Origin: Leptotrichia trevisanii DSM 22070 | GTDB lineage: Bacteria > Fusobacteriota > Fusobacteriia > Fusobacteriales > Leptotrichiaceae | DNA: 64,000 bases | Direction of reading: 5' to 3' | Assembly (NCBI RefSeq): GCF_000482505.1 | Contig: NZ_AXVL01000011.1 | Coordinates: 1-64,000 of the forward strand | Shown: positions 1 through 64,000 of the stretch, in pieces | Layout of the letters: the number at the start of each line of letters is the position of its first letter | Numbering within the stretch: position 1 is the first letter of the stretch | Translations under genes and position numbers: made by a program | Notes under the pieces: model-generated | Told to the model about the DNA's origin: nothing | The model's input: the letters and a program-made list of their open reading frames with translations, nothing else | Database searches by the model: none

Positions 1-77
1 ATTTATCTTTTACACATTGTTGCTTCTTCTATTCTTATCTCAATTGTCCTGCGACACATTTCGTATCGACAGGATAT

Positions 78-106
78 ATATTATCATAATTAGATTTCTT
101 TGTCAA
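78..106 (-). promoter_or_regulatory. Leftward promoter at the window edge
   Basis: Read on the minus strand there is a TTGACA hexamer (101-106) and a TAATAT hexamer (78-83) separated by 17 nt, a near-consensus sigma-70 promoter. Transcription would leave the window to the left. The first ~50 nt of the transcript can fold into a bulged hairpin (TCCTG...CAGGA arms) and contain a very short ORF without a Shine-Dalgarno. The gene served is outside the window. Confidence 0.55.
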
Positions 107-222
107 CTACTTTTTTTCATTTTATTTGGATTTTTTCATATTTTCATTCGCAGTCTGTTTTTTATTTCTTAGAAAGTGCTTATTATTTCTTGATTTTTAA
201 ACTATTGTTTCAATAAATTATT

Positions 223-1281
223 TTAGTTTATTTCAAGATATTTATTTAATATTTCGATGCTTTTCATGTAATTTTCTGTAAGACTTTTGTTATTTTTATA
301 AAATAGTTTTATAAATTTTTGATTATTTTTTTCAAGTAAACATTGTAATATGTTATCAAATTCAGATTTTTCATTTTTTGAATTCGATTTTTTTTCAATG
401 TATATTAGAATATCAAAGTTACTATGTTTAATGAAATCTTCTATTACTAGATTTTTTTGATGATTTTGAGTTATTGAAAAAGTTTGCAAGGAGGAAAATT
501 CGGTATCTATAAAAGTTAGTTTATCGGCATTTTTGATAGATTCCAATATTCTTCTATTGTGTTCATAAGCGATATCGCTGTAATCAGAGTATTGGATATT
601 TTCTATGTGATTCTGCAATTCTTCCTTTATATACTCTTTTCTATATTCTTTTACATAAGTTGTGTTGTAGTAATTGGATAATTTATGAGTTAAATTAGTT
701 TTTCCCGAGTGTTCTGAACCGATTATTGCTACTTTTAAGACAAAAAATTCCCTTACATATTTTGGGATAAAAAACCAGTTTTTGTATGGGTTTTTTCTTA
801 TTTCAGTTGCACTGATATGAAAATTGTTTCTATTTATGTCTATTAATTGAATTTCTAAATTTTTATTGAAAGTTTTTTCAAAATTTGACAATGTTAAAAA
901 ATTATTTTTATAGTTTTCCACATCTTGAGTTTCATTTGTAAAAATTACATCCACTTTAATTTTATTTTTTAAAAGAGTTTCCTGTACCCTCTCACTCCAT
1001 AATTTCCAGCCATTTGGATAAAATGGGATTCCATCTTCTGCAAGATGTATTATTTTTATGTTTTTCTGATGTTTAAAAGTTTTTTCTACAAATCTGATTC
1101 TATCTTTTATGGTTGGCATTTTCTTCATCTTTGATTCTTTAAATAATTTTTTGTCCCTGTCGTCATCGGTACATACAACAACATACAAATTTTCTACATA
1201 ACCGCTGGCTCTTTGGATAAAATCAACATGTCCAATGTGCAGTGGATAAAATTTTCCAAATATTATTCCATTTTTTTGCAT
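223..1281 (-). CDS. nadR: NadR-like bifunctional NMN adenylyltransferase / ribosylnicotinamide kinase
   Basis: NAD salvage enzyme: nicotinamide riboside is phosphorylated to NMN, which is adenylylated to NAD+. The N-terminal nucleotidyltransferase domain shows GKFYPLHIGH (residues 9-18) and ISATEIR (156-162), the two signatures of NMN adenylyltransferases. The C-terminal kinase domain begins with a Walker A loop, GSEHSGKT (188-195). I see no N-terminal helix-turn-helix, so unlike enterobacterial NadR this is probably an enzyme only, not a repressor. At 352 aa it is complete for the HTH-less form. The ATG follows a good AAGGAG. It is the last gene of a minus-strand series and is separated from rmuC by a repeat-bearing gap. 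Confidence 0.88.
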   Translation of the reverse strand: MQKNGIIFGKFYPLHIGHVDFIQRASGYVENLYVVVCTDDDRDKKLFKESKMKKMPTIKDRIRFVEKTFKHQKNIKIIHLAEDGIPFYPNGWKLWSERVQETLLKNKIKVDVIFTNETQDVENYKNNFLTLSNFEKTFNKNLEIQLIDINRNNFHISATEIRKNPYKNWFFIPKYVREFFVLKVAIIGSEHSGKTNLTHKLSNYYNTTYVKEYRKEYIKEELQNHIENIQYSDYSDIAYEHNRRILESIKNADKLTFIDTEFSSLQTFSITQNHQKNLVIEDFIKHSNFDILIYIEKKSNSKNEKSEFDNILQCLLEKNNQKFIKLFYKNNKSLTENYMKSIEILNKYLEIN

Positions 1282-1306
1282 TTTTTATTTTTTCTCCTTT
1301 TTGAAC

Positions 1307-1410
1307 TAATACTATTTCCCATTTAATATAGTAGAAATTGGCTAAAACTGTTTTTTTTACAAAATTTAGTGCAAATATATAAAATTTAATTTTAAATGGG
1401 ATTTAGTATA
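1307..1410. repeat. Inverted copies of a 20-bp repeat motif between nadR and rmuC
   Basis: Positions 1307-1326 read TAATACTATTTCCCATTTAA. The reverse complement of 1392-1410 reads TATACTAAATCCCATTTAA. The pair faces inward around about 65 bp of AT-rich DNA, giving a ~104-bp element with terminal inverted repeats. Two further copies in direct orientation lie at 35711-35730 and 36053-36072. The form suggests a small non-autonomous element or scattered REP-like repeat; no coding capacity is visible. Confidence 0.55.
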
Positions 1411-1439
1411 ACTTTTTTGTTAAATTTTATCAGATTCAT

Positions 1440-2882
1440 TTATTCTTCAATTTCTAAAATCTTTAAATTTTCTGCATTATTATTTCCTATTTTTTCTTCA
1501 AATTTTGCATTTGAAATCTCTGTAAATCTTTTGCTTATTTTATTTGAAGTTGTGTTAATCTCTTTTACATCTTTGGAAACTTTTTCAATGTCTTTTTGGA
1601 GATTGTCCCAACGAGTACGGTATCTTGTAAATTCAGTATTCAATTTTTCCAATTCCTGCTGGATTATATTTGCGTATTTGTCACGTTCCAAGTTTGTCAT
1701 CATAACTTGAATTACTGTCAATACTGAAATTAATGTTGTTGGTGAGGCTATTCGTACATTTTTTTTGTAGGCATATTCTATTATATCTGTATGGTAAGCA
1801 TTTATTTCGGCAAAAATTGCTTCAGCAGGGAGAAATAATATTGCCTGTTCACTCGTTTCATTTTTTATTATATATTTTGAGGAAATTGCATCTATATGTT
1901 TTTTTAAATCACTTACAAAATCTTTTCTGGCATTTTCCCTTTCAATTTGAGATAATTCATTATTATACATTTTTCTATAATTTTCCAATGGAAATTTTGA
2001 ATCAACTGTGATATTTCCAAGTGGTTCTGGAGTGAAAATAATGGAATCAACAATTGTTCCATTTGAAAGTTTGTATTGTTTCTGATAAAGTTTGTCGTTT
2101 TTTTCTCCAAAAACTGAAGATAATATTTGATAAAGCTGGATTTCCCCAAAAATTCCACGGCTTTTTTTATCAGTTAAAATATCTTGAAGCGAAACAACAT
2201 TACTTGATAACGCTTCTATTTTTTTCTGTGCCTCGTCAATCTTACTCAAACGCTCTAACACACTTCCAAAGGTTTTTGTCGTTTCCTCAAATCCTTTTGA
2301 TAAACGTTCTTCCACTTTCATATTCATTACATCAAGCCTGTTTTCAATTTTCTGGCTTAATTTTTCAAAATTTTCATTTATATTTTGAGTAAGTCCATCC
2401 TTGAACTCGTTTATATTTTTTGTCAAATTATGATTATTTTCATTCATTACACCTGTTAATGCTGTATTGTTTTCATTTAATCGAACTGACAGTTTTTGAA
2501 TGTTATTATTCATGCTGGAAGTTAGAAGTTGACTGTTTTCAGTATGATTTTTGGATAATAACTGGTTATTGTCGTTCATTGTGCCACTTAAATTTTGTCC
2601 TAATTCGTTAAATCTTAAAAGTAATTTTTCATTGTTTGCAGATAATATGTTTCCTAAATTACTTACTCCTTCTAGCAAATTATTTTTTGTATTAAGACTT
2701 ATTGTTTTTTCAATTTCATCAAATTTTTTCTTATTTTCCTCAAAATTTTGGCGATTATTTTCATTAATTTGGTTTAACAGCATTTTTTCTTCATTTTCAA
2801 TATTTTTTTTATTAAGAAAAATAATTGTTCCAACGACTGTAAGGATATTTATTATTGCGATAATTACTATTATTGCTATCAT
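1440..2882 (-). CDS. rmuC: RmuC-family DNA recombination protein
   Basis: 480 aa. A single N-terminal membrane anchor (about 2-24) is followed by a long Asn/Lys/Glu-rich coiled coil with repeated N-[EN]-N-[HN] turns (about 25-230), then the RmuC domain (about 235-430) with the family segment KKSRGIFGEIQLYQIL and the DSKFPLENY motif. RmuC proteins are predicted membrane-tethered nuclease-like factors that limit inversions and rearrangements between short inverted repeats. A GAGGAA Shine-Dalgarno precedes the ATG. It lies 19 nt after the BrkB-like gene and is probably cotranscribed. Family assignment is firm; the molecular activity is known only from E. coli genetics. Confidence 0.88.
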   Translation of the reverse strand: MIAIIVIIAIINILTVVGTIIFLNKKNIENEEKMLLNQINENNRQNFEENKKKFDEIEKTISLNTKNNLLEGVSNLGNILSANNEKLLLRFNELGQNLSGTMNDNNQLLSKNHTENSQLLTSSMNNNIQKLSVRLNENNTALTGVMNENNHNLTKNINEFKDGLTQNINENFEKLSQKIENRLDVMNMKVEERLSKGFEETTKTFGSVLERLSKIDEAQKKIEALSSNVVSLQDILTDKKSRGIFGEIQLYQILSSVFGEKNDKLYQKQYKLSNGTIVDSIIFTPEPLGNITVDSKFPLENYRKMYNNELSQIERENARKDFVSDLKKHIDAISSKYIIKNETSEQAILFLPAEAIFAEINAYHTDIIEYAYKKNVRIASPTTLISVLTVIQVMMTNLERDKYANIIQQELEKLNTEFTRYRTRWDNLQKDIEKVSKDVKEINTTSNKISKRFTEISNAKFEEKIGNNNAENLKILEIEE

Positions 2883-2901
2883 TTTTATTCCTCTTTTCTA
2901 A

Positions 2902-4470
2902 TTAAAAGAATTTCCAAGTTCCGTCTTCATATCTCACTTTTTTTTGTGTATTTTCAGAATTTTTATCTTCTGTTTTAGAAGTTTGAGCTTCAGGTTCACG
3001 ATTGATTTTTTCTTTTCGTATTATTTTTGGAGAATCTTTTACTTGTGAATTTTCATTTTTTTGTTTTGAAATTTGAAAATCTATTGTTAATTCTTTAGAT
3101 TTTCTTGATTTTATCGGATTTTGAAAATGTTCAGACTGTCCTGATTCTGAATAAGATGCTTCCTCTTTTTCAGGTGTATTGTCACTTTCAAACTCTGGTT
3201 CAGGACTTTCTATTTTTTTCATTGCCAACTTTTCTCTTATTTTTTCAAGAAGTTTTTGATCTTCCCCATTCAGATTGTCAAAAATATTTTCATAATATTC
3301 GATATTCTTTGTATCAAATTTTCTCATAAATTCTCTAATTGTTATGGACTCTGGGCTATATGCAACTTGATACTGGCTGTCTGAATTTTTATCATAAAAG
3401 ACTTCATTGATAAATCCCATTTTTTCCAAGTCCGACAGAACTTCTTTTACAAAGAACACTTCCATTCCCAATCTATCCGTTAATTTTTGATATGTAAAAG
3501 ATTCCTTTTTTTCAACAAAATTTTTAATAATCAAGGATAAAATTAAAATTCCAGCTTCTCTTTTTACTTTTATCGGCATTTCAATTTTTTCGCTGTATAA
3601 AAATTCATCAGATGTCTGAATTGAAAAGGCTATTTGTGCACCAAGCAGAATTGTTACCCAGACATACTGTACCCAGATTAAGAAAATAGGGATTAATGCT
3701 AAACTTCCATAAATTATATTGTATCTTGTAATTGACGACTGTAATAATAAAAACAGCAATTTCCATCCAAAAGTAAGTAATGTTGTTACAACTCCTGCAT
3801 AAACAGCTGGCTTTACTTTCACATTTGTATTTGGAATGATGTAAAATAAATAGCTGAACAGGATAATGTACGTCGCAGGCCCGAATAATCCGATGAATAA
3901 GTTCATAATTACTACATTTTCAGAAAAATGTTTTGCGATTTCTTCGACTGCTACTGAATTTAAAGCTGATAACAGCACAAAAAATATTGGCCCTAAAAAT
4001 ATAATTGCAATATAGTCAACAACTCTTCTCGTAATTGATCTTTTTTTATTTATTTTCCATATTTTATTAAATGAATTTTCCAATGTTATTAAAACTTTTA
4101 CTGCCGAATAAATTAAAATAACAATCCCAACCCCAGTTAATATGCTACTTTCCGTAGACAAAAGAAGCCTTTGGGCAACATCCACAATTGCTCTTAAAAA
4201 GCTGTTATTTCCTGGCCATAACTCAAAAAACTTCTGTATAAATATTTTATCCAGTCCAAATCCCTTTGTAATTCCTAATACAAGGGCAACTACCGGGAAA
4301 ATTGCAAGAAGCGAATAATAAGTCAAGGAAATTGCAAGTATCTGCGTTTCTCCATCACGGTAATTTCTGTAAATCAAATAAATCATTCTTTTTATTTCAT
4401 CTAATTTTTTCTTAAACCTACCTTCTTTTACCTCTTTTTTCTGTTTTTGAAAATCTTTCTTTTCTTTCAT
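2902..4470 (-). CDS. YihY/BrkB-family inner-membrane protein
   Basis: 522 aa with six predicted membrane helices in residues ~40-270 and typical family elements (GETQILAISLTYYSLLAIFP near residue 40; IYGSLALIPIFLIWVQYVWV near 250). A winged-helix-like segment follows (YQKLTDRLGMEVFFVKEVL, ~325-345), then a long charged, low-complexity tail (about 400-522) rich in Lys, Glu and Ser. The family was once called ribonuclease BN, but that activity belongs to another protein and the role of YihY proteins is unknown. The cytoplasmic tail is longer than usual. Confidence 0.8.
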   Translation of the reverse strand: MKEKKDFQKQKKEVKEGRFKKKLDEIKRMIYLIYRNYRDGETQILAISLTYYSLLAIFPVVALVLGITKGFGLDKIFIQKFFELWPGNNSFLRAIVDVAQRLLLSTESSILTGVGIVILIYSAVKVLITLENSFNKIWKINKKRSITRRVVDYIAIIFLGPIFFVLLSALNSVAVEEIAKHFSENVVIMNLFIGLFGPATYIILFSYLFYIIPNTNVKVKPAVYAGVVTTLLTFGWKLLFLLLQSSITRYNIIYGSLALIPIFLIWVQYVWVTILLGAQIAFSIQTSDEFLYSEKIEMPIKVKREAGILILSLIIKNFVEKKESFTYQKLTDRLGMEVFFVKEVLSDLEKMGFINEVFYDKNSDSQYQVAYSPESITIREFMRKFDTKNIEYYENIFDNLNGEDQKLLEKIREKLAMKKIESPEPEFESDNTPEKEEASYSESGQSEHFQNPIKSRKSKELTIDFQISKQKNENSQVKDSPKIIRKEKINREPEAQTSKTEDKNSENTQKKVRYEDGTWKFF

Positions 4471-4507
4471 AAATTTTTCTCCATTATACTTTTATTTTTG
4501 TTTAAAT

Positions 4508-5698
4508 TTATCCAAAATTAAAATATTCCTTTTCTTCAAAAATTTCATCCATAATTTCATCATAATTTTCAATTTTTGCCTCTTCTGCCAGCACATCTTT
4601 CAGCTTAGGATTTGTAACTGGATGTTTTGGAGCAAAAATTACACACGAATCCTCATACGGTTCAATGGATTTCTCATAAGTCTCTATTTCCTTTGCAATT
4701 TCAATTATTTCCGTCTTGTCCATTCCAATAAGAGGCCTAAATACTGGCAATTTTTCTACAGAAGCATTTGTACACGTAAGTCCTCCCATTGTCTGTGAAG
4801 CAACTTGCCCAAGACTTTCTCCTGTAATTAAAGCCTGATACTGCATAGTATTCGACAATCTTTCAGCTAGACGCATCATAGCCCGTCTTGTTAAAATTGT
4901 AGCCAAATCTTTTTTTGTCTGAGTATTTATCGCTTCCTGAATTTTTAGTATATTTAACGAGTAAAGTCTCGTTTTTCCAACATAAAGTGATAAAATGTCA
5001 GTCAGTTCCTTTACTTTTTCAAGAGCCTGTCGGCTTGTGAACGGAAAGCTGTGAAATGTGATGAAGTTTAATCTCATCCCTCTTTTTGCCATCATGAATG
5101 AAGCAACTGGACTATCTATTCCACCCGATAACAGAACAAGCCCCTTTCCTGTTGATCCAAGAGGAAGTCCTCCATAAGTTTTTATTCTATCTGTGTAAAT
5201 ATAAACATTTTTTCTAATGTCTATATTTATCATAACATCTGGATCTTTCATTTTAACTTTTTCAAACGGACTGTTTACAAGTACATGTCCTCCAAGTTCA
5301 CGTGCATAGTCCATAGATTTTTTCTCAAATCCCTTGTTACTTCGGTTAACCGTTATTTTAAAGGTTCTGGCTCCATTTTCATAAGCATAGTTTGCAAATT
5401 CTAATACTTTTTCCTTTATAAATTCATCATTTCTTTCAACTTTTGCCGACTGATTAAGTCCGACTATTCCAAAAACTTTTTTTAACTTATCTGTCACTTC
5501 ATCTAAATTTTCAGGATTTATTAAGACATATAGTTTTGACAAATCATCAAATAATTGATAATCAAATCCCTTTAGCACCTTATTAATTTTATTTCTTAAT
5601 TTCTTTTCAAATTGCCCTCTATTTTTCCCCTTTAGCGATAACTCCCCGTATGAAAGCCCTACCGCATTCAATAAATTTTTATCAGTATAATTGTTCAT
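4508..5698 (-). CDS. thiI: tRNA 4-thiouridine synthetase / thiamine thiazole sulfurtransferase
   Basis: ThiI adenylates U8 of tRNA and accepts sulfur from a cysteine desulfurase, giving s4U8; it can also supply sulfur for thiamine. Visible parts: an N-terminal ferredoxin-like and THUMP region (~1-165), and a PP-loop ATPase with LLSGGIDSPVASFMMAKRG and the downstream FAPKHP segment. There is no C-terminal rhodanese domain, as in Gram-positive-type ThiI. I place the start at ATG 5698 (396 aa), because AAAGGA lies just upstream and would be coding if the upstream TTG at 5719 were used. It is 32 nt downstream of the cysteine desulfurase gene, its expected sulfur donor. Confidence 0.92.
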   Translation of the reverse strand: MNNYTDKNLLNAVGLSYGELSLKGKNRGQFEKKLRNKINKVLKGFDYQLFDDLSKLYVLINPENLDEVTDKLKKVFGIVGLNQSAKVERNDEFIKEKVLEFANYAYENGARTFKITVNRSNKGFEKKSMDYARELGGHVLVNSPFEKVKMKDPDVMINIDIRKNVYIYTDRIKTYGGLPLGSTGKGLVLLSGGIDSPVASFMMAKRGMRLNFITFHSFPFTSRQALEKVKELTDILSLYVGKTRLYSLNILKIQEAINTQTKKDLATILTRRAMMRLAERLSNTMQYQALITGESLGQVASQTMGGLTCTNASVEKLPVFRPLIGMDKTEIIEIAKEIETYEKSIEPYEDSCVIFAPKHPVTNPKLKDVLAEEAKIENYDEIMDEIFEEKEYFNFG

Positions 5699-5730
5699 CT
5701 CTTTCCTTTCTATTTTCAAATAAAAAAATA

Positions 5731-6879
5731 TTATCTCATTTTCCTTATTCTTTCCACACTTTCCTTCAGTCTTTTCACAACTTCATCAATTTCTTCTTCC
5801 GTATTGTCCCGTGAAAAACTGAATCTTATCGCTCCATCCAGCTCTGATTGAGTAAGTCCCATAACTTCAAGTATTCTGCTGTTCCCTTTTTTTGATGAAC
5901 AGGCCGAGCCTGTGGAAACATAAATCTGGTACATTCCTAAAAAATGTGTCAACACCTCGCCTTTTGTACCGTTAAACGATACATTCAATACTTTTGGACT
6001 TGATTTTTGGGGACTAAGCAAGGAATTAAATTTTATATTTGTAATTTTTTCAGAAATTTTATCTGCAAGCATTTCCTTTAATTTTTGCGAATACTCCATT
6101 TCCTTTTTTTCTTCCTTTGTCAAAATTTCCACAGCCTTTGCAAACGCCAGAATCAGTTCCGTAGGCATTGTTCTTTTCACAATACCATTTTCAGCATTTG
6201 AGCCAAAAATTACATCTGTTATTTTTACACGTTTATTTATATAAACTGCTCCAATTCCTTTTGGCGCATAAATTTTATGCCCGCTTACCGTTATTGCATC
6301 CACAGGAATTTTGTCAAATTTTATGTTTGTACATCCTAATCCCTGCACAAAATCAGTATGAAAATATGTATCCTTACTTTTTCTATGAATAATCCCAGAA
6401 ATTTTCTTCAAGTCCTGAATCGCTCCAGTTTCACTATTTACTGCCCCAATCGAAACTATTGCTGTATCTTCCCTAATCGCATTTTCAAGTTCCTCAAGAT
6501 TTACGAATCCATCCTTATCCACATTCAGATAATCCACTTCAAAGCCTATATTTTCATAATGTCTAAACACCTCATAAACTGACGGGTGTTCAATTTTTGT
6601 TGTAACTAGATGTTTTTTTGTACGTGAATTTGCATTAATAATTCCCTGCAATACAAGGTTGTTACCATCTCCGCCGCCTGCTGTAAAGTAAATTCTGTCA
6701 GCTTCCACTTTTAAATAATCAGCTACCGTCTTTTTGGCATTTTTTATCTTTAATAGAATTTTATGGGAAAAATCGTGAATTGCATCAGGATTTGCATAAT
6801 TTTCCTCCAACGTCTGAACTAACACATCTATAACTTCCTTACGTGGCTTTGTGCTGGCTGAATTATCCAAATAAATCAT
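5731..6879 (-). CDS. Cysteine desulfurase, NifS/IscS class (likely ThiI partner)
   Basis: 382-aa PLP enzyme releasing sulfur from cysteine as a persulfide. The N-terminus MIYLDNSASTKPR is typical. The PLP lysine sits in TVSGHKIYAPKG, and the persulfide cysteine in STGSACSSKKGNSRI. The start is ATG 6879, preceded at about 6 nt by AAGGAGG (6883-6889); an upstream TTG at 6897 lies 5' of that site. Being directly upstream of thiI, and the only desulfurase gene here, it probably feeds tRNA thiolation. No IscU or SufU scaffold is adjacent. Confidence 0.92.
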   Translation of the reverse strand: MIYLDNSASTKPRKEVIDVLVQTLEENYANPDAIHDFSHKILLKIKNAKKTVADYLKVEADRIYFTAGGGDGNNLVLQGIINANSRTKKHLVTTKIEHPSVYEVFRHYENIGFEVDYLNVDKDGFVNLEELENAIREDTAIVSIGAVNSETGAIQDLKKISGIIHRKSKDTYFHTDFVQGLGCTNIKFDKIPVDAITVSGHKIYAPKGIGAVYINKRVKITDVIFGSNAENGIVKRTMPTELILAFAKAVEILTKEEKKEMEYSQKLKEMLADKISEKITNIKFNSLLSPQKSSPKVLNVSFNGTKGEVLTHFLGMYQIYVSTGSACSSKKGNSRILEVMGLTQSELDGAIRFSFSRDNTEEEIDEVVKRLKESVERIRKMR

Positions 6880-6911
6880 TTTTCCTCCTTGTTTCAAATT
6901 ATACTCAAACT

Positions 6912-6956
6912 TTTAAAATCAGATTACTTCAAATTAGGCAAAACTCTGATTTTAAA
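6912..6956 (-). promoter_or_regulatory. 12-bp perfect inverted repeat in the cysteine desulfurase leader
   Basis: TTTAAAATCAGA (6912-6923) and TCTGATTTTAAA (6945-6956) are exact reverse complements separated by 21 nt. The repeat lies about 30-75 nt upstream of the desulfurase start codon. It could be a leader hairpin or an operator; no U-run follows on the minus strand, so it is not a standard terminator. Confidence 0.45.
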
Positions 6957-7050
6957 GTAATTTTACTGTTCCATATTTTGTGAAAATTAAATTATTATAA
7001 ATTCTTGTTTTTATTATACTATATTTTATGAAATTTATCAAAAATAAATA

Positions 7051-7121
7051 AGTGAAAAACGGAGCTTTTTAATAAAAATTGTCCCGTCATACAAACAATT
7101 TTCACTTTTACTCCGTTTATT
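7051..7121 (-). terminator. Terminator-like hairpin after sppA
   Basis: Arms AAACGGAG (7057-7064) and CTCCGTTT (7111-7118) enclose a second complementary pair (AAAATTG / CAATTTT). On the minus strand the stem starts just after the sppA stop codon and ends in a short T-rich stretch. Confidence 0.6.
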
Positions 7122-7122
7122 T

Positions 7123-8907
7123 TTAATACAAATTTAATTTATATGTTAAATAATATAGTGGTTTATTTTGATTTTGTACCGCAAAGTCGTATTCGTTAAA
7201 TGCTTTTTTGGCTTGTGGAATATTTTTTTGCAGCTGTGTAGACAGACTGAATTTTTCTGTAACCATTTTTGTAAGTGATTTTAATTTTTGAGAAAAATCC
7301 TCCTCCAGATAAATATTTTCCACAGCATAATTATTACGTAAATTCAAGTCTTTTGCCATTATTTTTATAACTTCATCAAGACTTGCGATTCCATCAACCA
7401 GATTTATGTTTTTGGCTTCATCCCCTAGCCAGATTTTTCCTTGTGCATAGCCTTCAAGAGTATTTTCATCCATTTTACGATTTTTGGAAACACGGGATTT
7501 GAATTCCTTATATGTTTCCTGCATTGATTGAATGATTTTGGCACGGGATTCTTCAGATAGTGGCGTAAAACTGTCATAAATGTCAGAATATTTACCTTTT
7601 GATACTGAATTTGAATGAACTCCAAATTTATCCTGTGCATTATAAAGTTTTGGAACCATTGAAACTACACCAATTGAACCTGTAATTGTGGCATTGTTGG
7701 CAAAAACCTTGTTTCCTGCCATTGAGATGTAATAACCTCCAGAGGCGGTTGTATCAGACATTGATACATAGATTGGAATATTCAGTTTTGTCAGTTCCTG
7801 ATAAATTATTTCAGAGGCAAGTGCTGAACCTCCACCTGAATTTACACGCAACACAATTCCTCTTAAATTTTTAGTCTGCATAGCTTTTTGTACTTTTTGA
7901 AGTATGTTATCCGGGGTTATTACGCCTTCTGTAACATCAGTTGGATCATATAAAATTGAACCTTCGGCATAAATTACAGCTATTGTTCCATTTCTTGAAT
8001 TTCCTACTTTTTCATCTCTTACTCTTTTTTCATAATAGTCATAAATATCCGCAACATTGTCTTCCCTTATATTCAGACGTTTTGTAAAATCAGAAAAATG
8101 CTCAAGTTTATCAACAAAATTTTTATCACGTGCAGCAAATGGTGTCAAGTTCACATCATTTCCATTTACAATATCATTATTTAAAACATTTTTATCAATT
8201 TTACGATTCTTGGAAATATCAGTCACAAATTTCCCATATCTATTTTCCAAGATTCTAGTCAATTCGGAACGCAATTCAGGCGTCATTTCATTTCCAGTAT
8301 AATTTTCCCCATAAGACTTGTAATTTCCAATACGGACAACTTCCATATTTACCCCAAGTTTATCAAATAGTCCCTTATAATAAATATCTGAATAATGGTA
8401 TCCCGTCAAATCAAGGTTCGCCGATGTGGAAGGCACCATAACCACTTCATTTGCAATAGAAGCTAATTTATAATTGGCATTCGTAATATAAGCTCCAAAA
8501 GCATATATTTTTTTATTATTTGCCTTTAATTCTTCAAATTTTTTAGATAATTCCTCTACTTTTGCAGATGATAGATTTATTGTGTCCAAGGCAATAATAA
8601 CTCCCTTTACCTGTTTATTATTCTTTATATCATCCAGGCTATTTAAAATATCCATATATGACAATTTTTCATCTGACAGAAAGTTTGAACCGACAATTTT
8701 ATCTTCTGTAACATCAGAAACATTAAAAAGTATGTATTCATAGCTTTTTTTCATTCTTTCGTTCTTATCTTTGGAACTAAAAATTGCAATTGCAGAAATT
8801 CCAATAATAAAAATTATAAATATAAATAACGAAAGTTTTAGAAAAAATGAATATATTTCTTTTAATGTAAAAATTAAAGCTCTTTTTAAAAAGTTCCAAA
8901 AATTCAT
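7123..8907 (-). CDS. sppA: Signal peptide peptidase SppA, long (67K) type
   Basis: Membrane-bound serine protease that degrades cleaved signal peptides. 594 aa, with one N-terminal transmembrane helix (~10-45) and two tandem ClpP/crotonase-like domains, as in E. coli protease IV. The general-base lysine is likely in the first domain (RIGNYKSYGENYTG, ~195-208). The nucleophile serine is in the second, in DTTASGGYYISMAG (~385-398), after the GGGSALASEIIYQ segment. An AGGAGG Shine-Dalgarno precedes the ATG. It is divergent from the ACT-domain gene and has its own promoter. Confidence 0.9.
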   Translation of the reverse strand: MNFWNFLKRALIFTLKEIYSFFLKLSLFIFIIFIIGISAIAIFSSKDKNERMKKSYEYILFNVSDVTEDKIVGSNFLSDEKLSYMDILNSLDDIKNNKQVKGVIIALDTINLSSAKVEELSKKFEELKANNKKIYAFGAYITNANYKLASIANEVVMVPSTSANLDLTGYHYSDIYYKGLFDKLGVNMEVVRIGNYKSYGENYTGNEMTPELRSELTRILENRYGKFVTDISKNRKIDKNVLNNDIVNGNDVNLTPFAARDKNFVDKLEHFSDFTKRLNIREDNVADIYDYYEKRVRDEKVGNSRNGTIAVIYAEGSILYDPTDVTEGVITPDNILQKVQKAMQTKNLRGIVLRVNSGGGSALASEIIYQELTKLNIPIYVSMSDTTASGGYYISMAGNKVFANNATITGSIGVVSMVPKLYNAQDKFGVHSNSVSKGKYSDIYDSFTPLSEESRAKIIQSMQETYKEFKSRVSKNRKMDENTLEGYAQGKIWLGDEAKNINLVDGIASLDEVIKIMAKDLNLRNNYAVENIYLEEDFSQKLKSLTKMVTEKFSLSTQLQKNIPQAKKAFNEYDFAVQNQNKPLYYLTYKLNLY

Positions 8908-8955
8908 TTTTTATTTTCCTCCTCGCATGATTTTATGTAAATCCAAGTTTTTCAA

Positions 8956-8984
8956 ATTATATCACTTTAAACAATAAATATCAA
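8956..8984 (-). promoter_or_regulatory. sppA promoter
   Basis: On the minus strand TTGATA (8979-8984) is 17 nt upstream of TATAAT (8956-8961), about 50 nt ahead of the sppA ATG. Confidence 0.65.
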
Positions 8985-9030
8985 CAAATAAGTTTTTTTA
9001 TAATTTTAAAGGCAAAGTAAAATTTCCTGC

Positions 9031-9059
9031 TTGCTAAATGCCTAAATTTATGCGATAAT
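9031..9059 (+). promoter_or_regulatory. Promoter of the UPF0237-UPF0210 gene pair
   Basis: TTGCTA (9031-9036), 17-nt spacer, GATAAT (9054-9059). It lies about 40 nt before the ATG of the ACT-domain gene and diverges from the sppA promoter. Confidence 0.5.
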
Positions 9060-9100
9060 TTAACATATTAAGAGTAATAAATCTGCTAGGAGGTATCGGA

Positions 9101-9376
9101 ATGAACGATAGAATTGTTATTACGGTTATTGGAGCCGACAAAACAGGAATTGTCGCAAATGTATCGACAAAATTAAGTGAACTTAGCTTGAATATTATCG
9201 ACATAACACAAAAGGTATTTGAAAATAATATTTTTGCGATGATTATGCTTGTGGAAGCTCCTAAAAATACAGATATGAAAGCATTACAGGAAAAATTTAA
9301 GGATGTTGAGGAAAAAATTGGAGTAAGAGTTTACTTACAGCATGAAAATATTTTCAAGGCAATGCACAGAATATAA
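9101..9376 (+). CDS. ACT-domain protein, UPF0237 family
   Basis: 91 aa, essentially a single ACT domain: RIVITVIGADKTGIVANVST at the N-terminus is the classic ACT ligand-binding loop (D-[KR]-[TP]-G-[IL]-[VA]). UPF0237 genes are conserved immediately upstream of UPF0210 genes in many anaerobes, and that arrangement is seen here with a gap of 51 nt. A small regulatory or allosteric partner of the next protein is a reasonable inference; the ligand is unknown. The AGGAGG Shine-Dalgarno is strong. Confidence 0.9.
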   Translation: MNDRIVITVIGADKTGIVANVSTKLSELSLNIIDITQKVFENNIFAMIMLVEAPKNTDMKALQEKFKDVEEKIGVRVYLQHENIFKAMHRI

Positions 9377-9427
9377 TTTTTTCAGAATTTTTCAAAAGCA
9401 ATTATTTAAGAATTTTAGGAGGGAAAA

Positions 9428-10792
9428 ATGAATTTATTACCTGATGAGATACTGGAAACAATAGATATGGTAGAAATGCAACATCTTGATGTGAGAACTG
9501 TCACAATGGGAATAAGCCTGCTTGACTGCATTGATACAGATGCCATAAAAACAGCGGAAAATATTTATAACAAAATTACAGAAAATGGAAAAGATCTGGT
9601 AAGAATTGCCGATGAGGTGGCAAGCAAATATAATATGCCAATTATTAACAAAAGAGTTTCAGTCACTCCAATTTCAATAATCGGGAATGCGACAAATGCC
9701 GAAGATTACACAATTTTCGCAAAGGCATTGGATAAAGCAGCAAAAACAATAGGAATTGACTTTATTGGAGGATTTTCGGCTCTCGTGGACAAAGGGTTTA
9801 CAAAAAGTGATGTTAAGCTGATAAACAGCATTCCAAAGGCACTCTCTGAAACAGACAGGGTTTGCTCTTCTGTAAATGTAGGCTCTACAAAGTCAGGAAT
9901 TAACTTGGATGCTGTAAAAATGATGGGAAAAACTGTAAAAGAGTTAGCTGAACTTTCCAAAGAGGCAGACGGACTGGCAGCCGCAAAATTTGTCGTATTT
10001 ACAAATGCTGTTCCAGATAATCCATTTATGGCGGGTGCATTTCATGGTGTAGAAAATCCAGATGTTGTGCTAAATGTGGGAATCAGCGGGCCAGGAGTTG
10101 TAAGACACACGCTTGCTAACATTTCAAAAACTGCAAAAATTGATGAAATAACAGAAGCAATTAAAAAAGTAAGTTTCAAAATCACAAGAATGGGTGAATT
10201 AATCGGAAAAGAAGTTGCCGAAAGACTTGGCGTTGAATTTGGAATAATTGACTTATCACTTGCACCAACTCCAGCGGTAGGCGACAGTGTCGGAAATGTA
10301 CTTGAAGAATTTGGACTAGAAGCAGTTGGAGCTTACGGAACAACACTTGCACTTGCAATTTTAAATGATGCTGTGAAAAAAGGCGGAGCAATGGCTGCAA
10401 CTCGTGTTGGAGGCTTAACAGGAGCATTTATCCCAGTAAGCGAAGATCAGGGAATGATAGAAGCGACAAGCAAAGGATATTTAACACTTGAAAAACTGGA
10501 GGCAATGACTTGCGTATGTTCTGTTGGACTTGATATGATAGCTATTCCAGGTGATACCTCAGAAGCCGTAATTTCTGGAATAATAGCCGATGAAATGGCA
10601 ATTGGAATGGTAAACAGCAAAACTACCGCAGTCAGAATAATCCCCGTTCCTGGAAAGAAAGCGGGAGATAGAGTAGTATTTGGAGGCCTTCTCGGAGAAG
10701 CAGATATTATAAACATAAATAATTTAGATTGTTCTGTGTTAATTAATCGTGGTGGAAAAGTGGCTCCTCCAATTCAGGCATTAAAAAATTAA
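9428..10792 (+). CDS. UPF0210 (PFL-family, DUF711) protein
   Basis: 454 aa, full length for the family. Conserved glycine-rich stretches typical of UPF0210 are present ([37 protein letters not shown]-free C-terminus ending [18 protein letters not shown]). Structures of family members resemble glycyl-radical-enzyme folds, but no radical-activating partner is seen here and the reaction is not established. It is cotranscribed with the upstream ACT-domain gene. A GGAGG Shine-Dalgarno supports the ATG. Confidence 0.9.
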
Positions 10793-10815
10793 TTCAAAAA
10801 TAAAATAATAAAAAT

Positions 10816-10848
10816 AGAAAGTTAGGATTTATTCTTGGCTTTCTTTTT
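10816..10848 (+). terminator. Rho-independent terminator after the UPF0210 gene
   Basis: Arms AGAAAG (10816-10821) and CTTTCT (10839-10844), with partial inner pairing, followed by a T-run through 10848. Confidence 0.5.
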
Positions 10849-10875
10849 AAACTATACTTAAAAAAAGGAGTAAAA

Positions 10876-11445
10876 ATGTATCATATAAAAGATGAGGAAT
10901 TTTTAAGGGGAAAAGTTCCGATGACAAAAGAGGAAATCCGTTTTGTAAGCATTGGAAAAATGGAGCTGGAGGAGGATGACGTGTGCCTTGACATCGGTGG
11001 CGGAACTGGTTCTGTGAGCATAGAAATGGCAAGATTTGCACGAAACGGAAAAGTTTTTGTAATTGAGAGAAATGATGAGGCAGTTGAGCTAATTCATAAG
11101 AATATAGAAAAATTTGATTTGAAAAATGTTACTGTAATTAAAGGAATGGCTCCAGATGGACTAAAAGAATTAAATACAAAGTTTAATAAAATTTTTATTG
11201 GAGGTTCAGCAGGAAATCTGGTTGAAATTATAAAATATTCTTATGACAATCTTGTGGAAAATGGAATTCTGGTACTAAATTTTATTGTGCTGGAAAATAT
11301 ATCTACGGCTGTTGAGGAACTCAAAAAATATGATTTTAAAGATGTGGATATTTGTCAGTTAATCGTGAGTAAAAATAGAAAGGTTAAGGATTTTAACATG
11401 ATGATGGCAGAAAATCCGATTTATGTAATTACTGCGAAGAAATAA
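10876..11445 (+). CDS. cbiT: CbiT-like precorrin/cobalt-precorrin decarboxylating methyltransferase
   Basis: 189 aa SAM-dependent methyltransferase. The segment VPMTKEEIRF at residues ~14-23, motif I LDIGGGTGSVSIEMARFA (~38-56) and FIGGSAGNLVEII (~110-122) match CbiT, which methylates C15 and decarboxylates the C12 acetate side chain in corrin synthesis. No other cobalamin gene is in the window, so it may be an orphan in a partial pathway or a repurposed methyltransferase. It has its own AAGGAG and is bracketed by terminators. Confidence 0.8.
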   Translation: MYHIKDEEFLRGKVPMTKEEIRFVSIGKMELEEDDVCLDIGGGTGSVSIEMARFARNGKVFVIERNDEAVELIHKNIEKFDLKNVTVIKGMAPDGLKELNTKFNKIFIGGSAGNLVEIIKYSYDNLVENGILVLNFIVLENISTAVEELKKYDFKDVDICQLIVSKNRKVKDFNMMMAENPIYVITAKK

Positions 11446-11469
11446 TAAATAAAAATAATAATTTAAATT

Positions 11470-11512
11470 TGTGTAAAACTCTAAAATTTAGAGAATTACA
11501 CAATTTTTTTTT
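11470..11512 (+). terminator. Strong intrinsic terminator after cbiT
   Basis: A long symmetrical stem: arms TGTGTAA and TTACACA enclose CTCTAAA and TTTAGAG, followed by nine or more T residues. It separates cbiT from the following island. Confidence 0.85.
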
Positions 11513-11539
11513 AGACAGACAAAATATGTCCTTTATAAA
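11512..11539 (+). promoter_or_regulatory. Promoter for the first PD-(D/E)XK-related gene
   Basis: TAGACA (11512-11517), 16-nt spacer, TATAAA (11534-11539), directly after the cbiT terminator. A second TATAAT (11543-11548) lies just downstream but has no good -35. Confidence 0.45.
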
Positions 11540-11583
11540 AAGTATAATGTAAAAATATTATGAAGGTAAAGGAGATAATTATT

Positions 11584-12684
11584 ATGAGTAATTTAAAATT
11601 AACTGAAAATGATGCTTTTTACAATATGAAATTTGATAATGATATTTTTTTGTATTGGATGTTAAAATGGTTAAAAGTCGATACTACAAATAATAGTAAT
11701 AAAAAAGCTTTAAAAAATATGGCAAAAAAATTCGTTGAGGAAATTTTAGGACAGAAACTGAATACGAAAGATATTGAAATATGTTATTCTAATTTTTATA
11801 TTGGGAAGGACTATGAGGATTTTATTAATAGAATTCTAAATGAATATACACTTTTATTTATTGTGAATAAAAAGAAAAAGAGCAATAGAAAATATATTTT
11901 TTTCAAATGTTTTGACTACGACGAATTTTCACCATATTTTTTTGAATATAATCAAGAACTAGTTCAATTACTTAAAATATATGAAAATTTAGGAAATAAT
12001 GAGACAGATAAAATAAAAATCGTATACATTACTCCTGATAAAATTTCTAGATATGAAAAAGAAGAAATAGGAGAAAAAATTATTATGTATGACGAAGAAA
12101 AACTTTTAGAATTTTTTAAAACTTTTAAAAAAGACATTGATGACAGTATTTTTGATAGTTATTATAACCAGCTCATGCGAGAAGTAAGTGAAGAAGATTA
12201 TGACTCTTTTAATGTTTCAGCACTATACAGTATTTTGGAGTGGTATTTTGATAAAAAAAGAAAAAATTATGATGTATATAGAAATGATTACTATATAAAG
12301 TGGATAAAAGATGAATTTTTTATAGAATGTATATATAAAAAAAATAAAAATAGAGAATTTGATATACTGTTTGTGTTAAATTGGTTTCATCTTGATGAAT
12401 TACAAGAAGATATGTTTGAATCAGTTCAATGTGAATTAAAAAATATATTTCCAGATTTTCAAAAAATTTATTTGGAAGAAGTTGACTTAAAAGAGAAAGA
12501 AGTTCCATTATTTTATTTAAAAGTAGATAAAGATGCTTCGTTGAGCAAAATAAAGAAAATATTGGATGAAATAACAGAAAAAATAGAAAAATTTAATGAA
12601 GCGAGAGGTAGTTCAAATATAAAAGATGAATACAATAAATATATTAAAGATGAAAGGAAAAAAGGTGGTATTTGGTTTTGGTAA
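11584..12684 (+). CDS. Degenerate PD-(D/E)XK-superfamily-related protein
   Basis: 366 aa from ATG 11584, chosen because AAAGGAG lies about 9 nt upstream and inside the frame opened by the earlier ATG at 11560. Its architecture parallels the protein at 14491-15612: an N-terminal segment (TENDAFYNMKFDNDIFLYWM) resembling SELSQDAFICWLCNWV, a middle region, and a Lys/Glu-rich C-terminal part with similar helical spacing. Where that protein has Asp then Glu-x-Lys, this one has LLFIVNKKKKSNRKYIFFK and no clear acidic triad, so the nuclease centre appears lost. The ending GGIWFW is distinctive. It has its own promoter and is not in the same transcript start as the WYL gene. It could be an inactive partner, inhibitor or antitoxin; this is inference. 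Confidence 0.45.
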   Translation: MSNLKLTENDAFYNMKFDNDIFLYWMLKWLKVDTTNNSNKKALKNMAKKFVEEILGQKLNTKDIEICYSNFYIGKDYEDFINRILNEYTLLFIVNKKKKSNRKYIFFKCFDYDEFSPYFFEYNQELVQLLKIYENLGNNETDKIKIVYITPDKISRYEKEEIGEKIIMYDEEKLLEFFKTFKKDIDDSIFDSYYNQLMREVSEEDYDSFNVSALYSILEWYFDKKRKNYDVYRNDYYIKWIKDEFFIECIYKKNKNREFDILFVLNWFHLDELQEDMFESVQCELKNIFPDFQKIYLEEVDLKEKEVPLFYLKVDKDASLSKIKKILDEITEKIEKFNEARGSSNIKDEYNKYIKDERKKGGIWFW

Positions 12685-12711
12685 AAGATTAGAAAAGAAA
12701 ATTTTGATTAT

Positions 12712-12739
12712 TTGACAAAATAAGAAATAAAGTTATAAT
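12712..12739 (+). promoter_or_regulatory. Near-consensus promoter of the WYL/FtsZ-like/nuclease operon
   Basis: Exact TTGACA (12712-12717) and exact TATAAT (12734-12739) with a 16-nt spacer, 38 nt before the WYL start codon. This is among the best promoter matches in the window and drives three genes. Confidence 0.8.
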
Positions 12740-12777
12740 TAAAGCATAGAATAAAAAAATGTACGAAAGGCTTGATT

Positions 12778-13725
12778 ATGGCGGGAAAAAATCAAAATTC
12801 TGAAGAAAAGTCAATTAGAATACTAAAAATAATAAAAAGGTTGTATCAGAAGGAAATACTAAATGGAACTGATTTAGCTAACGAATTTAACGTTGATATA
12901 AAAACAGTTCAAAGAGATATAGAAACTTTGAGAACCTATTTTTTGGAAGAAAATGGAGCAGAAATAAAGTATTCCAAATCTAAAAAAGGGTATTATCTTG
13001 AAGAAAATAGTGAAAATTCTTTTACCAATGAAGAGCTTTTAGCAATAAGTAAAATTATACTTGAAAGCAGGGCATTTAACAAAAATGAAACTCAAACATT
13101 AATAAATAAGTTAATTAATCACTCATCAGGAAATGACAGAGAAACAATAAAAGGTCTTATCAATAGCGAAAAATCCAACTATATCCCTTTGCAGCACGGA
13201 CAAAATCTGCTCACAGTTATCTGGAATTTAGCACAGCATATAAAAAAACAGGAATTAATACATGTAAATTACACTACAAAAGATAAACAAGGTAAAAATT
13301 ACAATATAAAGCCTTTGTCCATAATGTTTTCAGAATATTATTTTTATTTAATTGCATACATCGAGAACAAAGAAGAGTACCCTGCAATTTTAAGGATTGA
13401 TCGAATTACTAAAATTGAAAATACTGGCAAGAAATTTAAGATTTTGAATTATTCTAAAAAATTTAAAGATGGTGAATTTAGAAAATATATACATTTTATG
13501 CACTCAGGGCCTTTTACAAGAATAGAATTTAAATACAGAGGCTATATCGAGTATGTGCTTGATAAATTTCCAACTGCAGAAATATTGGATGAAAAAATAG
13601 TTAAAGAAAATAATCGGGAAACTACAGTTTATACTCTAAAAATCGAAGTTTATGGAAGTTTTGGAGCGGAAATGTGGCTACGAAGTCAGGGAGATTATGT
13701 TATTGAATACAAAATTTTAAAATAA
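12778..13725 (+). CDS. WYL-domain helix-turn-helix regulator
   Basis: 315 aa. Residues ~8-60 form an HTH_11-type winged helix (GTDLANEFNVDIKTVQRDIE), the central region (~150-235) is a WYL domain, and the C-terminal strand-rich part matches the WCX extension. WYL proteins are ligand-responsive, often nucleic-acid-sensing, regulators that commonly sit next to CRISPR and other defence genes. The start is ATG 12778: AAGG ends at 12770, giving 7-nt spacing, whereas the in-frame TTG at 12772 would be 1 nt away. It is followed after 24 nt by the FtsZ-like gene and most likely controls this operon. Confidence 0.88.
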   Translation: MAGKNQNSEEKSIRILKIIKRLYQKEILNGTDLANEFNVDIKTVQRDIETLRTYFLEENGAEIKYSKSKKGYYLEENSENSFTNEELLAISKIILESRAFNKNETQTLINKLINHSSGNDRETIKGLINSEKSNYIPLQHGQNLLTVIWNLAQHIKKQELIHVNYTTKDKQGKNYNIKPLSIMFSEYYFYLIAYIENKEEYPAILRIDRITKIENTGKKFKILNYSKKFKDGEFRKYIHFMHSGPFTRIEFKYRGYIEYVLDKFPTAEILDEKIVKENNRETTVYTLKIEVYGSFGAEMWLRSQGDYVIEYKILK

Positions 13726-13749
13726 ATTTCTATAAAAAGGAGAAAATTT

Positions 13750-14457
13750 ATGGAAAAAATATCAAAAATAAAAATTATAAGTTTAGGAGAAACAGCTCTA
13801 AGCACTATTGAGAAAGAAATAATTACACATGAAAATATAAGCATTATTACAATTAAAAATGACTACAAAGATTTAAAAATAAATTTTCAAGATACAGATG
13901 TAATTTTGATAATTTTAAATACATATTTCGAAAATGATAAAAATTTTGCCTTAGAAATAATCAGAAACACTGAAAAAAACGACATTTTTACTGGCATTTA
14001 TGATATTGGAAATGGCTATACTGACCTATTTGATTCAAAAACAAACTTTATCATAAAATGCAAATCTACCGAAGATTTAAAAAATGGAATCAACGGAATA
14101 ACAAAAACTTTAACAGTAAAAGGAATGGTTACTCTTGATTTAGCTGACTTAAAAACTGTATTTCAAAAAACCTCAAAATCTTTCGTAATTTTTGAAAAAG
14201 GAAATTTAGAAACTTTTGATGATTTCCTACAAAATCTAAAACTAAAGCTGGAAACTTTTGATAAAAATAAAACCTATAAAATATTTTTGAATATAACAGC
14301 AGGAAAAAATATCGAATTGACTCAGATAAAAGATATTGCTAAAATAATGACTAATATTCTTAATGAGCGGGCATTTCTTTGGGCACTGCAAATATATCCA
14401 GAAAATGAAAATTTCATAAATATCATTGCTTACATTGTGGAAGATTCAGTTAAATAA
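13750..14457 (+). CDS. Shortened FtsZ/tubulin-like protein lacking the GTP-binding motif
   Basis: 235 aa, versus about 350-400 for FtsZ. The C-terminal half aligns by eye with the FtsZ activation domain: VKGMVTLDLADLKTVF (123-138) matches the LI-x-[VL]-DFADVKTVM element, and LNITAGKNIEL (180-190) matches the LMNITGG-x-[DN]-L element, followed by the predicted terminal strands (NFINIIAYIVED, 221-232). The N-terminal part looks like a collapsed Rossmann-like fold (IKIISLGETALSTIEKEI; DTDVILIILNTYFENDKN). The glycine-rich tubulin signature GGGTGTG, expected near residues 57-63, is absent. I infer a tubulin-fold pseudo-GTPase that might bind FtsZ or another tubulin. It sits between the WYL regulator and the PD-(D/E)XK gene. 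Confidence 0.55.
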   Translation: MEKISKIKIISLGETALSTIEKEIITHENISIITIKNDYKDLKINFQDTDVILIILNTYFENDKNFALEIIRNTEKNDIFTGIYDIGNGYTDLFDSKTNFIIKCKSTEDLKNGINGITKTLTVKGMVTLDLADLKTVFQKTSKSFVIFEKGNLETFDDFLQNLKLKLETFDKNKTYKIFLNITAGKNIELTQIKDIAKIMTNILNERAFLWALQIYPENENFINIIAYIVEDSVK

Positions 14458-14490
14458 ATTAATTAATATTATAGAAAGAAGGGATTTAGA

Positions 14491-15612
14491 ATGGAAAGAA
14501 ACAATATTTTTAATTTTGCAACATCAGAGCTGTCACAGGATGCTTTTATATGTTGGTTATGCAACTGGGTAAATTTTGATGATAATAATTTATCAGAAGA
14601 TGAGAAAAAATTAAAAGAGCTTGCAACTGACTTTATTGAAAAAATGTCAGATGAAAAACTTGGAGATAGAAAAGTAAATATAAAAAGACAATATCAGAAA
14701 ATAGATGTATTATTGGAAATTCAGAACAAAACAGAATTTATAACTAAGGAAAATGAGAAAAATCCTGTAGTAGATATATATGTAATAATAGAAGATAAAG
14801 TGGGAACAAGTTTACATAGTAATCAGATTGAAAAATATACAAAATTAATATCTAAAAAAAATGAAAAAGAAAATGAAAGTAAAGCTCAAATAAAAACAGT
14901 ATATTATAAAATATACGATGAAGATAACATGGAAAGATTAGGGAAAAATGGTGTAAATGTAATATTTAAAAGAGAAAAAATTTTAGAATTATTAGGAAAA
15001 TACACAGATAGCATTAATAATCCTATATTTGAAAATTATTGTAATTATTTGAGTAACATAGAAACAGATGTAAATTCATATAAAAAAAAGAATTTAGAAG
15101 ATTGGAATTCAAATTGTTATATTGGATTTTTTAAAGAATTAAAAAGAGAAAAAGATTATCTAAAACATGCTTCTGGAAGAGAAAATGACTGTAGTTGGAG
15201 TTATGTGAATAACTCGTCAGGAGGATTTATGGGAATGTGGTGGTTTCCATTAAGTGAAAATGAAATTAATAAGTTGACGGAAACTTCTGGTGAAGACATT
15301 TATTTACAGATAGAACAATATAATCAGAAAAATATAATTGCGATAAAATATTCAGTTCCTAAAAGAAATATAAATAATAAAGAACTTTCAAAAGAAGACT
15401 TTGAAAAGAAAGTAAAAAATGCTTCTGAAAAACGTAAGGAAATTTTCACTAAATTAGAAAACATGGTATCAGATTTTCAAAAAAAATATTTTAGAGCAGG
15501 ACAATATATGACAGTAGGATATTTAGAATTCGAGAGCACTGAAGATTGTAAAAAGAAAATAAAACTTCTTCAAAAGACTTTACAAACTTACGTTGATAAT
15601 TTAAACAAATAG
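14491..15612 (+). CDS. PD-(D/E)XK nuclease superfamily protein
   Basis: 373 aa. The N-terminus NIFNFATSELSQDAFICWL is typical of a PD-(D/E)XK family found in defence-type loci. Candidate catalytic residues are Asp72 (QKIDVLLEI) and Glu101/Lys103 (YVIIEDKVGTSLHSNQ), with Glu13 in the first helix. The remainder is Lys/Glu-rich with a central W-rich segment (SWSYVNNSSGGFMGMWWFPL) that could bind a partner or substrate. It is the last gene of the WYL operon, 33 nt after the FtsZ-like gene, with an AAGGG Shine-Dalgarno. A nuclease is the best reading; the substrate is unknown. Confidence 0.65.
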   Translation: MERNNIFNFATSELSQDAFICWLCNWVNFDDNNLSEDEKKLKELATDFIEKMSDEKLGDRKVNIKRQYQKIDVLLEIQNKTEFITKENEKNPVVDIYVIIEDKVGTSLHSNQIEKYTKLISKKNEKENESKAQIKTVYYKIYDEDNMERLGKNGVNVIFKREKILELLGKYTDSINNPIFENYCNYLSNIETDVNSYKKKNLEDWNSNCYIGFFKELKREKDYLKHASGRENDCSWSYVNNSSGGFMGMWWFPLSENEINKLTETSGEDIYLQIEQYNQKNIIAIKYSVPKRNINNKELSKEDFEKKVKNASEKRKEIFTKLENMVSDFQKKYFRAGQYMTVGYLEFESTEDCKKKIKLLQKTLQTYVDNLNK

Positions 15613-15640
15613 TTTATAATCAAATTTCAAAATACAAAAA

Positions 15641-15698
15641 AGAGGAAACTCCCTCTAATAATATAATTAATAAATCATATTATAGAATGGTTTCCTCT
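15641..15698. terminator. Bidirectional terminator between converging operons
   Basis: Arms AGAGGAAAC (15641-15649) and GTTTCCTCT (15690-15698) are exact complements, with a ~40-nt AT-rich loop that itself contains short complementary segments. A runs precede and T-rich sequence follows, so it can serve both the plus-strand nuclease gene and the minus-strand transporter gene. Confidence 0.6.
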
Positions 15699-15712
15699 AT
15701 AAACTAACAATA

Positions 15713-16987
15713 TTATTTCAAAATTCCAGACAAATAAACAAGGAAAAATATCGTAAATCCTGTTAAATATACAATTCCTGCCACTGATAAGAACCACAGC
15801 CAGACAGGTAATCTGTTGTTATCCTTAACAAGTGAGAAGTTAAGATATGAGTATACAGGAGCTGAAACAAATGAGAATATCATTGCAAAATTCATCATTT
15901 TTGCTACGTTTCCAGTAAAAAAGAATACTATAATCATCGCCACAGCCACTGTTAATGTCATCCATATATTAAAATGTGATGTTTTAACTTCCTCCTGTTT
16001 CATAATTAATCTGAGGCATTCTGCATTGGCACGTGAATAACCGTCTACAACTGTGATTGTCGTACCAAAGATACACATAAATGCTATAAATGCAATAAGA
16101 AGTCCTGACCAGCTTCCGATAACGCTTGAGTACATTTGAATGAACTGGGCGATGTAAGCTGCACTTGCTCCTTTAATTGCTGTACCTGTCCCATATTGAA
16201 TCAATGCCCCGAGCGCCAAGAATACAAAGGCTAATATTGTCGTAACAAAATAACCTACGTTAAAGTCAAGCATTGCAATTTTACGTGGTACTTTCATTTC
16301 CTGACGCTTTTTAACTGTCCACATCGAATTAATTGCGGAAATTTCAATTGGTGCAGGCATCCATCCCATTAGTGATACTATAAACGGCAGCGCTGTCAGT
16401 TTCCAAGGAGATTGGACAACAAAATCAGATGCCATAGGATGTTGTTTAAATAATGCAATAACAACTGCGACAATTGTTGCAACTGTCAATGAAATAACGA
16501 TAAATTTTGAAGAACTGTCCAACAGTTTATAACCTCCAAATACCAGCATCGCAAGTGAACCTACAAGAACAATTGTAGTAAGCAGATTAATCATTGAGGC
16601 CATTGCCGCTGGAGTAAGACTGCTTAAAAATGTCAATTTTAAGATATTTGCCAAAATTGCCGCTGTCAGAATACCAATTGCCGCTACGTTAATAACTGCA
16701 GAAAATATATTCATAATAAAGAATACCCAAAGATAGATTTTCCCTTTTTCTTCATATCCTTCAATTAATGAATGTTTACGTTCCAATGTATATTGTGTCC
16801 CGAAACGGAAAAATGGATATTTAAAAATATTAACTAAAATAACAATAATTGCCAATTGCCACCCATATAATGCACCCGCTTGCGTAGATGCCACAATATG
16901 GGAACCTCCAATAGCTGCCGACGCCATAAGAATACCAGGTCCAAAGGCTTTAAACTTGTGATACCAGTTTGAGTAAGTAGTTGCCAT
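15713..16987 (-). CDS. Divergent NRAMP-family transporter
   Basis: 424 aa with about 11 hydrophobic helices. The start is ATG 16987, preceded by AAGGAAGG; the upstream TTG at 17020 lacks a site. The first helix reads GPGILMASAAIGGSHIVAST, aligning to NRAMP TM1 but with AAIGGSH in place of the metal-coordinating DPGN. The TM6 segment is LMGWMPAPIEISAINSMW rather than the usual MPH motif. It therefore belongs to the NRAMP-related group with a non-canonical ion site; substrate is not predictable, and proton-coupled Mn2+/Fe2+ import should not be assumed. Promoter and a palindromic operator lie upstream. Confidence 0.75.
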   Translation of the reverse strand: MATTYSNWYHKFKAFGPGILMASAAIGGSHIVASTQAGALYGWQLAIIVILVNIFKYPFFRFGTQYTLERKHSLIEGYEEKGKIYLWVFFIMNIFSAVINVAAIGILTAAILANILKLTFLSSLTPAAMASMINLLTTIVLVGSLAMLVFGGYKLLDSSSKFIVISLTVATIVAVVIALFKQHPMASDFVVQSPWKLTALPFIVSLMGWMPAPIEISAINSMWTVKKRQEMKVPRKIAMLDFNVGYFVTTILAFVFLALGALIQYGTGTAIKGASAAYIAQFIQMYSSVIGSWSGLLIAFIAFMCIFGTTITVVDGYSRANAECLRLIMKQEEVKTSHFNIWMTLTVAVAMIIVFFFTGNVAKMMNFAMIFSFVSAPVYSYLNFSLVKDNNRLPVWLWFLSVAGIVYLTGFTIFFLVYLSGILK

Positions 16988-17035
16988 AAAAATACCTTCC
17001 TTTTCTCTTAATCTTTCCAAAAATTATAATAAATC

Positions 17036-17050
17036 ATTTGATTATCAAAT
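17036..17050 (-). promoter_or_regulatory. Palindromic operator upstream of the NRAMP-like gene
   Basis: ATTTGAT-T-ATCAAAT, a perfect 7-1-7 palindrome between the predicted transcription start and the ATG. The core TGATTATCA is reminiscent of Fur-type half-sites. The regulator is not identified. Confidence 0.4.
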
Positions 17051-17068
17051 TTTTGAAATTATAAAGGT

Positions 17069-17096
17069 ATTATAACACTTTGTACTGGATATTCAA
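17069..17096 (-). promoter_or_regulatory. Promoter of the NRAMP-like gene
   Basis: On the minus strand TTGAAT (17091-17096), 16-nt spacer, TATAAT (17069-17074). Confidence 0.6.
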
Positions 17097-17156
17097 AATT
17101 TTTTTAGTGTTTTTATTTATATTTTTAATTTTTATTCTATTATTTTTAAAATAATT

Positions 17157-17969
17157 TTATCCTAATTTAAATACTTCATCTTCAAAATGCCGAATCATTT
17201 CCCCATCAAAAAATTTTGACATTTCCTGTTCCATCATATCAACAAACAAATATTCGCTTTCAAAGTGTCCCACATCAACGAGAATCCGTCCATCTTCCAA
17301 AGCGTCCAAAGCCTCATGGTATCTCAAATCCCCTGTCAAAAACACGTCAATTTTATCAGCAATATCATACATAAACGAACTTCCACCACCTGTAATAAGT
17401 CCAATTTTTCGTACATATGCATCTTTATTCCCAACATACCTTACATAGCTTATTCCGAGCGATTCCTTTATTCTTTCAAGCAAATCTTCGAGTTTCATTT
17501 CTTCATTCAATATTTTTATTCTGGCAAATCCGCTATGCACACATTCCATTTTATTTTTTATTGGGTTATAATCATCAAATTCACGTTCATTAAAAATTAT
17601 TTTTTCTCCATCCAGATTCAATTTATCCATTATAAAGTCATTTAATCCATTAATTGCAAAATCCGAATTTGTATGAATCGAATAAACTGCTATTTTGTTT
17701 TCGATTAATTTTAAAATTTTTCTTCCATGGACAGTTTCATTTGTAATTTGTTTCAACCCTGAAAAAATTAACGGATGATGTGAAATTATTAAGTCAACAT
17801 TTTTATCTATTGCCTTTTGCACAACTTTTTGCGTAACATCCAGACAAAACAATACCTTATTCACTTCCTTCATGTTATCTCCTATCAAAAGCCCCACATT
17901 ATCCCAGTTTTCTGCAATTTTTGGACTAAAAATCGTCTGTAATTCTCCCATTATTTCCCAAAGTTTCAT
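17157..17969 (-). CDS. Nif3-like dinuclear metal centre protein
   Basis: 270 aa from ATG 17969, supported by GAAAGGA about 7 nt upstream. Family motifs are visible: ENWDNVGLLIG near the N-terminus, the metal-binding ISHHPLIFSGL, HTNSDFA, and the C-terminal DVGHFESEYL. Nif3/YbgI proteins form hexameric toroids with a two-metal site; annotations as GTP cyclohydrolase I type 2 are not well supported. It closes the dnaG-rpoD-sigma-like block, with 22 nt to the previous gene, an arrangement common in Firmicutes and Fusobacteria near rpoD. Confidence 0.9.
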   Translation of the reverse strand: MKLWEIMGELQTIFSPKIAENWDNVGLLIGDNMKEVNKVLFCLDVTQKVVQKAIDKNVDLIISHHPLIFSGLKQITNETVHGRKILKLIENKIAVYSIHTNSDFAINGLNDFIMDKLNLDGEKIIFNEREFDDYNPIKNKMECVHSGFARIKILNEEMKLEDLLERIKESLGISYVRYVGNKDAYVRKIGLITGGGSSFMYDIADKIDVFLTGDLRYHEALDALEDGRILVDVGHFESEYLFVDMMEQEMSKFFDGEMIRHFEDEVFKLG

Positions 17970-17991
17970 AATTTTTCCTTTCATAAATTAA

Positions 17992-18942
17992 TTAATTTAT
18001 TGTATAGTCTACACCTTCACTATTTTCCACAAAATCATTTCTCATCAAGTCAATTGACAGTTTATTAAGTGCCTTTTCCTTTAAGATATTTACGTTGTGG
18101 CTTGCAATATTTAAAGATTTTGCTATTTCCTTTTCCGTATAAACTTTGTCATCCAGTCCATAAGTCATAACCAAAATCTGCTCATCCAGATAATTCAATT
18201 TTTTTGGAATATTTTCTAAAATGTACATTTGCGTAATCTTATCAGCCTTTTCCAATATCTGCGAATTTCCAATCAGCTCTTCAGGCTCCACCTCGTCAAA
18301 CAGTTTTTCAAGCTGTTCAATATATTCCATTGAAACATTCATCTGTTTACTTATTTCGTCCATTGAAAATCCCATACTCTTATCAACTTTTACTTTCAAA
18401 TATAAAATATACGATAATTCAGATGATTTAATATCTTTTAGCAGTTCCTTCTGAAATTCTAAAATATACTTTACAGCAAAATTTTTTACAAAAAATTCAG
18501 GCTCCTTTGTAATTTTCATAATTTCATTGTAATATTTCAAGCCCGACATAATTCCAAGTGTAGCTTCCTGAACTGTATCCAAAAACGAAAATCCATATTT
18601 TGAATAAAGCAGGCTTTCTTTTACTGCAATTTTTAAGTATTTATCAATTAATTCTTCCTTTTCTTTCTCATTTTCACTTTTTTTCTCAAGTTCCTCATAT
18701 TTTTCCTTTATATTTTCCAAATATAATTTTATTGTATCTTTTTCTTCAATAAATATATTTTCATCCTCCAGAACTATAAAATCACTTCCGTCAGTTGAAG
18801 TCCTAACTTCTGGAATATTTTCCAAATGAACAAATTTTAAAAACTCAAAAAATTCATCATCATTCATCGTATGATTTTCTATAATTTTTTCAAAACTGAA
18901 ACTTCCTTTTTTTCTAATATCTTCAAAAATATTTTTTAACAT
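17992..18942 (-). CDS. Sigma-70-like protein with divergent promoter-binding regions
   Basis: 316 aa, directly downstream of rpoD. A region 2-like stretch (DKYLKIAVKESLLYSKYGFSF and FLDTVQEATLGIMSGLKYY) matches sigma region 2.1-2.2, which binds core polymerase. The melting segment of rpoD ([11 protein letters not shown]) is replaced by PEFFVKNFAVKYILE. A region 4-like end (DEQILVMTYGLDDKVYTEKE) is present, but the rpoD recognition helix TRERIRQIE is replaced by ASHNVNILKEKAL. An extra acidic N-terminal part (1-110) is unmatched. It might be an alternative sigma with unusual specificity or a non-DNA-binding core-polymerase partner. A GGGGAG precedes the ATG. Confidence 0.6.
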   Translation of the reverse strand: MLKNIFEDIRKKGSFSFEKIIENHTMNDDEFFEFLKFVHLENIPEVRTSTDGSDFIVLEDENIFIEEKDTIKLYLENIKEKYEELEKKSENEKEKEELIDKYLKIAVKESLLYSKYGFSFLDTVQEATLGIMSGLKYYNEIMKITKEPEFFVKNFAVKYILEFQKELLKDIKSSELSYILYLKVKVDKSMGFSMDEISKQMNVSMEYIEQLEKLFDEVEPEELIGNSQILEKADKITQMYILENIPKKLNYLDEQILVMTYGLDDKVYTEKEIAKSLNIASHNVNILKEKALNKLSIDLMRNDFVENSEGVDYTIN

Positions 18943-18972
18943 TTTTCTTTCTCTCCCCTTAGTCTTAATATC

Positions 18973-19003
18973 TAAAAGGAGCTAAATAATACCTTTAGCT
19001 CCT
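18973..19003 (-). terminator. Terminator whose stem contains the rpoD stop codon
   Basis: Arms AGGAGCTAAA and TTTAGCTCCT form a perfect 10-bp stem with a 7-nt loop, followed on the minus strand by TTTT. The rpoD TAA stop at 18995-18997 is inside the 5' arm. Readthrough into the sigma-like gene 31 nt further would be reduced unless ribosomes at the stop codon block folding. Confidence 0.75.
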
Positions 19004-20173
19004 GTAATCTTCCAATTTTTTTCTTCTGCTCGGATGTCTTAATTTTCTTAACGCTTTTACCTCAATCTGTCTGATACGCTCCCTTGTAACATTGAATATT
19101 TTTCCAACTTCCTCCAATGTTTTTTGGGAACCGTCATCTAGCCCATATCTATATCTGAGTACCATTTCTTCACGCTCATTCAATGTTTTTAGAACTTCAT
19201 CAAGCTGTTCCTTTAACAGAACTCTCGTTGTCGCATCATAAGGATTTGCAAATTTGTCATCTTCCACAAAATCTCCCAATTCACTGTCTTCTTCACTTCC
19301 AACTGGCGTTTCAAGCGAAATTGGATCCTGATTCATTTCCAGAATACTTTTTACCTTTTCCACTGGCAATTCCAGCTTTTCGGCTAATTCTTCCGCTGTC
19401 GGCTCTTTTCCAGTTTCCTGTAAAATAATTCGACTTTCTTTTTTGATTTTGTTAATTGTTTCAATCATATGAACAGGTATCCTTATCGTTCTTCCCTGAT
19501 CTGCAATTGCACGTGTTATCGCCTGTCTAATCCACCAAGTTGCATAAGTTGAAAACTTGAAACCTTTTTCATATTCAAATTTTTCCACAGCCTTCATAAG
19601 CCCCATATTACCTTCCTGAATTAAATCCAGCATTTTCAAGCCACGATTTGTATGTTTTTTTGCGATACTTACAACGAGCCTTAAATTCGATTCAATTAAT
19701 TTTTGTTTTGCTTCTTCTTCACCGTTTAAAACCCTTTGAGCATAGTCAATTTCCTCTTCATAGCTAAGTAATGGAATTTGTCCAATTTCACGCAGGTACA
19801 TTTTTATTGGTTCATCCACATCCATACTTTCCGCCATTTTCAATAGATCTGTCTGTAATAATTTATCCACTTCCGAATCGTCGATTTCATTCTCCACAAA
19901 TTCGTCATGAGAATCTTCAAAATCTGATATTTCCATTTTTTCAATGTCCGCTAGAGAATCAGGAACTTTCAACAAGCTCTCTTTTTCTTTTTTCGTATTT
20001 ACAATTTGAACACCGTCATCAGTCAATTTTTTTATTAACTGATCAATTTTCTCAGTTGAAAATCCAATAGATAAAACAGAATTTATTTCTTCGTAACTTA
20101 CAACTTTTTGCTCACGTGCCTGTTTTATAAAATTTGCGAGACTATTTTTTAAATTTTGTTTTTTATCAGACAT
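18995..20173 (-). CDS. rpoD: RNA polymerase primary sigma factor RpoD (sigma-A)
   Basis: 392 aa. Region 1.2 ([17 protein letters not shown]), region 2 ([40 protein letters not shown]), region 3 ([16 protein letters not shown]) and region 4 ([20 protein letters not shown]) are intact. The acidic N-terminal region 1.1 is short (~95 residues), as in Gram-positive sigma-A. The start overlaps the dnaG stop by 8 nt, so the two are translationally coupled within a dnaG-rpoD operon. AAGGAG precedes the ATG. Confidence 0.97.
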
Positions 20174-21989
20174 AATCGGATCTCCTTATCAATATAAATT
20201 CATTATATATTTTTTTTATTTCGTCAATTTTATTAATATTCTTTAGTTTTGATAACAATTTTTTTAACTCAATTTTCTTAATTTTATCATTCTTTTCTTC
20301 TGTTTTTTCACGTTCCTCATCTATTTCCCGTTTAAACCATCCAAAATAAATCGCCCTGAAATAAATTTCCTCATCCTTTATATTGTTATCCCCTCGTAAC
20401 TTCAGCTTTGTAATAATTTCCCTGCTTTCTTCAGAAACATCTATTTTATCAAGTTGCATTATATCAAAATTTACCACTGTTAATTTTTCTATCAGTTCAT
20501 TAAACGTTGGATAACTAAACTTCTTATTTAATAACTCCTCACACTTTTCTCTTTCAGAATTGTAAAATTCCAGGATATAAGTGAGTGTCTGTTCTTCCAG
20601 CTCAATATTTAAGTCTTTTTTCTCCTTTTTATATTGAACTTTCCGATTTTCATAATTTACTCTTTTTTTTTGTCTTGGAGCTTTTTTTGATAAATCCTTC
20701 AGCTCTTCTTTTACAATAAATTCGTTAATATTAAAATTGGTTGCCAATTTTTGTAAATAGAGATTCTTAGTAAGATTGTTTGTAACATTGGAAAAAAATG
20801 GCTTTAACCTTTCGATAAATTTTCTCTCACCACTTATATCTTCCAGATCCAAATCCTTTGAAGCCTCTCCAGTTAAAAAATCAAACACTTCTTCTGATTT
20901 TTTCACAACTTCCACAAACGCCTTTTTTCCATTTTTTCTCAAAAACTCGTCTGGATCCTTTTCAGAACCGTTCATAACAAGGCATTTTACATCAAAATCA
21001 TATTTTTTCAAAATATAACTTGCCTTTATTATCGCATTTTTACCAGCTTCATCGTTATCATATGAAATCAGGATTTTATCCGTATATTTTTTCAAAAGCT
21101 GTGCCTGCTCCTCAGTAAATGCCGTTCCAAGACTTGCCACCGCATTTTCAAAGCCATTCTTCTGTGCCGTCAATACGTCCAGATAACCTTCCATTAACAT
21201 TGCAAAGCCTTTTTTTCTAATATTTTCCCCTTGATACTTTATTCCAAAAAGTTCATTTCCCTTTCTAAAAATAGGCGAGTCTGGTGAATTTAAATATTTG
21301 GGTAAATTGCTATTTTTTTCAATTATACGCCCACCAAATCCTACAATTTGAGAATCAGTATTATAAATAGGAAAAATTACCCTGTTTCTAAAATTATCAT
21401 AAATTTCACCATTTTCATTTCTTTTGGCAAGTCCAAGCTCTATTATCTTTGTTTCAGAAAATTCCTTTTTTAGTAAATATTGAAATAAATCATCACGATT
21501 ACTTGAAGCAAATCCAATTCCAAACTTTTTCATATCTTCAACGGAAAAATCCCGCTCTTTCATATATTCCATTGCTTCATCGTATTTTTCAATATTTTCC
21601 TTAAAAAACACCAATGCTTCATTCATTATATCGAAATATTCTTTATTTACAGCTTTTCTTCTGTTAATTTCCTGATTAATTGTCCGATATTCCCTTTTTT
21701 TTTTGAGTGGAATATTATATTTTTGGGATAATTCTTCCACCGCCTGTACAAAGCTGATGTCATTGATTCTCATATAAAATGAAATTACATTTCCACCAAT
21801 CTGTGTACTAAAGTCCTTAAAAATATTTTTTACTGGGCTAACTGTGAATGATGGAGTCTTTTCATCCTTAAAAGGAGATAACCCTTTATAATTTGAACCT
21901 GCCTTTTTTAAATTTACATATTCTCCAATCACTTGGACAATATCCAAATTATCAATTAATTTTTGTATCTCTTTCTCATCATATATCAT
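20166..21989 (-). CDS. dnaG: DNA primase DnaG with a ligand-less zinc-finger domain
   Basis: 607 aa primase making RNA primers for replication. The TOPRIM core is intact ([17 protein letters not shown]), as is the RNA-polymerase domain ([13 protein letters not shown]). The N-terminal CHC2 domain keeps the fold signature ([38 protein letters not shown]), but the four zinc ligands are replaced: Ser38 and Lys41 where Cys and His are expected, and Asp59 and Thr62 where the two later Cys are expected. I recall similar KDFS-type substitutions in some Bacteroidetes primases. The C-terminal helicase-binding region is present but diverged. Confidence 0.95.
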
Positions 21990-22042
21990 TATTTTTTATT
22001 CCTCCATCAAAAAACAGCTCCATAAAAAATATTTACACTATT

Positions 22043-22070
22043 AGTATAATTTGTTTTTCTAAATAGTCAA
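22043..22070 (-). promoter_or_regulatory. Promoter of the dnaG-rpoD operon
   Basis: On the minus strand TTGACT (22065-22070), 16-nt spacer, TATACT (22043-22048), about 50 nt before the dnaG start. Confidence 0.6.
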
Positions 22071-22090
22071 TACTTTTTAAATAAATTTTT

Positions 22091-22297
22091 TTAAATTTCT
22101 TCATTTTCTTCGTTAATTTCACGAAGAACTTCTACTTCATCGTCCATTATATCCTTAAAAACTTCATCCATTATTTCTGATTTCTGTTTTCCTTTAGCAA
22201 ATTCCTTTTTTGCAATTTTTCCTGAAACAATCGCAAGTTCATATTTATTAGGTATTTTAGTCAATAGTTCATCTATTGTTATTTTTTCTTTTTTCAT
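22091..22297 (-). CDS. rpoZ: RNA polymerase omega subunit
   Basis: 68 aa. NKYELAIVSGKIAKKEFAKG (~17-36) is the conserved omega core that clamps the beta' C-terminus. The C-terminal tail is acidic. It lies downstream of gmk, the usual gmk-rpoZ order, with an AGAGGAG Shine-Dalgarno. Confidence 0.92.
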   Translation of the reverse strand: MKKEKITIDELLTKIPNKYELAIVSGKIAKKEFAKGKQKSEIMDEVFKDIMDDEVEVLREINEENEEI

Positions 22298-22412
22298 TTT
22301 TATAATTCTCCTCTTATATAGTAAAATCGCTTTAAAACCAATCTTAAGAGTTATAACTATTCTAACTAAGCTCTAAGTTTTTTTGATTTTGTCAATTAGA
22401 TTTTAAAGGGAT

Positions 22413-22958
22413 TTAGGAATTAATAATATTTATTAACTCTTTACAAGACTGCTCAATATCGTTATTTATTATGGTGTAATCATATTCTGGTTCATATTCC
22501 AGCTCTTTTGCCGCATTTTTTAAACGTAGCTGAATAACTTCCTCACTGTCAGTTTTTCTATTACGAAGCCTATTTTCCAATGTTTCCATATCTTTTGTAC
22601 GGAAAAACACTAAAATAGCGTCCTTTTTCTTTTTCTTTGCAATTAATGCTCCTTGAACATCAATTTCCAGAATTACATTTAACCCTTTATTCAAGTTGCT
22701 TTCTACTACTTCTTTCAATGTCCCATAATAATTCCCATGAACATTTGCATATTCATAAAATTCATCGTTTTTTATTTTTTGTTCAAATATTTCCCTAGTT
22801 AAAAAAAAGTAGTCTTTTCCGTCGATTTCTCCGACTCTTGGTTGTCGAGTTGTAGCTGATATTGATAATGGGATATTTAGTCTATCTTTTACTAAGTTTG
22901 TGACTGTTGATTTTCCTGAGCCTGATGGCCCTGAAACAATGATTAGTTTTCCTTTCAT
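22413..22958 (-). CDS. gmk: Guanylate kinase
   Basis: 181 aa from ATG 22958, the Met of MKGKLIIVSGPSGSGKST. AAGGTGG precedes it, so the longer reading from 23009 is unlikely. P-loop GPSGSGKST, the GMP-binding TTRQPRVGEIDGKDYFF segment and the lid region (FFRTKDMETLENRLRNR) are all present. It converts GMP and ATP to GDP and ADP. The position between rpoC and rpoZ ties it to the polymerase cluster; an inverted repeat at 23052-23075 separates it from rpoC. Confidence 0.96.
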   Translation of the reverse strand: MKGKLIIVSGPSGSGKSTVTNLVKDRLNIPLSISATTRQPRVGEIDGKDYFFLTREIFEQKIKNDEFYEYANVHGNYYGTLKEVVESNLNKGLNVILEIDVQGALIAKKKKKDAILVFFRTKDMETLENRLRNRKTDSEEVIQLRLKNAAKELEYEPEYDYTIINNDIEQSCKELINIINS

Positions 22959-23107
22959 TGAGAAACCACCTTTTATTTTTTTATATGAATAAGGGAAATT
23001 CATATTCATAAATCTCCCTATTCACAATATTTATACCAATAATTAATTCTAACTCAGACATTTATCTAATCTGAGTATATTTTTTAGTCAAGTTTAAGTC
23101 AACTTGA

Positions 23108-26100
23108 TTACTGTTCCACTGTTTCTTCAACATTTTCTATAACTTCATTTGGGTTCTCCTTCAATGTTTCCAAAGTTTCTGTAACTTCGACTTTTTCTCC
23201 GTCCTCTCCAACTTCAGTTTCCATTGCTTCCTCTTCCACAACATCATTTTTTAAAACTGCATCCAGATATTTATAGTCTTTAAATCCAGTTCCTCCTGGT
23301 ATTTTCTTACCGATAATTACATTTTCCTTCAGTCCTTCAAGTCTGTCTGTTTTCCCTTCAACAGCAGCATTTGCAAGAACTTTTGTTGTTTCCTGGAATG
23401 ATGATGCTGAAATGAAACTTTCTGTATTTACAGCAGCTTTTGTGATACCTTGAATTACTGGTTCATATGTTGCTGGACGTTTTCCCTTTGAAATTAATAT
23501 TTCATTTTCACGTTCTACAATTTTCTTATCAATTAATTCATCTTCAAGGAATAGTGAATCTCCAGCTTCCTTAATCTTGATCTTTTGGAACATTTGTTTT
23601 ACGATTATTTCAATATGTTTGTCATTAACCGCAACTCCTTGTTCCCTATATACTTGTTGCACTGACTCAAGAATAAATTGCTGTGCTTCCACAAGTCCTT
23701 TTATTTTTAGAATATCATGTGGCGAAACAGGCCCGTCAGTAATTTTAGCACCTTTTTCAATTAACATTTCGTTAGTTACAACTAGATGTTCTCCCACCGG
23801 AACTGTATATTCCTGAATTAATTCCCCGTTTTCAGGATCTTCAATCAGGATTAATCTCATACCTTTTTTCTTTTTGTCTGAGAAAACTACACGCCCTGCA
23901 ACTTCTGATAAAATAGCTTTTCCTTTAGGATTTCTTGCTTCAAACAATTCTTGCACACGAGGAAGCCCTCCTGTAATATCTTTATTTCCTTCCCCAGTTT
24001 TAAGGATTTTTGTAATAATTTGCCCCTTCTTGACTATATCCCCTTCATTTACCATTAAATACGCACCATATGGAACTGCATATTCAACTCTTCTGTTGTC
24101 TTTTGTATAAATGATAATTCTAGGATTCACATCGTTACTTTCAACAGGTTTTATCGCAACTTTTTCAGTAACTCCATATTTTACATCAATATTTTCCCTT
24201 ACGTAAATATCCCTAAATTCCACTTTTCCTTCTTCAGACGTAATAATCGGTATTTGATATGGATCAAATTCTACAAGAACTTGCCCTTTCTTAACTGAAT
24301 CTCCATCTTTTACGTGCAAAATGGAACCTGATGGAACTTCATATCTATGTTTTCCAATTATTACACGTCCATTTTGTGAAACAACAATTTCTTTTCCTTC
24401 AGCATTTACAAGTGTGGAAATATTTCTAAGCTTAATTTTTCCAGAAACATCAGCCTTGTAATCTGACTGAACAGATGCTGCAGTCGCTACCCCTCCAGTA
24501 TGGAAAGTACGCATTGTAAGCTGTGTACCTGGCTCTCCAATTGATTGTGCCGCAATAACTCCAACTGCTTCTCCTTTAAGAATTTCCTTGTGGTTAGAAA
24601 GATCTAATCCATAACATTTTTTACAAACCCCTTTTTCCAATTTACAAGTCAAAGGTGTTCTTATTTCAACTTCACGGATATCCAGTTCTTCAATTTTCTT
24701 AATCAAGTCATCAGTTATTAAAGTATTTCTCTCAGCAATAACTTTTCCTTCATGAATCAAGTCTGTTGCCAAGTTTCTTCCATAAATTCTTTCACTCAAT
24801 TTTTCAATTACTTCCCCGGCATCCATCAAATCTGATACCACAATTCCGTGTTCACATCCACAGTCATCATGATTTACAATAACTTCGTGCGAAATATCAA
24901 CAAGTCTTCTTGTCAAATATCCTGAATCCGCCGTTCTTAACGCTGTATCGGCAAGTCCTTTTCTTGCTCCATGTGATGACATAAAGAATTCAAGAATGTT
25001 AAGCCCTTCCCTGAAGTTAGCTTTAATTGGCATTTCGATAATACGTCCCTGTGTATCTGCCATAAGTCCACGCATTCCACCAAGTTGACGCATTTGTGCA
25101 ATTGATCCTCTGGCTCCGGAATTTGCCATCATATAAACTGGATTAAATTCATCCAAATTATCCATCATATCCTTAGTTACCTTTGAAACAGCCTCATCCC
25201 ATATGGCAACTGTTCTTCTATATCTTTCCGCATCGATGATTTCACCAGATTTATACTGCTCTTCAATTTCAGCCACTTCATTTTCAGCTTTTTCCAGAAT
25301 AGTTTTTTTACTTTCAGGAATTTCCAGATCCTCAATTCCAACTGTAATTCCAGCAAGTGTTCCATAATGGAATCCAAATTCCTTAATTTTATCCAATAAT
25401 TCCGATGTTTTTTCAAATCCAAATCTTTTGTACAGTTCAGCGATTAATTTTCCTAATTCACCTTTACCAAATGTTTTAGAATAATCTCTCACTTCTTTTG
25501 GAAGCATTGTGTTAAACATAAGACGTCCTGGTGTAGTTTTTATTGCTTCCCCGTCAATTCTTACCTTTACAAGTGCATGAACTGCAACCTGTCCATTTTG
25601 ATAAGCTGTAATTAACTGATTCTTGTTGGAGAACGATTTCATTTCCCCCTTTACACCTTTTCTTTCCTTTGTCATGTAATAACATCCCATTACCATATCC
25701 TGTGATGGAACCGCTATCGGCCTACCACTTGATGGTGCAATAATGTTATTTGTTGCAAGCATTAATAATTTTGCTTCCATTTGTGCTTCCTGTGACAATA
25801 CCAAGTGTACCGCCATTTGATCCCCGTCAAAATCCGCATTAAATGCAGAACATACAAGCGGGTGAAGTCTTATTGCCTTTCCTTCTATCAATATTGGCTC
25901 AAATGCCTGAATTGAAAGTCTATGCAATGTTGGGGCACGGTTTAGAAGAACAGGGTGATTTTTAATAATTTCCTCAATCAATTCCCATACGTTTTCATCT
26001 TCCTCTTCAACCATTTTCTTAGCAACTTTAATATTTGAAGCTAATTCCCTTTTTACAAGCTCTCTCATCAAAAATGGCTTATACAGCTCAAGTGCCATTT

Positions 26101-27178
26101 TTTTAGGAAGCCCACATTGATTCATTTTCAGACTTGGCCCAACAACGATAACCGATCTTCCCGAATAGTCCACACGTTTTCCTAGTAGATTTTGTCTAAA
26201 ACGTCCCTGTTTCCCTTTTAACATATCAGAAAGTGATTTTAATTCCCTGTTATTTTGAGTAACAACAGGTTTTCCACGTCTACCATTGTCAATTAATGCG
26301 TCAACTGCTTCCTGCAACATTCTTTTTTCATTTTTTATTACAATTTCAGGAGCTTTTATTGACATTAATTTTTTAAGTCTGATATTTCTGTTGATTACTC
26401 TTCTGTACAAATCATTCAAGTCAGAAGTGGCAAATCTTCCACCATCTAACTGAACCATCGGACGTAAATCCGCAGGAATTACAGGCAACACAGTCATTAT
26501 CATCCATTCTGGCCTATTCCCCGCTTCTATCAAATCTCTTACTACTTTTAATCTTTTTATAACTTTTCTTCTTTTTTGTGTAGAATGTTCTGTATCCATT
26601 TCACCTTGCAGTTTTTTCTCCAAATCAAACAAGTCAATTTCCTCAAGCAAGGCTAAAACTCCCTCAGCACCCATTTTTGCTGTAAATTCGTTTTTAAACT
26701 GATTTTCATATAGTTTATATTCACGTTCAGTTAAAATTTCACCTTTTTGAAGTCCAGTTTCTCCTGGATCAGTTACAATATATCTTGAAAAATATAGAAC
26801 TGACTCCAATTCCTTCGTACTGATTCCCAATAAGAGACTCATTTTGTTAGGTGTACCTTTAGAATACCAGATGTGTGCAATTGGTGTCGCAAGTTTAATA
26901 TGTCCCATTCTTTCACGTCTAACTTTTGAAGTTGTTACTTCAACACCACATTTTTCACACACCATACCTTTGTAACGCATTCTCTTGTACTTCCCGCAGG
27001 CACACTCATAATCCTTAGATGGCCCAAATATTCTCTCACAGAATAATCCGTCCATTTCAGGTTTTAAAGTTCTATAATTTATTGTTTCGGCTTTTGTTAT
27101 TTCACCATACGACCATTCTAATATTTTTTCTGGTGATGCCAATTTTATTTGAATACTGTCAAAATCTCTTATACTCAT
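23108..27178 (-). CDS. rpoC: RNA polymerase beta' subunit
   Basis: 1356 aa. The N-terminal zinc ribbon cysteines ([20 protein letters not shown]), the active-site [12 protein letters not shown], and the second zinc site ([19 protein letters not shown]) are intact. The trigger-loop region ([16 protein letters not shown]) is present. An acidic tail of about 40 residues ([19 protein letters not shown] and on) extends past the usual end. It lies 124 nt after rpoB in the same transcript. Confidence 0.98.
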
Positions 27179-27302
27179 TCGTTAAGAGCCTCCTCTATTC
27201 TTTAATTCCACTTTTTTAAAGAAAGTGGGAAAACTTTTTCATATTTTATTTCTTCAAAGAATTAAATTTATAGAAAATTTCAATTCTCAAAAATAATTTC
27301 TA

Positions 27303-30300
27303 CTAAGCATCTACATTCTTATCTAATTCAATTGGTTCCCCATCTTTATCATAAAGAGCCACATCTAGTCCAAGTGACTGGAATTCCTTAATTAATACTC
27401 TAAATGATTCTGGAGCGTCTGCTTCTGGCATTGCCTGTCCTTTTACGATAGCTTCATAAGTTTTTGTTCTTCCACTGATGTCATCTGATTTAACTGTAAG
27501 CATTTCTTGAAGGATATTTGACGCACCGTAAGCTTCCAATGCCCAAACTTCCATTTCCCCAAGTCTTTGTCCACCAAATTGTGCTTTTCCTCCAAGTGGC
27601 TGCTGAGTAACAAGTGAATATGGCCCAATCGCTCTGGCATGCATTTTGTCTTCTACCAAGTGGTGAAGTTTTAACATATACATACGTCCAACTGTTACCG
27701 GGTTGTCAAATGGCTGTCCAGTTCTACCGTCAATCAGTTTTACTTTACCAGTTCTGCTATATCCAGCTTCTTCCAAGTAATTTTTAACATCTTCTTCACT
27801 TGCTCCATCAAATACTGGTGTTGCAATATATTTGTCAATATCTCCAATTGCAAGTCCCAAATGCACTTCTAATACCTGTCCGATATTCATACGTGATGGC
27901 ACTCCAAGTGGATTAAGGCAGACATCAATTGGTGTTCCATTTTCTAAATGCGGCATATCTTCGACTGGCAATACTCTTGAAATTACCCCTTTGTTTCCAT
28001 GACGTCCAGACATTTTATCCCCAACCATTATTTTTCTCTTTTCAGCAATGTAAATTCTGATTAGTTTGTTTACTCCAGCCTTCAAGTCATCTCCATTTTC
28101 CTTAGATAACTCAAGCACATCCACAACAGTACCTTTTACTCCATGCGGAAGTCTAAGCGATGTATCTCTTACATCTTTTGCCTTTTCCCCAAAGATTGCA
28201 CGTAATAATTTTTCTTCTGCTGGTGGTTCAGTTTCTCCTTTAGGAGTTACTTTTCCAACAAGAATATCATCAGGAGTCACATGAGCCCCTATTCTTATAA
28301 TTCCATTTTCATCAAGGTTTCTCAAGGCTTCCTCAGAAACATTAGGAATTTCCCTTGTAATTTCCTCATCACCTAGTTTTGTAGTTCTCGCCTCAATATC
28401 AAATTCCTCAATATGAATTGACGTGAACACATCGTCTTTTCTAAGTCTTTCAGAAATAAGGATTCCATCCTCAAAGTTATACCCTTCCCATGGCATAAAC
28501 GCCAATAGGATATTTTTACCTAATGCCAGATCTCCACCTGCAGTAGATGGCCCATCTGCAATAATATCACCTTTTTTAACTTTATCTCCCAGATCAGTGA
28601 TTGGTTTTTGATGTAAGCACATTGACTGGTTAGATTTTTCAAAATTTAACAATCTGTGAGAATATTCTTTTCCTTCATCATCTGTTACAATAATTTTTCT
28701 CGCATCTACAAAAGTTACAGTTCCAGTCGCCTTTGAAGTAATAACTGCCCCCGAATCCACGGCAACTTTTCTTTCAAGTCCAGTCCCAACATAAGGCGCT
28801 TCTGTTTTTAACAGAGGTACAGCTTGACGCTGCATGTTCGATCCCATTAACGCACGATTGGCATCATCGTGTTCCAGGAATGGAATTAATCCTGCTGAAA
28901 CAGACACTAGCTGTTTAGGCGATACGTCCAAAATATCAACTTTTGATTTATCAATATGCACAATTTCATCTCCATAACGACAAACTACTTCATCTGTCAA
29001 GAAATTTCCATCTTTATCAATAGGAGTATCAGCCTGTGCAATAAACAGCCCTTCCTCCTCATCAGCCGCTAAATATCTAATATCTTTAAAATCAGCTTTT
29101 CCATCATTTATTTTTACAAACGGAGTTTCAATAAATCCATATTTATTAACTTTTCCATAAGTTGAAAGTGAGGCAATAAGTCCGATATTTGGCCCTTCTG
29201 GAGTTTCTATTGGACAAATTCTTCCATAATGCGAATTATGAACGTCCCGAACCTCAAATCCTGCTCTATCTCTTGAAAGTCCTCCCGGCCCTAACGCTGA
29301 AATTCTTCTCTTATGAGTCAATTCTGACAATGGATTAGACTGATCCATAAATTGTGATAACTGTCCACTTCCAAAGAACTCAAGAATTAAAGCATTTAAA
29401 GGTTTTGTATTCAATAAACTTTGTGGAGTCAATGTTGTAATGTCTTGAATTGTCATTTTTTCTCTAACCATTTTAGACATTTTAAGCATTCCACCTTTTA
29501 TTTGGATGGAAAGCAGCTCTCCAACTCCTCTTACACGTCTATTTGACAAGTTGTCAATATCATCTGTAAATCCTTCTCCACTTACAAGATTTTTCACATA
29601 TTCAATAGTCTGTAGAACATCTTCTTTTGTCAATACGATTACATCTGCTGGCACATCCAGTTTCAATCTTTTGTTAACCTTGTATCTTCCAACATCTGCC
29701 AAATCATATCTTTGTGGATTAAAGAACATCTGCTTAACAAGCGATCTGGCACTATCCACAGTTACCAAGTCCCCTGGACGCAATTTTCTAAACACTTCAA
29801 TAACAGCCTCATCATTATTTTTTGTGCTGTCATGTACTAAGGCATTTGCGATAATTCTATCTTCGGGCTTCACTTCCCAGATATTTAATTTTTCAACTTT
29901 AGCATCTATTATCTTCTGAATAACAGGCATATCAATAATTTCCTCAGCCTCTGCCACAAATTCCCCAGTTTCCTCATTCAGAATATCTTCCCTTACAAAA
30001 CTTCCCTCTAGTCTTGAACGTAAAACTTCTTCAAGCTCAGTATCTCTATATTTTGAATAAAGTTCTGACAACTCCACTTCCTTCTCTTCAAAGAAGTGAT
30101 TCATAATTTCCGTATTATTTTGGAAAAAATCCACCGCTTTTAAAAATACAGGTAATAAAACTTTCTTTCTTCTATCAATTTTTACATTTAAGATGTCATT
30201 TTTATCAGTTTCAAATTCGAGCCATGTTCCTTTATAAGGGATTATCTTCCCAATAAACACATCTTTCCCTGTCTGAATATTCAATTCTTTGTTAAAAGTA

Positions 30301-30749
30301 ATTCCTGGCGATCTGTGTAATTGAGAAATAACGACTCTTTCAGCACCATTTATAATAAATGTGGCTTTATCAGTCATCAGTGGTATATCTCCGAAATGAA
30401 CTAATGTTTCTTGAATTTCTCCTGTTCTCTTGTTAGTTAATTTTAGTCTAACTTTTAATTGGCCAGAATATGTTTTACCTCTTTTTTTACATTCCAATTC
30501 ATCGTTTAAAGGTTCGTCATTATCGTGAATTTCATACCATAAATATTCTAATTTCAACAATCCATTACTGGATTCGATTGGAAAAATTTCATTAAAGATT
30601 GCTTCAAAACCTTTATTTTCACGTTTTTGAGGTGGCACTTTTGTCTGCAAAAAATCTTCATATGAATTTAATTGAAATTCCAAGAAATGCGGCATTTCCC
30701 CTCTATCTACTATTTTTCCGAAACTATATCTTTCAATAAGTTTGTTCAT
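27303..30749 (-). CDS. rpoB: RNA polymerase beta subunit
   Basis: 1148 aa. The rifampicin-binding region is readable ([40 protein letters not shown]), as are the catalytic-region segments [15 protein letters not shown] and [20 protein letters not shown]. At residues corresponding to the rifampicin cluster the sequence is wild-type-like ([14 protein letters not shown]). It is shorter than the enterobacterial subunit because of missing lineage inserts. A GGAGG Shine-Dalgarno precedes the ATG. Confidence 0.98.
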
Positions 30750-31332
30750 TTAAAAAATTCCTCCCTACAAAGAACATATTCTTTCTTTAATTTAAAAATT
30801 AAACTTTCATCAAAAAATGTTCTCATAATTTCGATTTGTTATTACATAATTACTCAAACAATAATCCAATTACCAAAAATTTAATTATCCAATAAGCAAT
30901 CTAAAAAATACACGATTATTCATATTCAAATTATACTAAAAATTCATTTAAAATTTTTCTGACATAGACATTTTAGTAAAATAGTTGTCAATTTTTTAAA
31001 CGGCAATGCTGTATAAAAGACTAAAAAATAGACTAAAAATACTGTTCATTTGAAAATTTAAACTTTCATATTTAGTCTTAAAATGAATTATTATACGCTC
31101 GAACTTCCTTAAAATAGGCTATAAAATCAAAATTTTTAAAGTATACAAACGTGTAGAAATGTTTTAATTCTATCTCTAATTTAAAGTGTTTTACTATAAT
31201 TATGAATAATCTTTAATTGACTTTTTATAAAAATTAATACAAAAAAGAAAAAATTCTTTTCTTCCAAGTTTTATAGTGGAAAAAGACACTCTCTATGTTT
31301 TAAGAGTGCCTTCACTATTGATTCGTTTTTTA
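30750..31332 (-). other. 583-nt non-coding spacer between rplL and rpoB
   Basis: Very AT-rich, no credible ORF. At its rplL end is a hairpin (31285-31310). In the middle a TTGACA lies on the minus strand near 30990 but without a well-spaced -10, and a TATAAT occurs near 30940 with a weak -35, so a second promoter for rpoBC is possible. The long leader could hold attenuation that sets the rpoBC to rplJL ratio. Confidence 0.4.
31281..31310 (-). terminator. Partial terminator between rplL and rpoB
   Basis: On the minus strand GGCACTCT pairs with AGAGTGTC (31303-31310 with 31285-31292), followed by TTTTT. Its position matches the known rplL-rpoB attenuator of other bacteria. Confidence 0.6.
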
Positions 31333-31704
31333 CTATTTTAATTCTACAGTTGCCCCTGCACCTTCTAATTGAGCTTTTAATGCTTCAGCTTCGTCTTTGG
31401 AAACTCCTTCTTTAACTGCTTTTCCACCAGCTTCAACTAATTCTTTAGCTTCTTTAAGTCCTAATCCAGTAATTCCTCTTACTTCTTTAATTACTGCCAA
31501 TTTAGCTGCTCCTGCAGATACCAGGATTACATCAAATTCAGATTTTTCTTCTGCTGCTGCACCTCCTGCTGCTGCACCTCCTGCAACTGCTACTGGTTGA
31601 GCTGATACTCCAAATGTTTCTTCAATAGCTTCAACTACTTCTTTTAATTCTAATACAGACATAGCTTTTAAGTCTTCTATAAATTGTTCTTTATTAAATG
31701 CCAT
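31333..31704 (-). CDS. rplL: 50S ribosomal protein L7/L12
   Basis: 123 aa. N-terminal dimerisation domain, an Ala/Gly-rich hinge ([17 protein letters not shown]) and the C-terminal factor-binding domain ([20 protein letters not shown]). It recruits translation GTPases. It is 84 nt after rplJ in the same operon. Confidence 0.98.
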
Positions 31705-31788
31705 TATTTTATTTCCTCCTATTTTTTTCTTGTTTTTATTTATATTATTATTTTTATAATTTACAAATTATTTCACATTTAAAAATAA

Positions 31789-32304
31789 TTACTCTGCTGC
31801 TTCTGCTGGCGCTCCAGTTTCTTTTTGTTCTGCAACATTTGTCAATGCAACAGCCAACATTCTAACTGGCGACAACAATCCGTAAGCAATTTGTCCAAGT
31901 AATTCATCTCTCGATGGTAATTTAGCTAGTGCTTCTACAGTTGACACATCAACTCTTTCAGATTCTAGCAATCCACCTTTAATTAATAATTTATCTTTTA
32001 TTTTTTTTCCAAAATCAAAGATTAATTTAGATGGTGCAACTCCATCTTCATATCCTAATGCAAACGATGTAGTTCCTTCTAATAAATCATCAACATTTGT
32101 ATCAAATCCTGCTTCTTTTAACGCTATCTTAAACAATCTGTTTTTAGCAACAAAGTACTCTACTCCAGATTCTCTAGCTGTTTTACGAAGTTCAGTATCT
32201 TCATTAACGCTAATTCCTTTATAATCAACAAACACTACTGCTTTAGCATCCTTTAATTTTTCAACTAAACCTTTTACTGCTTCTAATTTTGCTTGTGCTG
32301 GCAA
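31789..32304 (-). CDS. rplJ: 50S ribosomal protein L10
   Basis: 171 aa stalk base protein that anchors L7/L12. The N-terminal 23S-binding domain (VVFVDYKGISVNEDTELRKT) and the C-terminal helix for L12 dimers (QIAYGLLSPVRMLAVALTNV) are clear. Expression is governed by a leader with an L10-binding fold and an attenuator just upstream. Confidence 0.97.
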   Translation of the reverse strand: MPAQAKLEAVKGLVEKLKDAKAVVFVDYKGISVNEDTELRKTARESGVEYFVAKNRLFKIALKEAGFDTNVDDLLEGTTSFALGYEDGVAPSKLIFDFGKKIKDKLLIKGGLLESERVDVSTVEALAKLPSRDELLGQIAYGLLSPVRMLAVALTNVAEQKETGAPAEAAE

Positions 32305-32322
32305 TTCGTTTCACCTCCTCAT

Positions 32323-32361
32323 AATAAAAACCTCTGAAACAAAAACAATAAGCCCAGAGGT
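32323..32361 (-). terminator. Attenuator in the rplJ leader
   Basis: On the minus strand ACCTCTG (32361-32355) pairs with CAGAGGT (32336-32330), followed by TTTTTAT, 20-odd nt before the rplJ start codon. A terminator in this position fits L10-dependent attenuation. Confidence 0.65.
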
Positions 32362-32414
32362 ATCATATTATATAAAATATCTATTATTTAATTTTAATAT
32401 CTATTTGTTATAAT

Positions 32415-32475
32415 ATTTACCTCGGTAGGGTTTAAAGAATTTTCATTCTACCTACTGTCTTTGGTTATATTCCAT
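32415..32475 (-). promoter_or_regulatory. Ribosomal L10 leader RNA
   Basis: The minus-strand text ACCAAAGACAGTAGGTAG followed by ACCCTACCGAGGT matches the conserved elements of the L10(L12)4-binding leader. PAGE: the two parts pair (GTAGG with CCTAC) leaving the conserved kink-turn-like loop. Autogenous control of rplJL is the expected role. Confidence 0.75.
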
Positions 32476-32508
32476 ATGATTTATATATTCAATAAACCAA
32501 TATATAGT

Positions 32509-32537
32509 ATTATACTATAATTTTTTCAAAATTGCAA
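32509..32537 (-). promoter_or_regulatory. rplJL promoter
   Basis: On the minus strand TTGCAA (32532-32537), 17-nt spacer, TATAAT (32509-32514), with transcription starting just ahead of the L10 leader. Confidence 0.65.
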
Positions 32538-32741
32538 GTATCTTTCAAAATTTTTTTATTGTTCTTAACTTATAAATACGCCTTTATTTATTATTAAAAA
32601 TCTCCTTAAAACAAAATTTAAAGTTATGGCTTTCTACTCAAATTTTTATTTTATTAGCTTATCGGCTTTATTTTAAGAAATGTCAGATATATTTAATTTT
32701 TAGTAATTCGATTTCAAAAAAATATCCAAATTATAGTATAA

Positions 32742-32773
32742 ATTACCGAATAGAAAAAATCTACCCGGTAATA
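32742..32773 (-). terminator. Hairpin after rplA
   Basis: A 12-bp stem (ATTACCGGGTAG with CTATTCGGTAAT, two G-U pairs) 25 nt after the rplA stop. The T-run is poor (TTTATA), so this may be a weak terminator or a processing site between the rplKA and rplJL units. Confidence 0.5.
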
Positions 32774-32796
32774 AAAATTACTATTAAGATTGTTTA

Positions 32797-33504
32797 CTAT
32801 TTAGCTACAAATACTCCAGCCAATAATGGATCAATTTTAATTCCAGGCCCCATAGTTAATGAGATTGCAACTGTTCTTAAATATTGCCCTTTTGAAGCAG
32901 CTGGTTTTAATTTGATAATTTGATCTAATGCAACTTTAAAGTTTTCTACGATAGCTTCTTTTGTGAAGTCAACTTTACCAATTGGTAGATGAATTGATCC
33001 TAATTTATCAACTTTAAATGCAACTTTTCCTTTTTTAAATTCTTGAACTGTTTGTTCAACATTTGTTGTAACTGTTCCTGATTTAGGGTTAGGCATTAAT
33101 CCTTTAGTTCCTAAGATTCTTCCTAATCTTCCTAATTTAGGCATCATATCAGGTGTAGCAATTACTAAATCAAAATCTAACCATCCACCTTGAATTTTAT
33201 TAATGTATTCGTCATCTCCAGCAAAATCTGCTCCTGCAGCTAATGCTTTATCAATGTTTTCTCCACTTGTAATAACTAAAATTCTTACAGTTTTACCCGT
33301 ACCATTTGGTAATGAAACTGTACCTCTTACCTGTTGATCAGCATGTCTAGGATCTACTCCCAATCTTACTGCTAATTCTACTGTCTCCACAAATTTAGCA
33401 CTTTTAGTGTCAAAGACTAATTCCAATGCTTCTTCTGGTGTATAAATTTTCATTTTATCTACTTTTTGAGAAATGTCGTTATATCTTTTTCCTCTTTTTG
33501 CCAT
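32797..33504 (-). CDS. rplA: 50S ribosomal protein L1
   Basis: 235 aa, full length. Conserved segments include [35 protein letters not shown] and [10 protein letters not shown]1 builds the ribosomal L1 stalk and is a translational repressor of its own operon in many bacteria. Here a probable L1-binding hairpin overlaps the region just before its Shine-Dalgarno (33522-33550), and another is in front of rplK. Confidence 0.97.
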
Positions 33505-33521
33505 TTATTATTTCCTCCTCT

Positions 33522-33550
33522 GTGGTAATTGAATTTACTAAATCTCCCAC
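33522..33550 (-). promoter_or_regulatory. Putative L1 autoregulatory site before rplA
   Basis: On the minus strand GTGGGAG opens and TTACCAC closes a hairpin with an inner ATTT/AAAT pair and an asymmetric internal loop (GAG opposite TCAATTA). It sits immediately 5' of AGAGGAGG and the rplA ATG. The shape resembles the L1-binding region of 23S rRNA and of known L1 mRNA operators. Confidence 0.6.
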
Positions 33551-33613
33551 TTATTCTAATAATCATTTAAATTTTATTTTTTAATTTATTTTTTAAAATC
33601 CGAACAACTTTAA

Positions 33614-34039
33614 TTATTCAGAAATTTTAATTCCCATACTTCTTGCAGTTCCTGCAATAATATTCATAGCTGCTTCAACTGATCCTGCATTTAAATCTGG
33701 CATTTTAGTTTCTGCAATTTCTTGTAATTGGGCTTTAGTTATAGTTCCAGCAACTTCTTTTATAGAATTTCCAGCACCTTTTTGAACTTTAGCCGCTTTT
33801 TTCAATAAGTCTGATGCAGGTGGTGTTTTTAAAATGAATGTAAAACTTCTATCTGCATAAACAGTAATTTCCACTGGAATTACAAATCCCATTTTATCTT
33901 GTGTTTGTGCGTTAAATGATTTACAGAATTCTGCAATATTTACCCCATGTTGTCCTAACGCAGGCCCTACTGGTGGTGCAGGATTCGCTTTCCCTGCTTC
34001 TAATTGTAATTTAATCTTCCCGATTACTTCTTTAGCCAT
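33614..34039 (-). CDS. rplK: 50S ribosomal protein L11
   Basis: 141 aa. Typical N-terminal [20 protein letters not shown] proline-rich switch segment and the C-terminal rRNA-binding domain ending [11 protein letters not shown]11 forms the GTPase-associated centre and is needed for RelA activation. The first gene of the rplKA unit, with an AGAGGAGG Shine-Dalgarno directly after the L1-like hairpin. Confidence 0.98.
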
Positions 34040-34051
34040 TTTTCCTCCTCT

Positions 34052-34080
34052 GTGGTAATTGAATTTGTTAAATCTCCCAC
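34052..34080 (-). promoter_or_regulatory. Putative L1 autoregulatory site before rplK
   Basis: Identical to the site before rplA except for two bases in the apical loop (AAC versus AGT context), at the same distance from the AGAGGAGG. The duplication suggests separate L1 control of both genes. Confidence 0.6.
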
Positions 34081-34160
34081 TTTTCCTTCAAATTAAAATT
34101 TCGCTAATTATTATTCTTTAATAATACTTCTTGTTTGTTTTTTTGTTACTTTTTAGACTA

Positions 34161-34787
34161 TTAATAGTCTATTTTTGCTATTTCGGTATATTCAACTTCC
34201 ACTGGAGTCAAACGTCCCAAAACTTCAAGCATTACTTTTACTTTACCATGTTCATAGTCAATTTCTGCAATTTCACCTTGCTGTCCATCAAAGGATCCGC
34301 CTTTTACTTCAACAACTTCACCAATTCTAAAATCTATATCAAGTCTAGGAGCACTTCCTTCCCCATCAACATCAATTCCAACTTTAGCCAGTAAATTTGA
34401 AGCCTCTTCATCAGATAAAGGTATTGGATCACTTCCAATTCCGACAAATCCAGTTACTCCGTTTGTATTTCTAATTACATACCAGGCATCACTATCAACA
34501 CGGTATCCTAATCCCAGTTCATTTTCTTCCTTAATGGAAAGCATTTCTATCATTACATAACTTGGAAAAAGTTTTCTTGAAACTTTTACTTGTTTTCCAC
34601 GTTTTTCTTCCAGAACTTCTTCTTCTGGAACTAAAATTCTAAAAACTCTGTCTTTTAAGTCCAATGACTCGATTCTTTTCTCAAGATCCGCCGCCACTTT
34701 TTTTTCATAACCGGAATAAGTGTGAATTATATACCATTTTTTTTCGTATACAACTTCCTCTTCAACTTTTTCATTTGCTTCAGTCAC
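34161..34787 (-). CDS. nusG: Transcription elongation/termination factor NusG
   Basis: 208 aa. The NGN domain begins at KKWYIIHTYSGYEKKVAADL; the C-terminal KOW motif is VEVKGGSFDGQQGEIAEIDY. Slightly long between the two domains compared with E. coli (181 aa), with an insert around VGIDVDGEGSAPRL. It follows secE by 2 nt. Confidence 0.97.
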   Translation of the reverse strand: MTEANEKVEEEVVYEKKWYIIHTYSGYEKKVAADLEKRIESLDLKDRVFRILVPEEEVLEEKRGKQVKVSRKLFPSYVMIEMLSIKEENELGLGYRVDSDAWYVIRNTNGVTGFVGIGSDPIPLSDEEASNLLAKVGIDVDGEGSAPRLDIDFRIGEVVEVKGGSFDGQQGEIAEIDYEHGKVKVMLEVLGRLTPVEVEYTEIAKIDY

Positions 34788-34789
34788 TT

Positions 34790-35005
34790 TTACGCGCCTC
34801 CTATAAGATTTCTCAATACTTCACTTATTTTTGCCAACACAAAGTTAAATGCTGTATCAAAAAGAAGTGTATATATAGCAATAAACGCTGTCATCAAAAT
34901 CACAATTACAGTAACATGATAAACTTCGATTTTATCAGGCCAATATATTTTTTTATATTCTTCACGCAAATTTCCAAAAGCCTCTTTTAAATTAAATTTA
35001 CTCAT
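34790..35005 (-). CDS. secE: Preprotein translocase subunit SecE
   Basis: 71 aa with an amphipathic helix (NLREEYKKIYWPDKIEV) and one membrane helix (VTVIVILMTAFIAIYTLLFD), the single-helix form. It stabilises SecY. The secE-nusG pairing confirms the call. Confidence 0.95.
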   Translation of the reverse strand: MSKFNLKEAFGNLREEYKKIYWPDKIEVYHVTVIVILMTAFIAIYTLLFDTAFNFVLAKISEVLRNLIGGA

Positions 35006-35182
35006 GATTTTCTCCTAGAATCCTTTAAGATTTTTTCTCAATTTATTATTTATCTTACCTAATTTTCTTCAAAATCTCAAACTTCTATTTATTTTTTAAC
35101 TGCATAATCACAAAAAATTTATTTGTCTACTTTAAATTCAACAAAATTAAATTTTTTAAAAAAAAATTCCCATAAAATAAAA

Positions 35183-35258
35183 TGGCAGGCCAGGCAGGAA
35201 TCGAACCCGCAACTTTCGGTTTTGGAGACCGACGCTCTACCAATTGAACTACTGACCT
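35183..35258 (-). tRNA. tRNA-Trp (anticodon CCA)
   Basis: 76-nt cloverleaf on the minus strand: acceptor 5' AGGTCAG pairs with the 3' end, D-loop TAGTTCAATTGGTAGAG, anticodon arm GTCTCCAAAAC with CCA, T-arm GGGTTCGATTCC, encoded CCA end (TGG at 35183-35185 on the plus strand). It lies between rpmG and secE in the same direction, a widespread arrangement. Confidence 0.97.
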
Positions 35259-35274
35259 ATCTATTTTTATGAGA

Positions 35275-35424
35275 TTATTTAACTTCTCTATAAAGAGAAT
35301 GTCTTTTAAGCACTGGATTATATTTTCTCATCTCTAATCTTTCGGGATGAGTTTTTTTGTTTTTAGTTGTAACATAATGTCTCAACTTAGTTTCAGTGCA
35401 TTCTAAAATAACTTGTACTCTCAT
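35275..35424 (-). CDS. rpmG: 50S ribosomal protein L33
   Basis: 49 aa: starts [18 protein letters not shown] and ends [16 protein letters not shown]. The two CxxC zinc knuckles of the C+ form are absent (only one Cys remains), so this is the zinc-independent type. A GGGAGG Shine-Dalgarno precedes the ATG. It heads the rpmG-tRNA-secE-nusG unit. Confidence 0.95.
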
Positions 35425-35480
35425 CGTTTTCTATCCCTCCCAATAAAATATTGGTATTACCAGAATAAACTAGCTTATTT

Positions 35481-35509
35481 ATAATATCATATTCCTCTTT
35501 TTTTGTCAA
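35481..35509 (-). promoter_or_regulatory. rpmG-tRNA-Trp-secE-nusG promoter
   Basis: On the minus strand TTGACA (35504-35509), 17-nt spacer, TATTAT (35481-35486). Confidence 0.75.
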
Positions 35510-35710
35510 TACTATTTTCTTTACTTTTTTTAAAGTTTTTTTTGTATATTGTATAATCAAGTGCAACACCCAAAGAACCATCATTTTTTCTTCTAGATTC
35601 TATTATTTTGACAAATCAAACTTTTTTTTGGCATTAATGATATTGATAAATTATTGTAAAAAAATGTAAATATACTTTCCTTATGGATAAAAAAAGAAAA
35701 GGAGATGATT

Positions 35711-36072
35711 TAATACTAAACCCCATTTAAATAACGAATTTATTACAAACTTTTTCAACAAAAGATAAAAATCTAGTATTTCAAAATAATTAAAATATAA
35801 TTTTTTTATTTTAATAAACCGACGGAGCTTTTATTTGTTCAACTACGACTGTTTGACGACTATAAGGAGGAGTTTCGGAGTTGGGCAAATAAAAGTCGTA
35901 GTCTAGCCATAGGTATTGCGTAGCAATCTTGCTACAATTTTAATTATCAGGATAAACCTTTACTGCAAGATAAGGATTTGCGGCAATGAGCAATCCTGCA
36001 AAAAAAGAAAAGCTAATAAAAATAGTAAAAATCGATATTAAATAAAATAATCTAATACTAAATCCCATTTAA
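35711..36072. repeat. Direct copies of the 20-bp repeat motif flanking a structured 320-bp block
   Basis: TAATACTAAACCCCATTTAA (35711-35730) and TAATACTAAATCCCATTTAA (36053-36072) are 19/20 identical and in the same orientation. Both are related to the inverted pair at 1307-1410. The DNA between them contains hairpins but no ORF. A mobile-element remnant or REP-type array is the best guess. The rest of the 700-bp rpmG-glgP gap is AT-rich with no gene seen; a 15-codon ORF just before the first repeat may be the start of a lost gene. Confidence 0.55.
35828..35902. repeat. Competing inverted repeats
   Basis: CTTTTATTTG (35828-35837) pairs with CAAATAAAAG (35886-35895), while ACTACGACT (35842-35850) pairs with AGTCGTAGT (35894-35902). 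The two stems are mutually exclusive. A separate small hairpin GTAGCAA/TTGCTAC followed by T residues is at 35920-35941. Confidence 0.6.
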
Positions 36073-36124
36073 CTTATCTTTTAAAATATAAAAACGAGGA
36101 TATTAAATCCCCGTATTATAAAAT

Positions 36125-38389
36125 TTATTTAGTTTTCCAGATTTCATCTTCGTATTGTGCGATTGTTCTGTCTGATGAGAAGAATCCTGCTTTTGCTATG
36201 TTATTTATTACTTGTTTGTACCACAAGTCTTTGTTTTCATAGTCTTTAAACATTCTTTCTTTTGTGTTGTAGTAGTCTTCAAAGTCAATTAATGTCATGA
36301 ACCAATCTTTGTTTATTAGTTCATTTTGAAGTCTTTCCAATCTTTCCTTGTTTCCTACTTTGATTAATTTGTCTGAAGTTATGAAGTCAACGACTTCTTT
36401 TATTCCAACTTGATTGTAATAATCTTTTGAAACGTAACCTGATGTTTCGTATAATTTAATTATATCATCACTGTTTTTTCCAAAAATGTAGATATTGTCA
36501 TCGCCTACAAGCTCACTAATTTCCACATTTGCTCCATCCATTGTTCCAAGAGTTAATGCTCCGTTTAGCATGAATTTCATATTTCCAGTTCCGCTGGCTT
36601 CTTTTGAGGCAAGCGAGATTTGCTCAGAAATATCTGTTGCTGGAATAATTTTTTCAGCTAATCCTACATTGTAGTTTTCAACTAGGTAAACATTTAAGTA
36701 TTTATTTACTTCTGGATCATTGTTTATTATTTCTGATAGACAAAGTATTAAGTGGATTATGTCTTGAGCAATGATGTAGGCTGGAGCAGCTTTTCCACCG
36801 AATAATACTGTTATCTTTCTTTCTGGTAATTTTCCATTTTTAATATCTAAGTATTTTTTGATTACATACAAGGCATTCATTTGTTGACGTTTATATTCGT
36901 GGAATCTCTTAATTTGAGTATCAATGATACTGTTTTCATCAATAACGATTCCTTGTGTATGTTGTAAATATTTTTTCAATTTAATTTTGTTTTCGTGTTT
37001 AATTTGTGATAATTTTTCATAAACATTTTTATCATCAACATATTTCAAAAGTTCTTTTAAATTTTCGGCATCTGTCAAGTAACCTGTACCAATTAATTCT
37101 TTCAAGTAATCTGCCAAGTCTTCGTTACAGCTTTCAAGCCATCTTCTGAATGTAATACCATTTGTTTTGTTGTTAAATTTATTCGGATAAATTTCATAAA
37201 ATTCTTTAAGTTCACTATTTTTCAAGATTTCAGTATGCAGATAAGCAACTCCATTTACACTTGAAGAAAAGTGAATATCCATATTTGCCATATGAACTCT
37301 GTTTTGTCCGTCGATAATTTGAACTTTTTCATCTGAATATTTAGCTTTTATAACTTTATCCAGTTTTTTTATAATTTCAACAATATTTGGCACAACTTCT
37401 TCTAAGTAGTCTAAAGGCCATTTTTCCAACGCTTCTGCCAAAATTGTATGATTTGTGTATCCTGTCATTTTTGTTACAATTTCTGTTGCTTCTTCAAAAG
37501 AAATACCGTGTTCTTCTGTCATAATACGGATTAATTCAGGAATTACCATACTTGGGTGTGTATCGTTGATTTGAACGAAGGCATAATCTGCTAAATCGTG
37601 AATGTTGCTTCCTTTTTCAGTTGCTTCAGCAATAATCAATCTTGCCGCATTTGATACCATGAAATATTGTTGGTAGATACGTAACAATTCCCCTTTTTTT
37701 GTACTGTCGTCAGGATATAGGAATAATGTTAGATTTTTTTCAACATTTTCTTCATCAAATGATATTCCATTTTCTATTAAATTGTAGTCAACACTTTCAA
37801 TATCGAATAAATTTAAGTAATTTTTTGTATCTTTTTCATACCCTAAAATATCAATTCTTTTTAATTTTGAATGTAAGCTGAAATTTTTAAATTTAACTTC
37901 GTATCCAATATTTGTATCTCTTAGCCAGCTTTGATCTTCTATCCAATAGTTTGCCTCAGCTTTTTGCTCATTGTTCTTGAAAACCTGCTTAAACAGTCCG
38001 CAGTGATAGTTAAGTCCGACTCCTTCTCCATTGATTCCTAAAGTTGACATTGAATCAATAAAGCACGAAGCAAGTCTTCCAAGTCCACCGTTTCCTAATG
38101 AAGGTTCTGTTTCCACTTCTTCAACGTGGCTCAAGTTTTTCCCTGCTGCCTTCAATTCTTCCCTTATTTCTTTATAAATTCCTAAGTTGATCAAATTATT
38201 TGATAATAATTTTCCAATTAAGAATTCTGCAGAAATATAATATATTTTCTTTTTAGATTTGTTTGGCGTTTTTTCATCTGCTCTCTCTTTGATGTATTCA
38301 AGTAATTTGTAATAAATTTCCTGATTTGTCATTTCACTTATTTGTTTTTCGTTTCTTTTTTGTAAAAAATCTGTAAAATTATAACTCAC
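36125..38389 (-). CDS. glgP: Glycogen/starch phosphorylase
   Basis: 754 aa PLP enzyme releasing glucose-1-phosphate from alpha-1,4-glucans. [15 protein letters not shown] and [11 protein letters not shown] occur in the N-terminal half; the PLP lysine is in [14 protein letters not shown] near residue ~605, with [10 protein letters not shown] after it. It is shorter than the ~800-830 aa of enteric enzymes, mainly at the N-terminus. The start appears to be GTG 38389; GAAAGGA lies about 13 nt upstream, a rather long spacing. No other glycogen gene is nearby. It has a strong promoter with an adjoining palindrome. Confidence 0.95.
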
Positions 38390-38550
38390 TGTTTTGATTA
38401 TTTCCTTTCAAATTTTGTTTTTATTTTATGATATTTTTTATGTAATTAAACTACTTCAAAATTGGAAAACTAAAATCATTGGACTTATAGCTTGAGTATA
38501 TAATCATAATTTTTGTATCCAATTTTAAAGTCGTTTTACTATGTGGGCAT

Positions 38551-38579
38551 ATTATATAACTATTTTTTTAATTTGTCAA
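38551..38579 (-). promoter_or_regulatory. glgP promoter
   Basis: On the minus strand TTGACA (38574-38579), 17-nt spacer, TATAAT (38551-38556): both hexamers are consensus. The ~150-nt leader to the GTG contains complementary AAAATTGGA / TCCAATTTT segments. Confidence 0.8.
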
Positions 38580-38597
38580 GACATTTACGTAAATGTC
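38580..38597 (-). promoter_or_regulatory. Perfect 18-bp palindrome abutting the glgP -35
   Basis: GACATTTACGTAAATGTC is fully self-complementary and touches the TTGACA hexamer. A dimeric regulator site is likely; it is not a catabolite-response (cre) consensus. Confidence 0.6.
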
Positions 38598-38641
38598 GGA
38601 AGTCTGAGATGCAAAAAAACTTAAAGAAATAAATAATTAAA

Positions 38642-38681
38642 CAAAAAATATACCTTCAATTCCATATTTGAGATTGAAGGC
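38642..38681 (-). terminator. Terminator after the small exported protein gene
   Basis: Arms CCTTCAAT (38653-38660) and ATTGAAGG (38673-38680), followed on the minus strand by TATATTTTTTG. Confidence 0.7.
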
Positions 38682-38741
38682 ATAATGATATTTTTTAATT
38701 TATCAATTTAAAATGTAAAAAAACTTATGTTTATAAATCAA

Positions 38742-39029
38742 TTACTGAATGTAGTCAAAAGTTTCCAAAGTCAAATTTCTATTCCCACTTCCATAAAAAT
38801 ATACTTTAAATATTGTTCCTTTTGAAAATTTATAATAAGTCTGTTCAACAAGTCCTGTAAAATTAAATGTTTTTCCTGATTGAAGGCTAACGCAATTTGC
38901 GAATCTTTTACCATCTTTTGTCATACCTCTTGAAGTCACACGACATTTTTCTACTGTCCGTAAAGTTTTTTGTGCTGCAAAATTGTAAGCACTTCCTAAT
39001 ATTAAGAATGCAAAAATAATTTTTTTCAT
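38742..39029 (-). CDS. Small exported protein
   Basis: 95 aa. Residues 1-19 (MKKIIFAFLILGSAYNFAA) form a signal peptide. The mature part is basic with two Cys (TVEKCRVTSRG, KRFANCVSLQSG) that could form a disulfide, and ends in beta-like strands. I recognise no family. It is downstream of a lipoprotein gene (61-nt gap) and has its own GGAG Shine-Dalgarno. Confidence 0.6.
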   Translation of the reverse strand: MKKIIFAFLILGSAYNFAAQKTLRTVEKCRVTSRGMTKDGKRFANCVSLQSGKTFNFTGLVEQTYYKFSKGTIFKVYFYGSGNRNLTLETFDYIQ

Positions 39030-39090
39030 AATAAATCAACTCCTATTATTGTTGTTGTAATTTTTAGTTATTTGTGAAAATTTATAAATT

Positions 39091-40206
39091 CTACCATTTT
39101 ACTCCCAGCCTTTTTGCAAGTTGTACATAATTTGCAGGAGGCATCCAGTATTTAATAATTTTTTTGTTTTTATTGAATACATCCAGTGCTTTTTCTTTTT
39201 CGCCTTTTTTCAGATAAACATCTATCATAATTGTGAACAGTTCATTCATTGGATGATTTCTGCTATTTTCATAAACAAATTCCGGATATTTTTTTGTATC
39301 GACATTTTTATATGCTTCAATTCCTTTTTGTGCATAATTCAATATCTCTGAATATTTATCAGGATAATTATGATAAATAAAATCTGTCATAATGAGATAT
39401 CCTTCTGGATAATCAGGGAAATTTTCTATTAATTTTTGCGATATTCTTTTAAAATTGATGTTATCAGGATTTTTTACCGGTGAGTAAAGTATTAGAAGCA
39501 GTTTATAATCATCAATTTTTGCTGTTTTATTTTTTATTTTTTCCTCTTTTTCACTAATTAAAAGTTTTCTATCCTTATCATCTGATGGTGTTCTTGTAAT
39601 TTCTCCTATTGTTTTATCCATCCCCTTTATTTTATAATTGTCAAGCGAAAGAATATTTATAAATTCCTTGTTGCCGTCTTCAGGAATTAGCCATCTTCTG
39701 TTTCCATAGAAATATTGAAATTTTACAATCATTTCTTTTTCGATATATTTTGTGTCATTTTTCTTTAATTCATTTTTCAAAAAAGAAGAGATTTCCTGTT
39801 CTATTATTTCTAGCTGTGTAGATCTGCTTTTTCCTCTTACCAACGAATTAAAGTCTTTGTTTTTATAAAATTTAGACATTGTATAGTTTAAATCGGGATA
39901 TTTTAGTGACACATTTACATAAGCCAGTTTTATGTCCCTTCCGTTTCCATTTTTCTGCTTCGTTAGTTCAATTTTATTTATTTTATATGTAAGATATTTA
40001 TAGCTTTCCTGTGAAGTACGCCAGACATTCCTCCATATTAAATGATATTCATTAACTTTTTTTGTATCTTCATTTTTTGCTGCGTTGATATAATCTTCAA
40101 AAGCCGATGCTACTGCCTTTTTATCATCATTTTCAGAACCTTCACTAATTCCGCAACTTGTTATAAACATAATTGCCAGCAAAACAAATGATATAAATCT
40201 TTTCAT
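39091..40206 (-). CDS. Lipoprotein with a C-terminal TPR-like region
   Basis: 371 aa. The lipobox is in FITSCG (Cys18), so it should be lipidated and anchored in the envelope. The N-terminal half is a cystatin/NTF2-like mixed fold (AFEDYINAAKNEDTKKVNEY), and the C-terminal part contains helical repeats (EGYLIMTDFIYHNYPDKYSE; MIDVYLKKGEKEKALDVFNK). No family named. It resembles the other TPR lipoprotein at 43173-43907 in general design only. Confidence 0.6.
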   Translation of the reverse strand: MKRFISFVLLAIMFITSCGISEGSENDDKKAVASAFEDYINAAKNEDTKKVNEYHLIWRNVWRTSQESYKYLTYKINKIELTKQKNGNGRDIKLAYVNVSLKYPDLNYTMSKFYKNKDFNSLVRGKSRSTQLEIIEQEISSFLKNELKKNDTKYIEKEMIVKFQYFYGNRRWLIPEDGNKEFINILSLDNYKIKGMDKTIGEITRTPSDDKDRKLLISEKEEKIKNKTAKIDDYKLLLILYSPVKNPDNINFKRISQKLIENFPDYPEGYLIMTDFIYHNYPDKYSEILNYAQKGIEAYKNVDTKKYPEFVYENSRNHPMNELFTIMIDVYLKKGEKEKALDVFNKNKKIIKYWMPPANYVQLAKRLGVKW

Positions 40207-40290
40207 GATTCCTCCTGATTTTTCTAATAATAAATTTTCCTGGTTACACTAAAAATGCTATATTTTTTAACTTTTTAATCAAAAAGTAAA

Positions 40291-40716
40291 CTATTTTTTC
40301 ATATTTTCTGGAGTAGATGTCACATTTTTGGAAAATGTCATTGAAATTCCTGTATCCTGATTATACTGCACTTTTCCATTTTTTACAATAATTTCATCTG
40401 ATTCCTTGCCATTTCCTACAAGAATGTATCTCCCATTGCCCTTACTTTGCATGTCATAAGTTCCTGCCTTTGTTATACAGTTCCCGTTAACTACATTGTT
40501 AAGGCTTATATAGGCAATATTTCCTTTGATTTCAAAATATGAATTTTCAAAACATTCCTGACCTGCCACCTTTACAGTCTGCCCTTTTGTAGTCAGCGTT
40601 TCCACATTATATTTTCCTGAAATACTGCTTTGGGAAGCTTTCCCCTTTGCTTCACATCCCATACTCATTAAAATCATTCCTGCCATCATAGCTAGATTTA
40701 TTTTTTTATTTTTCAT
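40291..40716 (-). CDS. Small lipoprotein, META/lipocalin-like
   Basis: 141 aa. Lipobox SMGC at ~19-22. The mature part (SISGKYNVETLTTKGQTVKV; NSYFEIKGNIAYISLNNV; GTYDMQSKGNGRYILVGNG) is a run of beta strands resembling META or lipocalin-like modules of small bacterial lipoproteins. Two Cys in the mature part may pair. Function unknown. Confidence 0.55.
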   Translation of the reverse strand: MKNKKINLAMMAGMILMSMGCEAKGKASQSSISGKYNVETLTTKGQTVKVAGQECFENSYFEIKGNIAYISLNNVVNGNCITKAGTYDMQSKGNGRYILVGNGKESDEIIVKNGKVQYNQDTGISMTFSKNVTSTPENMKK

Positions 40717-40775
40717 TTTTTCACCTCTGTCTGTATTTAACTATTCAAAATTCCATCAGCTATTTTCTTATCCTA

Positions 40776-41555
40776 TTAAAATAAATGTATATGTGCTTTA
40801 CTTCCATATAGTAAAACGAATGTCATAATTGGCATAAAAGGTATAAAAAGAAGCATACTCTGCATTATCTTCATTTTAAAAAGCCTAAATTTTACTTTTG
40901 GAATCTGCTTTTTCTGAATTATGTCTATCATGTTGTCCACAATTTCTGAGATTCTGCTATTTTCTATCATTATATCTGTTTGCGAAGATCCTCCTTTTAA
41001 GTTTTTCTCAGGCACAAAACAGATTTCCTTTTTTCCATCAAGAAGATAGATGTGAGATTTAGATCTGATTATTCGAGTGCCAAATAGAGGAAATAACTCA
41101 GTACCCCAGTTATAGCCTTTAATATTCAGTAATTTTCCATTTAAATAAAAATCTTCATTTATTATTTCAAGTGTATTTTCTGTTTTTTCTTTTGGATAAT
41201 AGTATTTGTTCCCGTATGTTATACTTATTACAGCACAGCTAAGTAAAAGCAGTATTCCAATTTTTATCCCGAAAAATATTAATATTTCTGTTATGGTAAA
41301 GCAGATAATATTCAAAACAACTGCTTTTTTCAGATTTTTAGGAACTTCATAAAATACCGTTCCTGTTTCTGTTCTTTCACGGTAAACTGTATCAGCTGCT
41401 AAAATTCCAAGTTTTATTTTCTCTTTAGCTTCATCTTCATGCCTTTGAATAATCTTACGTAAATTTTTTTTGATTTTTCTATTTTTCATATCAAAAATAA
41501 TTATTATACTCAAAACTGCAAAATATATTAATGCAAAAACTAAACTATATAGCAT
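40776..41555 (-). CDS. Membrane protein, paralogue of 41693-42460
   Basis: 259 aa. N-terminal membrane helix, a cytoplasmic linker with RHEDEAKEKIKLGILAADTV, a pair of helices (AVVLNIICFTITEILIFFGI; GILLLLSCAVISI), then a soluble beta-rich domain (FYLNGKLLNIKGYNWGTELF; LLDGKKEICFVPE) and a C-terminal helix. The soluble part has the look of a PH-like domain, but I do not recognise the family. It shares most positions with the neighbouring gene, the product of a tandem duplication that also copied a DUF6683-like gene. Confidence 0.6.
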   Translation of the reverse strand: MLYSLVFALIYFAVLSIIIIFDMKNRKIKKNLRKIIQRHEDEAKEKIKLGILAADTVYRERTETGTVFYEVPKNLKKAVVLNIICFTITEILIFFGIKIGILLLLSCAVISITYGNKYYYPKEKTENTLEIINEDFYLNGKLLNIKGYNWGTELFPLFGTRIIRSKSHIYLLDGKKEICFVPEKNLKGGSSQTDIMIENSRISEIVDNMIDIIQKKQIPKVKFRLFKMKIMQSMLLFIPFMPIMTFVLLYGSKAHIHLF

Positions 41556-41568
41556 TTTAAACTCCCTG

Positions 41569-41690
41569 AATTAATAAGATATTCCTTGCAATGTTATATG
41601 AATTCTGTCAGCATCCACTTTTAAAATTGTTTTCAGTACCTGTTTTTATAAAGATAATATTGTTATACACCATATATGCTACCATTATTT
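41569..41690 (-). pseudogene. Remnant of a DUF6683-like gene
   Basis: Read on the minus strand, the end encodes KQVLKTILKVDADRIHITLQ then GISY-stop, almost identical to the C-terminus of the protein at 42477-43139 (KQILEAILKVDADRVRITAQ then GISY). The beginning encodes AYMVYNNI, matching the AYMAYNNIS core. About 80 residues between these parts are missing and the two pieces are in different frames. It occupies the place expected for the second copy of the duplicated pair. Confidence 0.8.
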
Positions 41691-41692
41691 TA

Positions 41693-42460
41693 CTAAAATA
41701 AATACATATATGCTTTGCTTTTATACAAAGAAACAAGTATCACAATTGATATAAAAAGTAAAAAAAGAAGTATGCTCTGCATTTTTTTCATTTTAAAAAG
41801 TCTGAATTTTACTTTTGGAATCTGTCTTTTCTGGATTACATCAATAATATCATCTATAATTTTAGAAATTCTGTCATCTTCTATTATTATATCTACTTGA
41901 GATCTTTTTAACTGTCTTTCAGGTACAAAACAGATTTCCTTTTTGCCATCAAGAAGATAAATATGAGATTTAGAGTATATTATTTGAGTTCCAAATATGG
42001 GAAACAATTCAGTTCCCCAGTTATAGCCCTTAATATCCAATAATTTTCCATTTAAGTAAAAGTCTTCATTTATTATTTCAAATGTATTTTTTGTTTTTTC
42101 TTTTGAATAATAATATTTATATCCATATATCATACTTATTACAGCACAGACTATTAAAAGCAATATTCCAAGTTTTATTCCCAGAAATATTAATATTAGC
42201 ATTATGGCAAAGCAAATAAGATTTAAAACAACTGCTTTTTTCAAATCCTCCGGCACTTCATAAAATACTCTTCCTGTTTCTGTTCTTTCACGGTAAACTG
42301 TATCAGCTGATAAAATTCCAAGTTTTATTTTCTCTTTAACCTCATCTTCCTGTTTTTGATTAATTTTACGAAGATTTTTTCTGTTTTTTATTTGTTTCAC
42401 ACCAAAAACGATTAATATAACAGCAACTGAAAGATATACTAATGCAATAATTGAATTCAT
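41693..42460 (-). CDS. Membrane protein, paralogue of 40776-41555
   Basis: 255 aa, same design as its neighbour: an N-terminal helix, the KQEDEVKEKIKLGILSADTV linker, two further helices, a beta-rich soluble domain (FYLNGKLLDIKGYNWGTELF) and a last helix (SILLFLLFISIVILVSLYKS). It is 16 nt downstream of a secreted DUF6683-like gene and likely cotranscribed with it. A role with that secreted protein is inferred only from linkage and coduplication. Confidence 0.6.
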   Translation of the reverse strand: MNSIIALVYLSVAVILIVFGVKQIKNRKNLRKINQKQEDEVKEKIKLGILSADTVYRERTETGRVFYEVPEDLKKAVVLNLICFAIMLILIFLGIKLGILLLIVCAVISMIYGYKYYYSKEKTKNTFEIINEDFYLNGKLLDIKGYNWGTELFPIFGTQIIYSKSHIYLLDGKKEICFVPERQLKRSQVDIIIEDDRISKIIDDIIDVIQKRQIPKVKFRLFKMKKMQSILLFLLFISIVILVSLYKSKAYMYLF

Positions 42461-42476
42461 TTCAGTCCCCTCCGTA

Positions 42477-43139
42477 TTAATAAGATATTCCTTGAGCTGT
42501 TATACGGACTCTATCAGCATCCACTTTTAAAATGGCTTCAAGTATTTGTTTTCCTGCCTCCCTTAATTGAGCTGTAGTCTGTGAATTAGGATTGCTCTGA
42601 TTTAAGGACTGTCCCACAGCCAAAGTCATTCCAACCATAACCATCTGGTCGTACATACTTTTTTTCTCCCTGTTGCTCATTCCGTCAAAAAATCCGCTGT
42701 TTTCAAGATGAGCCTTGAACTGATCTGCCATAGGTTTCACATAGTCATCATTAAGACTTATATTGTTATATGCCATGTATGCTCCTGCTATTACAGCCGC
42801 TACTGCTGAAGACAAATCATTTGTCGGTATTCCTACAGAATGGGCTACCTGTGGGAAAGAATCATACAGCTGTTTTAATGATGCCCTTATTTCCTTTTGC
42901 TGGCTTTTTGGATAAGTTGCAACCAATGTTTCCAGTCCATCGGTACTTCCGTCCTGTGTGAAAGTAAGTGATGATTTTCCGTAAGATTTACCTTGTGAAG
43001 ATGAAGTTGTATTTAAAAGTTCCTGCATTATTTCATTTTTAAACATATCGCCATAATCAGCATGAGCTTGTCCTGAAATTCCAAGTCCCAGTGCTAAAAT
43101 ACTTAAAAGAAATATTTTTTTCATAAATTTTGCTTTCAT
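42477..43139 (-). CDS. Secreted DUF6683-like protein
   Basis: 220 aa. Signal peptide of about 27 residues ending GQAHA. The mature core contains the conserved block VAHSVGIPTNDLSSAVAAVI and AGAYMAYNNISLNDDYVKPM, then MVMVGMTLAVGQS and the C-terminal KQILEAILKVDADRVRITAQ. AGGAGG precedes the ATG. Two further paralogues and one remnant are in this island. The family role is not established; the helical core suggests a periplasmic or outer-membrane associated protein. Confidence 0.75.
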   Translation of the reverse strand: MKAKFMKKIFLLSILALGLGISGQAHADYGDMFKNEIMQELLNTTSSSQGKSYGKSSLTFTQDGSTDGLETLVATYPKSQQKEIRASLKQLYDSFPQVAHSVGIPTNDLSSAVAAVIAGAYMAYNNISLNDDYVKPMADQFKAHLENSGFFDGMSNREKKSMYDQMVMVGMTLAVGQSLNQSNPNSQTTAQLREAGKQILEAILKVDADRVRITAQGISY

Positions 43140-43172
43140 AACTGTTCCTCCTGTAATTTTTTTATTTTACTG

Positions 43173-43907
43173 TTAATTTAAATTAGATAATTTTTTCTTG
43201 TTTTCCTCATATTTTTTACTATTAGTAGATTTTAACATTTCATTATCCTTTTTGACATTTTCTAAAGCTATGTTATACAAAAGGGGATTATAGTTTTCTT
43301 TTAGAAATTTTTGATTAATTATAAAAGTTTCTACTGCTTTTTCATTATTTCCTGACAATCTGTAAGCCTGTATCAAATTTTTTTCAATTATTTCTGAAAG
43401 TACATTATTTAATACTTTAATATCCTTATATTCAGCATAACTCTGTTTGCCATGTTTTAAAATACCTATTGCTTTTTCATAATATTCAGCACTTTCCTTA
43501 TATTTTTTTTCATAAAAGAGAATATCTGCCATCACTCTGTAACCATAGGAATAATCAGGAGCATTTTTTAAAAATATTTCTGTAATTTCCTTTGTTCTTT
43601 TAAATTCACGGTTTTGATAAAATGCCACAGTTACATAATTACGGTATTTCTCAAGATTTTTGCTGTCCTTTAAAAATTCCTCTTCCGCTTTTTTTATAAC
43701 TTCTTCTGATGAAACTTCTTTCTGCTTTTCTATTTCAGAGCTGTCTTTTTCTGAATTTTTTTTATTTTCTTCAGTTTTGTTTTTATCGCTCTGGCTTGTA
43801 TCAATATTATTACCTTTTTTTGTTTTATTTTGTTCCTGTTTCTTATTGCAGCTAAAAACAGCAAAAACTATCATAGCTATTATTAAAATTTTTTTCAATT
43901 TTATCAC
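43173..43907 (-). CDS. TPR lipoprotein
   Basis: 244 aa. Lipobox AVFSC (~16-20), then a Lys/Glu-rich low-complexity linker (~20-75), then TPR-like repeats (KFLKDSKNLEKYRNYVTVAF; YGYRVMADILFYEKKYKESA; YRLSGNNEKAVETFIIN). A scaffold for protein contacts in the envelope is plausible. It is 33 nt upstream of the DUF6683-like gene at 42477 and probably in its operon. Confidence 0.65.
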   Translation of the reverse strand: MIKLKKILIIAMIVFAVFSCNKKQEQNKTKKGNNIDTSQSDKNKTEENKKNSEKDSSEIEKQKEVSSEEVIKKAEEEFLKDSKNLEKYRNYVTVAFYQNREFKRTKEITEIFLKNAPDYSYGYRVMADILFYEKKYKESAEYYEKAIGILKHGKQSYAEYKDIKVLNNVLSEIIEKNLIQAYRLSGNNEKAVETFIINQKFLKENYNPLLYNIALENVKKDNEMLKSTNSKKYEENKKKLSNLN

Positions 43908-43992
43908 TTCCCCAATGAATACAGAATTTTTTATGTTTTTTATTTTCTTAACAGTCCTTCTTAAACTTTTGCTTTGTAAATATTGGCTTCAC

Positions 43993-44805
43993 TTAATTTC
44001 CATAATTCTTACCTATCAAAGAAATCAGATATATCATAAAAGAAACATAAATCGCCACTATCGTTAAAAGATGCAATGGATAAAAGAAATAAAACATATA
44101 TTTTGTAAATTTGTTATGAATACCCTGCTTTCCGTTGTAAAGCCATATTATCGGCAGTGAAAATATCGCAAATATCTGTGTTTTTATAAATATTTCATTT
44201 CCAAAAAAGTTAAACGGAAATTCAAGTCCAGGCATAACAAATACGTTTAGAAACACCATTAATACAGCTTGAAATATTATGTTTTTGTAATTTTTCCCCC
44301 TGAAAAAATAGAATATCAGAATAATTGCAATCCCATATCCTAAATAATCACTTCTTGCAAAATGTGCAATTATGATGGTTAAAATACTTATGGCAGCTTT
44401 TACAAAAAATTTTATTATTTTATTCATATTTTCTGATTTTTCCGTCTTTTCCAGTAAATTCATTCCACATAAGGCAATTCCGAAAGTCCATAATACATTG
44501 TTATATGGATAAAATACCATTATTTCTCCTCTTAATGCCAGACTTGCAAAAAGATTGAACGGAATTTCCGAAATAGCTGCAAAAATAAAAATACGTATTA
44601 AATATTTTTTTCTGTTTTTAGTCCTGTAAAATCCTTCCGTAAGCATAAAGGCAAAAATTGGAAAGGCAAGTCTTCCAAGCACATTTAACCATATCTGATT
44701 AGGAAAAAATATATTCCATAAATGATCTGCCACCATAAATGCCATTGCCAGAATATGTAGTGTAAAAGAATTTATCCCTCTAGAAAATATAACTTTTTTA
44801 TTCAT
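43993..44805 (-). CDS. TraX-family integral membrane protein
   Basis: 270 aa with about eight helices. The N-terminus NSFTLHILAMAFMVADHLWN, the LGRLAFPIFAFMLTEGFYRT segment and SEIPFNLFA are characteristic of TraX/Acyl-transferase-3-like proteins. F-plasmid TraX acetylates pilin; chromosomal homologues are of unknown substrate and may acetylate surface proteins or glycans. No conjugation genes are here. Confidence 0.82.
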   Translation of the reverse strand: MNKKVIFSRGINSFTLHILAMAFMVADHLWNIFFPNQIWLNVLGRLAFPIFAFMLTEGFYRTKNRKKYLIRIFIFAAISEIPFNLFASLALRGEIMVFYPYNNVLWTFGIALCGMNLLEKTEKSENMNKIIKFFVKAAISILTIIIAHFARSDYLGYGIAIILIFYFFRGKNYKNIIFQAVLMVFLNVFVMPGLEFPFNFFGNEIFIKTQIFAIFSLPIIWLYNGKQGIHNKFTKYMFYFFYPLHLLTIVAIYVSFMIYLISLIGKNYGN

Positions 44806-44836
44806 TTTTTGCTCCTAATTTTTCTTTTCTGTTAAT

Positions 44837-44861
44837 AAGGGGTAAATGAGCTGAACCCCTT
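44837..44861 (-). terminator. Hairpin between a DUF6683-like gene and traX-like gene
   Basis: Perfect arms AAGGGGT (44837-44843) and ACCCCTT (44855-44861). The T-run is weak on both strands, so termination may be partial. Confidence 0.5.
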
Positions 44862-44896
44862 ATTGTATTTTGCGAATATAAAACTATTCTTTTTAT

Positions 44897-45673
44897 TTAA
44901 TAAACAAGCCCTGATGATGTTATTTTCACTTTGCTTGCATTTACTTTAAGAACACCTTCAAGTACTTCTTTTCCCGCTCTTCTTAATTGAGCGGTAACTT
45001 TTGCATTTGGATTTTGCTGATTTTGGGACTGATTTACAGCCAAAGTCATTCCTATTATTACCATTTGGTCATAAATATACTTTTTATCACTGTCACTCAT
45101 TTTATCAAACTCAGTTACACTTTCTAGAGCTTCCTTAAACTGTTTTGCCATAGGTTTCATATAACTGTCATTTAAACTGACATTGTTATAAGCCATATAT
45201 GCTCCAGCCAATATAGCAACCATTCCTGAAGACAGGTCATTTGTAGGTATTCCTACAGAACGTGCTACTTGAGGGAATGAATCATACATTTTTTTTAGAT
45301 AAATTTTTGCTTCCGCTCTCTGTTTTGACGGATAGTTATTCACAAGATAATCAAGCCCTCTTGTACTTCCATCCGATTTAAAAGTTATTTTGGCTTTTTT
45401 TGCCGGTTTTGGTTTAGACGATGTTTGCGATGATGATGATGATGATTTACTTTTACTGCTTCCTGTACTCTTAGAGCTTGAACTCTTTTCAAGAATATCG
45501 TTGGTACCAGTAACTTGATTGTAATAATCAAATGTTCTTTTTAATGTATCATTTTGTATATGAAAAAGGTTATAGTCAAAATCATATCCTGCAAATGCGT
45601 GTGCAGGTCGCGATACAAATAATCCTGCTCCAATAACTGTTGTAACAAATAGTTTTTTTAAATTTATTTTCAT
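44897..45673 (-). CDS. Secreted DUF6683-like protein with Ser-rich linker
   Basis: 258 aa. Signal peptide to about residue 26 (SRPAHAF), a variable N-terminal part, a Ser/Lys low-complexity linker (SSSKSTGSSKSKSSSSSSQT), then the shared core (ARSVGIPTNDLSSGMVAILA; GAYMAYNNVSLNDSYMKPMA) and C-terminus (VNASKVKITSSGLVY). Adjacent to its closest paralogue at 45782. No element-type promoter of the local regulon is seen immediately upstream, so it may depend on readthrough from 45782. Confidence 0.75.
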   Translation of the reverse strand: MKINLKKLFVTTVIGAGLFVSRPAHAFAGYDFDYNLFHIQNDTLKRTFDYYNQVTGTNDILEKSSSSKSTGSSKSKSSSSSSQTSSKPKPAKKAKITFKSDGSTRGLDYLVNNYPSKQRAEAKIYLKKMYDSFPQVARSVGIPTNDLSSGMVAILAGAYMAYNNVSLNDSYMKPMAKQFKEALESVTEFDKMSDSDKKYIYDQMVIIGMTLAVNQSQNQQNPNAKVTAQLRRAGKEVLEGVLKVNASKVKITSSGLVY

Positions 45674-45781
45674 AATTTTTCCTCCTAAATTGAATTATAT
45701 ATTTTCATTTTTTTGTTTTTTGTTTTTTTTCATTATTACTACATACTGTTATAAAACTTCTTATTTTTATAATTATTTATT

Positions 45782-46558
45782 TTAAAAAGAAAGTCCTGAT
45801 GCCGTTATTCTTACTTTACTTGCACTTACTCCAAGAAGTCCTTCAAGCACCTGTTTACCTGCATTTCTTAACTGAGCGGTAACTTTTGCATTTGGTTTTT
45901 GCTGATTTTGGTACTGATTTATGGTTAAAGTCATTCCTATTATTACCATTTGGTCATATATATATTTTTTATCACTGTCACTCATTTTATCAAAGTCATC
46001 TACACCTTGAAGCACTGTTTTTAACTGATTTTGCATAGGTTTCATATAATCATCATTCAGACTTACATTGTTATATGCCATATATGCTCCTGCTATTGCA
46101 GCTGCCAGTCCTGAAGACAGGTCATTTGTAGGTATTCCTACTGAACGTGCTACCTGCGGGAAAGAATCCTGCATCTGTTTCAGGTATGTTCTTGCTTCTC
46201 CTCTCTGTTTTGACGGATAGTTATTAACAAAATAATCAAGTCCTCTTGTATTTCCGTCCGATTTAAAAGTAATATTTGCTTTTGTTGTTTTTGGGGCTGT
46301 AGTTGAAGTTGCTGAACTTCCCGTTGTTTTTGTAGTTGTTTTTTTAGAATTTGATTTTTTCTTTGAAGAATAATCTCCTTTTTTAATGTGGCTTATTACT
46401 TCACTACCAAGTAAATAATTTCTTGTACTATTTATCACATTGTTTGTATAGTTAAAACTGTCTGACATATCATAATAAAATGCCTGTGCAGGCTGCGATA
46501 CAAATACTCCCATTCCAATAACTGCTGTAACAAATAGCTTTTTTAAATTTATTTCCAT
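45782..46558 (-). CDS. Secreted DUF6683-like protein with Thr-rich linker
   Basis: 258 aa. Signal peptide (MEINLKKLFVTAVIGMGVFV ... PAQAF), N-terminal variable region, Ser/Thr/Lys linker (KKTTTKTTGSSATSTTAPKT), then the family core (ARSVGIPTNDLSSGLAAAIA) and C-terminus (VSASKVRITASGLSF). About two-thirds identical to the neighbouring paralogue over the core. Its promoter carries the direct-repeat element at 46625-46642. Confidence 0.75.
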   Translation of the reverse strand: MEINLKKLFVTAVIGMGVFVSQPAQAFYYDMSDSFNYTNNVINSTRNYLLGSEVISHIKKGDYSSKKKSNSKKTTTKTTGSSATSTTAPKTTKANITFKSDGNTRGLDYFVNNYPSKQRGEARTYLKQMQDSFPQVARSVGIPTNDLSSGLAAAIAGAYMAYNNVSLNDDYMKPMQNQLKTVLQGVDDFDKMSDSDKKYIYDQMVIIGMTLTINQYQNQQKPNAKVTAQLRNAGKQVLEGLLGVSASKVRITASGLSF

Positions 46559-46604
46559 AATTATTCCTCCTAAAAATTTTATTTTTTATGATTTCTATTA
46601 TTTG

Positions 46605-46642
46605 ATTATACTGTATATTTTTTAGATTAAAAGAACATTAGA
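46605..46642 (-). promoter_or_regulatory. Regulon element A (upstream of 45782-46558)
   Basis: Minus-strand TCTAATGTTCTTTTAATC (46642-46625), then 14 nt, then TATAAT (46610-46605). TAAT repeats at an 11-nt period, the geometry of OmpR-family response-regulator sites. No separate -35 is evident. Confidence 0.65.
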
Positions 46643-46654
46643 GCTTTTTCCTTT

Positions 46655-47485
46655 CTATTTATTTTTTGATGTTTTTTTAAATATGAGATTACTCTCAGGA
46701 ACTCCGATATAGAGAGTCTGCTCGTTATCCATAAGCGTTATTACATCGGCATTGCTTAAATCATATAAAAAATCTTTATCACTGTCGCTCAGTTCACTTT
46801 CTTTTTTCAGCAGAATGTTCAAATTATCTATTTCAAAAGAAATCCTGTGATTTTTCAGGGAATATTTTCCCAAATATTTTTTCCCATTTTTTCCTGTTAT
46901 AAAAACATTTCCTTTATCAAGTTTTATTGAAATTTTACTGTTTTTAAGTTCAAGCCCTGCAATATTTACAAGAGCCCATTCATTAGCCATTATTTTTTTC
47001 TCAAAATCTTCAATATTACTAAAAAATGAAAATCTTTCTTTATATTTTTCTTTAGAATATTTTTCCATATTATTTAACATAAAGCTATCCCCTTTTTCAA
47101 AGCTGTTTTTCAAAAAATCGGGAGTATCCTTTCTGTATATGAGATATACAGTTTCATAATTTTTGTTATCCACATAGACAGGATAATAGCCGTAATCAGA
47201 ATTTCCTAACGACAGCATAGGTGAAAGGATTGCTTTAACTGTTCCATTTTTGAGATTCTGCACCATGATATCACTGTCCTTATATTCAGTCGCTTTGAAA
47301 ATAGTATAAGCGGGAGAATGCTCCATTTTTCCGGCAAATTCCCTGTCAATCTCATTGGATACACCTACTTCTAATATATATCCCTTGTCTATTATGTCTT
47401 TTTTTGAAGGTTTTCCACAGGAAATAAATATTATTCCAAAAAGTAGAAAAATCATAAATCCTGTCAATTTTTTAATTTTTATCAT
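46655..47485 (-). CDS. Lipoprotein with a possible META-like C-terminal domain
   Basis: 276 aa. Lipobox IFISC (Cys ~23). The first part (EVGVSNEIDREFAGKMEHSP, ATEYKDSDIMVQNLKNGTVK) is reminiscent of a periplasmic-binding-protein lobe. From about residue 165 WALVNIAGLELKNSKISIKL and GKYSLKNHRISFEIDN resemble META/HslJ modules. The combination is unusual; family assignment is tentative. It overlaps the previous gene's end by 14 nt, so the two are coupled. Confidence 0.5.
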   Translation of the reverse strand: MIKIKKLTGFMIFLLFGIIFISCGKPSKKDIIDKGYILEVGVSNEIDREFAGKMEHSPAYTIFKATEYKDSDIMVQNLKNGTVKAILSPMLSLGNSDYGYYPVYVDNKNYETVYLIYRKDTPDFLKNSFEKGDSFMLNNMEKYSKEKYKERFSFFSNIEDFEKKIMANEWALVNIAGLELKNSKISIKLDKGNVFITGKNGKKYLGKYSLKNHRISFEIDNLNILLKKESELSDSDKDFLYDLSNADVITLMDNEQTLYIGVPESNLIFKKTSKNK

Positions 47486-47885
47486 GCTGTTTTCTCCTTC
47501 CTATCAATAAATTTACACCAAGCCCCACAAGAAATATTACATCCAATAAACCTATGGCAAAATAAGCATAATAAGTTGGTAAAAATTCTTCATCTCCTGC
47601 TGATGAAACTAAATATTTATACGATATTAAAAATATTAGTATTTTTAATATTACACCAATTATTGTTAAAATTATCAAAGCCTTTTTTCCTATTCCTGCT
47701 TTTGCATAAAAATATGATAAAAATATATTAAGCAAAATTAATATAAGATTTTCCGAGTATATACCTCTAATCATTTTCAAATTACTTAAAACTGATACTT
47801 CTAATACAGCCAGAAAAAATAGTACCAGAATATTAAAACAGAGCAGATGAATAAAATACAGGCTTCCAAAAAATATTTTTTTCAT
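47472..47885 (-). CDS. Four-helix membrane protein
   Basis: 137 aa with four hydrophobic segments (FIHLLCFNILVLFFLAVLEV; NLILILLNIFLSYFYAKAG; ALIILTIIGVILKILIFLIS; YAYFAIGLLDVIFLVGLGVN). No family recognised. Its promoter carries the direct-repeat element at 47948-47965. Coupled by overlap to the downstream lipoprotein. Confidence 0.6.
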   Translation of the reverse strand: MKKIFFGSLYFIHLLCFNILVLFFLAVLEVSVLSNLKMIRGIYSENLILILLNIFLSYFYAKAGIGKKALIILTIIGVILKILIFLISYKYLVSSAGDEEFLPTYYAYFAIGLLDVIFLVGLGVNLLIGRRKQHDKN

Positions 47886-47927
47886 TTTTCCTCCTTATTC
47901 AAACACTAATTAATCAGTCATTTTTCA

Positions 47928-47965
47928 ATTTTATGATATGTAATATAGATTAAAATAAAATGAGA
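47928..47965 (-). promoter_or_regulatory. Regulon element C (upstream of 47472-47885)
   Basis: Minus-strand TCTCATTTTATTTTAATC (47965-47948), 14 nt, TAAAAT (47933-47928). Confidence 0.65.
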
Positions 47966-47968
47966 ATT

Positions 47969-48247
47969 CTACTTTTCTTTTTTCTTTCCATAGATATAAA
48001 ACCAGGCTGCAAGAAATATAATTGATGGCAGTAATGATATATTGATGTTTGTTTTATTACTATTATTAAAAACTTTGTTGTGGTTATCAAAAGTTTGCTG
48101 TAAAAGATTTTCCCTTAACATATCGCTTGGCAAATTTGTAGGATCCATATAATAATCATACCCCATAAATGCGTGTAACTGTTGTGATATAAAAATCCCT
48201 GCTCCAATAATTGTTATAACAAATAATTTTTTAAAATTTAATTTCAT
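47969..48247 (-). CDS. Chimeric small protein: DUF6683-type N-terminus with a membrane tail
   Basis: 92 aa. Residues 1-27 are a signal peptide very like those of the DUF6683-like proteins (KLNFKKLFVITIIGAGIFIS), and FMGYDYYMDP plus LLQQTFDNHNKVFNNSN match the N-terminal part of 44897-45673. The conserved core is absent; instead a C-terminal helix (SLLPSIIFLAAWFYIYGKKK) follows. It looks like a truncated paralogue. It follows 48275-48808 by 27 nt. Confidence 0.55.
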   Translation of the reverse strand: MKLNFKKLFVITIIGAGIFISQQLHAFMGYDYYMDPTNLPSDMLRENLLQQTFDNHNKVFNNSNKTNINISLLPSIIFLAAWFYIYGKKKEK

Positions 48248-48274
48248 AGTTCTTTCCTCCTAAAATTTGGTTTT

Positions 48275-48808
48275 CTACATTTTCTGTCTTTTAATAAAAC
48301 TTATTACAAAAAAAACTATTCCTACAGCTAAAAGAGGAGTATTTTTTATTAAAATTCCAATAGCCAGAGCGTATGTTCCTCCCCATGCAAATTTTTTAAC
48401 AAAACCATGTTCCTCTATCTTTTTATTAATTTTCGCTTCCATTTCTTTTAGCGTCAAAACCATATTATCAACCTTTTCTGCCATTTCCTTTTTATTTTCC
48501 CAAAGTCTCTCGTCATCTTTTGTCGTAAATCTCCAGCCACTTTTCAAAAGCATATTAATATAAATTTTATTATATAAAAAACTAAATACCGCCAATATCA
48601 GAAACATTAGTAAAGGCGACATCATATGAGATATAGCCATTATTGCCAAAAGTATCCAGCCGGTCTTCCAATCTTTCCTATAAAATGGAACAAGAAAACC
48701 GAAAAAAAAAGTTACCCAGGAAAATCCAATTTTCACTATCTTTATCTCTTCTTCTTTACCCAATGTTATTTCTTTTTTGAAGTAGCCATTTCCACTATTC
48801 ATTTCCAT
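48275..48808 (-). CDS. DUF2628-like membrane protein
   Basis: 177 aa from ATG 48808 (GGGAGG 9 nt upstream; an in-frame TTG at 48814 is less likely). VKIGFSWVTFFFGFLVPFYR, then two or three helices and NKIYINMLLKSGWRFTTKDD, is the DUF2628 pattern. A C-terminal helix (GILIKNTPLLAVGIVFFVIS) follows a coiled-coil linker. A paralogue is at 53317-54012. Function unknown. Confidence 0.65.
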   Translation of the reverse strand: MEMNSGNGYFKKEITLGKEEEIKIVKIGFSWVTFFFGFLVPFYRKDWKTGWILLAIMAISHMMSPLLMFLILAVFSFLYNKIYINMLLKSGWRFTTKDDERLWENKKEMAEKVDNMVLTLKEMEAKINKKIEEHGFVKKFAWGGTYALAIGILIKNTPLLAVGIVFFVISFIKRQKM

Positions 48809-48848
48809 ATCCAAAATCCTCCCATCATTTATTTAAAAATTTTATTTC

Positions 48849-48886
48849 ACTTTAACAATATGCTTTTTAGATTAAAAGAATATTAG
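48849..48886 (-). promoter_or_regulatory. Regulon element B (upstream of 48275-48808)
   Basis: Minus-strand TCTAATATTCTTTTAATC (48886-48869), 14 nt, TTAAAG (48854-48849). Differs from element A by one base in 18; the -10 match is weaker. Confidence 0.6.
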
Positions 48887-49052
48887 AGGAAAAAATCATT
48901 TTTATTTTTTTGGATAATTAAACTTGTAATTTGCTGAATATGAAATGTAGCAAAAAAATATTTAACAAGATTATACAAAAGAAATGAGAAAATTAAATAC
49001 AGGGATTTACGAAAATGAATAATCCCTGCAAAAATGAAAAAATTGAGAAAAT

Positions 49053-49586
49053 TTAGTAAACTACTTTCAATCCTTCCTCTTCCAGTTCCTGCTGTCTTAT
49101 TTCCAGAAACTGAACATTTATCATATAGAGAATTTGAAAAAGTTCATCATTTGTGCTAATTGAGTTATCTATAAAATCTCCAATAAATAACATATCCTGA
49201 AAAGCGAGTGCCTTATTTGTCGGAAGTTCCAGTAAATAATAGTCTCCTTCTTCTTTATTTATTGTCTGTTTTGTAAGATATTCAACTGCATAGTCTGAAG
49301 CTGTTATATAACGGTACATATCACCATCATATTTACACCTCATTTGAAATACGACAAGCCTTCTTTCCTTTAATGCTTTAACAATTTTAGGATTTGCCAC
49401 TTCAGGCGGTATTTCCTCATTTTTATATTTTTCTGTATCTTCATAAATTAATCTCGCTTTACTGTTTGTTTTTAGTTCTTTAGGAATATAGCACATAATT
49501 TTTTCAATCTGTTCCGCAGAGAGACTTGAACTAGAAAATATAAGTGCTAGTACAATAATTATTTTTTTCATTTTATTTCCTTTCAT
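49053..49586 (-). CDS. Exported protein of unknown family
   Basis: 177 aa. Signal peptide in the first ~23 residues (KIIIVLALIFSSSSLSAEQ; the first Met may be ATG 49571). Mature part acidic, with CYIPKELKTNSKARLIY near its start, a second Cys at MRCKYDGDMY, and a helical end. The promoter is standard (TTGAGA, 17 nt, TATAAT near 49640-49670) and lacks the regulon element. No family recognised. Confidence 0.55.
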   Translation of the reverse strand: MKGNKMKKIIIVLALIFSSSSLSAEQIEKIMCYIPKELKTNSKARLIYEDTEKYKNEEIPPEVANPKIVKALKERRLVVFQMRCKYDGDMYRYITASDYAVEYLTKQTINKEEGDYYLLELPTNKALAFQDMLFIGDFIDNSISTNDELFQILYMINVQFLEIRQQELEEEGLKVVY

Positions 49587-49732
49587 ATGTGCAACATAAA
49601 GTAAAAATTAGATTTTAAAGTTGTTTAAATACATTATATAACAGAAAAAGGTTTTTCTCAAATAAAATCTTTAAAAATAGCTGAAAGTTACTTTACTACA
49701 AAATAAAATAAATAGAAATAGAATAAAATATC

Positions 49733-49770
49733 TCTCATTTTATTTTAATATTCTAATGGTAGATTATTTT
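49733..49770 (+). promoter_or_regulatory. Regulon element E (upstream of the CPBP gene)
   Basis: TCTCATTTTATTTTAATA (49733-49750), 14 nt, TATTTT (49765-49770). This is the only copy on the plus strand, and it points at the only plus-strand gene of the island. Confidence 0.65.
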
Positions 49771-49804
49771 ACAAGAACAATTCATGAAAGGAAGAACAAT
49801 CAAA

Positions 49805-50401
49805 ATGGAAAAAAATATTAATAAATCTAAAATGGAAGAATTGGGACTACTGATATTAAATACAGCCTGCTACTCAGCATTAATTATAACATCTGTAATA
49901 ATTTTACTTACCGTTTTAAGTTCTTTGTTATCAAAAAAGATAATTCTTGCCGATTATTCAAAACAGTCTTTTGAAGTTAATGAACTGCTTAAATTTCTAG
50001 TATTTTACCCTATTGGGGAAGAGCTCTTATTGAGAGGACTAATACTTCAATTTTTAAAGAAAAAGACAAAATATGCCAATTTAATTCAGGCTATAATTTT
50101 TGGAATACTTCACCTGAATCCAATTAAATTTATATACACAACAATATCAGGTATCTTTTTCGGAAATGTACGGCTAAGACCCAATCCCATCTGGTGGATA
50201 ATTTTATTACATTCGACATTCAATCTTGTTTCGATATTTCTATATAAGCCTTTTATGATTATAGTTGAAAGAATATTTCATCTTCAAAATATTCCAATAA
50301 TAACATTAATTATCGTATTTATTCCACCTTTATTCATATTTGATTATACTCTTAAACAACTTAAAAATAAATTTAATTATGAAAAACTTTACAAAGCATA
50401 A
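49805..50401 (+). CDS. CPBP-family intramembrane glutamic protease
   Basis: 198 aa from ATG 49805, with AAAGGAA about 10 nt upstream (the in-frame ATG at 49784 precedes that site). Four or more helices; EELLLRG (the EExxxR motif, near residue 75) and FGILHLNP (FxxxH) plus HSTFN are the conserved CPBP/Abi residues. Such proteins cleave prenylated peptides in eukaryotes; in bacteria they are linked to bacteriocin self-immunity and peptide processing. Divergent from its neighbours but sharing their regulon element. Confidence 0.85.
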   Translation: MEKNINKSKMEELGLLILNTACYSALIITSVIILLTVLSSLLSKKIILADYSKQSFEVNELLKFLVFYPIGEELLLRGLILQFLKKKTKYANLIQAIIFGILHLNPIKFIYTTISGIFFGNVRLRPNPIWWIILLHSTFNLVSIFLYKPFMIIVERIFHLQNIPIITLIIVFIPPLFIFDYTLKQLKNKFNYEKLYKA

Positions 50402-50413
50402 TTTTTTAACAAA

Positions 50414-50454
50414 AAATACCCTCTTCAGTATATCAAACTTTAGAGGATATTTTA
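50414..50454. terminator. Bidirectional terminator between CPBP and PepSY genes
   Basis: ATACCCTCT and AGAGGATAT arms flanked by A- and T-rich runs, between two converging genes. Confidence 0.6.
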
Positions 50455-50459
50455 CTTTA

Positions 50460-51071
50460 CTAATTTTCATTTACTTCCCATTTTATTACTTCACCTGTTA
50501 TAGCATCAATGTCGAACTTGTATTCTGTATTTTTATATACTATTCTTCCTTCATAAATCATTTTTCCTTTTTCATTATCCAGTTGAATATTTGTAACATT
50601 AATTTTTTTCGCACCAGTAATCCGTGCGACTGCTATTTCTTTTGCTTTTTCAATTCCAATATATTTTGGTGTTTTTCTTATTTCTGTATCACTGCCATTT
50701 GTATTAATGATTTTACCATCATCTCTTATTGTTGTTGAAGCCGATACTCGGTCTTTTTGGCTGTAACTCAGAACTTTTCCTGTATTCGCATCAATGTTAT
50801 ATTTATATTTTTTCCGTTCTGTATAAAATTCTATTTCATATATAAATTTCTTATTTTCCTTATCCAGACGAATTTTAGTCATTTTTGCAGTATTTTTTGC
50901 CACTTTTGAATGGTCTAACGCAAGCTGCTTTGCCTGTGCAATCGAAATTTTTACATCAACATTCAGAACTCTTACTGTTTTAGTCTCTTTAGCTGAATTT
51001 CCATTTGCAGGAACTCCCATTACTGTAATAAAAAATACTATAAGTAATTTTTTCAAAAAATTATTTTTCAT
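50460..51071 (-). CDS. Exported protein with two PepSY domains
   Basis: 203 aa. Signal peptide (~1-26), then two PepSY repeats: KISIAQAKQLALDHSKVA with YKYNIDANTGKVLSYSQKD, and IGIEKAKEIAVARITGA with YKFDIDAITGEVIKWEVNE. PepSY domains inhibit peptidases or modulate envelope signalling. The start overlaps the histidine kinase stop by 4 nt, so it is the third gene of a regulator-kinase-PepSY operon, a known arrangement in Firmicutes-type two-component systems. Confidence 0.88.
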   Translation of the reverse strand: MKNNFLKKLLIVFFITVMGVPANGNSAKETKTVRVLNVDVKISIAQAKQLALDHSKVAKNTAKMTKIRLDKENKKFIYEIEFYTERKKYKYNIDANTGKVLSYSQKDRVSASTTIRDDGKIINTNGSDTEIRKTPKYIGIEKAKEIAVARITGAKKINVTNIQLDNEKGKMIYEGRIVYKNTEYKFDIDAITGEVIKWEVNEN

Positions 51072-52432
51072 TTTCCCTCCTTTTTCAACTTAAATACAAA
51101 CGAACTTCCTTTTCCAATTTCACTTTCCACATAAATCTCTCCGTTATGTGCCTCTATAATCCATTTTACCATTGATAATCCAAGCCCTATATTTTCTGTT
51201 GTTCTAGAACTTTCCACCTGATAAAATCGCCCCCATATTTTAGGTATATCTTCTTTTTCTATACCGATTCCATCATCAATAATTTTACATATTGCAAAAT
51301 TTTTATCCTGTGACAGTTTTATCCATATGTTTCCATTTTCATAACCATAGTTAACTGCATTTGAAATTAAATTTACAAAAATTCTCATAATCATGGTCTC
51401 ATCGCCAACAATAAAAATATCTTCCTCTATTTCAGAATGAATTTTTATATTTTTACTGTCTGCATTATGTTGCTGACTGTCAGCAATAAGATGTGCCATT
51501 TCACTTATATTTATTTTATCAAAATTAAGTTTCTGATTTCCTCTGTCCATTCTCGATAAAGTCAGAAGCTGTGAAATTAATTTTGACATCTTTTTAGTTT
51601 CATCAAGCACAGAAGAAATTGTATTTCTGGCATTTTCTATTGAAGTGAGATTTTCAAGACCGTATTCACATTCGGAAATTATAATTGATACAGGTGTCCG
51701 CAGCTCGTGTGAAACATCTGATGTAAACTGTGCTTCTCTTTCAAAGGAACTTTGCAGTCTGTCAAACATTGTATCAAATGTATTTGCCAAAGTATAAATT
51801 TCATCATTTCCTTCTCCAATATTAATTCTTTGTGTCAAATCATTTCCCTCATTTATTTTCTCCACAGCTCCCCTTATTTTTTCTATTGGTTTAAATGCTT
51901 TTTTTGTTATAAAGTATCCACTTATTGCTGAAAATAACAAGAAAAATGGTAATACAATCAGAGAAATTAAAACAATTGTTTCAATAATATTTTCCACTTC
52001 TGTTGCAGGAGCAATTCCACGAATATGAATAATGCCATAGCCTGAAAAATTCTTTTTGCTGTCAAAAATATACCATTTTTTATTTTTATGTTTTATAATT
52101 CTTACATCATTTTTATCGGAAAAAGTTTCATCATATTCAAAATCCAATGGAATATCCCCATAAATAAATCCTGTTTCATCATCATAAACCGACAAATGAA
52201 CATTATTATTAAAAATAATAAAATCATTGTCAATAGTAAGTTCACCATCATAAACTTCAATTTCGTCGAATGCCGAAACTACAGAACTTTTCAAATTTTT
52301 ATAAGCGTTTGCCCGTACAAGATTTTCACTAATATAAATTATTGTTATAAGAAATATGACTATAAGACTTATCATAAGACCGATATACCAGAAAGTTATT
52401 TTGGACTTTATAGAAAGTTTATTCATTTTCAT
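51068..52432 (-). CDS. Sensor histidine kinase (HAMP-HisKA-HATPase)
   Basis: 454 aa. TM1 ~13-34, extracytoplasmic sensor ~35-149, TM2 ~150-176, HAMP ~175-228, phospho-acceptor His242 in SDVSHELRTPVSI, N box NLISNAVNYGYENGN, G boxes DDGIGIEKEDIP and GLGLSM. It phosphorylates the response regulator encoded just upstream (14-nt overlap). The sensed signal is unknown; a downstream PepSY protein and a regulon of envelope genes suggest envelope or peptide stress. Confidence 0.95.
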   Translation of the reverse strand: MKMNKLSIKSKITFWYIGLMISLIVIFLITIIYISENLVRANAYKNLKSSVVSAFDEIEVYDGELTIDNDFIIFNNNVHLSVYDDETGFIYGDIPLDFEYDETFSDKNDVRIIKHKNKKWYIFDSKKNFSGYGIIHIRGIAPATEVENIIETIVLISLIVLPFFLLFSAISGYFITKKAFKPIEKIRGAVEKINEGNDLTQRINIGEGNDEIYTLANTFDTMFDRLQSSFEREAQFTSDVSHELRTPVSIIISECEYGLENLTSIENARNTISSVLDETKKMSKLISQLLTLSRMDRGNQKLNFDKINISEMAHLIADSQQHNADSKNIKIHSEIEEDIFIVGDETMIMRIFVNLISNAVNYGYENGNIWIKLSQDKNFAICKIIDDGIGIEKEDIPKIWGRFYQVESSRTTENIGLGLSMVKWIIEAHNGEIYVESEIGKGSSFVFKLKKEGK

Positions 52433-53102
52433 TATCGACCCTCAGGACATAACCCAATCCACGAATGGTATGAATAAGTTTCGGAGTATAGTTGTCATCA
52501 ATCTTTTTCCTCAAATATCTGATGTAAACATCTATAACATTGGTTCCACCTTCATAGTCATAATTCCATATGTGATCTTCTATTCTTTCTCTTGATAAAA
52601 TTTTTCCTTTATTTCGTATTAAGTATTCCAAAACAGAATATTCCCTAGCTGAGAGTTTTATAAGTATGTCATCCCTGAAAACTGTTTTAGCATCAAGGTC
52701 AACCTTAAGATTAGCTATTGTAACTACATTATCGGCATTTCCGGAATTACGTCTTAAAAGCACACGGATACGGGCCATAAGTTCTTCAAAGATAAAAGGT
52801 TTTACAAGATAGTCGTCTGCTCCATAATCTAGCCCTTTCACTTTATCATCTATATTGTCTCTTGCAGTTAAAAGCAGTATTGGAACTTTATTTTTCTTTG
52901 CCCTTATTCTTTTAATCACTTCAAATCCATCAAGTTTTGGAAGCATAATATCTAGAATTATTGCATCATATTCAGTTCCTTCCACGTATCTGATTGCTTC
53001 CTCTCCGTCAAAACAGCTGTCAACTCCATAATATTCCTTTTTAAGCTTTTTTGTAATAAGTTCGTTCAACTTCTTTTCATCTTCTACAACTAGTAATCTC
53101 AT
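52419..53102 (-). CDS. OmpR-family response regulator
   Basis: 227 aa. Receiver domain with acidic pocket Glu7/Asp8, phospho-acceptor Asp51 (DIMLPKLDGF), Thr79 and Lys101. The C-terminal winged helix (SAREYSVLEYLIRNKGKILS; VYIRYLRKKIDDNYTPKLIH; RGLGYVLR) is the OmpR/PhoB DNA-binding type, which usually recognises direct repeats with 10-11 nt period. Candidate binding elements occur in five local promoters, including its own operon's. Confidence 0.95.
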   Translation of the reverse strand: MRLLVVEDEKKLNELITKKLKKEYYGVDSCFDGEEAIRYVEGTEYDAIILDIMLPKLDGFEVIKRIRAKKNKVPILLLTARDNIDDKVKGLDYGADDYLVKPFIFEELMARIRVLLRRNSGNADNVVTIANLKVDLDAKTVFRDDILIKLSAREYSVLEYLIRNKGKILSRERIEDHIWNYDYEGGTNVIDVYIRYLRKKIDDNYTPKLIHTIRGLGYVLRVDNENE

Positions 53103-53326
53103 TATCTTTCACTCTCTTCCATCTCCAGCAGGACACACCGATTCTCTTCACAAAATAATTTTAATTGCTCCATTTTTTCTTTTTTTTCACATTTTTTCTC
53201 ACTTTCTGTGAACGGTTCATTTTTATTATACCTCATAAATGCTGTTAAAAACAGAGAAAGAATAAAAAGTTTTTTTATTGTGTTTCTATAATTTCCAGAT
53301 TTAATTAAATATTTTCTTATTTCCAT
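53102..53326 (-). CDS. Small membrane-associated protein
   Basis: 74 aa, basic N-terminus with one short hydrophobic stretch (KKLFILSLFLTAFMRY) and a charged tail with two Cys. It overlaps the preceding DUF2628-like gene by 10 nt and the response-regulator start by 1 nt, which supports real translation. Function unknown; tightly coupled to the two-component system. Confidence 0.45.
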   Translation of the reverse strand: MEIRKYLIKSGNYRNTIKKLFILSLFLTAFMRYNKNEPFTESEKKCEKKEKMEQLKLFCEENRCVLLEMEESER

Positions 53327-54012
53327 TTTATTTTATCCTTATTTTTTACAGCTAAAAATGCTCCTCCACCTGTCAGTCCAGCTCCTAAAAGAATTAAAAC
53401 AATATTTGCCGTAAAAACACCTAGAACAAGCGAAACAAGTCCACCACCGATTAATCTTGCCACAAATTTCTGAATTGTACGGTTTTTATAATTCGTTTCA
53501 GGATTACTTGGATTATTATAAGAATTGCTAGTATTTACATTGTCAATACTATTGTTATTCATATCACGAAAATTACTATTATTCTTAGTTTCCTTAAATT
53601 CGATAGCTTCAGTTTTTCCTGATTGTTGTGTTTCACAATTTTCAGCTTCTTTCATCACTCTTCCTCCATTACTTCTAAAAGAATTATTTGTATCATTAAA
53701 TAAAATTCCATTCATTTTCAAAACCTGTGCATCTTCTTCTGAAAATGGATACCATCCTTGTTTAATAAGTTTTTTGACATACATTTCATTATATTTAAGT
53801 CCAAATATAGCTGATAAAATAAATATCAATGGGAAAAATATCAGCCCAGCCGTACCAATTACGACAAAAGCAATTACGGCAGTCATATAATCCCCTTTAA
53901 TTAAAGGATATATAAATCCCAAAAAAAATGCTGCCTTTGAAAATCCAAACTTTACTTCTTTTCTTAAAATCCCATTTTCCAAAATTGCTCTTTTTCCATT
54001 TATCTGTTTCAT
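53317..54012 (-). CDS. DUF2628-like membrane protein, first gene of the two-component operon
   Basis: 231 aa. KFGFSKAAFFLGFIYPLIKG, helices to ~75, then NEMYVKKLIKQGWYPFSEED are DUF2628-like. A polar Asn-rich linker (~105-165) and two C-terminal helices (IGGGLVSLVLGVFTANIVLI; ending GGGAFLAVKNKDKIKWK) follow. AAAGGAG precedes the ATG. Its promoter has regulon element D, so the operon with the kinase and regulator is probably autoregulated. Confidence 0.65.
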   Translation of the reverse strand: MKQINGKRAILENGILRKEVKFGFSKAAFFLGFIYPLIKGDYMTAVIAFVVIGTAGLIFFPLIFILSAIFGLKYNEMYVKKLIKQGWYPFSEEDAQVLKMNGILFNDTNNSFRSNGGRVMKEAENCETQQSGKTEAIEFKETKNNSNFRDMNNNSIDNVNTSNSYNNPSNPETNYKNRTIQKFVARLIGGGLVSLVLGVFTANIVLILLGAGLTGGGAFLAVKNKDKIKWK

Positions 54013-54057
54013 AAGTAATCATCTCCTTTTATTTATCGTTATATATTTATATTTTCA

Positions 54058-54095
54058 AAAATATGATATTATCAAAACATTAAAGTAAAATGAGA
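54058..54095 (-). promoter_or_regulatory. Regulon element D (upstream of the two-component operon)
   Basis: Minus-strand TCTCATTTTACTTTAATG (54095-54078), 14 nt, TATTTT (54063-54058). Confidence 0.65.
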
Positions 54096-54141
54096 GCTTT
54101 TATATTTTTTAAATTTGTAGCAATATATTATACAATCTATA

Positions 54142-54175
54142 ATAAAAAAAGAAAAACCCAGAAAATTTTCTGAGT
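54142..54175 (-). terminator. rnpB terminator
   Basis: CTCAGAAAA and TTTTCTGGG arms followed on the minus strand by a long T-run. Confidence 0.8.
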
Positions 54176-54180
54176 TTGAT

Positions 54181-54523
54181 AGGCTTTGGTATAAGCCGGA
54201 TTCTGTATTTGTTAATCATTTATCTAAATCAATAATTACTTACGGATTTTAGCGAGCTACCAATCAAGCCAAGACGGGCCGCCTCTTAGATAGCTTTCTG
54301 CTTGCCCTTGCTTTGAGAGGGGTTTACCTAGCTAATTTAATTCCTTAAATTACTGGTAGTCTCTTACACTACCTTTTCACCCTTACCTGAAAGAACAGGC
54401 GGTTTATTTTCTGTGGCACTTTCCTTAAGATTTCTCCCAGCAGCCGTTAGCTGCCTCCCTTGCCCTGCAAAGTCCAGACTTTCCTCTTAAAAATAAATTT
54501 TCAAGCGATTAACTCCAAAACCT
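54181..54523 (-). ncRNA. rnpB: RNase P RNA, type A
   Basis: About 343 nt. P1 arms AGGTTTTGG (5') and CCAAAGCCT (3') pair. Conserved regions are readable on the minus strand: GAGGAAAGTCTGGACT (CR I), GGGAGAAAT, the central CAGGGTAAGGGTGAAA-like segment, AGAGGCGGCCCGTCTTGGC and the final AATCCGGCTTATACC. The catalytic RNA matures tRNA 5' ends. Ends are set by P1 and may be a few nt off. Confidence 0.95.
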
Positions 54524-54565
54524 GAATTTATAGTATCATTTTTCCTCTCTTTTTGTCAATTTAAT

Positions 54566-54886
54566 TTATCTATTTTTCAAAACAATCTCCACAATATCCT
54601 TCGCTCTAAGCCCATAATTTGTAAGCATAGTTTCCCCATCCGCACTTTGCCCAAAAATATCCTGTATTCCATGTTTTATCACTTTTGTCGGATGAACTTC
54701 TGATAAGTATTCTGAAACTGCACTTCCAAGTCCACCAATCACAGAATGTTCCTCACTTGTTACAATAAATTTACACTCTTTTGCAGCTTTTAGAACTGTT
54801 TCCATATCTAGCGGTTTTATTGTGGAAACATTGACTACTCTCGCTTTTATACCTTTTTCTTCTAGTAATTTAGAAGCCTCATCTGA
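54566..54886 (-). pseudogene. Transketolase C-terminal fragment
   Basis: Minus-strand reading gives DEASKLLEEKGIKARVVNVS then TIKPLDMETVLKAAKECKFI and ends AKDIVEIVLKNR: the C-terminal domain of transketolase or a transketolase C-terminal subunit. Upstream of about 54886 the homology stops and no start codon with a Shine-Dalgarno exists, so roughly two-thirds of the expected subunit is missing. The break coincides with the start of the region holding an inverted repeat at 54927-54987. Confidence 0.8.
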
Positions 54887-54926
54887 AAAAAGGCGGTATC
54901 TAACTAATTAACAATTTAACAAAGAG

Positions 54927-54987
54927 ACTGTGGCTAGAGCCTTTTTAAAACCATCAAGTGGTAGGAGGAGATTAACTAGTCCACAGT
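54927..54987. repeat. Inverted repeat at the transketolase-livF junction
   Basis: ACTGTGGCTAG (54927-54937) and CTAGTCCACAGT (54976-54987) pair with one bulged base around a loop containing AGGAGGAG. It sits exactly at a truncation point and could be the end of a lost insertion element; no transposase remains. Confidence 0.4.
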
Positions 54988-55063
54988 ATCTTAATAATAG
55001 TATATTACAAAATCCTTGAAGAGGGATGTAAAAAACTACAAATATATTATACGAGGAGGAAAA

Positions 55064-55777
55064 GTGAATATTTTAAATGTAAATGATTTAAATGTATATT
55101 ATGGCGGAATTCATGCTATAAAAAACATTTCATTTCAGATAAAAAAAGGTGAAATCGTTTCTCTAATTGGTGCAAATGGTGCTGGAAAAACCTCCACACT
55201 TCACGCTATTTCAGGGCTTGTACCAATAAAATCAGGAGAAATTTCGCTAAGCGGAGAAAATGTAACTAATATTGATGCATACAAACTTGTCAGCCGTGGA
55301 ATGGCACACGTGCCAGAAGGACGTAGAATCTTTACAGAACTGACTGTACTGGAAAACTTGGAAATGGGAGCATTCACGAGAAACGACACAGATCAAATAA
55401 AAAAAGATATGGAACATATGTTTTCATTATTCCCAAGACTTGCTGAACGTAAAAAACAATTGGCAGGAACAATGAGTGGAGGAGAACAGCAAATGTTGGC
55501 AATGGCAAGAGCCTTAATGTCAAATCCTTCACTACTATTGTTAGATGAGCCGTCAATGGGGCTAGCACCATTATTAGTGCAGGAAATTTTCAACATAATT
55601 GTAAGAATTAATAAAGAAGAAAACGTAACTGTGCTGTTAGTAGAACAAAATGCCAATATGGCACTATCAATTGCAGACAGAGGCTACGTTCTGGAAACTG
55701 GGAAAATAATTCTGGAAGGAACAGGGAAGGAACTGCTTACAAATCCTGAAATTAAGAAGGCTTATCTGGGAGGATAG
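55064..55777 (+). CDS. livF: Branched-chain amino acid ABC transporter ATPase LivF
   Basis: 237 aa from GTG 55064, with GAGGAGGA ending 3 nt upstream; homology begins at NILNVNDLNVYYGG right after it. Walker A GANGAGKTS, LivF-type HVPEGRRIFTELTV, signature MSGGEQQMLAMARALM, Walker B LLLLDEPSMGLAP and the switch His-loop segment LLVEQNA are all intact. LivF normally works with LivG, LivH, LivM and a binding protein, none of which is in the window. So it is either an orphan left by rearrangement or serves permease genes elsewhere. Confidence 0.93.
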   Translation: MNILNVNDLNVYYGGIHAIKNISFQIKKGEIVSLIGANGAGKTSTLHAISGLVPIKSGEISLSGENVTNIDAYKLVSRGMAHVPEGRRIFTELTVLENLEMGAFTRNDTDQIKKDMEHMFSLFPRLAERKKQLAGTMSGGEQQMLAMARALMSNPSLLLLDEPSMGLAPLLVQEIFNIIVRINKEENVTVLLVEQNANMALSIADRGYVLETGKIILEGTGKELLTNPEIKKAYLGG

Positions 55778-55902
55778 GAAAAATTGGAATATTTGTTTTT
55801 GAAAAACTGTCTTGAAAAGTTTTTTAGCTTTTGGGGATGGTTTTTCGATTTGTAGGGAATTTTAAAAAAGAAAAAACTGAAATAGAAAATAATTTTTAAA
55901 GA

Positions 55903-55929
55903 AAAAAACTGGGGAAAATCCCAGTTTAT
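55903..55929 (+). terminator. livF terminator
   Basis: AAACTGGG and TCCCAGTTT arms with a 5-nt loop, preceded by A-runs and followed by a T-rich stretch; can also act on the minus strand. Confidence 0.7.
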
Positions 55930-55999
55930 ATTTTCCATTTTTATAGTAGATTTATTACACTATTTATTGTTATTAAAAAATAAAATTTTTTTATAGAGT

Positions 56000-56144
56000 T
56001 TAATATTCCAGAATATCATAAGAATGTCCATAATCTCTTATTGCAATTTGAACAGCTTCTTTTCTGCTGTCAGCAACAATTTGAAAAACTATTTGCTTTA
56101 TTGGTTGTTCGATTTATAGCTCTAATTGCATATTTTATTGCCAT
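56000..56144 (-). pseudogene. Frameshifted small gene
   Basis: An ATG at 56144 follows a good GAGGAG (56157-56162) and opens MAIKYAIRAINRTTNKANS before a stop. The next frame reads IVFQIVADSRKEAVQIAIRD and then YGHSYDILEY-stop at 56000. One net base shift joins them into a ~47-aa protein. The second half is protein-like, with an Asp/Tyr-rich end. No family recognised; a programmed shift or a sequencing error cannot be excluded. Confidence 0.4.
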
Positions 56145-56191
56145 TGTTATTTATCTCCTCTCTTTTAATTTGTACAAATTTACTAAAATTA

Positions 56192-56931
56192 TTACTTTAT
56201 ATTTTCATATTTTTGAATTTTTTCTATTAATTCTTTTTCTTTAACCGTTAGTTTTATATCATTTTCATTTTCAATAGAGGGGTTATACCAACTTTTATTT
56301 GAAAAATATTCTTTATATTTACCTCTTTTATAAATATATCCTTTTCTTGCAAATATTATATTTCGTAAAAGCCCTAATTCATCTTTTGAAAAGGCATCTA
56401 AAAATTCATATTTATTATTTTGGATTACTATATCTTCAATAAGTTTTAAAACTTGTAAATCATTTAAATAATATCTATCATTTTTATTATCGTACATCAT
56501 GTTTTGTTTAATCCATTTTTCTCCTATACGTGATTTTACTAATTCATCTGTATTTATTCTTATTTCTGAAATATCTTTTTCTATAAAAGCAGTCCCCTTT
56601 TCAGAATTTGAAGTACTAATATTTTGCATAAACCATACTCCAAAAATAAATAATATCAAAATAAAACCAATTAAAATTTTATATCTATAAATATAAATTT
56701 TTCGTAACCATTTATATCTGGTATATCCTTTTTTGTCGTTTTAGCTATTTTGTTTATTAAAATTATACTTTGGATAATTTCATCAGCTATTGGAATATTA
56801 TCTGGCAGTATAAAATTTATTCTCATTAGCAGTATAAAATTTATTCTCATTAATAGTAATTGAAACCAAAGTGGAGAAAAAAATTGTATAATAAAAACTA
56901 TTAAATATATTAAAACTATTAACATCTTCAA
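56192..56931 (-). pseudogene. YARHG-domain membrane protein broken by a one-base shift in a homopolymer
   Basis: Two abutting frames form one protein. The upstream part (from ATG 56931) has an N-terminal helix (LIVLIYLIVFIIQFFSPLWF) and runs to SIILINKIAKTTKK. There, at a run of six A (56729-56734 on the plus strand as T), adding one base continues into GYTRYKWLRKIYIYRYKILI, a second helix, and the YARHG domain (DELGLLRNIIFARKGYIYKR; EYFSNKSWYNP). As written the first frame ends 18 codons later and the second has no start signal. A decayed gene, a phase-variable gene or a homopolymer error would all look like this. A 24-bp tandem repeat adds eight residues near the N-terminus. Confidence 0.65.
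56805..56852. repeat. In-frame 24-bp tandem duplication
   Basis: Two exact copies of a 24-bp unit starting GCAGTATAAAATTTATTC, 56805-56828 and 56829-56852, encoding a repeated LMRINFIL in the N-terminal part of the YARHG gene. Confidence 0.85.
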
Positions 56932-57389
56932 TTCTTCTCCTGTTTATTTGTTATATATTCTTCTAGAAATTCCTCTAAATCTTTCCCTAAAATATACGTT
57001 GAATTTTTCTGAAATTCATATAAATTTATATATTCTTCTACTTTACTGTAATATTCTTGATCTGTATAAAAGTATTTAATATATTTTAGATATAATTCAT
57101 TTGCTTTAGCAAATATAGATTCTGGTGTTTCATCATAATAGTTATCATAATTATATTTAAAATCATCATAAAATACATTTCTATTTTTTGTATCATCATA
57201 ATTTTTTCCTATAAAATTTGAAAGTTTTCTATTAAAGTCTTTTAATTGATACATCATTTTTTTATCTTCATTTGTAAAATTTGATTCCCATTTTCGAAAT
57301 AATGGATGATATAAGTCTTTTCCGTTAATGTTATAATTTTGTCCATAATTTCCCCAATATATATCATCCTCATTAAAATTTTCAAAGGA
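56928..57389 (-). pseudogene. 5'-truncated gene of unknown family
   Basis: The frame is open from 57389, immediately after a stop codon, with no start codon until Met at 57257 and no Shine-Dalgarno there. The upstream 44 codons (NEDDIYWGNYGQNYNINGKD and LYHPLFRKWESNFTNEDKK) look protein-coding, so the original N-terminus has been lost. The remainder is acidic and Tyr/Asn-rich (YDDFKYNYDNYYDETPESIF). The stop overlaps the next start by 4 nt, showing it was the upstream gene of an operon with the YARHG protein. Confidence 0.55.
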
Positions 57390-58198
57390 CTAATTTTGAA
57401 AATTTGACAGGATATGGAGCTGATAAATACTGTGAAAGTGCGAAAGTAAAAATCAGGAAAGCTTGTGAATCGGAAAATGCAGATGTTTATTTTTTAGTTG
57501 GTGGAACACAGACTAACGCACTTGTGATAAATTCGATGCTGCAGTCTTATGAAGGTGTAATTGCGGCTGAAACGGGGCATATTAGTGTGCATGAAGCTGG
57601 AGCAATTGAACTTACAGGGCATAAAGTTTTGACTTTGTCACATCATAATGGAAAAATCGATGTTAATGAAGTGAAGGGATATTTACAGACATTTTATGCG
57701 GATAAAAATCACGAACATATGGTTTTTCCTGGAATGGTTTATATTTCACACCCAACAGAATATGGCACTTTGTATACAAAAAATGAATTAACAGAAATTT
57801 CAGAAATTTGTAAAAAATATAAGATTCCGTTATTTTTGGATGGAGCAAGGCTGGCATACGGGCTTATGGCAAAGGATACGGATGTTATACTTCCAGATAT
57901 TGCACGGCTTTGTGATGTTTTTTATTTTGGAGGAACAAAAGTTGGAGCATTGCTTGGAGAAGCAGTTGTTTTTACCAAAAATAACACACCAAAGAATTTT
58001 GTAACAAGAATAAACAGCATAGGTATTGTTTGCAAAGGGAAGACTGCTTGGACTGCAGTTTGACACACATATAATCCGTACAAGAAATTGGGAAATATGA
58101 ATAGAACTGGCTAAAAAATTAAAAAAGGTACTGCACAAAAAAAATTACAGATTTTATATTGAATCTTTGCTAAAAAATAATCAAAATAATTATAAATA
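57389..58198 (+). pseudogene. Decayed low-specificity threonine aldolase
   Basis: The open part encodes most of the PLP core: TNFENLTGYGADKYCESAKV at the break, GGTQTNALVINSMLQSYEGV, AETGHISVHEAGA, DGARLAYGL and GGTKVGALLGEAVV with the PLP lysine. It lacks the N-terminal ~25 residues. After about 58030 the reading frame fails, but AKGRLLGLQFDT-, IELAKKLKKVL- and KNYRFYIES-like pieces in other frames continue to about 58198. So both ends are damaged. The following ~200 nt before the OmpA-domain gene is AT-rich with no other feature than a weak promoter. Confidence 0.8.
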
Positions 58199-58406
58199 AA
58201 AAATTAGGAAAAATTCTGATAAAACAGTTTATTTCACATTTTTCTTTATTAATTTTATTATTTTACTTCAAGAACGTTTAAAATTTATTTATAAAATTTT
58301 AAAAAACACTATGAAAATTAAAAAAAATATGTTACAATTAATAAAGGAAAGTATAATTCAAATATAATGGTAAAAAAAATAAATAAAAAAGGAAAGAGGT
58401 TAAAAT

Positions 58407-58937
58407 ATGGAGAAAAAATCGAAAATTACAGCAATGTTATCTGTATTATTAGTTTCTGCTCCGACTACAGCTAAAAAAATTACAACATCAAATTTACGTG
58501 ATAACGCAATGAGAACGACTGCAGTCGAAGTTGATGGAACAGAGATAGAACAATTAGACATCGCTAAGGAAGAGAAAAATACTAATAATACTGATATTAT
58601 AGTATTGGATGCAAATAAATTAAAATTTGACTTTAACAGTGCTACAATAAAGGAAGAGTACACTCCGATATTAGAAAAATTAAAAAACTATATAGAAGCT
58701 AAAAATGAAAAAATCTCAATTATTGGGTATACTGATTCTAAAGGTACTAAAGAATACAATAAGGAATTATCTTTACGAAGAGCAGAAAGTCTGGAAGAAA
58801 AACTGATAGAATTAGGACTTTCGCCTGAAAAAATTATTGAAACAAAAGGAAATGGAGATAATAGCCCAATCGCTTCAAATGACACAGAAGAAGGAAGAGC
58901 AATAAATAGACGTATTGAGGTTCAATTTATTCGGTAA
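58407..58937 (+). CDS. Exported OmpA-domain protein
   Basis: 176 aa. Short N-terminal hydrophobic segment (ITAMLSVLLVSAPTTA) as likely signal, then a linker and the OmpA-like peptidoglycan-binding domain (~70-175): LKFDFNSATIKEEYTPILEK, IIGYTDSKGTKEYNKELSLR, ASNDTEEGRAINRRIEV. The key Asp and Arg residues (TDSKG; NRRIEV) for diaminopimelate contact are present. It probably ties the outer membrane to the cell wall. No beta-barrel domain. A -10-like TATAAT occurs at 58352-58357 and again at 58363-58368. Confidence 0.85.
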   Translation: MEKKSKITAMLSVLLVSAPTTAKKITTSNLRDNAMRTTAVEVDGTEIEQLDIAKEEKNTNNTDIIVLDANKLKFDFNSATIKEEYTPILEKLKNYIEAKNEKISIIGYTDSKGTKEYNKELSLRRAESLEEKLIELGLSPEKIIETKGNGDNSPIASNDTEEGRAINRRIEVQFIR

Positions 58938-58952
58938 TAAAATAAAATTAGA

Positions 58953-58982
58953 AAGCCAGATATATTAAATTTGGCTTTTTTG
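58953..58982 (+). terminator. Terminator after the OmpA-domain gene
   Basis: AAGCCA and TTGGCTT arms followed by TTTTTT. Confidence 0.75.
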
Positions 58983-58986
58983 TTAT

Positions 58987-59745
58987 CTATAAATTTCGTA
59001 AATAATCAGTCATTTCCTTCACTAACTTTTCATCTGTTTCCAGAATTTCAAACTCATTAAACTCTTTTAGTCCCATATTTACATCTTGTTTTTTGTATTC
59101 CATTTTACTTTGCTTTATTGTTTTGGCAGAAAAGTGAAAATTGGTTGCCCCTGTAGAATTTGCTATTTCACCAATATTTTCCATATTTAATCCTGCCCCG
59201 ACAAGTATTTCAGTTTTACTTTTGTTATTTTTATTTGAAAGTCCAACTAATTCCTTCAATAATTTTTTACCTTTTAAACAATTTTGTGCTTGCCCAGATG
59301 TTAATATATTCTGAATTCCCAGTTCATGTAACTGATAAAATGCCTCTATCGGATTTTTACACACATCAAAGGCCCTATGAAATGTTATTGGCGTTCCGTG
59401 AGCTTCATCTATAAATTTTTTCATATTATATAAATCAATTTCTCCATTTTTAGTCAAAATTCCTACAACTATGCCATCTGCTCCCAATTCTTTAAACATT
59501 TTTATTTCATTTCTTATAATATTTACCTCATAATCTGAATACAAAAAATCTCCAAATCGGGGACGTATTAATATGTTTATTGGTATATTCACATTTTTCC
59601 TTACTTCTTCAAATAGACTTTTTGTAGGTGTAGTTCCTCCAATTATTAAGTTACTGCAAAGCTCCAGCCTTGTAGCTCCACCTCTTTGGGCATTTATTGC
59701 TGATTCCACGCTATCTACACATATTTCAAGAGTATATTTTCTCAT
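58987..59745 (-). CDS. cutC: CutC-family protein
   Basis: 252 aa from ATG 59745 (AGGAG 9 nt upstream). A TIM barrel with the family segments LEICVDSVESAINAQRGGAT, RLELCSNLIIGGTTPT, INILIRPRFGDFLYSDYEV, TFHRAFDVC, and ILTSGQAQN. CutC was linked to copper homeostasis, though later work questioned a direct role. It stands alone between lptD and the OmpA-domain gene. Confidence 0.93.
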   Translation of the reverse strand: MRKYTLEICVDSVESAINAQRGGATRLELCSNLIIGGTTPTKSLFEEVRKNVNIPINILIRPRFGDFLYSDYEVNIIRNEIKMFKELGADGIVVGILTKNGEIDLYNMKKFIDEAHGTPITFHRAFDVCKNPIEAFYQLHELGIQNILTSGQAQNCLKGKKLLKELVGLSNKNNKSKTEILVGAGLNMENIGEIANSTGATNFHFSAKTIKQSKMEYKKQDVNMGLKEFNEFEILETDEKLVKEMTDYLRNL

Positions 59746-59791
59746 TTTTCTCATCTCCTATGATAATTTGATTTTAGAATATTTGAATACG

Positions 59792-59832
59792 AAAAAACAT
59801 TAGAAAATATCAGTTTCCTAATATCCCTAATG
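59792..59832 (-). terminator. Terminator after the LptD-like gene
   Basis: CATTAG (59798-59803) and CTAATG (59827-59832) arms with nested ATAT pairs, followed on the minus strand by TTTTTTCG. Confidence 0.75.
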
Positions 59833-59853
59833 CTAATTTCATTATTATATATT

Positions 59854-62800
59854 TTATAATCCTGCTCCAAATTCAAATCCTTTTCCAGAATATTTAAACT
59901 GTGCATTTTTTTCCGGGAATGGTGTTACTCCGAATTTTAATGAAACTACTGGATAATAACCTAACTTTTTTTTGTTTGGCTTATCCCATTTCATTCCTGC
60001 TCCAATTTCCCATTCCACATTTTCAAATCTATGAGTCAAAGTTGCCATTCCTAAAGTTAGTTTATTAACTTTTCTTGCATACCATGAACTTTCATAAATT
60101 TCTGGATCAGAGGATTTTGGTGCTCCATTTTGTACATACTGGATTTTACCTCCAATCCACCATGGCTTATCAGGATCATTTGAAAACATGTATTTTCCTT
60201 CAAATTCGTGTTTCCTAAAGTCATACGTACTGTTACGTGTGGCATTTTTTCTATAGATTCTATCAGGGCGTTCCATTATAAAAGCATATCTGACAAACAT
60301 CTTTTCCAAATATCCGGCTTCAACCTTGAAGGTTAAATCATTAATTCTGGCAAATCCTTTCATTCCACTTGGATTAGCTGCATCAGAGCCATCTAGTTGC
60401 ATATCCATTCCAATTTGGAAGTATTTTTTATGACTTCTTAAATTTTGAAGTTTTGCATTAAAGTCATTTAGACTGAATTTATTTTGACGATAATTTTCTT
60501 CTTCCACATAACTCTTATATGCCTCTTCTTCCTCACTGCTCAAAAATAATCTATCGTCACTATTTACCAGAATTTTATCAATTGAAGATTTATTGGCATT
60601 ATTGATAGAAAATTCCTGAGTGTTTGAATTTCTTACCATGCTTGTATTTTTTATTTGATTTTCAGTTATATCAATTTCAGTTTCTCGAGCCTTCTCTTTT
60701 TCTTTTTTATCTAAATCAGCTGCGTATCTAGGTTTGGAATTATTTTCATATTTATATAAAAATCCTATTGTTGTATAGTCGTTTCCACGGATATATCTGT
60801 CATCTGAAGTAACAATCGGAGTGTTATTCAGATCCCTGTATATCTTTTTACCAAATCCAAAATTTATTCTGAAATAGTGATCTGATTCAAATTTTTTATT
60901 TTTCATTTTTGATGTATCGTAAACAAATCCTAGTTTATGATAGTTAGTTTTTAACTTTAAGGCAGGTAATCCGAAAGTTGCCACATTTCCATAAATATCA
61001 TTTGTCTTATTTATTGAATTAGTGTATTCAAATCCCCACTCATTAAAGTTCACTCCGAAAGTTCTTTCCTTTAAAGATTCCTTATAAATTTTCTGATTCC
61101 ATCCAAGACTTGTATTATATGGGAATAACTGCTTATTCTTTTCATTGAATCTGTATAAGAAGTTATCTCCGGCGTCAGACAGGTAACCATATTGAATTTC
61201 CCTATTAAAATCCCTTTCAGATTTGAAATTTTCAAATTCATATTGCTCATTATTAGAAAAATCAAAACTTACAAATCTTTTATTGGCAATGTCAGCCTTG
61301 AAATAGTTTCTAATGTATCTGTTTTTTAACCAGTCATCTTGAAAATGTCTGTCATCTCTCATAGTTAAATTGTAGTTGAACGTTATATTTCCAATTTGAT
61401 ACCTGAAGTCATCCCTAAGCCCCAGTGCATTTGTTGGAATTTCTACAATGTCAAAGCCGTTATACATTGCACTTCCCGCTGTTGTCTTCTGGAAAGTGAC
61501 AGTTGCATCATTTGTAACTTTTACATCATATTTATTATTTTTTTTCGATGTGTTGTCGAAAAATGTCGTGAATAATCTTGTATCAAGGGTGAAAATTCTC
61601 ATTGATGGACTTTGCCGTATTATTTCTCCGCTTGCGTCCCTTGCCACCTTGTAGCCTGTTTCTGAAGACAAGTCTTCCACTTTTCTTCCATTTCTAAATT
61701 CAGGCACTCCTAAACTACTGTAATCACGATTTTCAAAAGCCAGGTTATACCCAATAAATGAATTTTTTATAGGGATATCAATTCTGTCATTTCCTATGTT
61801 AAATCTTTGTGATCTATATTTTTCATAAATAATCTTTTTAGGACGACGAATTATTTCATTATCTTGAAATACTTTATAAATTCGACTTTCATCAGCAGTT
61901 GCTGAATTTAAAAATAATGAATTGTAATTTTCATTATCTCTTGTGTAATCATATTCGTATTCTTTTTTTTGTACATCAACTTGCTTTACCTGTGCACCGA
62001 AATAAAGAGTATTTGTTAAATTTTGATATGCAGTTTTAGGCTTATATCCAAAGAAATCACTTTCTCTGAACGGATAATAATTTCCAAAAGTCAGTCCCAA
62101 TTCTTTTCTCTTATCATATGCTACGTTCTGTACCCAGTGAATTGTCTTGTCATCGCCACGATCACGCATTCCAAACAGTTCTCCATATTCATCCTTGTCA
62201 GAATTCAAATAATCAAACTTTATTTTCGGGCCTCTAAAATCAATTCCATAACTTCTTTTTTTCCTGTAGGAATTCAAGTCTCCGACATATCCTGGATTAA
62301 TATCACGAAAATCTTCGTTATCAACTGTTATTGCAACATTTGTATTTCCATTTGTATATTTTATACTTTTGTATAAGTCAACATCGGTTCTACGTGGATC
62401 TAAATCATCATCTTCTACAATTTTATCATTTATTTCAGTCAAGGCTTTAAGAGCATGCTTATCTTGCGTCCAGTAATATTTTGCATTAAATTCGCCATTT
62501 TGCCCAAGTTCCTGATTAATATTAAAATCCCAGAATCCAATATGGCTATATTTGTCCACAAAATCTGTATAGTCATCCTTTAATTCGTTTCCATTGATGG
62601 CATACATTAGATTTGTTGTAATGTTTTGATAATTCAGGTTCCAGATTCCATAGCCGGCATCATAAAACTTTCTATCTTCTTTAGCTTTTTTAGGAGTATT
62701 TGTAACTTTGTGATTCCATTTGAAATCCCATTCTTTCCTATGGTTTCCAATTGGAACGACAACTCTGTTTACAAATATATTTCCTGAATTATTTCCCCAG

Positions 62801-63540
62801 AAGGAATAATCATTTGAAAATTTTAATGCCAGTTTTTTCTTTGTGCTCAGCTCAAAATCCACGAATCCCTGTGCAAGAGGCCCTAAATCATAGTCAAACC
62901 CCGTAATTCCAAAGAGTCCCCTGTCGCTGTCCATCCCAATGTATGGAAAGAGCGTTGCCCTCTGTGATGCAGGTTTTAGTGAAGTTACGTAATATGGTAA
63001 TTTAAACCAGGTTTTCCCACCTGCAAAAAGTCCTATGTTTCTTGCAATGGCTTTTCTGTTTGGATAAATTTCCAGCTCGTCTGCATTTATTTTATAGCTT
63101 GGATTTTCATAGGGACTGGTTGTAAACCATCCATTTTTTATAAAAATTAATTTATTTCCTTCAGCCAGTGTTTCCTCTCCACCATAACGCAGTTTCACAT
63201 TAGCATCATAACTTTCTGAATTAAATATCTTTGCTAATTTTGTATCCATGTCAAAAATAAGGTTATCAGCTTTTATAATTTGAGAACCTTGAATAAATTC
63301 AACATTTCCAGAGCCTGAAAGGATGTTTTTGTTGGCAATTTTTCTTAATTTGTCTGCATTTATTGTAAAATCGCCATATTTTACAGTAACATTACCTTCA
63401 GTATTTATTTCTTCTGTTTCCAGATTGATTGTAGATTTTTCTGTTTCCAGTTCTATAACTTGTCCAGCAGCATTCATCTTGCCAAAAAGTATAATATAAA
63501 ACAGTAAAATAAACAATACTTTGTATCTAATTCTTTTCAT
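59854..63540 (-). CDS. LptD/OstA-like outer-membrane LPS-assembly protein, very long
   Basis: 1228 aa. Signal peptide of ~25 residues (ending GKMNAAG). An N-terminal OstA/beta-jellyroll domain (~35-190: INTEGNVTVKYGDFTINADK; NILSGSGNVEFIQGSQIIKA; AIARNIGLFAGGKTWFKLPY) matches LptD. The rest is a large Tyr/Asn-rich beta-barrel region ending FEFGAGL rather than in Phe/Trp. E. coli LptD is 784 aa; the excess is in the barrel/loop part. It would insert lipopolysaccharide into the outer leaflet. Its promoter (TTGTTA, 17 nt, TATAAT near 63580) is typical. Confidence 0.82.
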   Translation of the reverse strand: MKRIRYKVLFILLFYIILFGKMNAAGQVIELETEKSTINLETEEINTEGNVTVKYGDFTINADKLRKIANKNILSGSGNVEFIQGSQIIKADNLIFDMDTKLAKIFNSESYDANVKLRYGGEETLAEGNKLIFIKNGWFTTSPYENPSYKINADELEIYPNRKAIARNIGLFAGGKTWFKLPYYVTSLKPASQRATLFPYIGMDSDRGLFGITGFDYDLGPLAQGFVDFELSTKKKLALKFSNDYSFWGNNSGNIFVNRVVVPIGNHRKEWDFKWNHKVTNTPKKAKEDRKFYDAGYGIWNLNYQNITTNLMYAINGNELKDDYTDFVDKYSHIGFWDFNINQELGQNGEFNAKYYWTQDKHALKALTEINDKIVEDDDLDPRRTDVDLYKSIKYTNGNTNVAITVDNEDFRDINPGYVGDLNSYRKKRSYGIDFRGPKIKFDYLNSDKDEYGELFGMRDRGDDKTIHWVQNVAYDKRKELGLTFGNYYPFRESDFFGYKPKTAYQNLTNTLYFGAQVKQVDVQKKEYEYDYTRDNENYNSLFLNSATADESRIYKVFQDNEIIRRPKKIIYEKYRSQRFNIGNDRIDIPIKNSFIGYNLAFENRDYSSLGVPEFRNGRKVEDLSSETGYKVARDASGEIIRQSPSMRIFTLDTRLFTTFFDNTSKKNNKYDVKVTNDATVTFQKTTAGSAMYNGFDIVEIPTNALGLRDDFRYQIGNITFNYNLTMRDDRHFQDDWLKNRYIRNYFKADIANKRFVSFDFSNNEQYEFENFKSERDFNREIQYGYLSDAGDNFLYRFNEKNKQLFPYNTSLGWNQKIYKESLKERTFGVNFNEWGFEYTNSINKTNDIYGNVATFGLPALKLKTNYHKLGFVYDTSKMKNKKFESDHYFRINFGFGKKIYRDLNNTPIVTSDDRYIRGNDYTTIGFLYKYENNSKPRYAADLDKKEKEKARETEIDITENQIKNTSMVRNSNTQEFSINNANKSSIDKILVNSDDRLFLSSEEEEAYKSYVEEENYRQNKFSLNDFNAKLQNLRSHKKYFQIGMDMQLDGSDAANPSGMKGFARINDLTFKVEAGYLEKMFVRYAFIMERPDRIYRKNATRNSTYDFRKHEFEGKYMFSNDPDKPWWIGGKIQYVQNGAPKSSDPEIYESSWYARKVNKLTLGMATLTHRFENVEWEIGAGMKWDKPNKKKLGYYPVVSLKFGVTPFPEKNAQFKYSGKGFEFGAGL

Positions 63541-63642
63541 TTTTTCAACCTTTTATTTTATTAGAGTTTTGCTAAATTATACCATACTTTTATACTTATA
63601 ACAATTTATTTTATATTTGAAAGGCTTTAATTAAGTTTTTTA

Positions 63643-64000
63643 CTACAAAACGTATTTTTTCCCAAATAACATCATTTTTTCTATATTTGCGATAACTAAT
63701 AGTACATTATTTTCTCTTATTATAGTATTTGGAAGTGGCATAATATTTAGTTCTTTTTCATCTTTTATCCCGATAATATTCATTTCATATTTATTTCTCA
63801 AATTTAATTCTATAAGATTTTTTCCATCAAAATCCTTTGGTGCTTTTATTTCAAACACTCTATATTTTTCTGAAAATTTAAAATGTTCCGTTATATTGGG
63901 CCTTATTACCCCAAGTGCTGTTTCCTTGGCCATCGTTTCTTCTGGATAAACAACGGAAGTTGCACCAATCTTTTTTAAAATTTTCCCCTGTAATTCATTT
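63643..64000 (-). CDS. TrkA/KtrA-like K+ transport regulator, C-terminal part (runs off the window)
   Basis: The frame is open to the window edge: NELQGKILKKIGATSVVYPE and ETMAKETALGVIRPNITEHF belong to the end of an RCK_N domain, followed by an RCK_C domain (FEIKAPKDFDGKNLIELNLR; MPLPNTIIRENNVLLVIANI). The protein would control a Trk/Ktr potassium channel. The N-terminus is outside. A start at the internal ATG 63933 is unlikely because homology continues upstream. Confidence 0.82.
   Translation of the reverse strand, partial: NELQGKILKKIGATSVVYPEETMAKETALGVIRPNITEHFKFSEKYRVFEIKAPKDFDGKNLIELNLRNKYEMNIIGIKDEKELNIMPLPNTIIRENNVLLVIANIEKMMLFGKKYVL

Follow-up and report, generated by a model that had tools for sequence, protein, structure and literature searches.

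What does a gene for a degenerate FtsZ do between a gene for a WYL-type regulator and a gene for a nuclease, and do these genes form a movable defense cassette? The earlier note on this locus, which lies in a 64,000-nt stretch of Leptotrichia trevisanii DNA (the window), had described three genes separated by 24 and 33 nt, preceded by a near-consensus promoter and followed by a strong terminator. We confirmed the three open reading frames, all on the same strand, and both gaps (Table 1). The promoter proved to be a perfect TTGACA-16 nt-TATAAT and the sole 12/12 match in the region; its TATAAT -10 element is kept at the promoter position in every FtsZL-bearing relative, as well as in genome G017. 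The operon does not start at the WYL gene as had been claimed, however, since the unit begins further upstream with a fourth member, PAR. The claim of a strong terminator also stood only in part. The hairpin there is strong (z -5.5). Its T-tract, however, points to the minus strand, and the sequence rightwards from 15616 is also present in G013, a genome without the cassette; hence, we assign the hairpin to the chromosomal site with its convergent transporter gene, not to the cassette. No RNA families were found at the locus.

Table 1. Features of the cassette and its borders, in window positions.
Feature	Position	Strand	Remarks
Cassette extent	11447..15615	.	Defined against the related genome G013, which is without the cassette
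PAR	11560..12684	+	Degenerate PDX relative, 366-374 aa
Promoter TTGACA-16-TATAAT	12712..12739	+	Consensus; serves WYL-FtsZL-nuclease
HTH-WYL regulator	12778..13725	+	Start ATG 12778; ORF open from TTG 12772
FtsZL	13750..14457	+	FtsZ-derived pseudo-GTPase, 235 aa
PDX	14491..15612	+	PD-(D/E)XK (PDDEXK_4-like) nuclease; exchangeable effector slot
Hairpin	15641..15698	.	Between PDX and convergent transporter gene; T-tract on minus strand

The identity of the first gene was upheld, as its product matches Pfam PF13280 (E=3.3e-8) and HTH_11 (E=6.1e-8), both above gathering scores. As in the BrxR/BREX and CapW/CBASS loci (PMC9122601, PMC9122588), the HTH-WYL gene heads an operon with its own promoter, beside nuclease and restriction genes. 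The cassette departs from those loci in that its WYL protein matched no chain among solved structures at E<=0.01, and thus has no detectable kinship to BrxR or CapW, in that its own promoter bears weak AT-rich repeats only and no convincing operator repeat, and in that its cargo is not a known system. By analogy with BrxR (PMC9122601) and CapW (PMC9122588), on which we modeled WYL repression, the protein is probably a repressor. Inspection of neighborhoods in several species placed the WYL gene at the head of defense genes or adjoining them. Likewise, a second WYL clade, ~47% identical, heads or adjoins NERD-helicase (PADLOC RTasNERD-Hel, E=6e-73), dynamin-like (LeoBC) and AriA-like genes in G000, G007 and G017.

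The FtsZ kinship of the second gene product, FtsZL, was also borne out. Its residues 109-226 match NCBIfam TIGR00065 with E=3.4e-8 and a score of 33 bits, far under the family cut-off of 295 bits; the best match to PDB FtsZ chains reached E=1.7e-7, and a profile-profile match to FtsZ reached E=2e-11. FtsZL shares with FtsZ (TIGR00065 / PF00091 + PF12327) the C-terminal domain and the synergy-loop aspartates, but differs from it in its length (228-235 aa among the copies), in the loss of the tubulin signature GGGTG[TS]G, and in the lack of a C-terminal tail. In place of the GTP-binding motif GGGTGTG, residues 57-65 read NTYFENDKN, and the protein ends at residue 235, just past its match to the C-terminal domain of FtsZ, so that the conserved tail that binds FtsA and SepF is absent. 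D130 and D133 of the T7/synergy loop, which by established knowledge of this motif correspond to catalytic residues D209 and D212 in E. coli FtsZ, are invariant among the FtsZL copies, even in the 48%-identical copy of G011. Because its alignment with the paralogue FtsZ4 (E=2e-9) spans the entire protein, FtsZL is a shrunken FtsZ and not a bare C-terminal fragment. Conservation is no lower in the N-terminal than in the C-terminal half (53% vs 44%), indicating that FtsZL has some role beyond bearing the synergy loop, and dN/dS values of 0.06-0.25 among close copies reveal purifying selection. AlphaFold2 without an alignment performed poorly for both proteins modeled: the single-sequence model of FtsZL was of low confidence (mean pLDDT 49), with only residues 150-235 good, and Foldseek searches with this low-confidence model returned no meaningful match.

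FtsZL stands at the short end of a Leptotrichia FtsZ series composed of canonical FtsZ (365-395 aa, GGGTGTG or GGGTGSG), FtsZ2 (~305 aa, GGATGSG), FtsZ3 (299-325 aa), FtsZ4 (268-284 aa) and FtsZL itself, each of which forms its own clade. FtsZL is highly divergent from all FtsZ paralogues, and its long branch (2.7 changes per column) precludes a firm position in the FtsZ tree. FtsZ2, FtsZ3 and FtsZ4 show a stepwise loss of the GTP-binding signature (G000:C8:53252, G000:C1:63615 and G000:C7:65655, at loci L033, L031 and L032, and relatives). FtsZ2 is present in 13/13 genomes of the genus and in G002, with a conserved neighborhood where examined. The islands of the second WYL clade (L101:1708-9312, L031:8637-15721, L113:6605-12413) are inserted beside FtsZ2 in G000 and G007. 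In G007 and G013, FtsZ3 and FtsZ4 flank a ToxN/AbiQ type III toxin gene (L037:8055-8594, L058:7947-8504), and in G010 an FtsZ3 gene is located directly upstream of the PAR-WYL-FtsZL-PDX cassette (L047:4276-5175).

The assignment of the third gene product, PDX, to the PD-(D/E)XK proteins held for its active site, with D72 and E101-x-K103 present in all aligned copies, but not for its profile score, as the match to PDDEXK_4 (E=0.012, 16 bits) fell under the gathering cut-off of 22.3. A match to PADLOC PDC-S26 gave E=8.7e-6. PAR is homologous to PDX (BLASTP E=5e-7), and the catalytic E-x-K is replaced in all PAR copies; from its sequence we predict PAR to be an inactive nuclease relative. PDX occupies the slot behind FtsZL in six species (G000, G002, G008, G010, G014 and G016), and a Mrr-type protein unrelated to PDX occupies it in four (G006, G007, G011 and G015). 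The latter matches Mrr_cat (E=1.8e-4, 22.0 bits, above the cut-off of 21), and by eye its N-terminus appears EVE/PUA-like. This alternative effector, with its Mrr_cat domain, resembles Mrr-type/EVE-like type IV restriction proteins; the cassette differs from Mrr-type restriction in that the protein swaps with a PDDEXK_4-like one behind WYL-FtsZL. A family-wide search found PDX in seven genomes; the Mrr-type protein was found in five Fusobacteriota genomes, and both lay at this module in every case, while PAR was found in 10/98 Fusobacteriota genomes, solely upstream of this WYL gene. Relatives of PDX also reside on Caballeronia and Cetobacterium plasmids, without an annotated WYL or FtsZ neighbor. 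Whichever protein fills the slot, it presumably acts on DNA.

At a threshold of E<=1e-60, FtsZL was present in 10 of the 98 Fusobacteriota genomes surveyed, corresponding to 10 species in two genera (9/13 Leptotrichia genomes, plus G002 of another genus). A gene of the same WYL family directly precedes it, and a nuclease gene directly follows it, in 10/10 of these species, so that the co-occurrence proposed for this strain extends well beyond it. Neither outcome that the earlier note had named as a refutation, confinement to this strain or separation of the FtsZ-like and nuclease genes, was seen. The linkage, which spans two chromosomal sites and two genera, has a hypergeometric p of ~7e-7 for 33 family genomes, a value that is not corrected for kinship; the species counts are phylogenetically non-independent, several being partly independent through horizontal transfer. 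Since several Leptotrichia FtsZ paralogues are in graded degeneration, FtsZL might be viewed as a decaying ftsZ duplicate that came by chance to lie in a housekeeping operon. We rejected this explanation as improbable in the extreme, given the linkage in all ten species, the purifying selection on FtsZL, and the en-bloc transfer discussed below.

Other modules lack FtsZL. G017, of another genus, carries PAR-WYL-Mrr with 95 nt between the WYL and nuclease genes and no FtsZL, and the WYL gene of G020 adjoins a broken PDX gene, again with no FtsZL, so that the module occurs without it in two genera beyond the two that carry it. The modules of G017 and G020 indicate that the core consists of (PAR)-WYL-nuclease, with FtsZL as an optional insert; among the surveyed Fusobacteriota, FtsZL is an addition limited to Leptotrichia and G002. 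The fixed three-gene system envisaged earlier must accordingly be revised, as PAR is added, the nuclease slot is variable, and FtsZL is absent from two modules.

Individual members of the module are also broken in some genomes, namely FtsZL and PAR in G007, PDX in G014, PAR in G016 and the Mrr-type gene in G011. FtsZL is therefore broken beside an intact nuclease in G007, and the nuclease is broken beside an intact FtsZL in G011 and G014. These independent losses speak against an antitoxin role for FtsZL and against its being an obligatory sensor for the nuclease, and instead fit a pair of distinct effectors controlled by a common switch. A small gene 33 nt upstream of that for the nuclease could encode an antitoxin or immunity protein, but G007 keeps an intact nuclease beside a broken FtsZL and G017 keeps one with no FtsZL at all, and we rejected this role as very improbable. 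We also considered whether FtsZL could work with the nuclease, PAR or the WYL protein in a structural or regulatory role, on a co-opted fold whose link to FtsZ is gone. Its high divergence, its conservation over the whole length and its invariable position between WYL and nuclease are all consistent with such a role; pairing with two unrelated nucleases argues against a specific nuclease interface, however, and the synergy-loop aspartates are still invariant, while G017 and G020 manage without FtsZL. On balance, we regard a partner role as unlikely.

The proposal that the cassette is movable was supported by transfer between species, in several of which it sits in defense-rich islands. G013 shares the left flank with the window as far as 11446 and the right flank from 15616 on, with other DNA between them. 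The module occupies two chromosomal settings, one being the site in the window and the other lying near type I restriction and IS200/605-type genes; type I restriction genes are found near the module in several species, with HsdM and HsdR confirmed. The GC content of the cassette is 24.2%, compared to 30% for the window, and every tested 4.2-kb window in the 64 kb was higher (lowest 24.3%). Between G002, of another genus, and G014, G015 and G016, the dS of FtsZL is 0.007, while that of housekeeping ftsZ is 0.8-1.1. Blocks of 3-8 kb, neighboring genes included, are 97-99% identical at the nucleotide level when G002 is compared with species that have 72-76% ftsZ identity to it. The comparison of G000 with G002 is mosaic, with 63-81% identity through PAR and the N-terminal half of WYL, followed by 90-100% from ~13,400 through FtsZL; within the WYL gene, identity jumps from 74-81% to 98%. 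Thus, the cassette is horizontally spread, AT-rich and mosaic. In G013, the methyltransferase 3' terminus and the DNA downstream of it (window 11404-11513) recur ~1.4 kb away (L103:6278-6384), resembling a target duplication made by insertion; the site may be an insertion hot spot. No copies of the cassette were found in plasmids, phages or viral contigs in a partial search beyond Fusobacteriota, and a GTDB scan with two short patterns returned one locus, in Leptotrichia hongkongensis.

As a tentative reading, we suggest a horizontally mobile, WYL-controlled, defense-like cassette whose FtsZL would act as a chain terminator of FtsZ assembly, and so serve as a second effector beside the nuclease. 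The WYL protein would keep the promoter down until a ligand arising from invasion or DNA damage frees the promoter of it; the nuclease, either PDX or Mrr-type, would then attack foreign DNA, and FtsZL would arrest division. For the latter, a host FtsZ subunit would receive the synergy-loop face of FtsZL on its GTP face, and FtsZL, without a GTP pocket of its own, would be unable to take the next subunit. SulA, MciZ and T7 Gp0.4 cap or sequester FtsZ through the face that FtsZL retains (PMC13423816). FtsZL resembles SulA and MciZ in the proposed halt of FtsZ assembly under stress control and, unlike them, is FtsZ-derived; its action is our proposal. FtsZL may bind host FtsZ, although binding is not assured because the two are only ~28% identical in the C-terminal half. 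The presumed target is phage or plasmid, and phage defense the presumed function.

The retained face could serve in another way. FtsZL might be a bait that mimics the FtsZ surface hit by phage inhibitors, and that either soaks these up or, once bound, licenses the neighboring nuclease. The FtsZ-Gp0.4 complex triggers CapRel-Ebc immunity, and Gp0.4 is predicted to sit on the synergy-loop face, where SulA and MciZ also bind (PMC13423816). Against this, the nuclease occurs without FtsZL in G017 and G020 and beside a broken FtsZL in G007, indicating that FtsZL is not an obligatory sensor, and FtsZL, at its low identity to host FtsZ, may not mimic it well; we therefore consider a bait rather doubtful. 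CapRel-Ebc also ties the FtsZ synergy-loop face to phage defense (PMC13423816), but CapRel, a toxin-antitoxin fusion, relies on the FtsZ of the host cell, whereas the cassette encodes an FtsZ-derived protein. Stated to cover both the chain terminator that we favor and the bait, the locus could possibly represent a new type of defense cassette that brings its own crippled FtsZ, either to cap the polymer and halt division or to bait phage inhibitors of FtsZ, together with a plug-in nuclease slot and WYL control; we advance this formulation with equal caution.

The statement that the locus matches no nameable system agrees with our searches, as PADLOC assigned no system to the cassette and, in the literature searched, we found no paper on Leptotrichia FtsZ paralogues or on a WYL-FtsZ operon. 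Rare FtsZ/tubulin domains have been mentioned in other conflict systems (PMC7159879), and a 2026 study identified host FtsZ as part of a phage trigger (PMC13423816). The link between bacterial immunity and cell division is recent, and a mobile, co-conserved cassette with an FtsZ-derived pseudo-GTPase beside interchangeable nucleases would constitute an independent, genetically tractable case. Modules with PDX or the Mrr-type protein, and with or without FtsZL, offer a natural panel for what the FtsZ piece adds.

Elsewhere in the window (40776-46558), several similar genes for secreted proteins bearing an SVGIPTNDLSS motif lie near a duplicated pair of membrane-protein genes.
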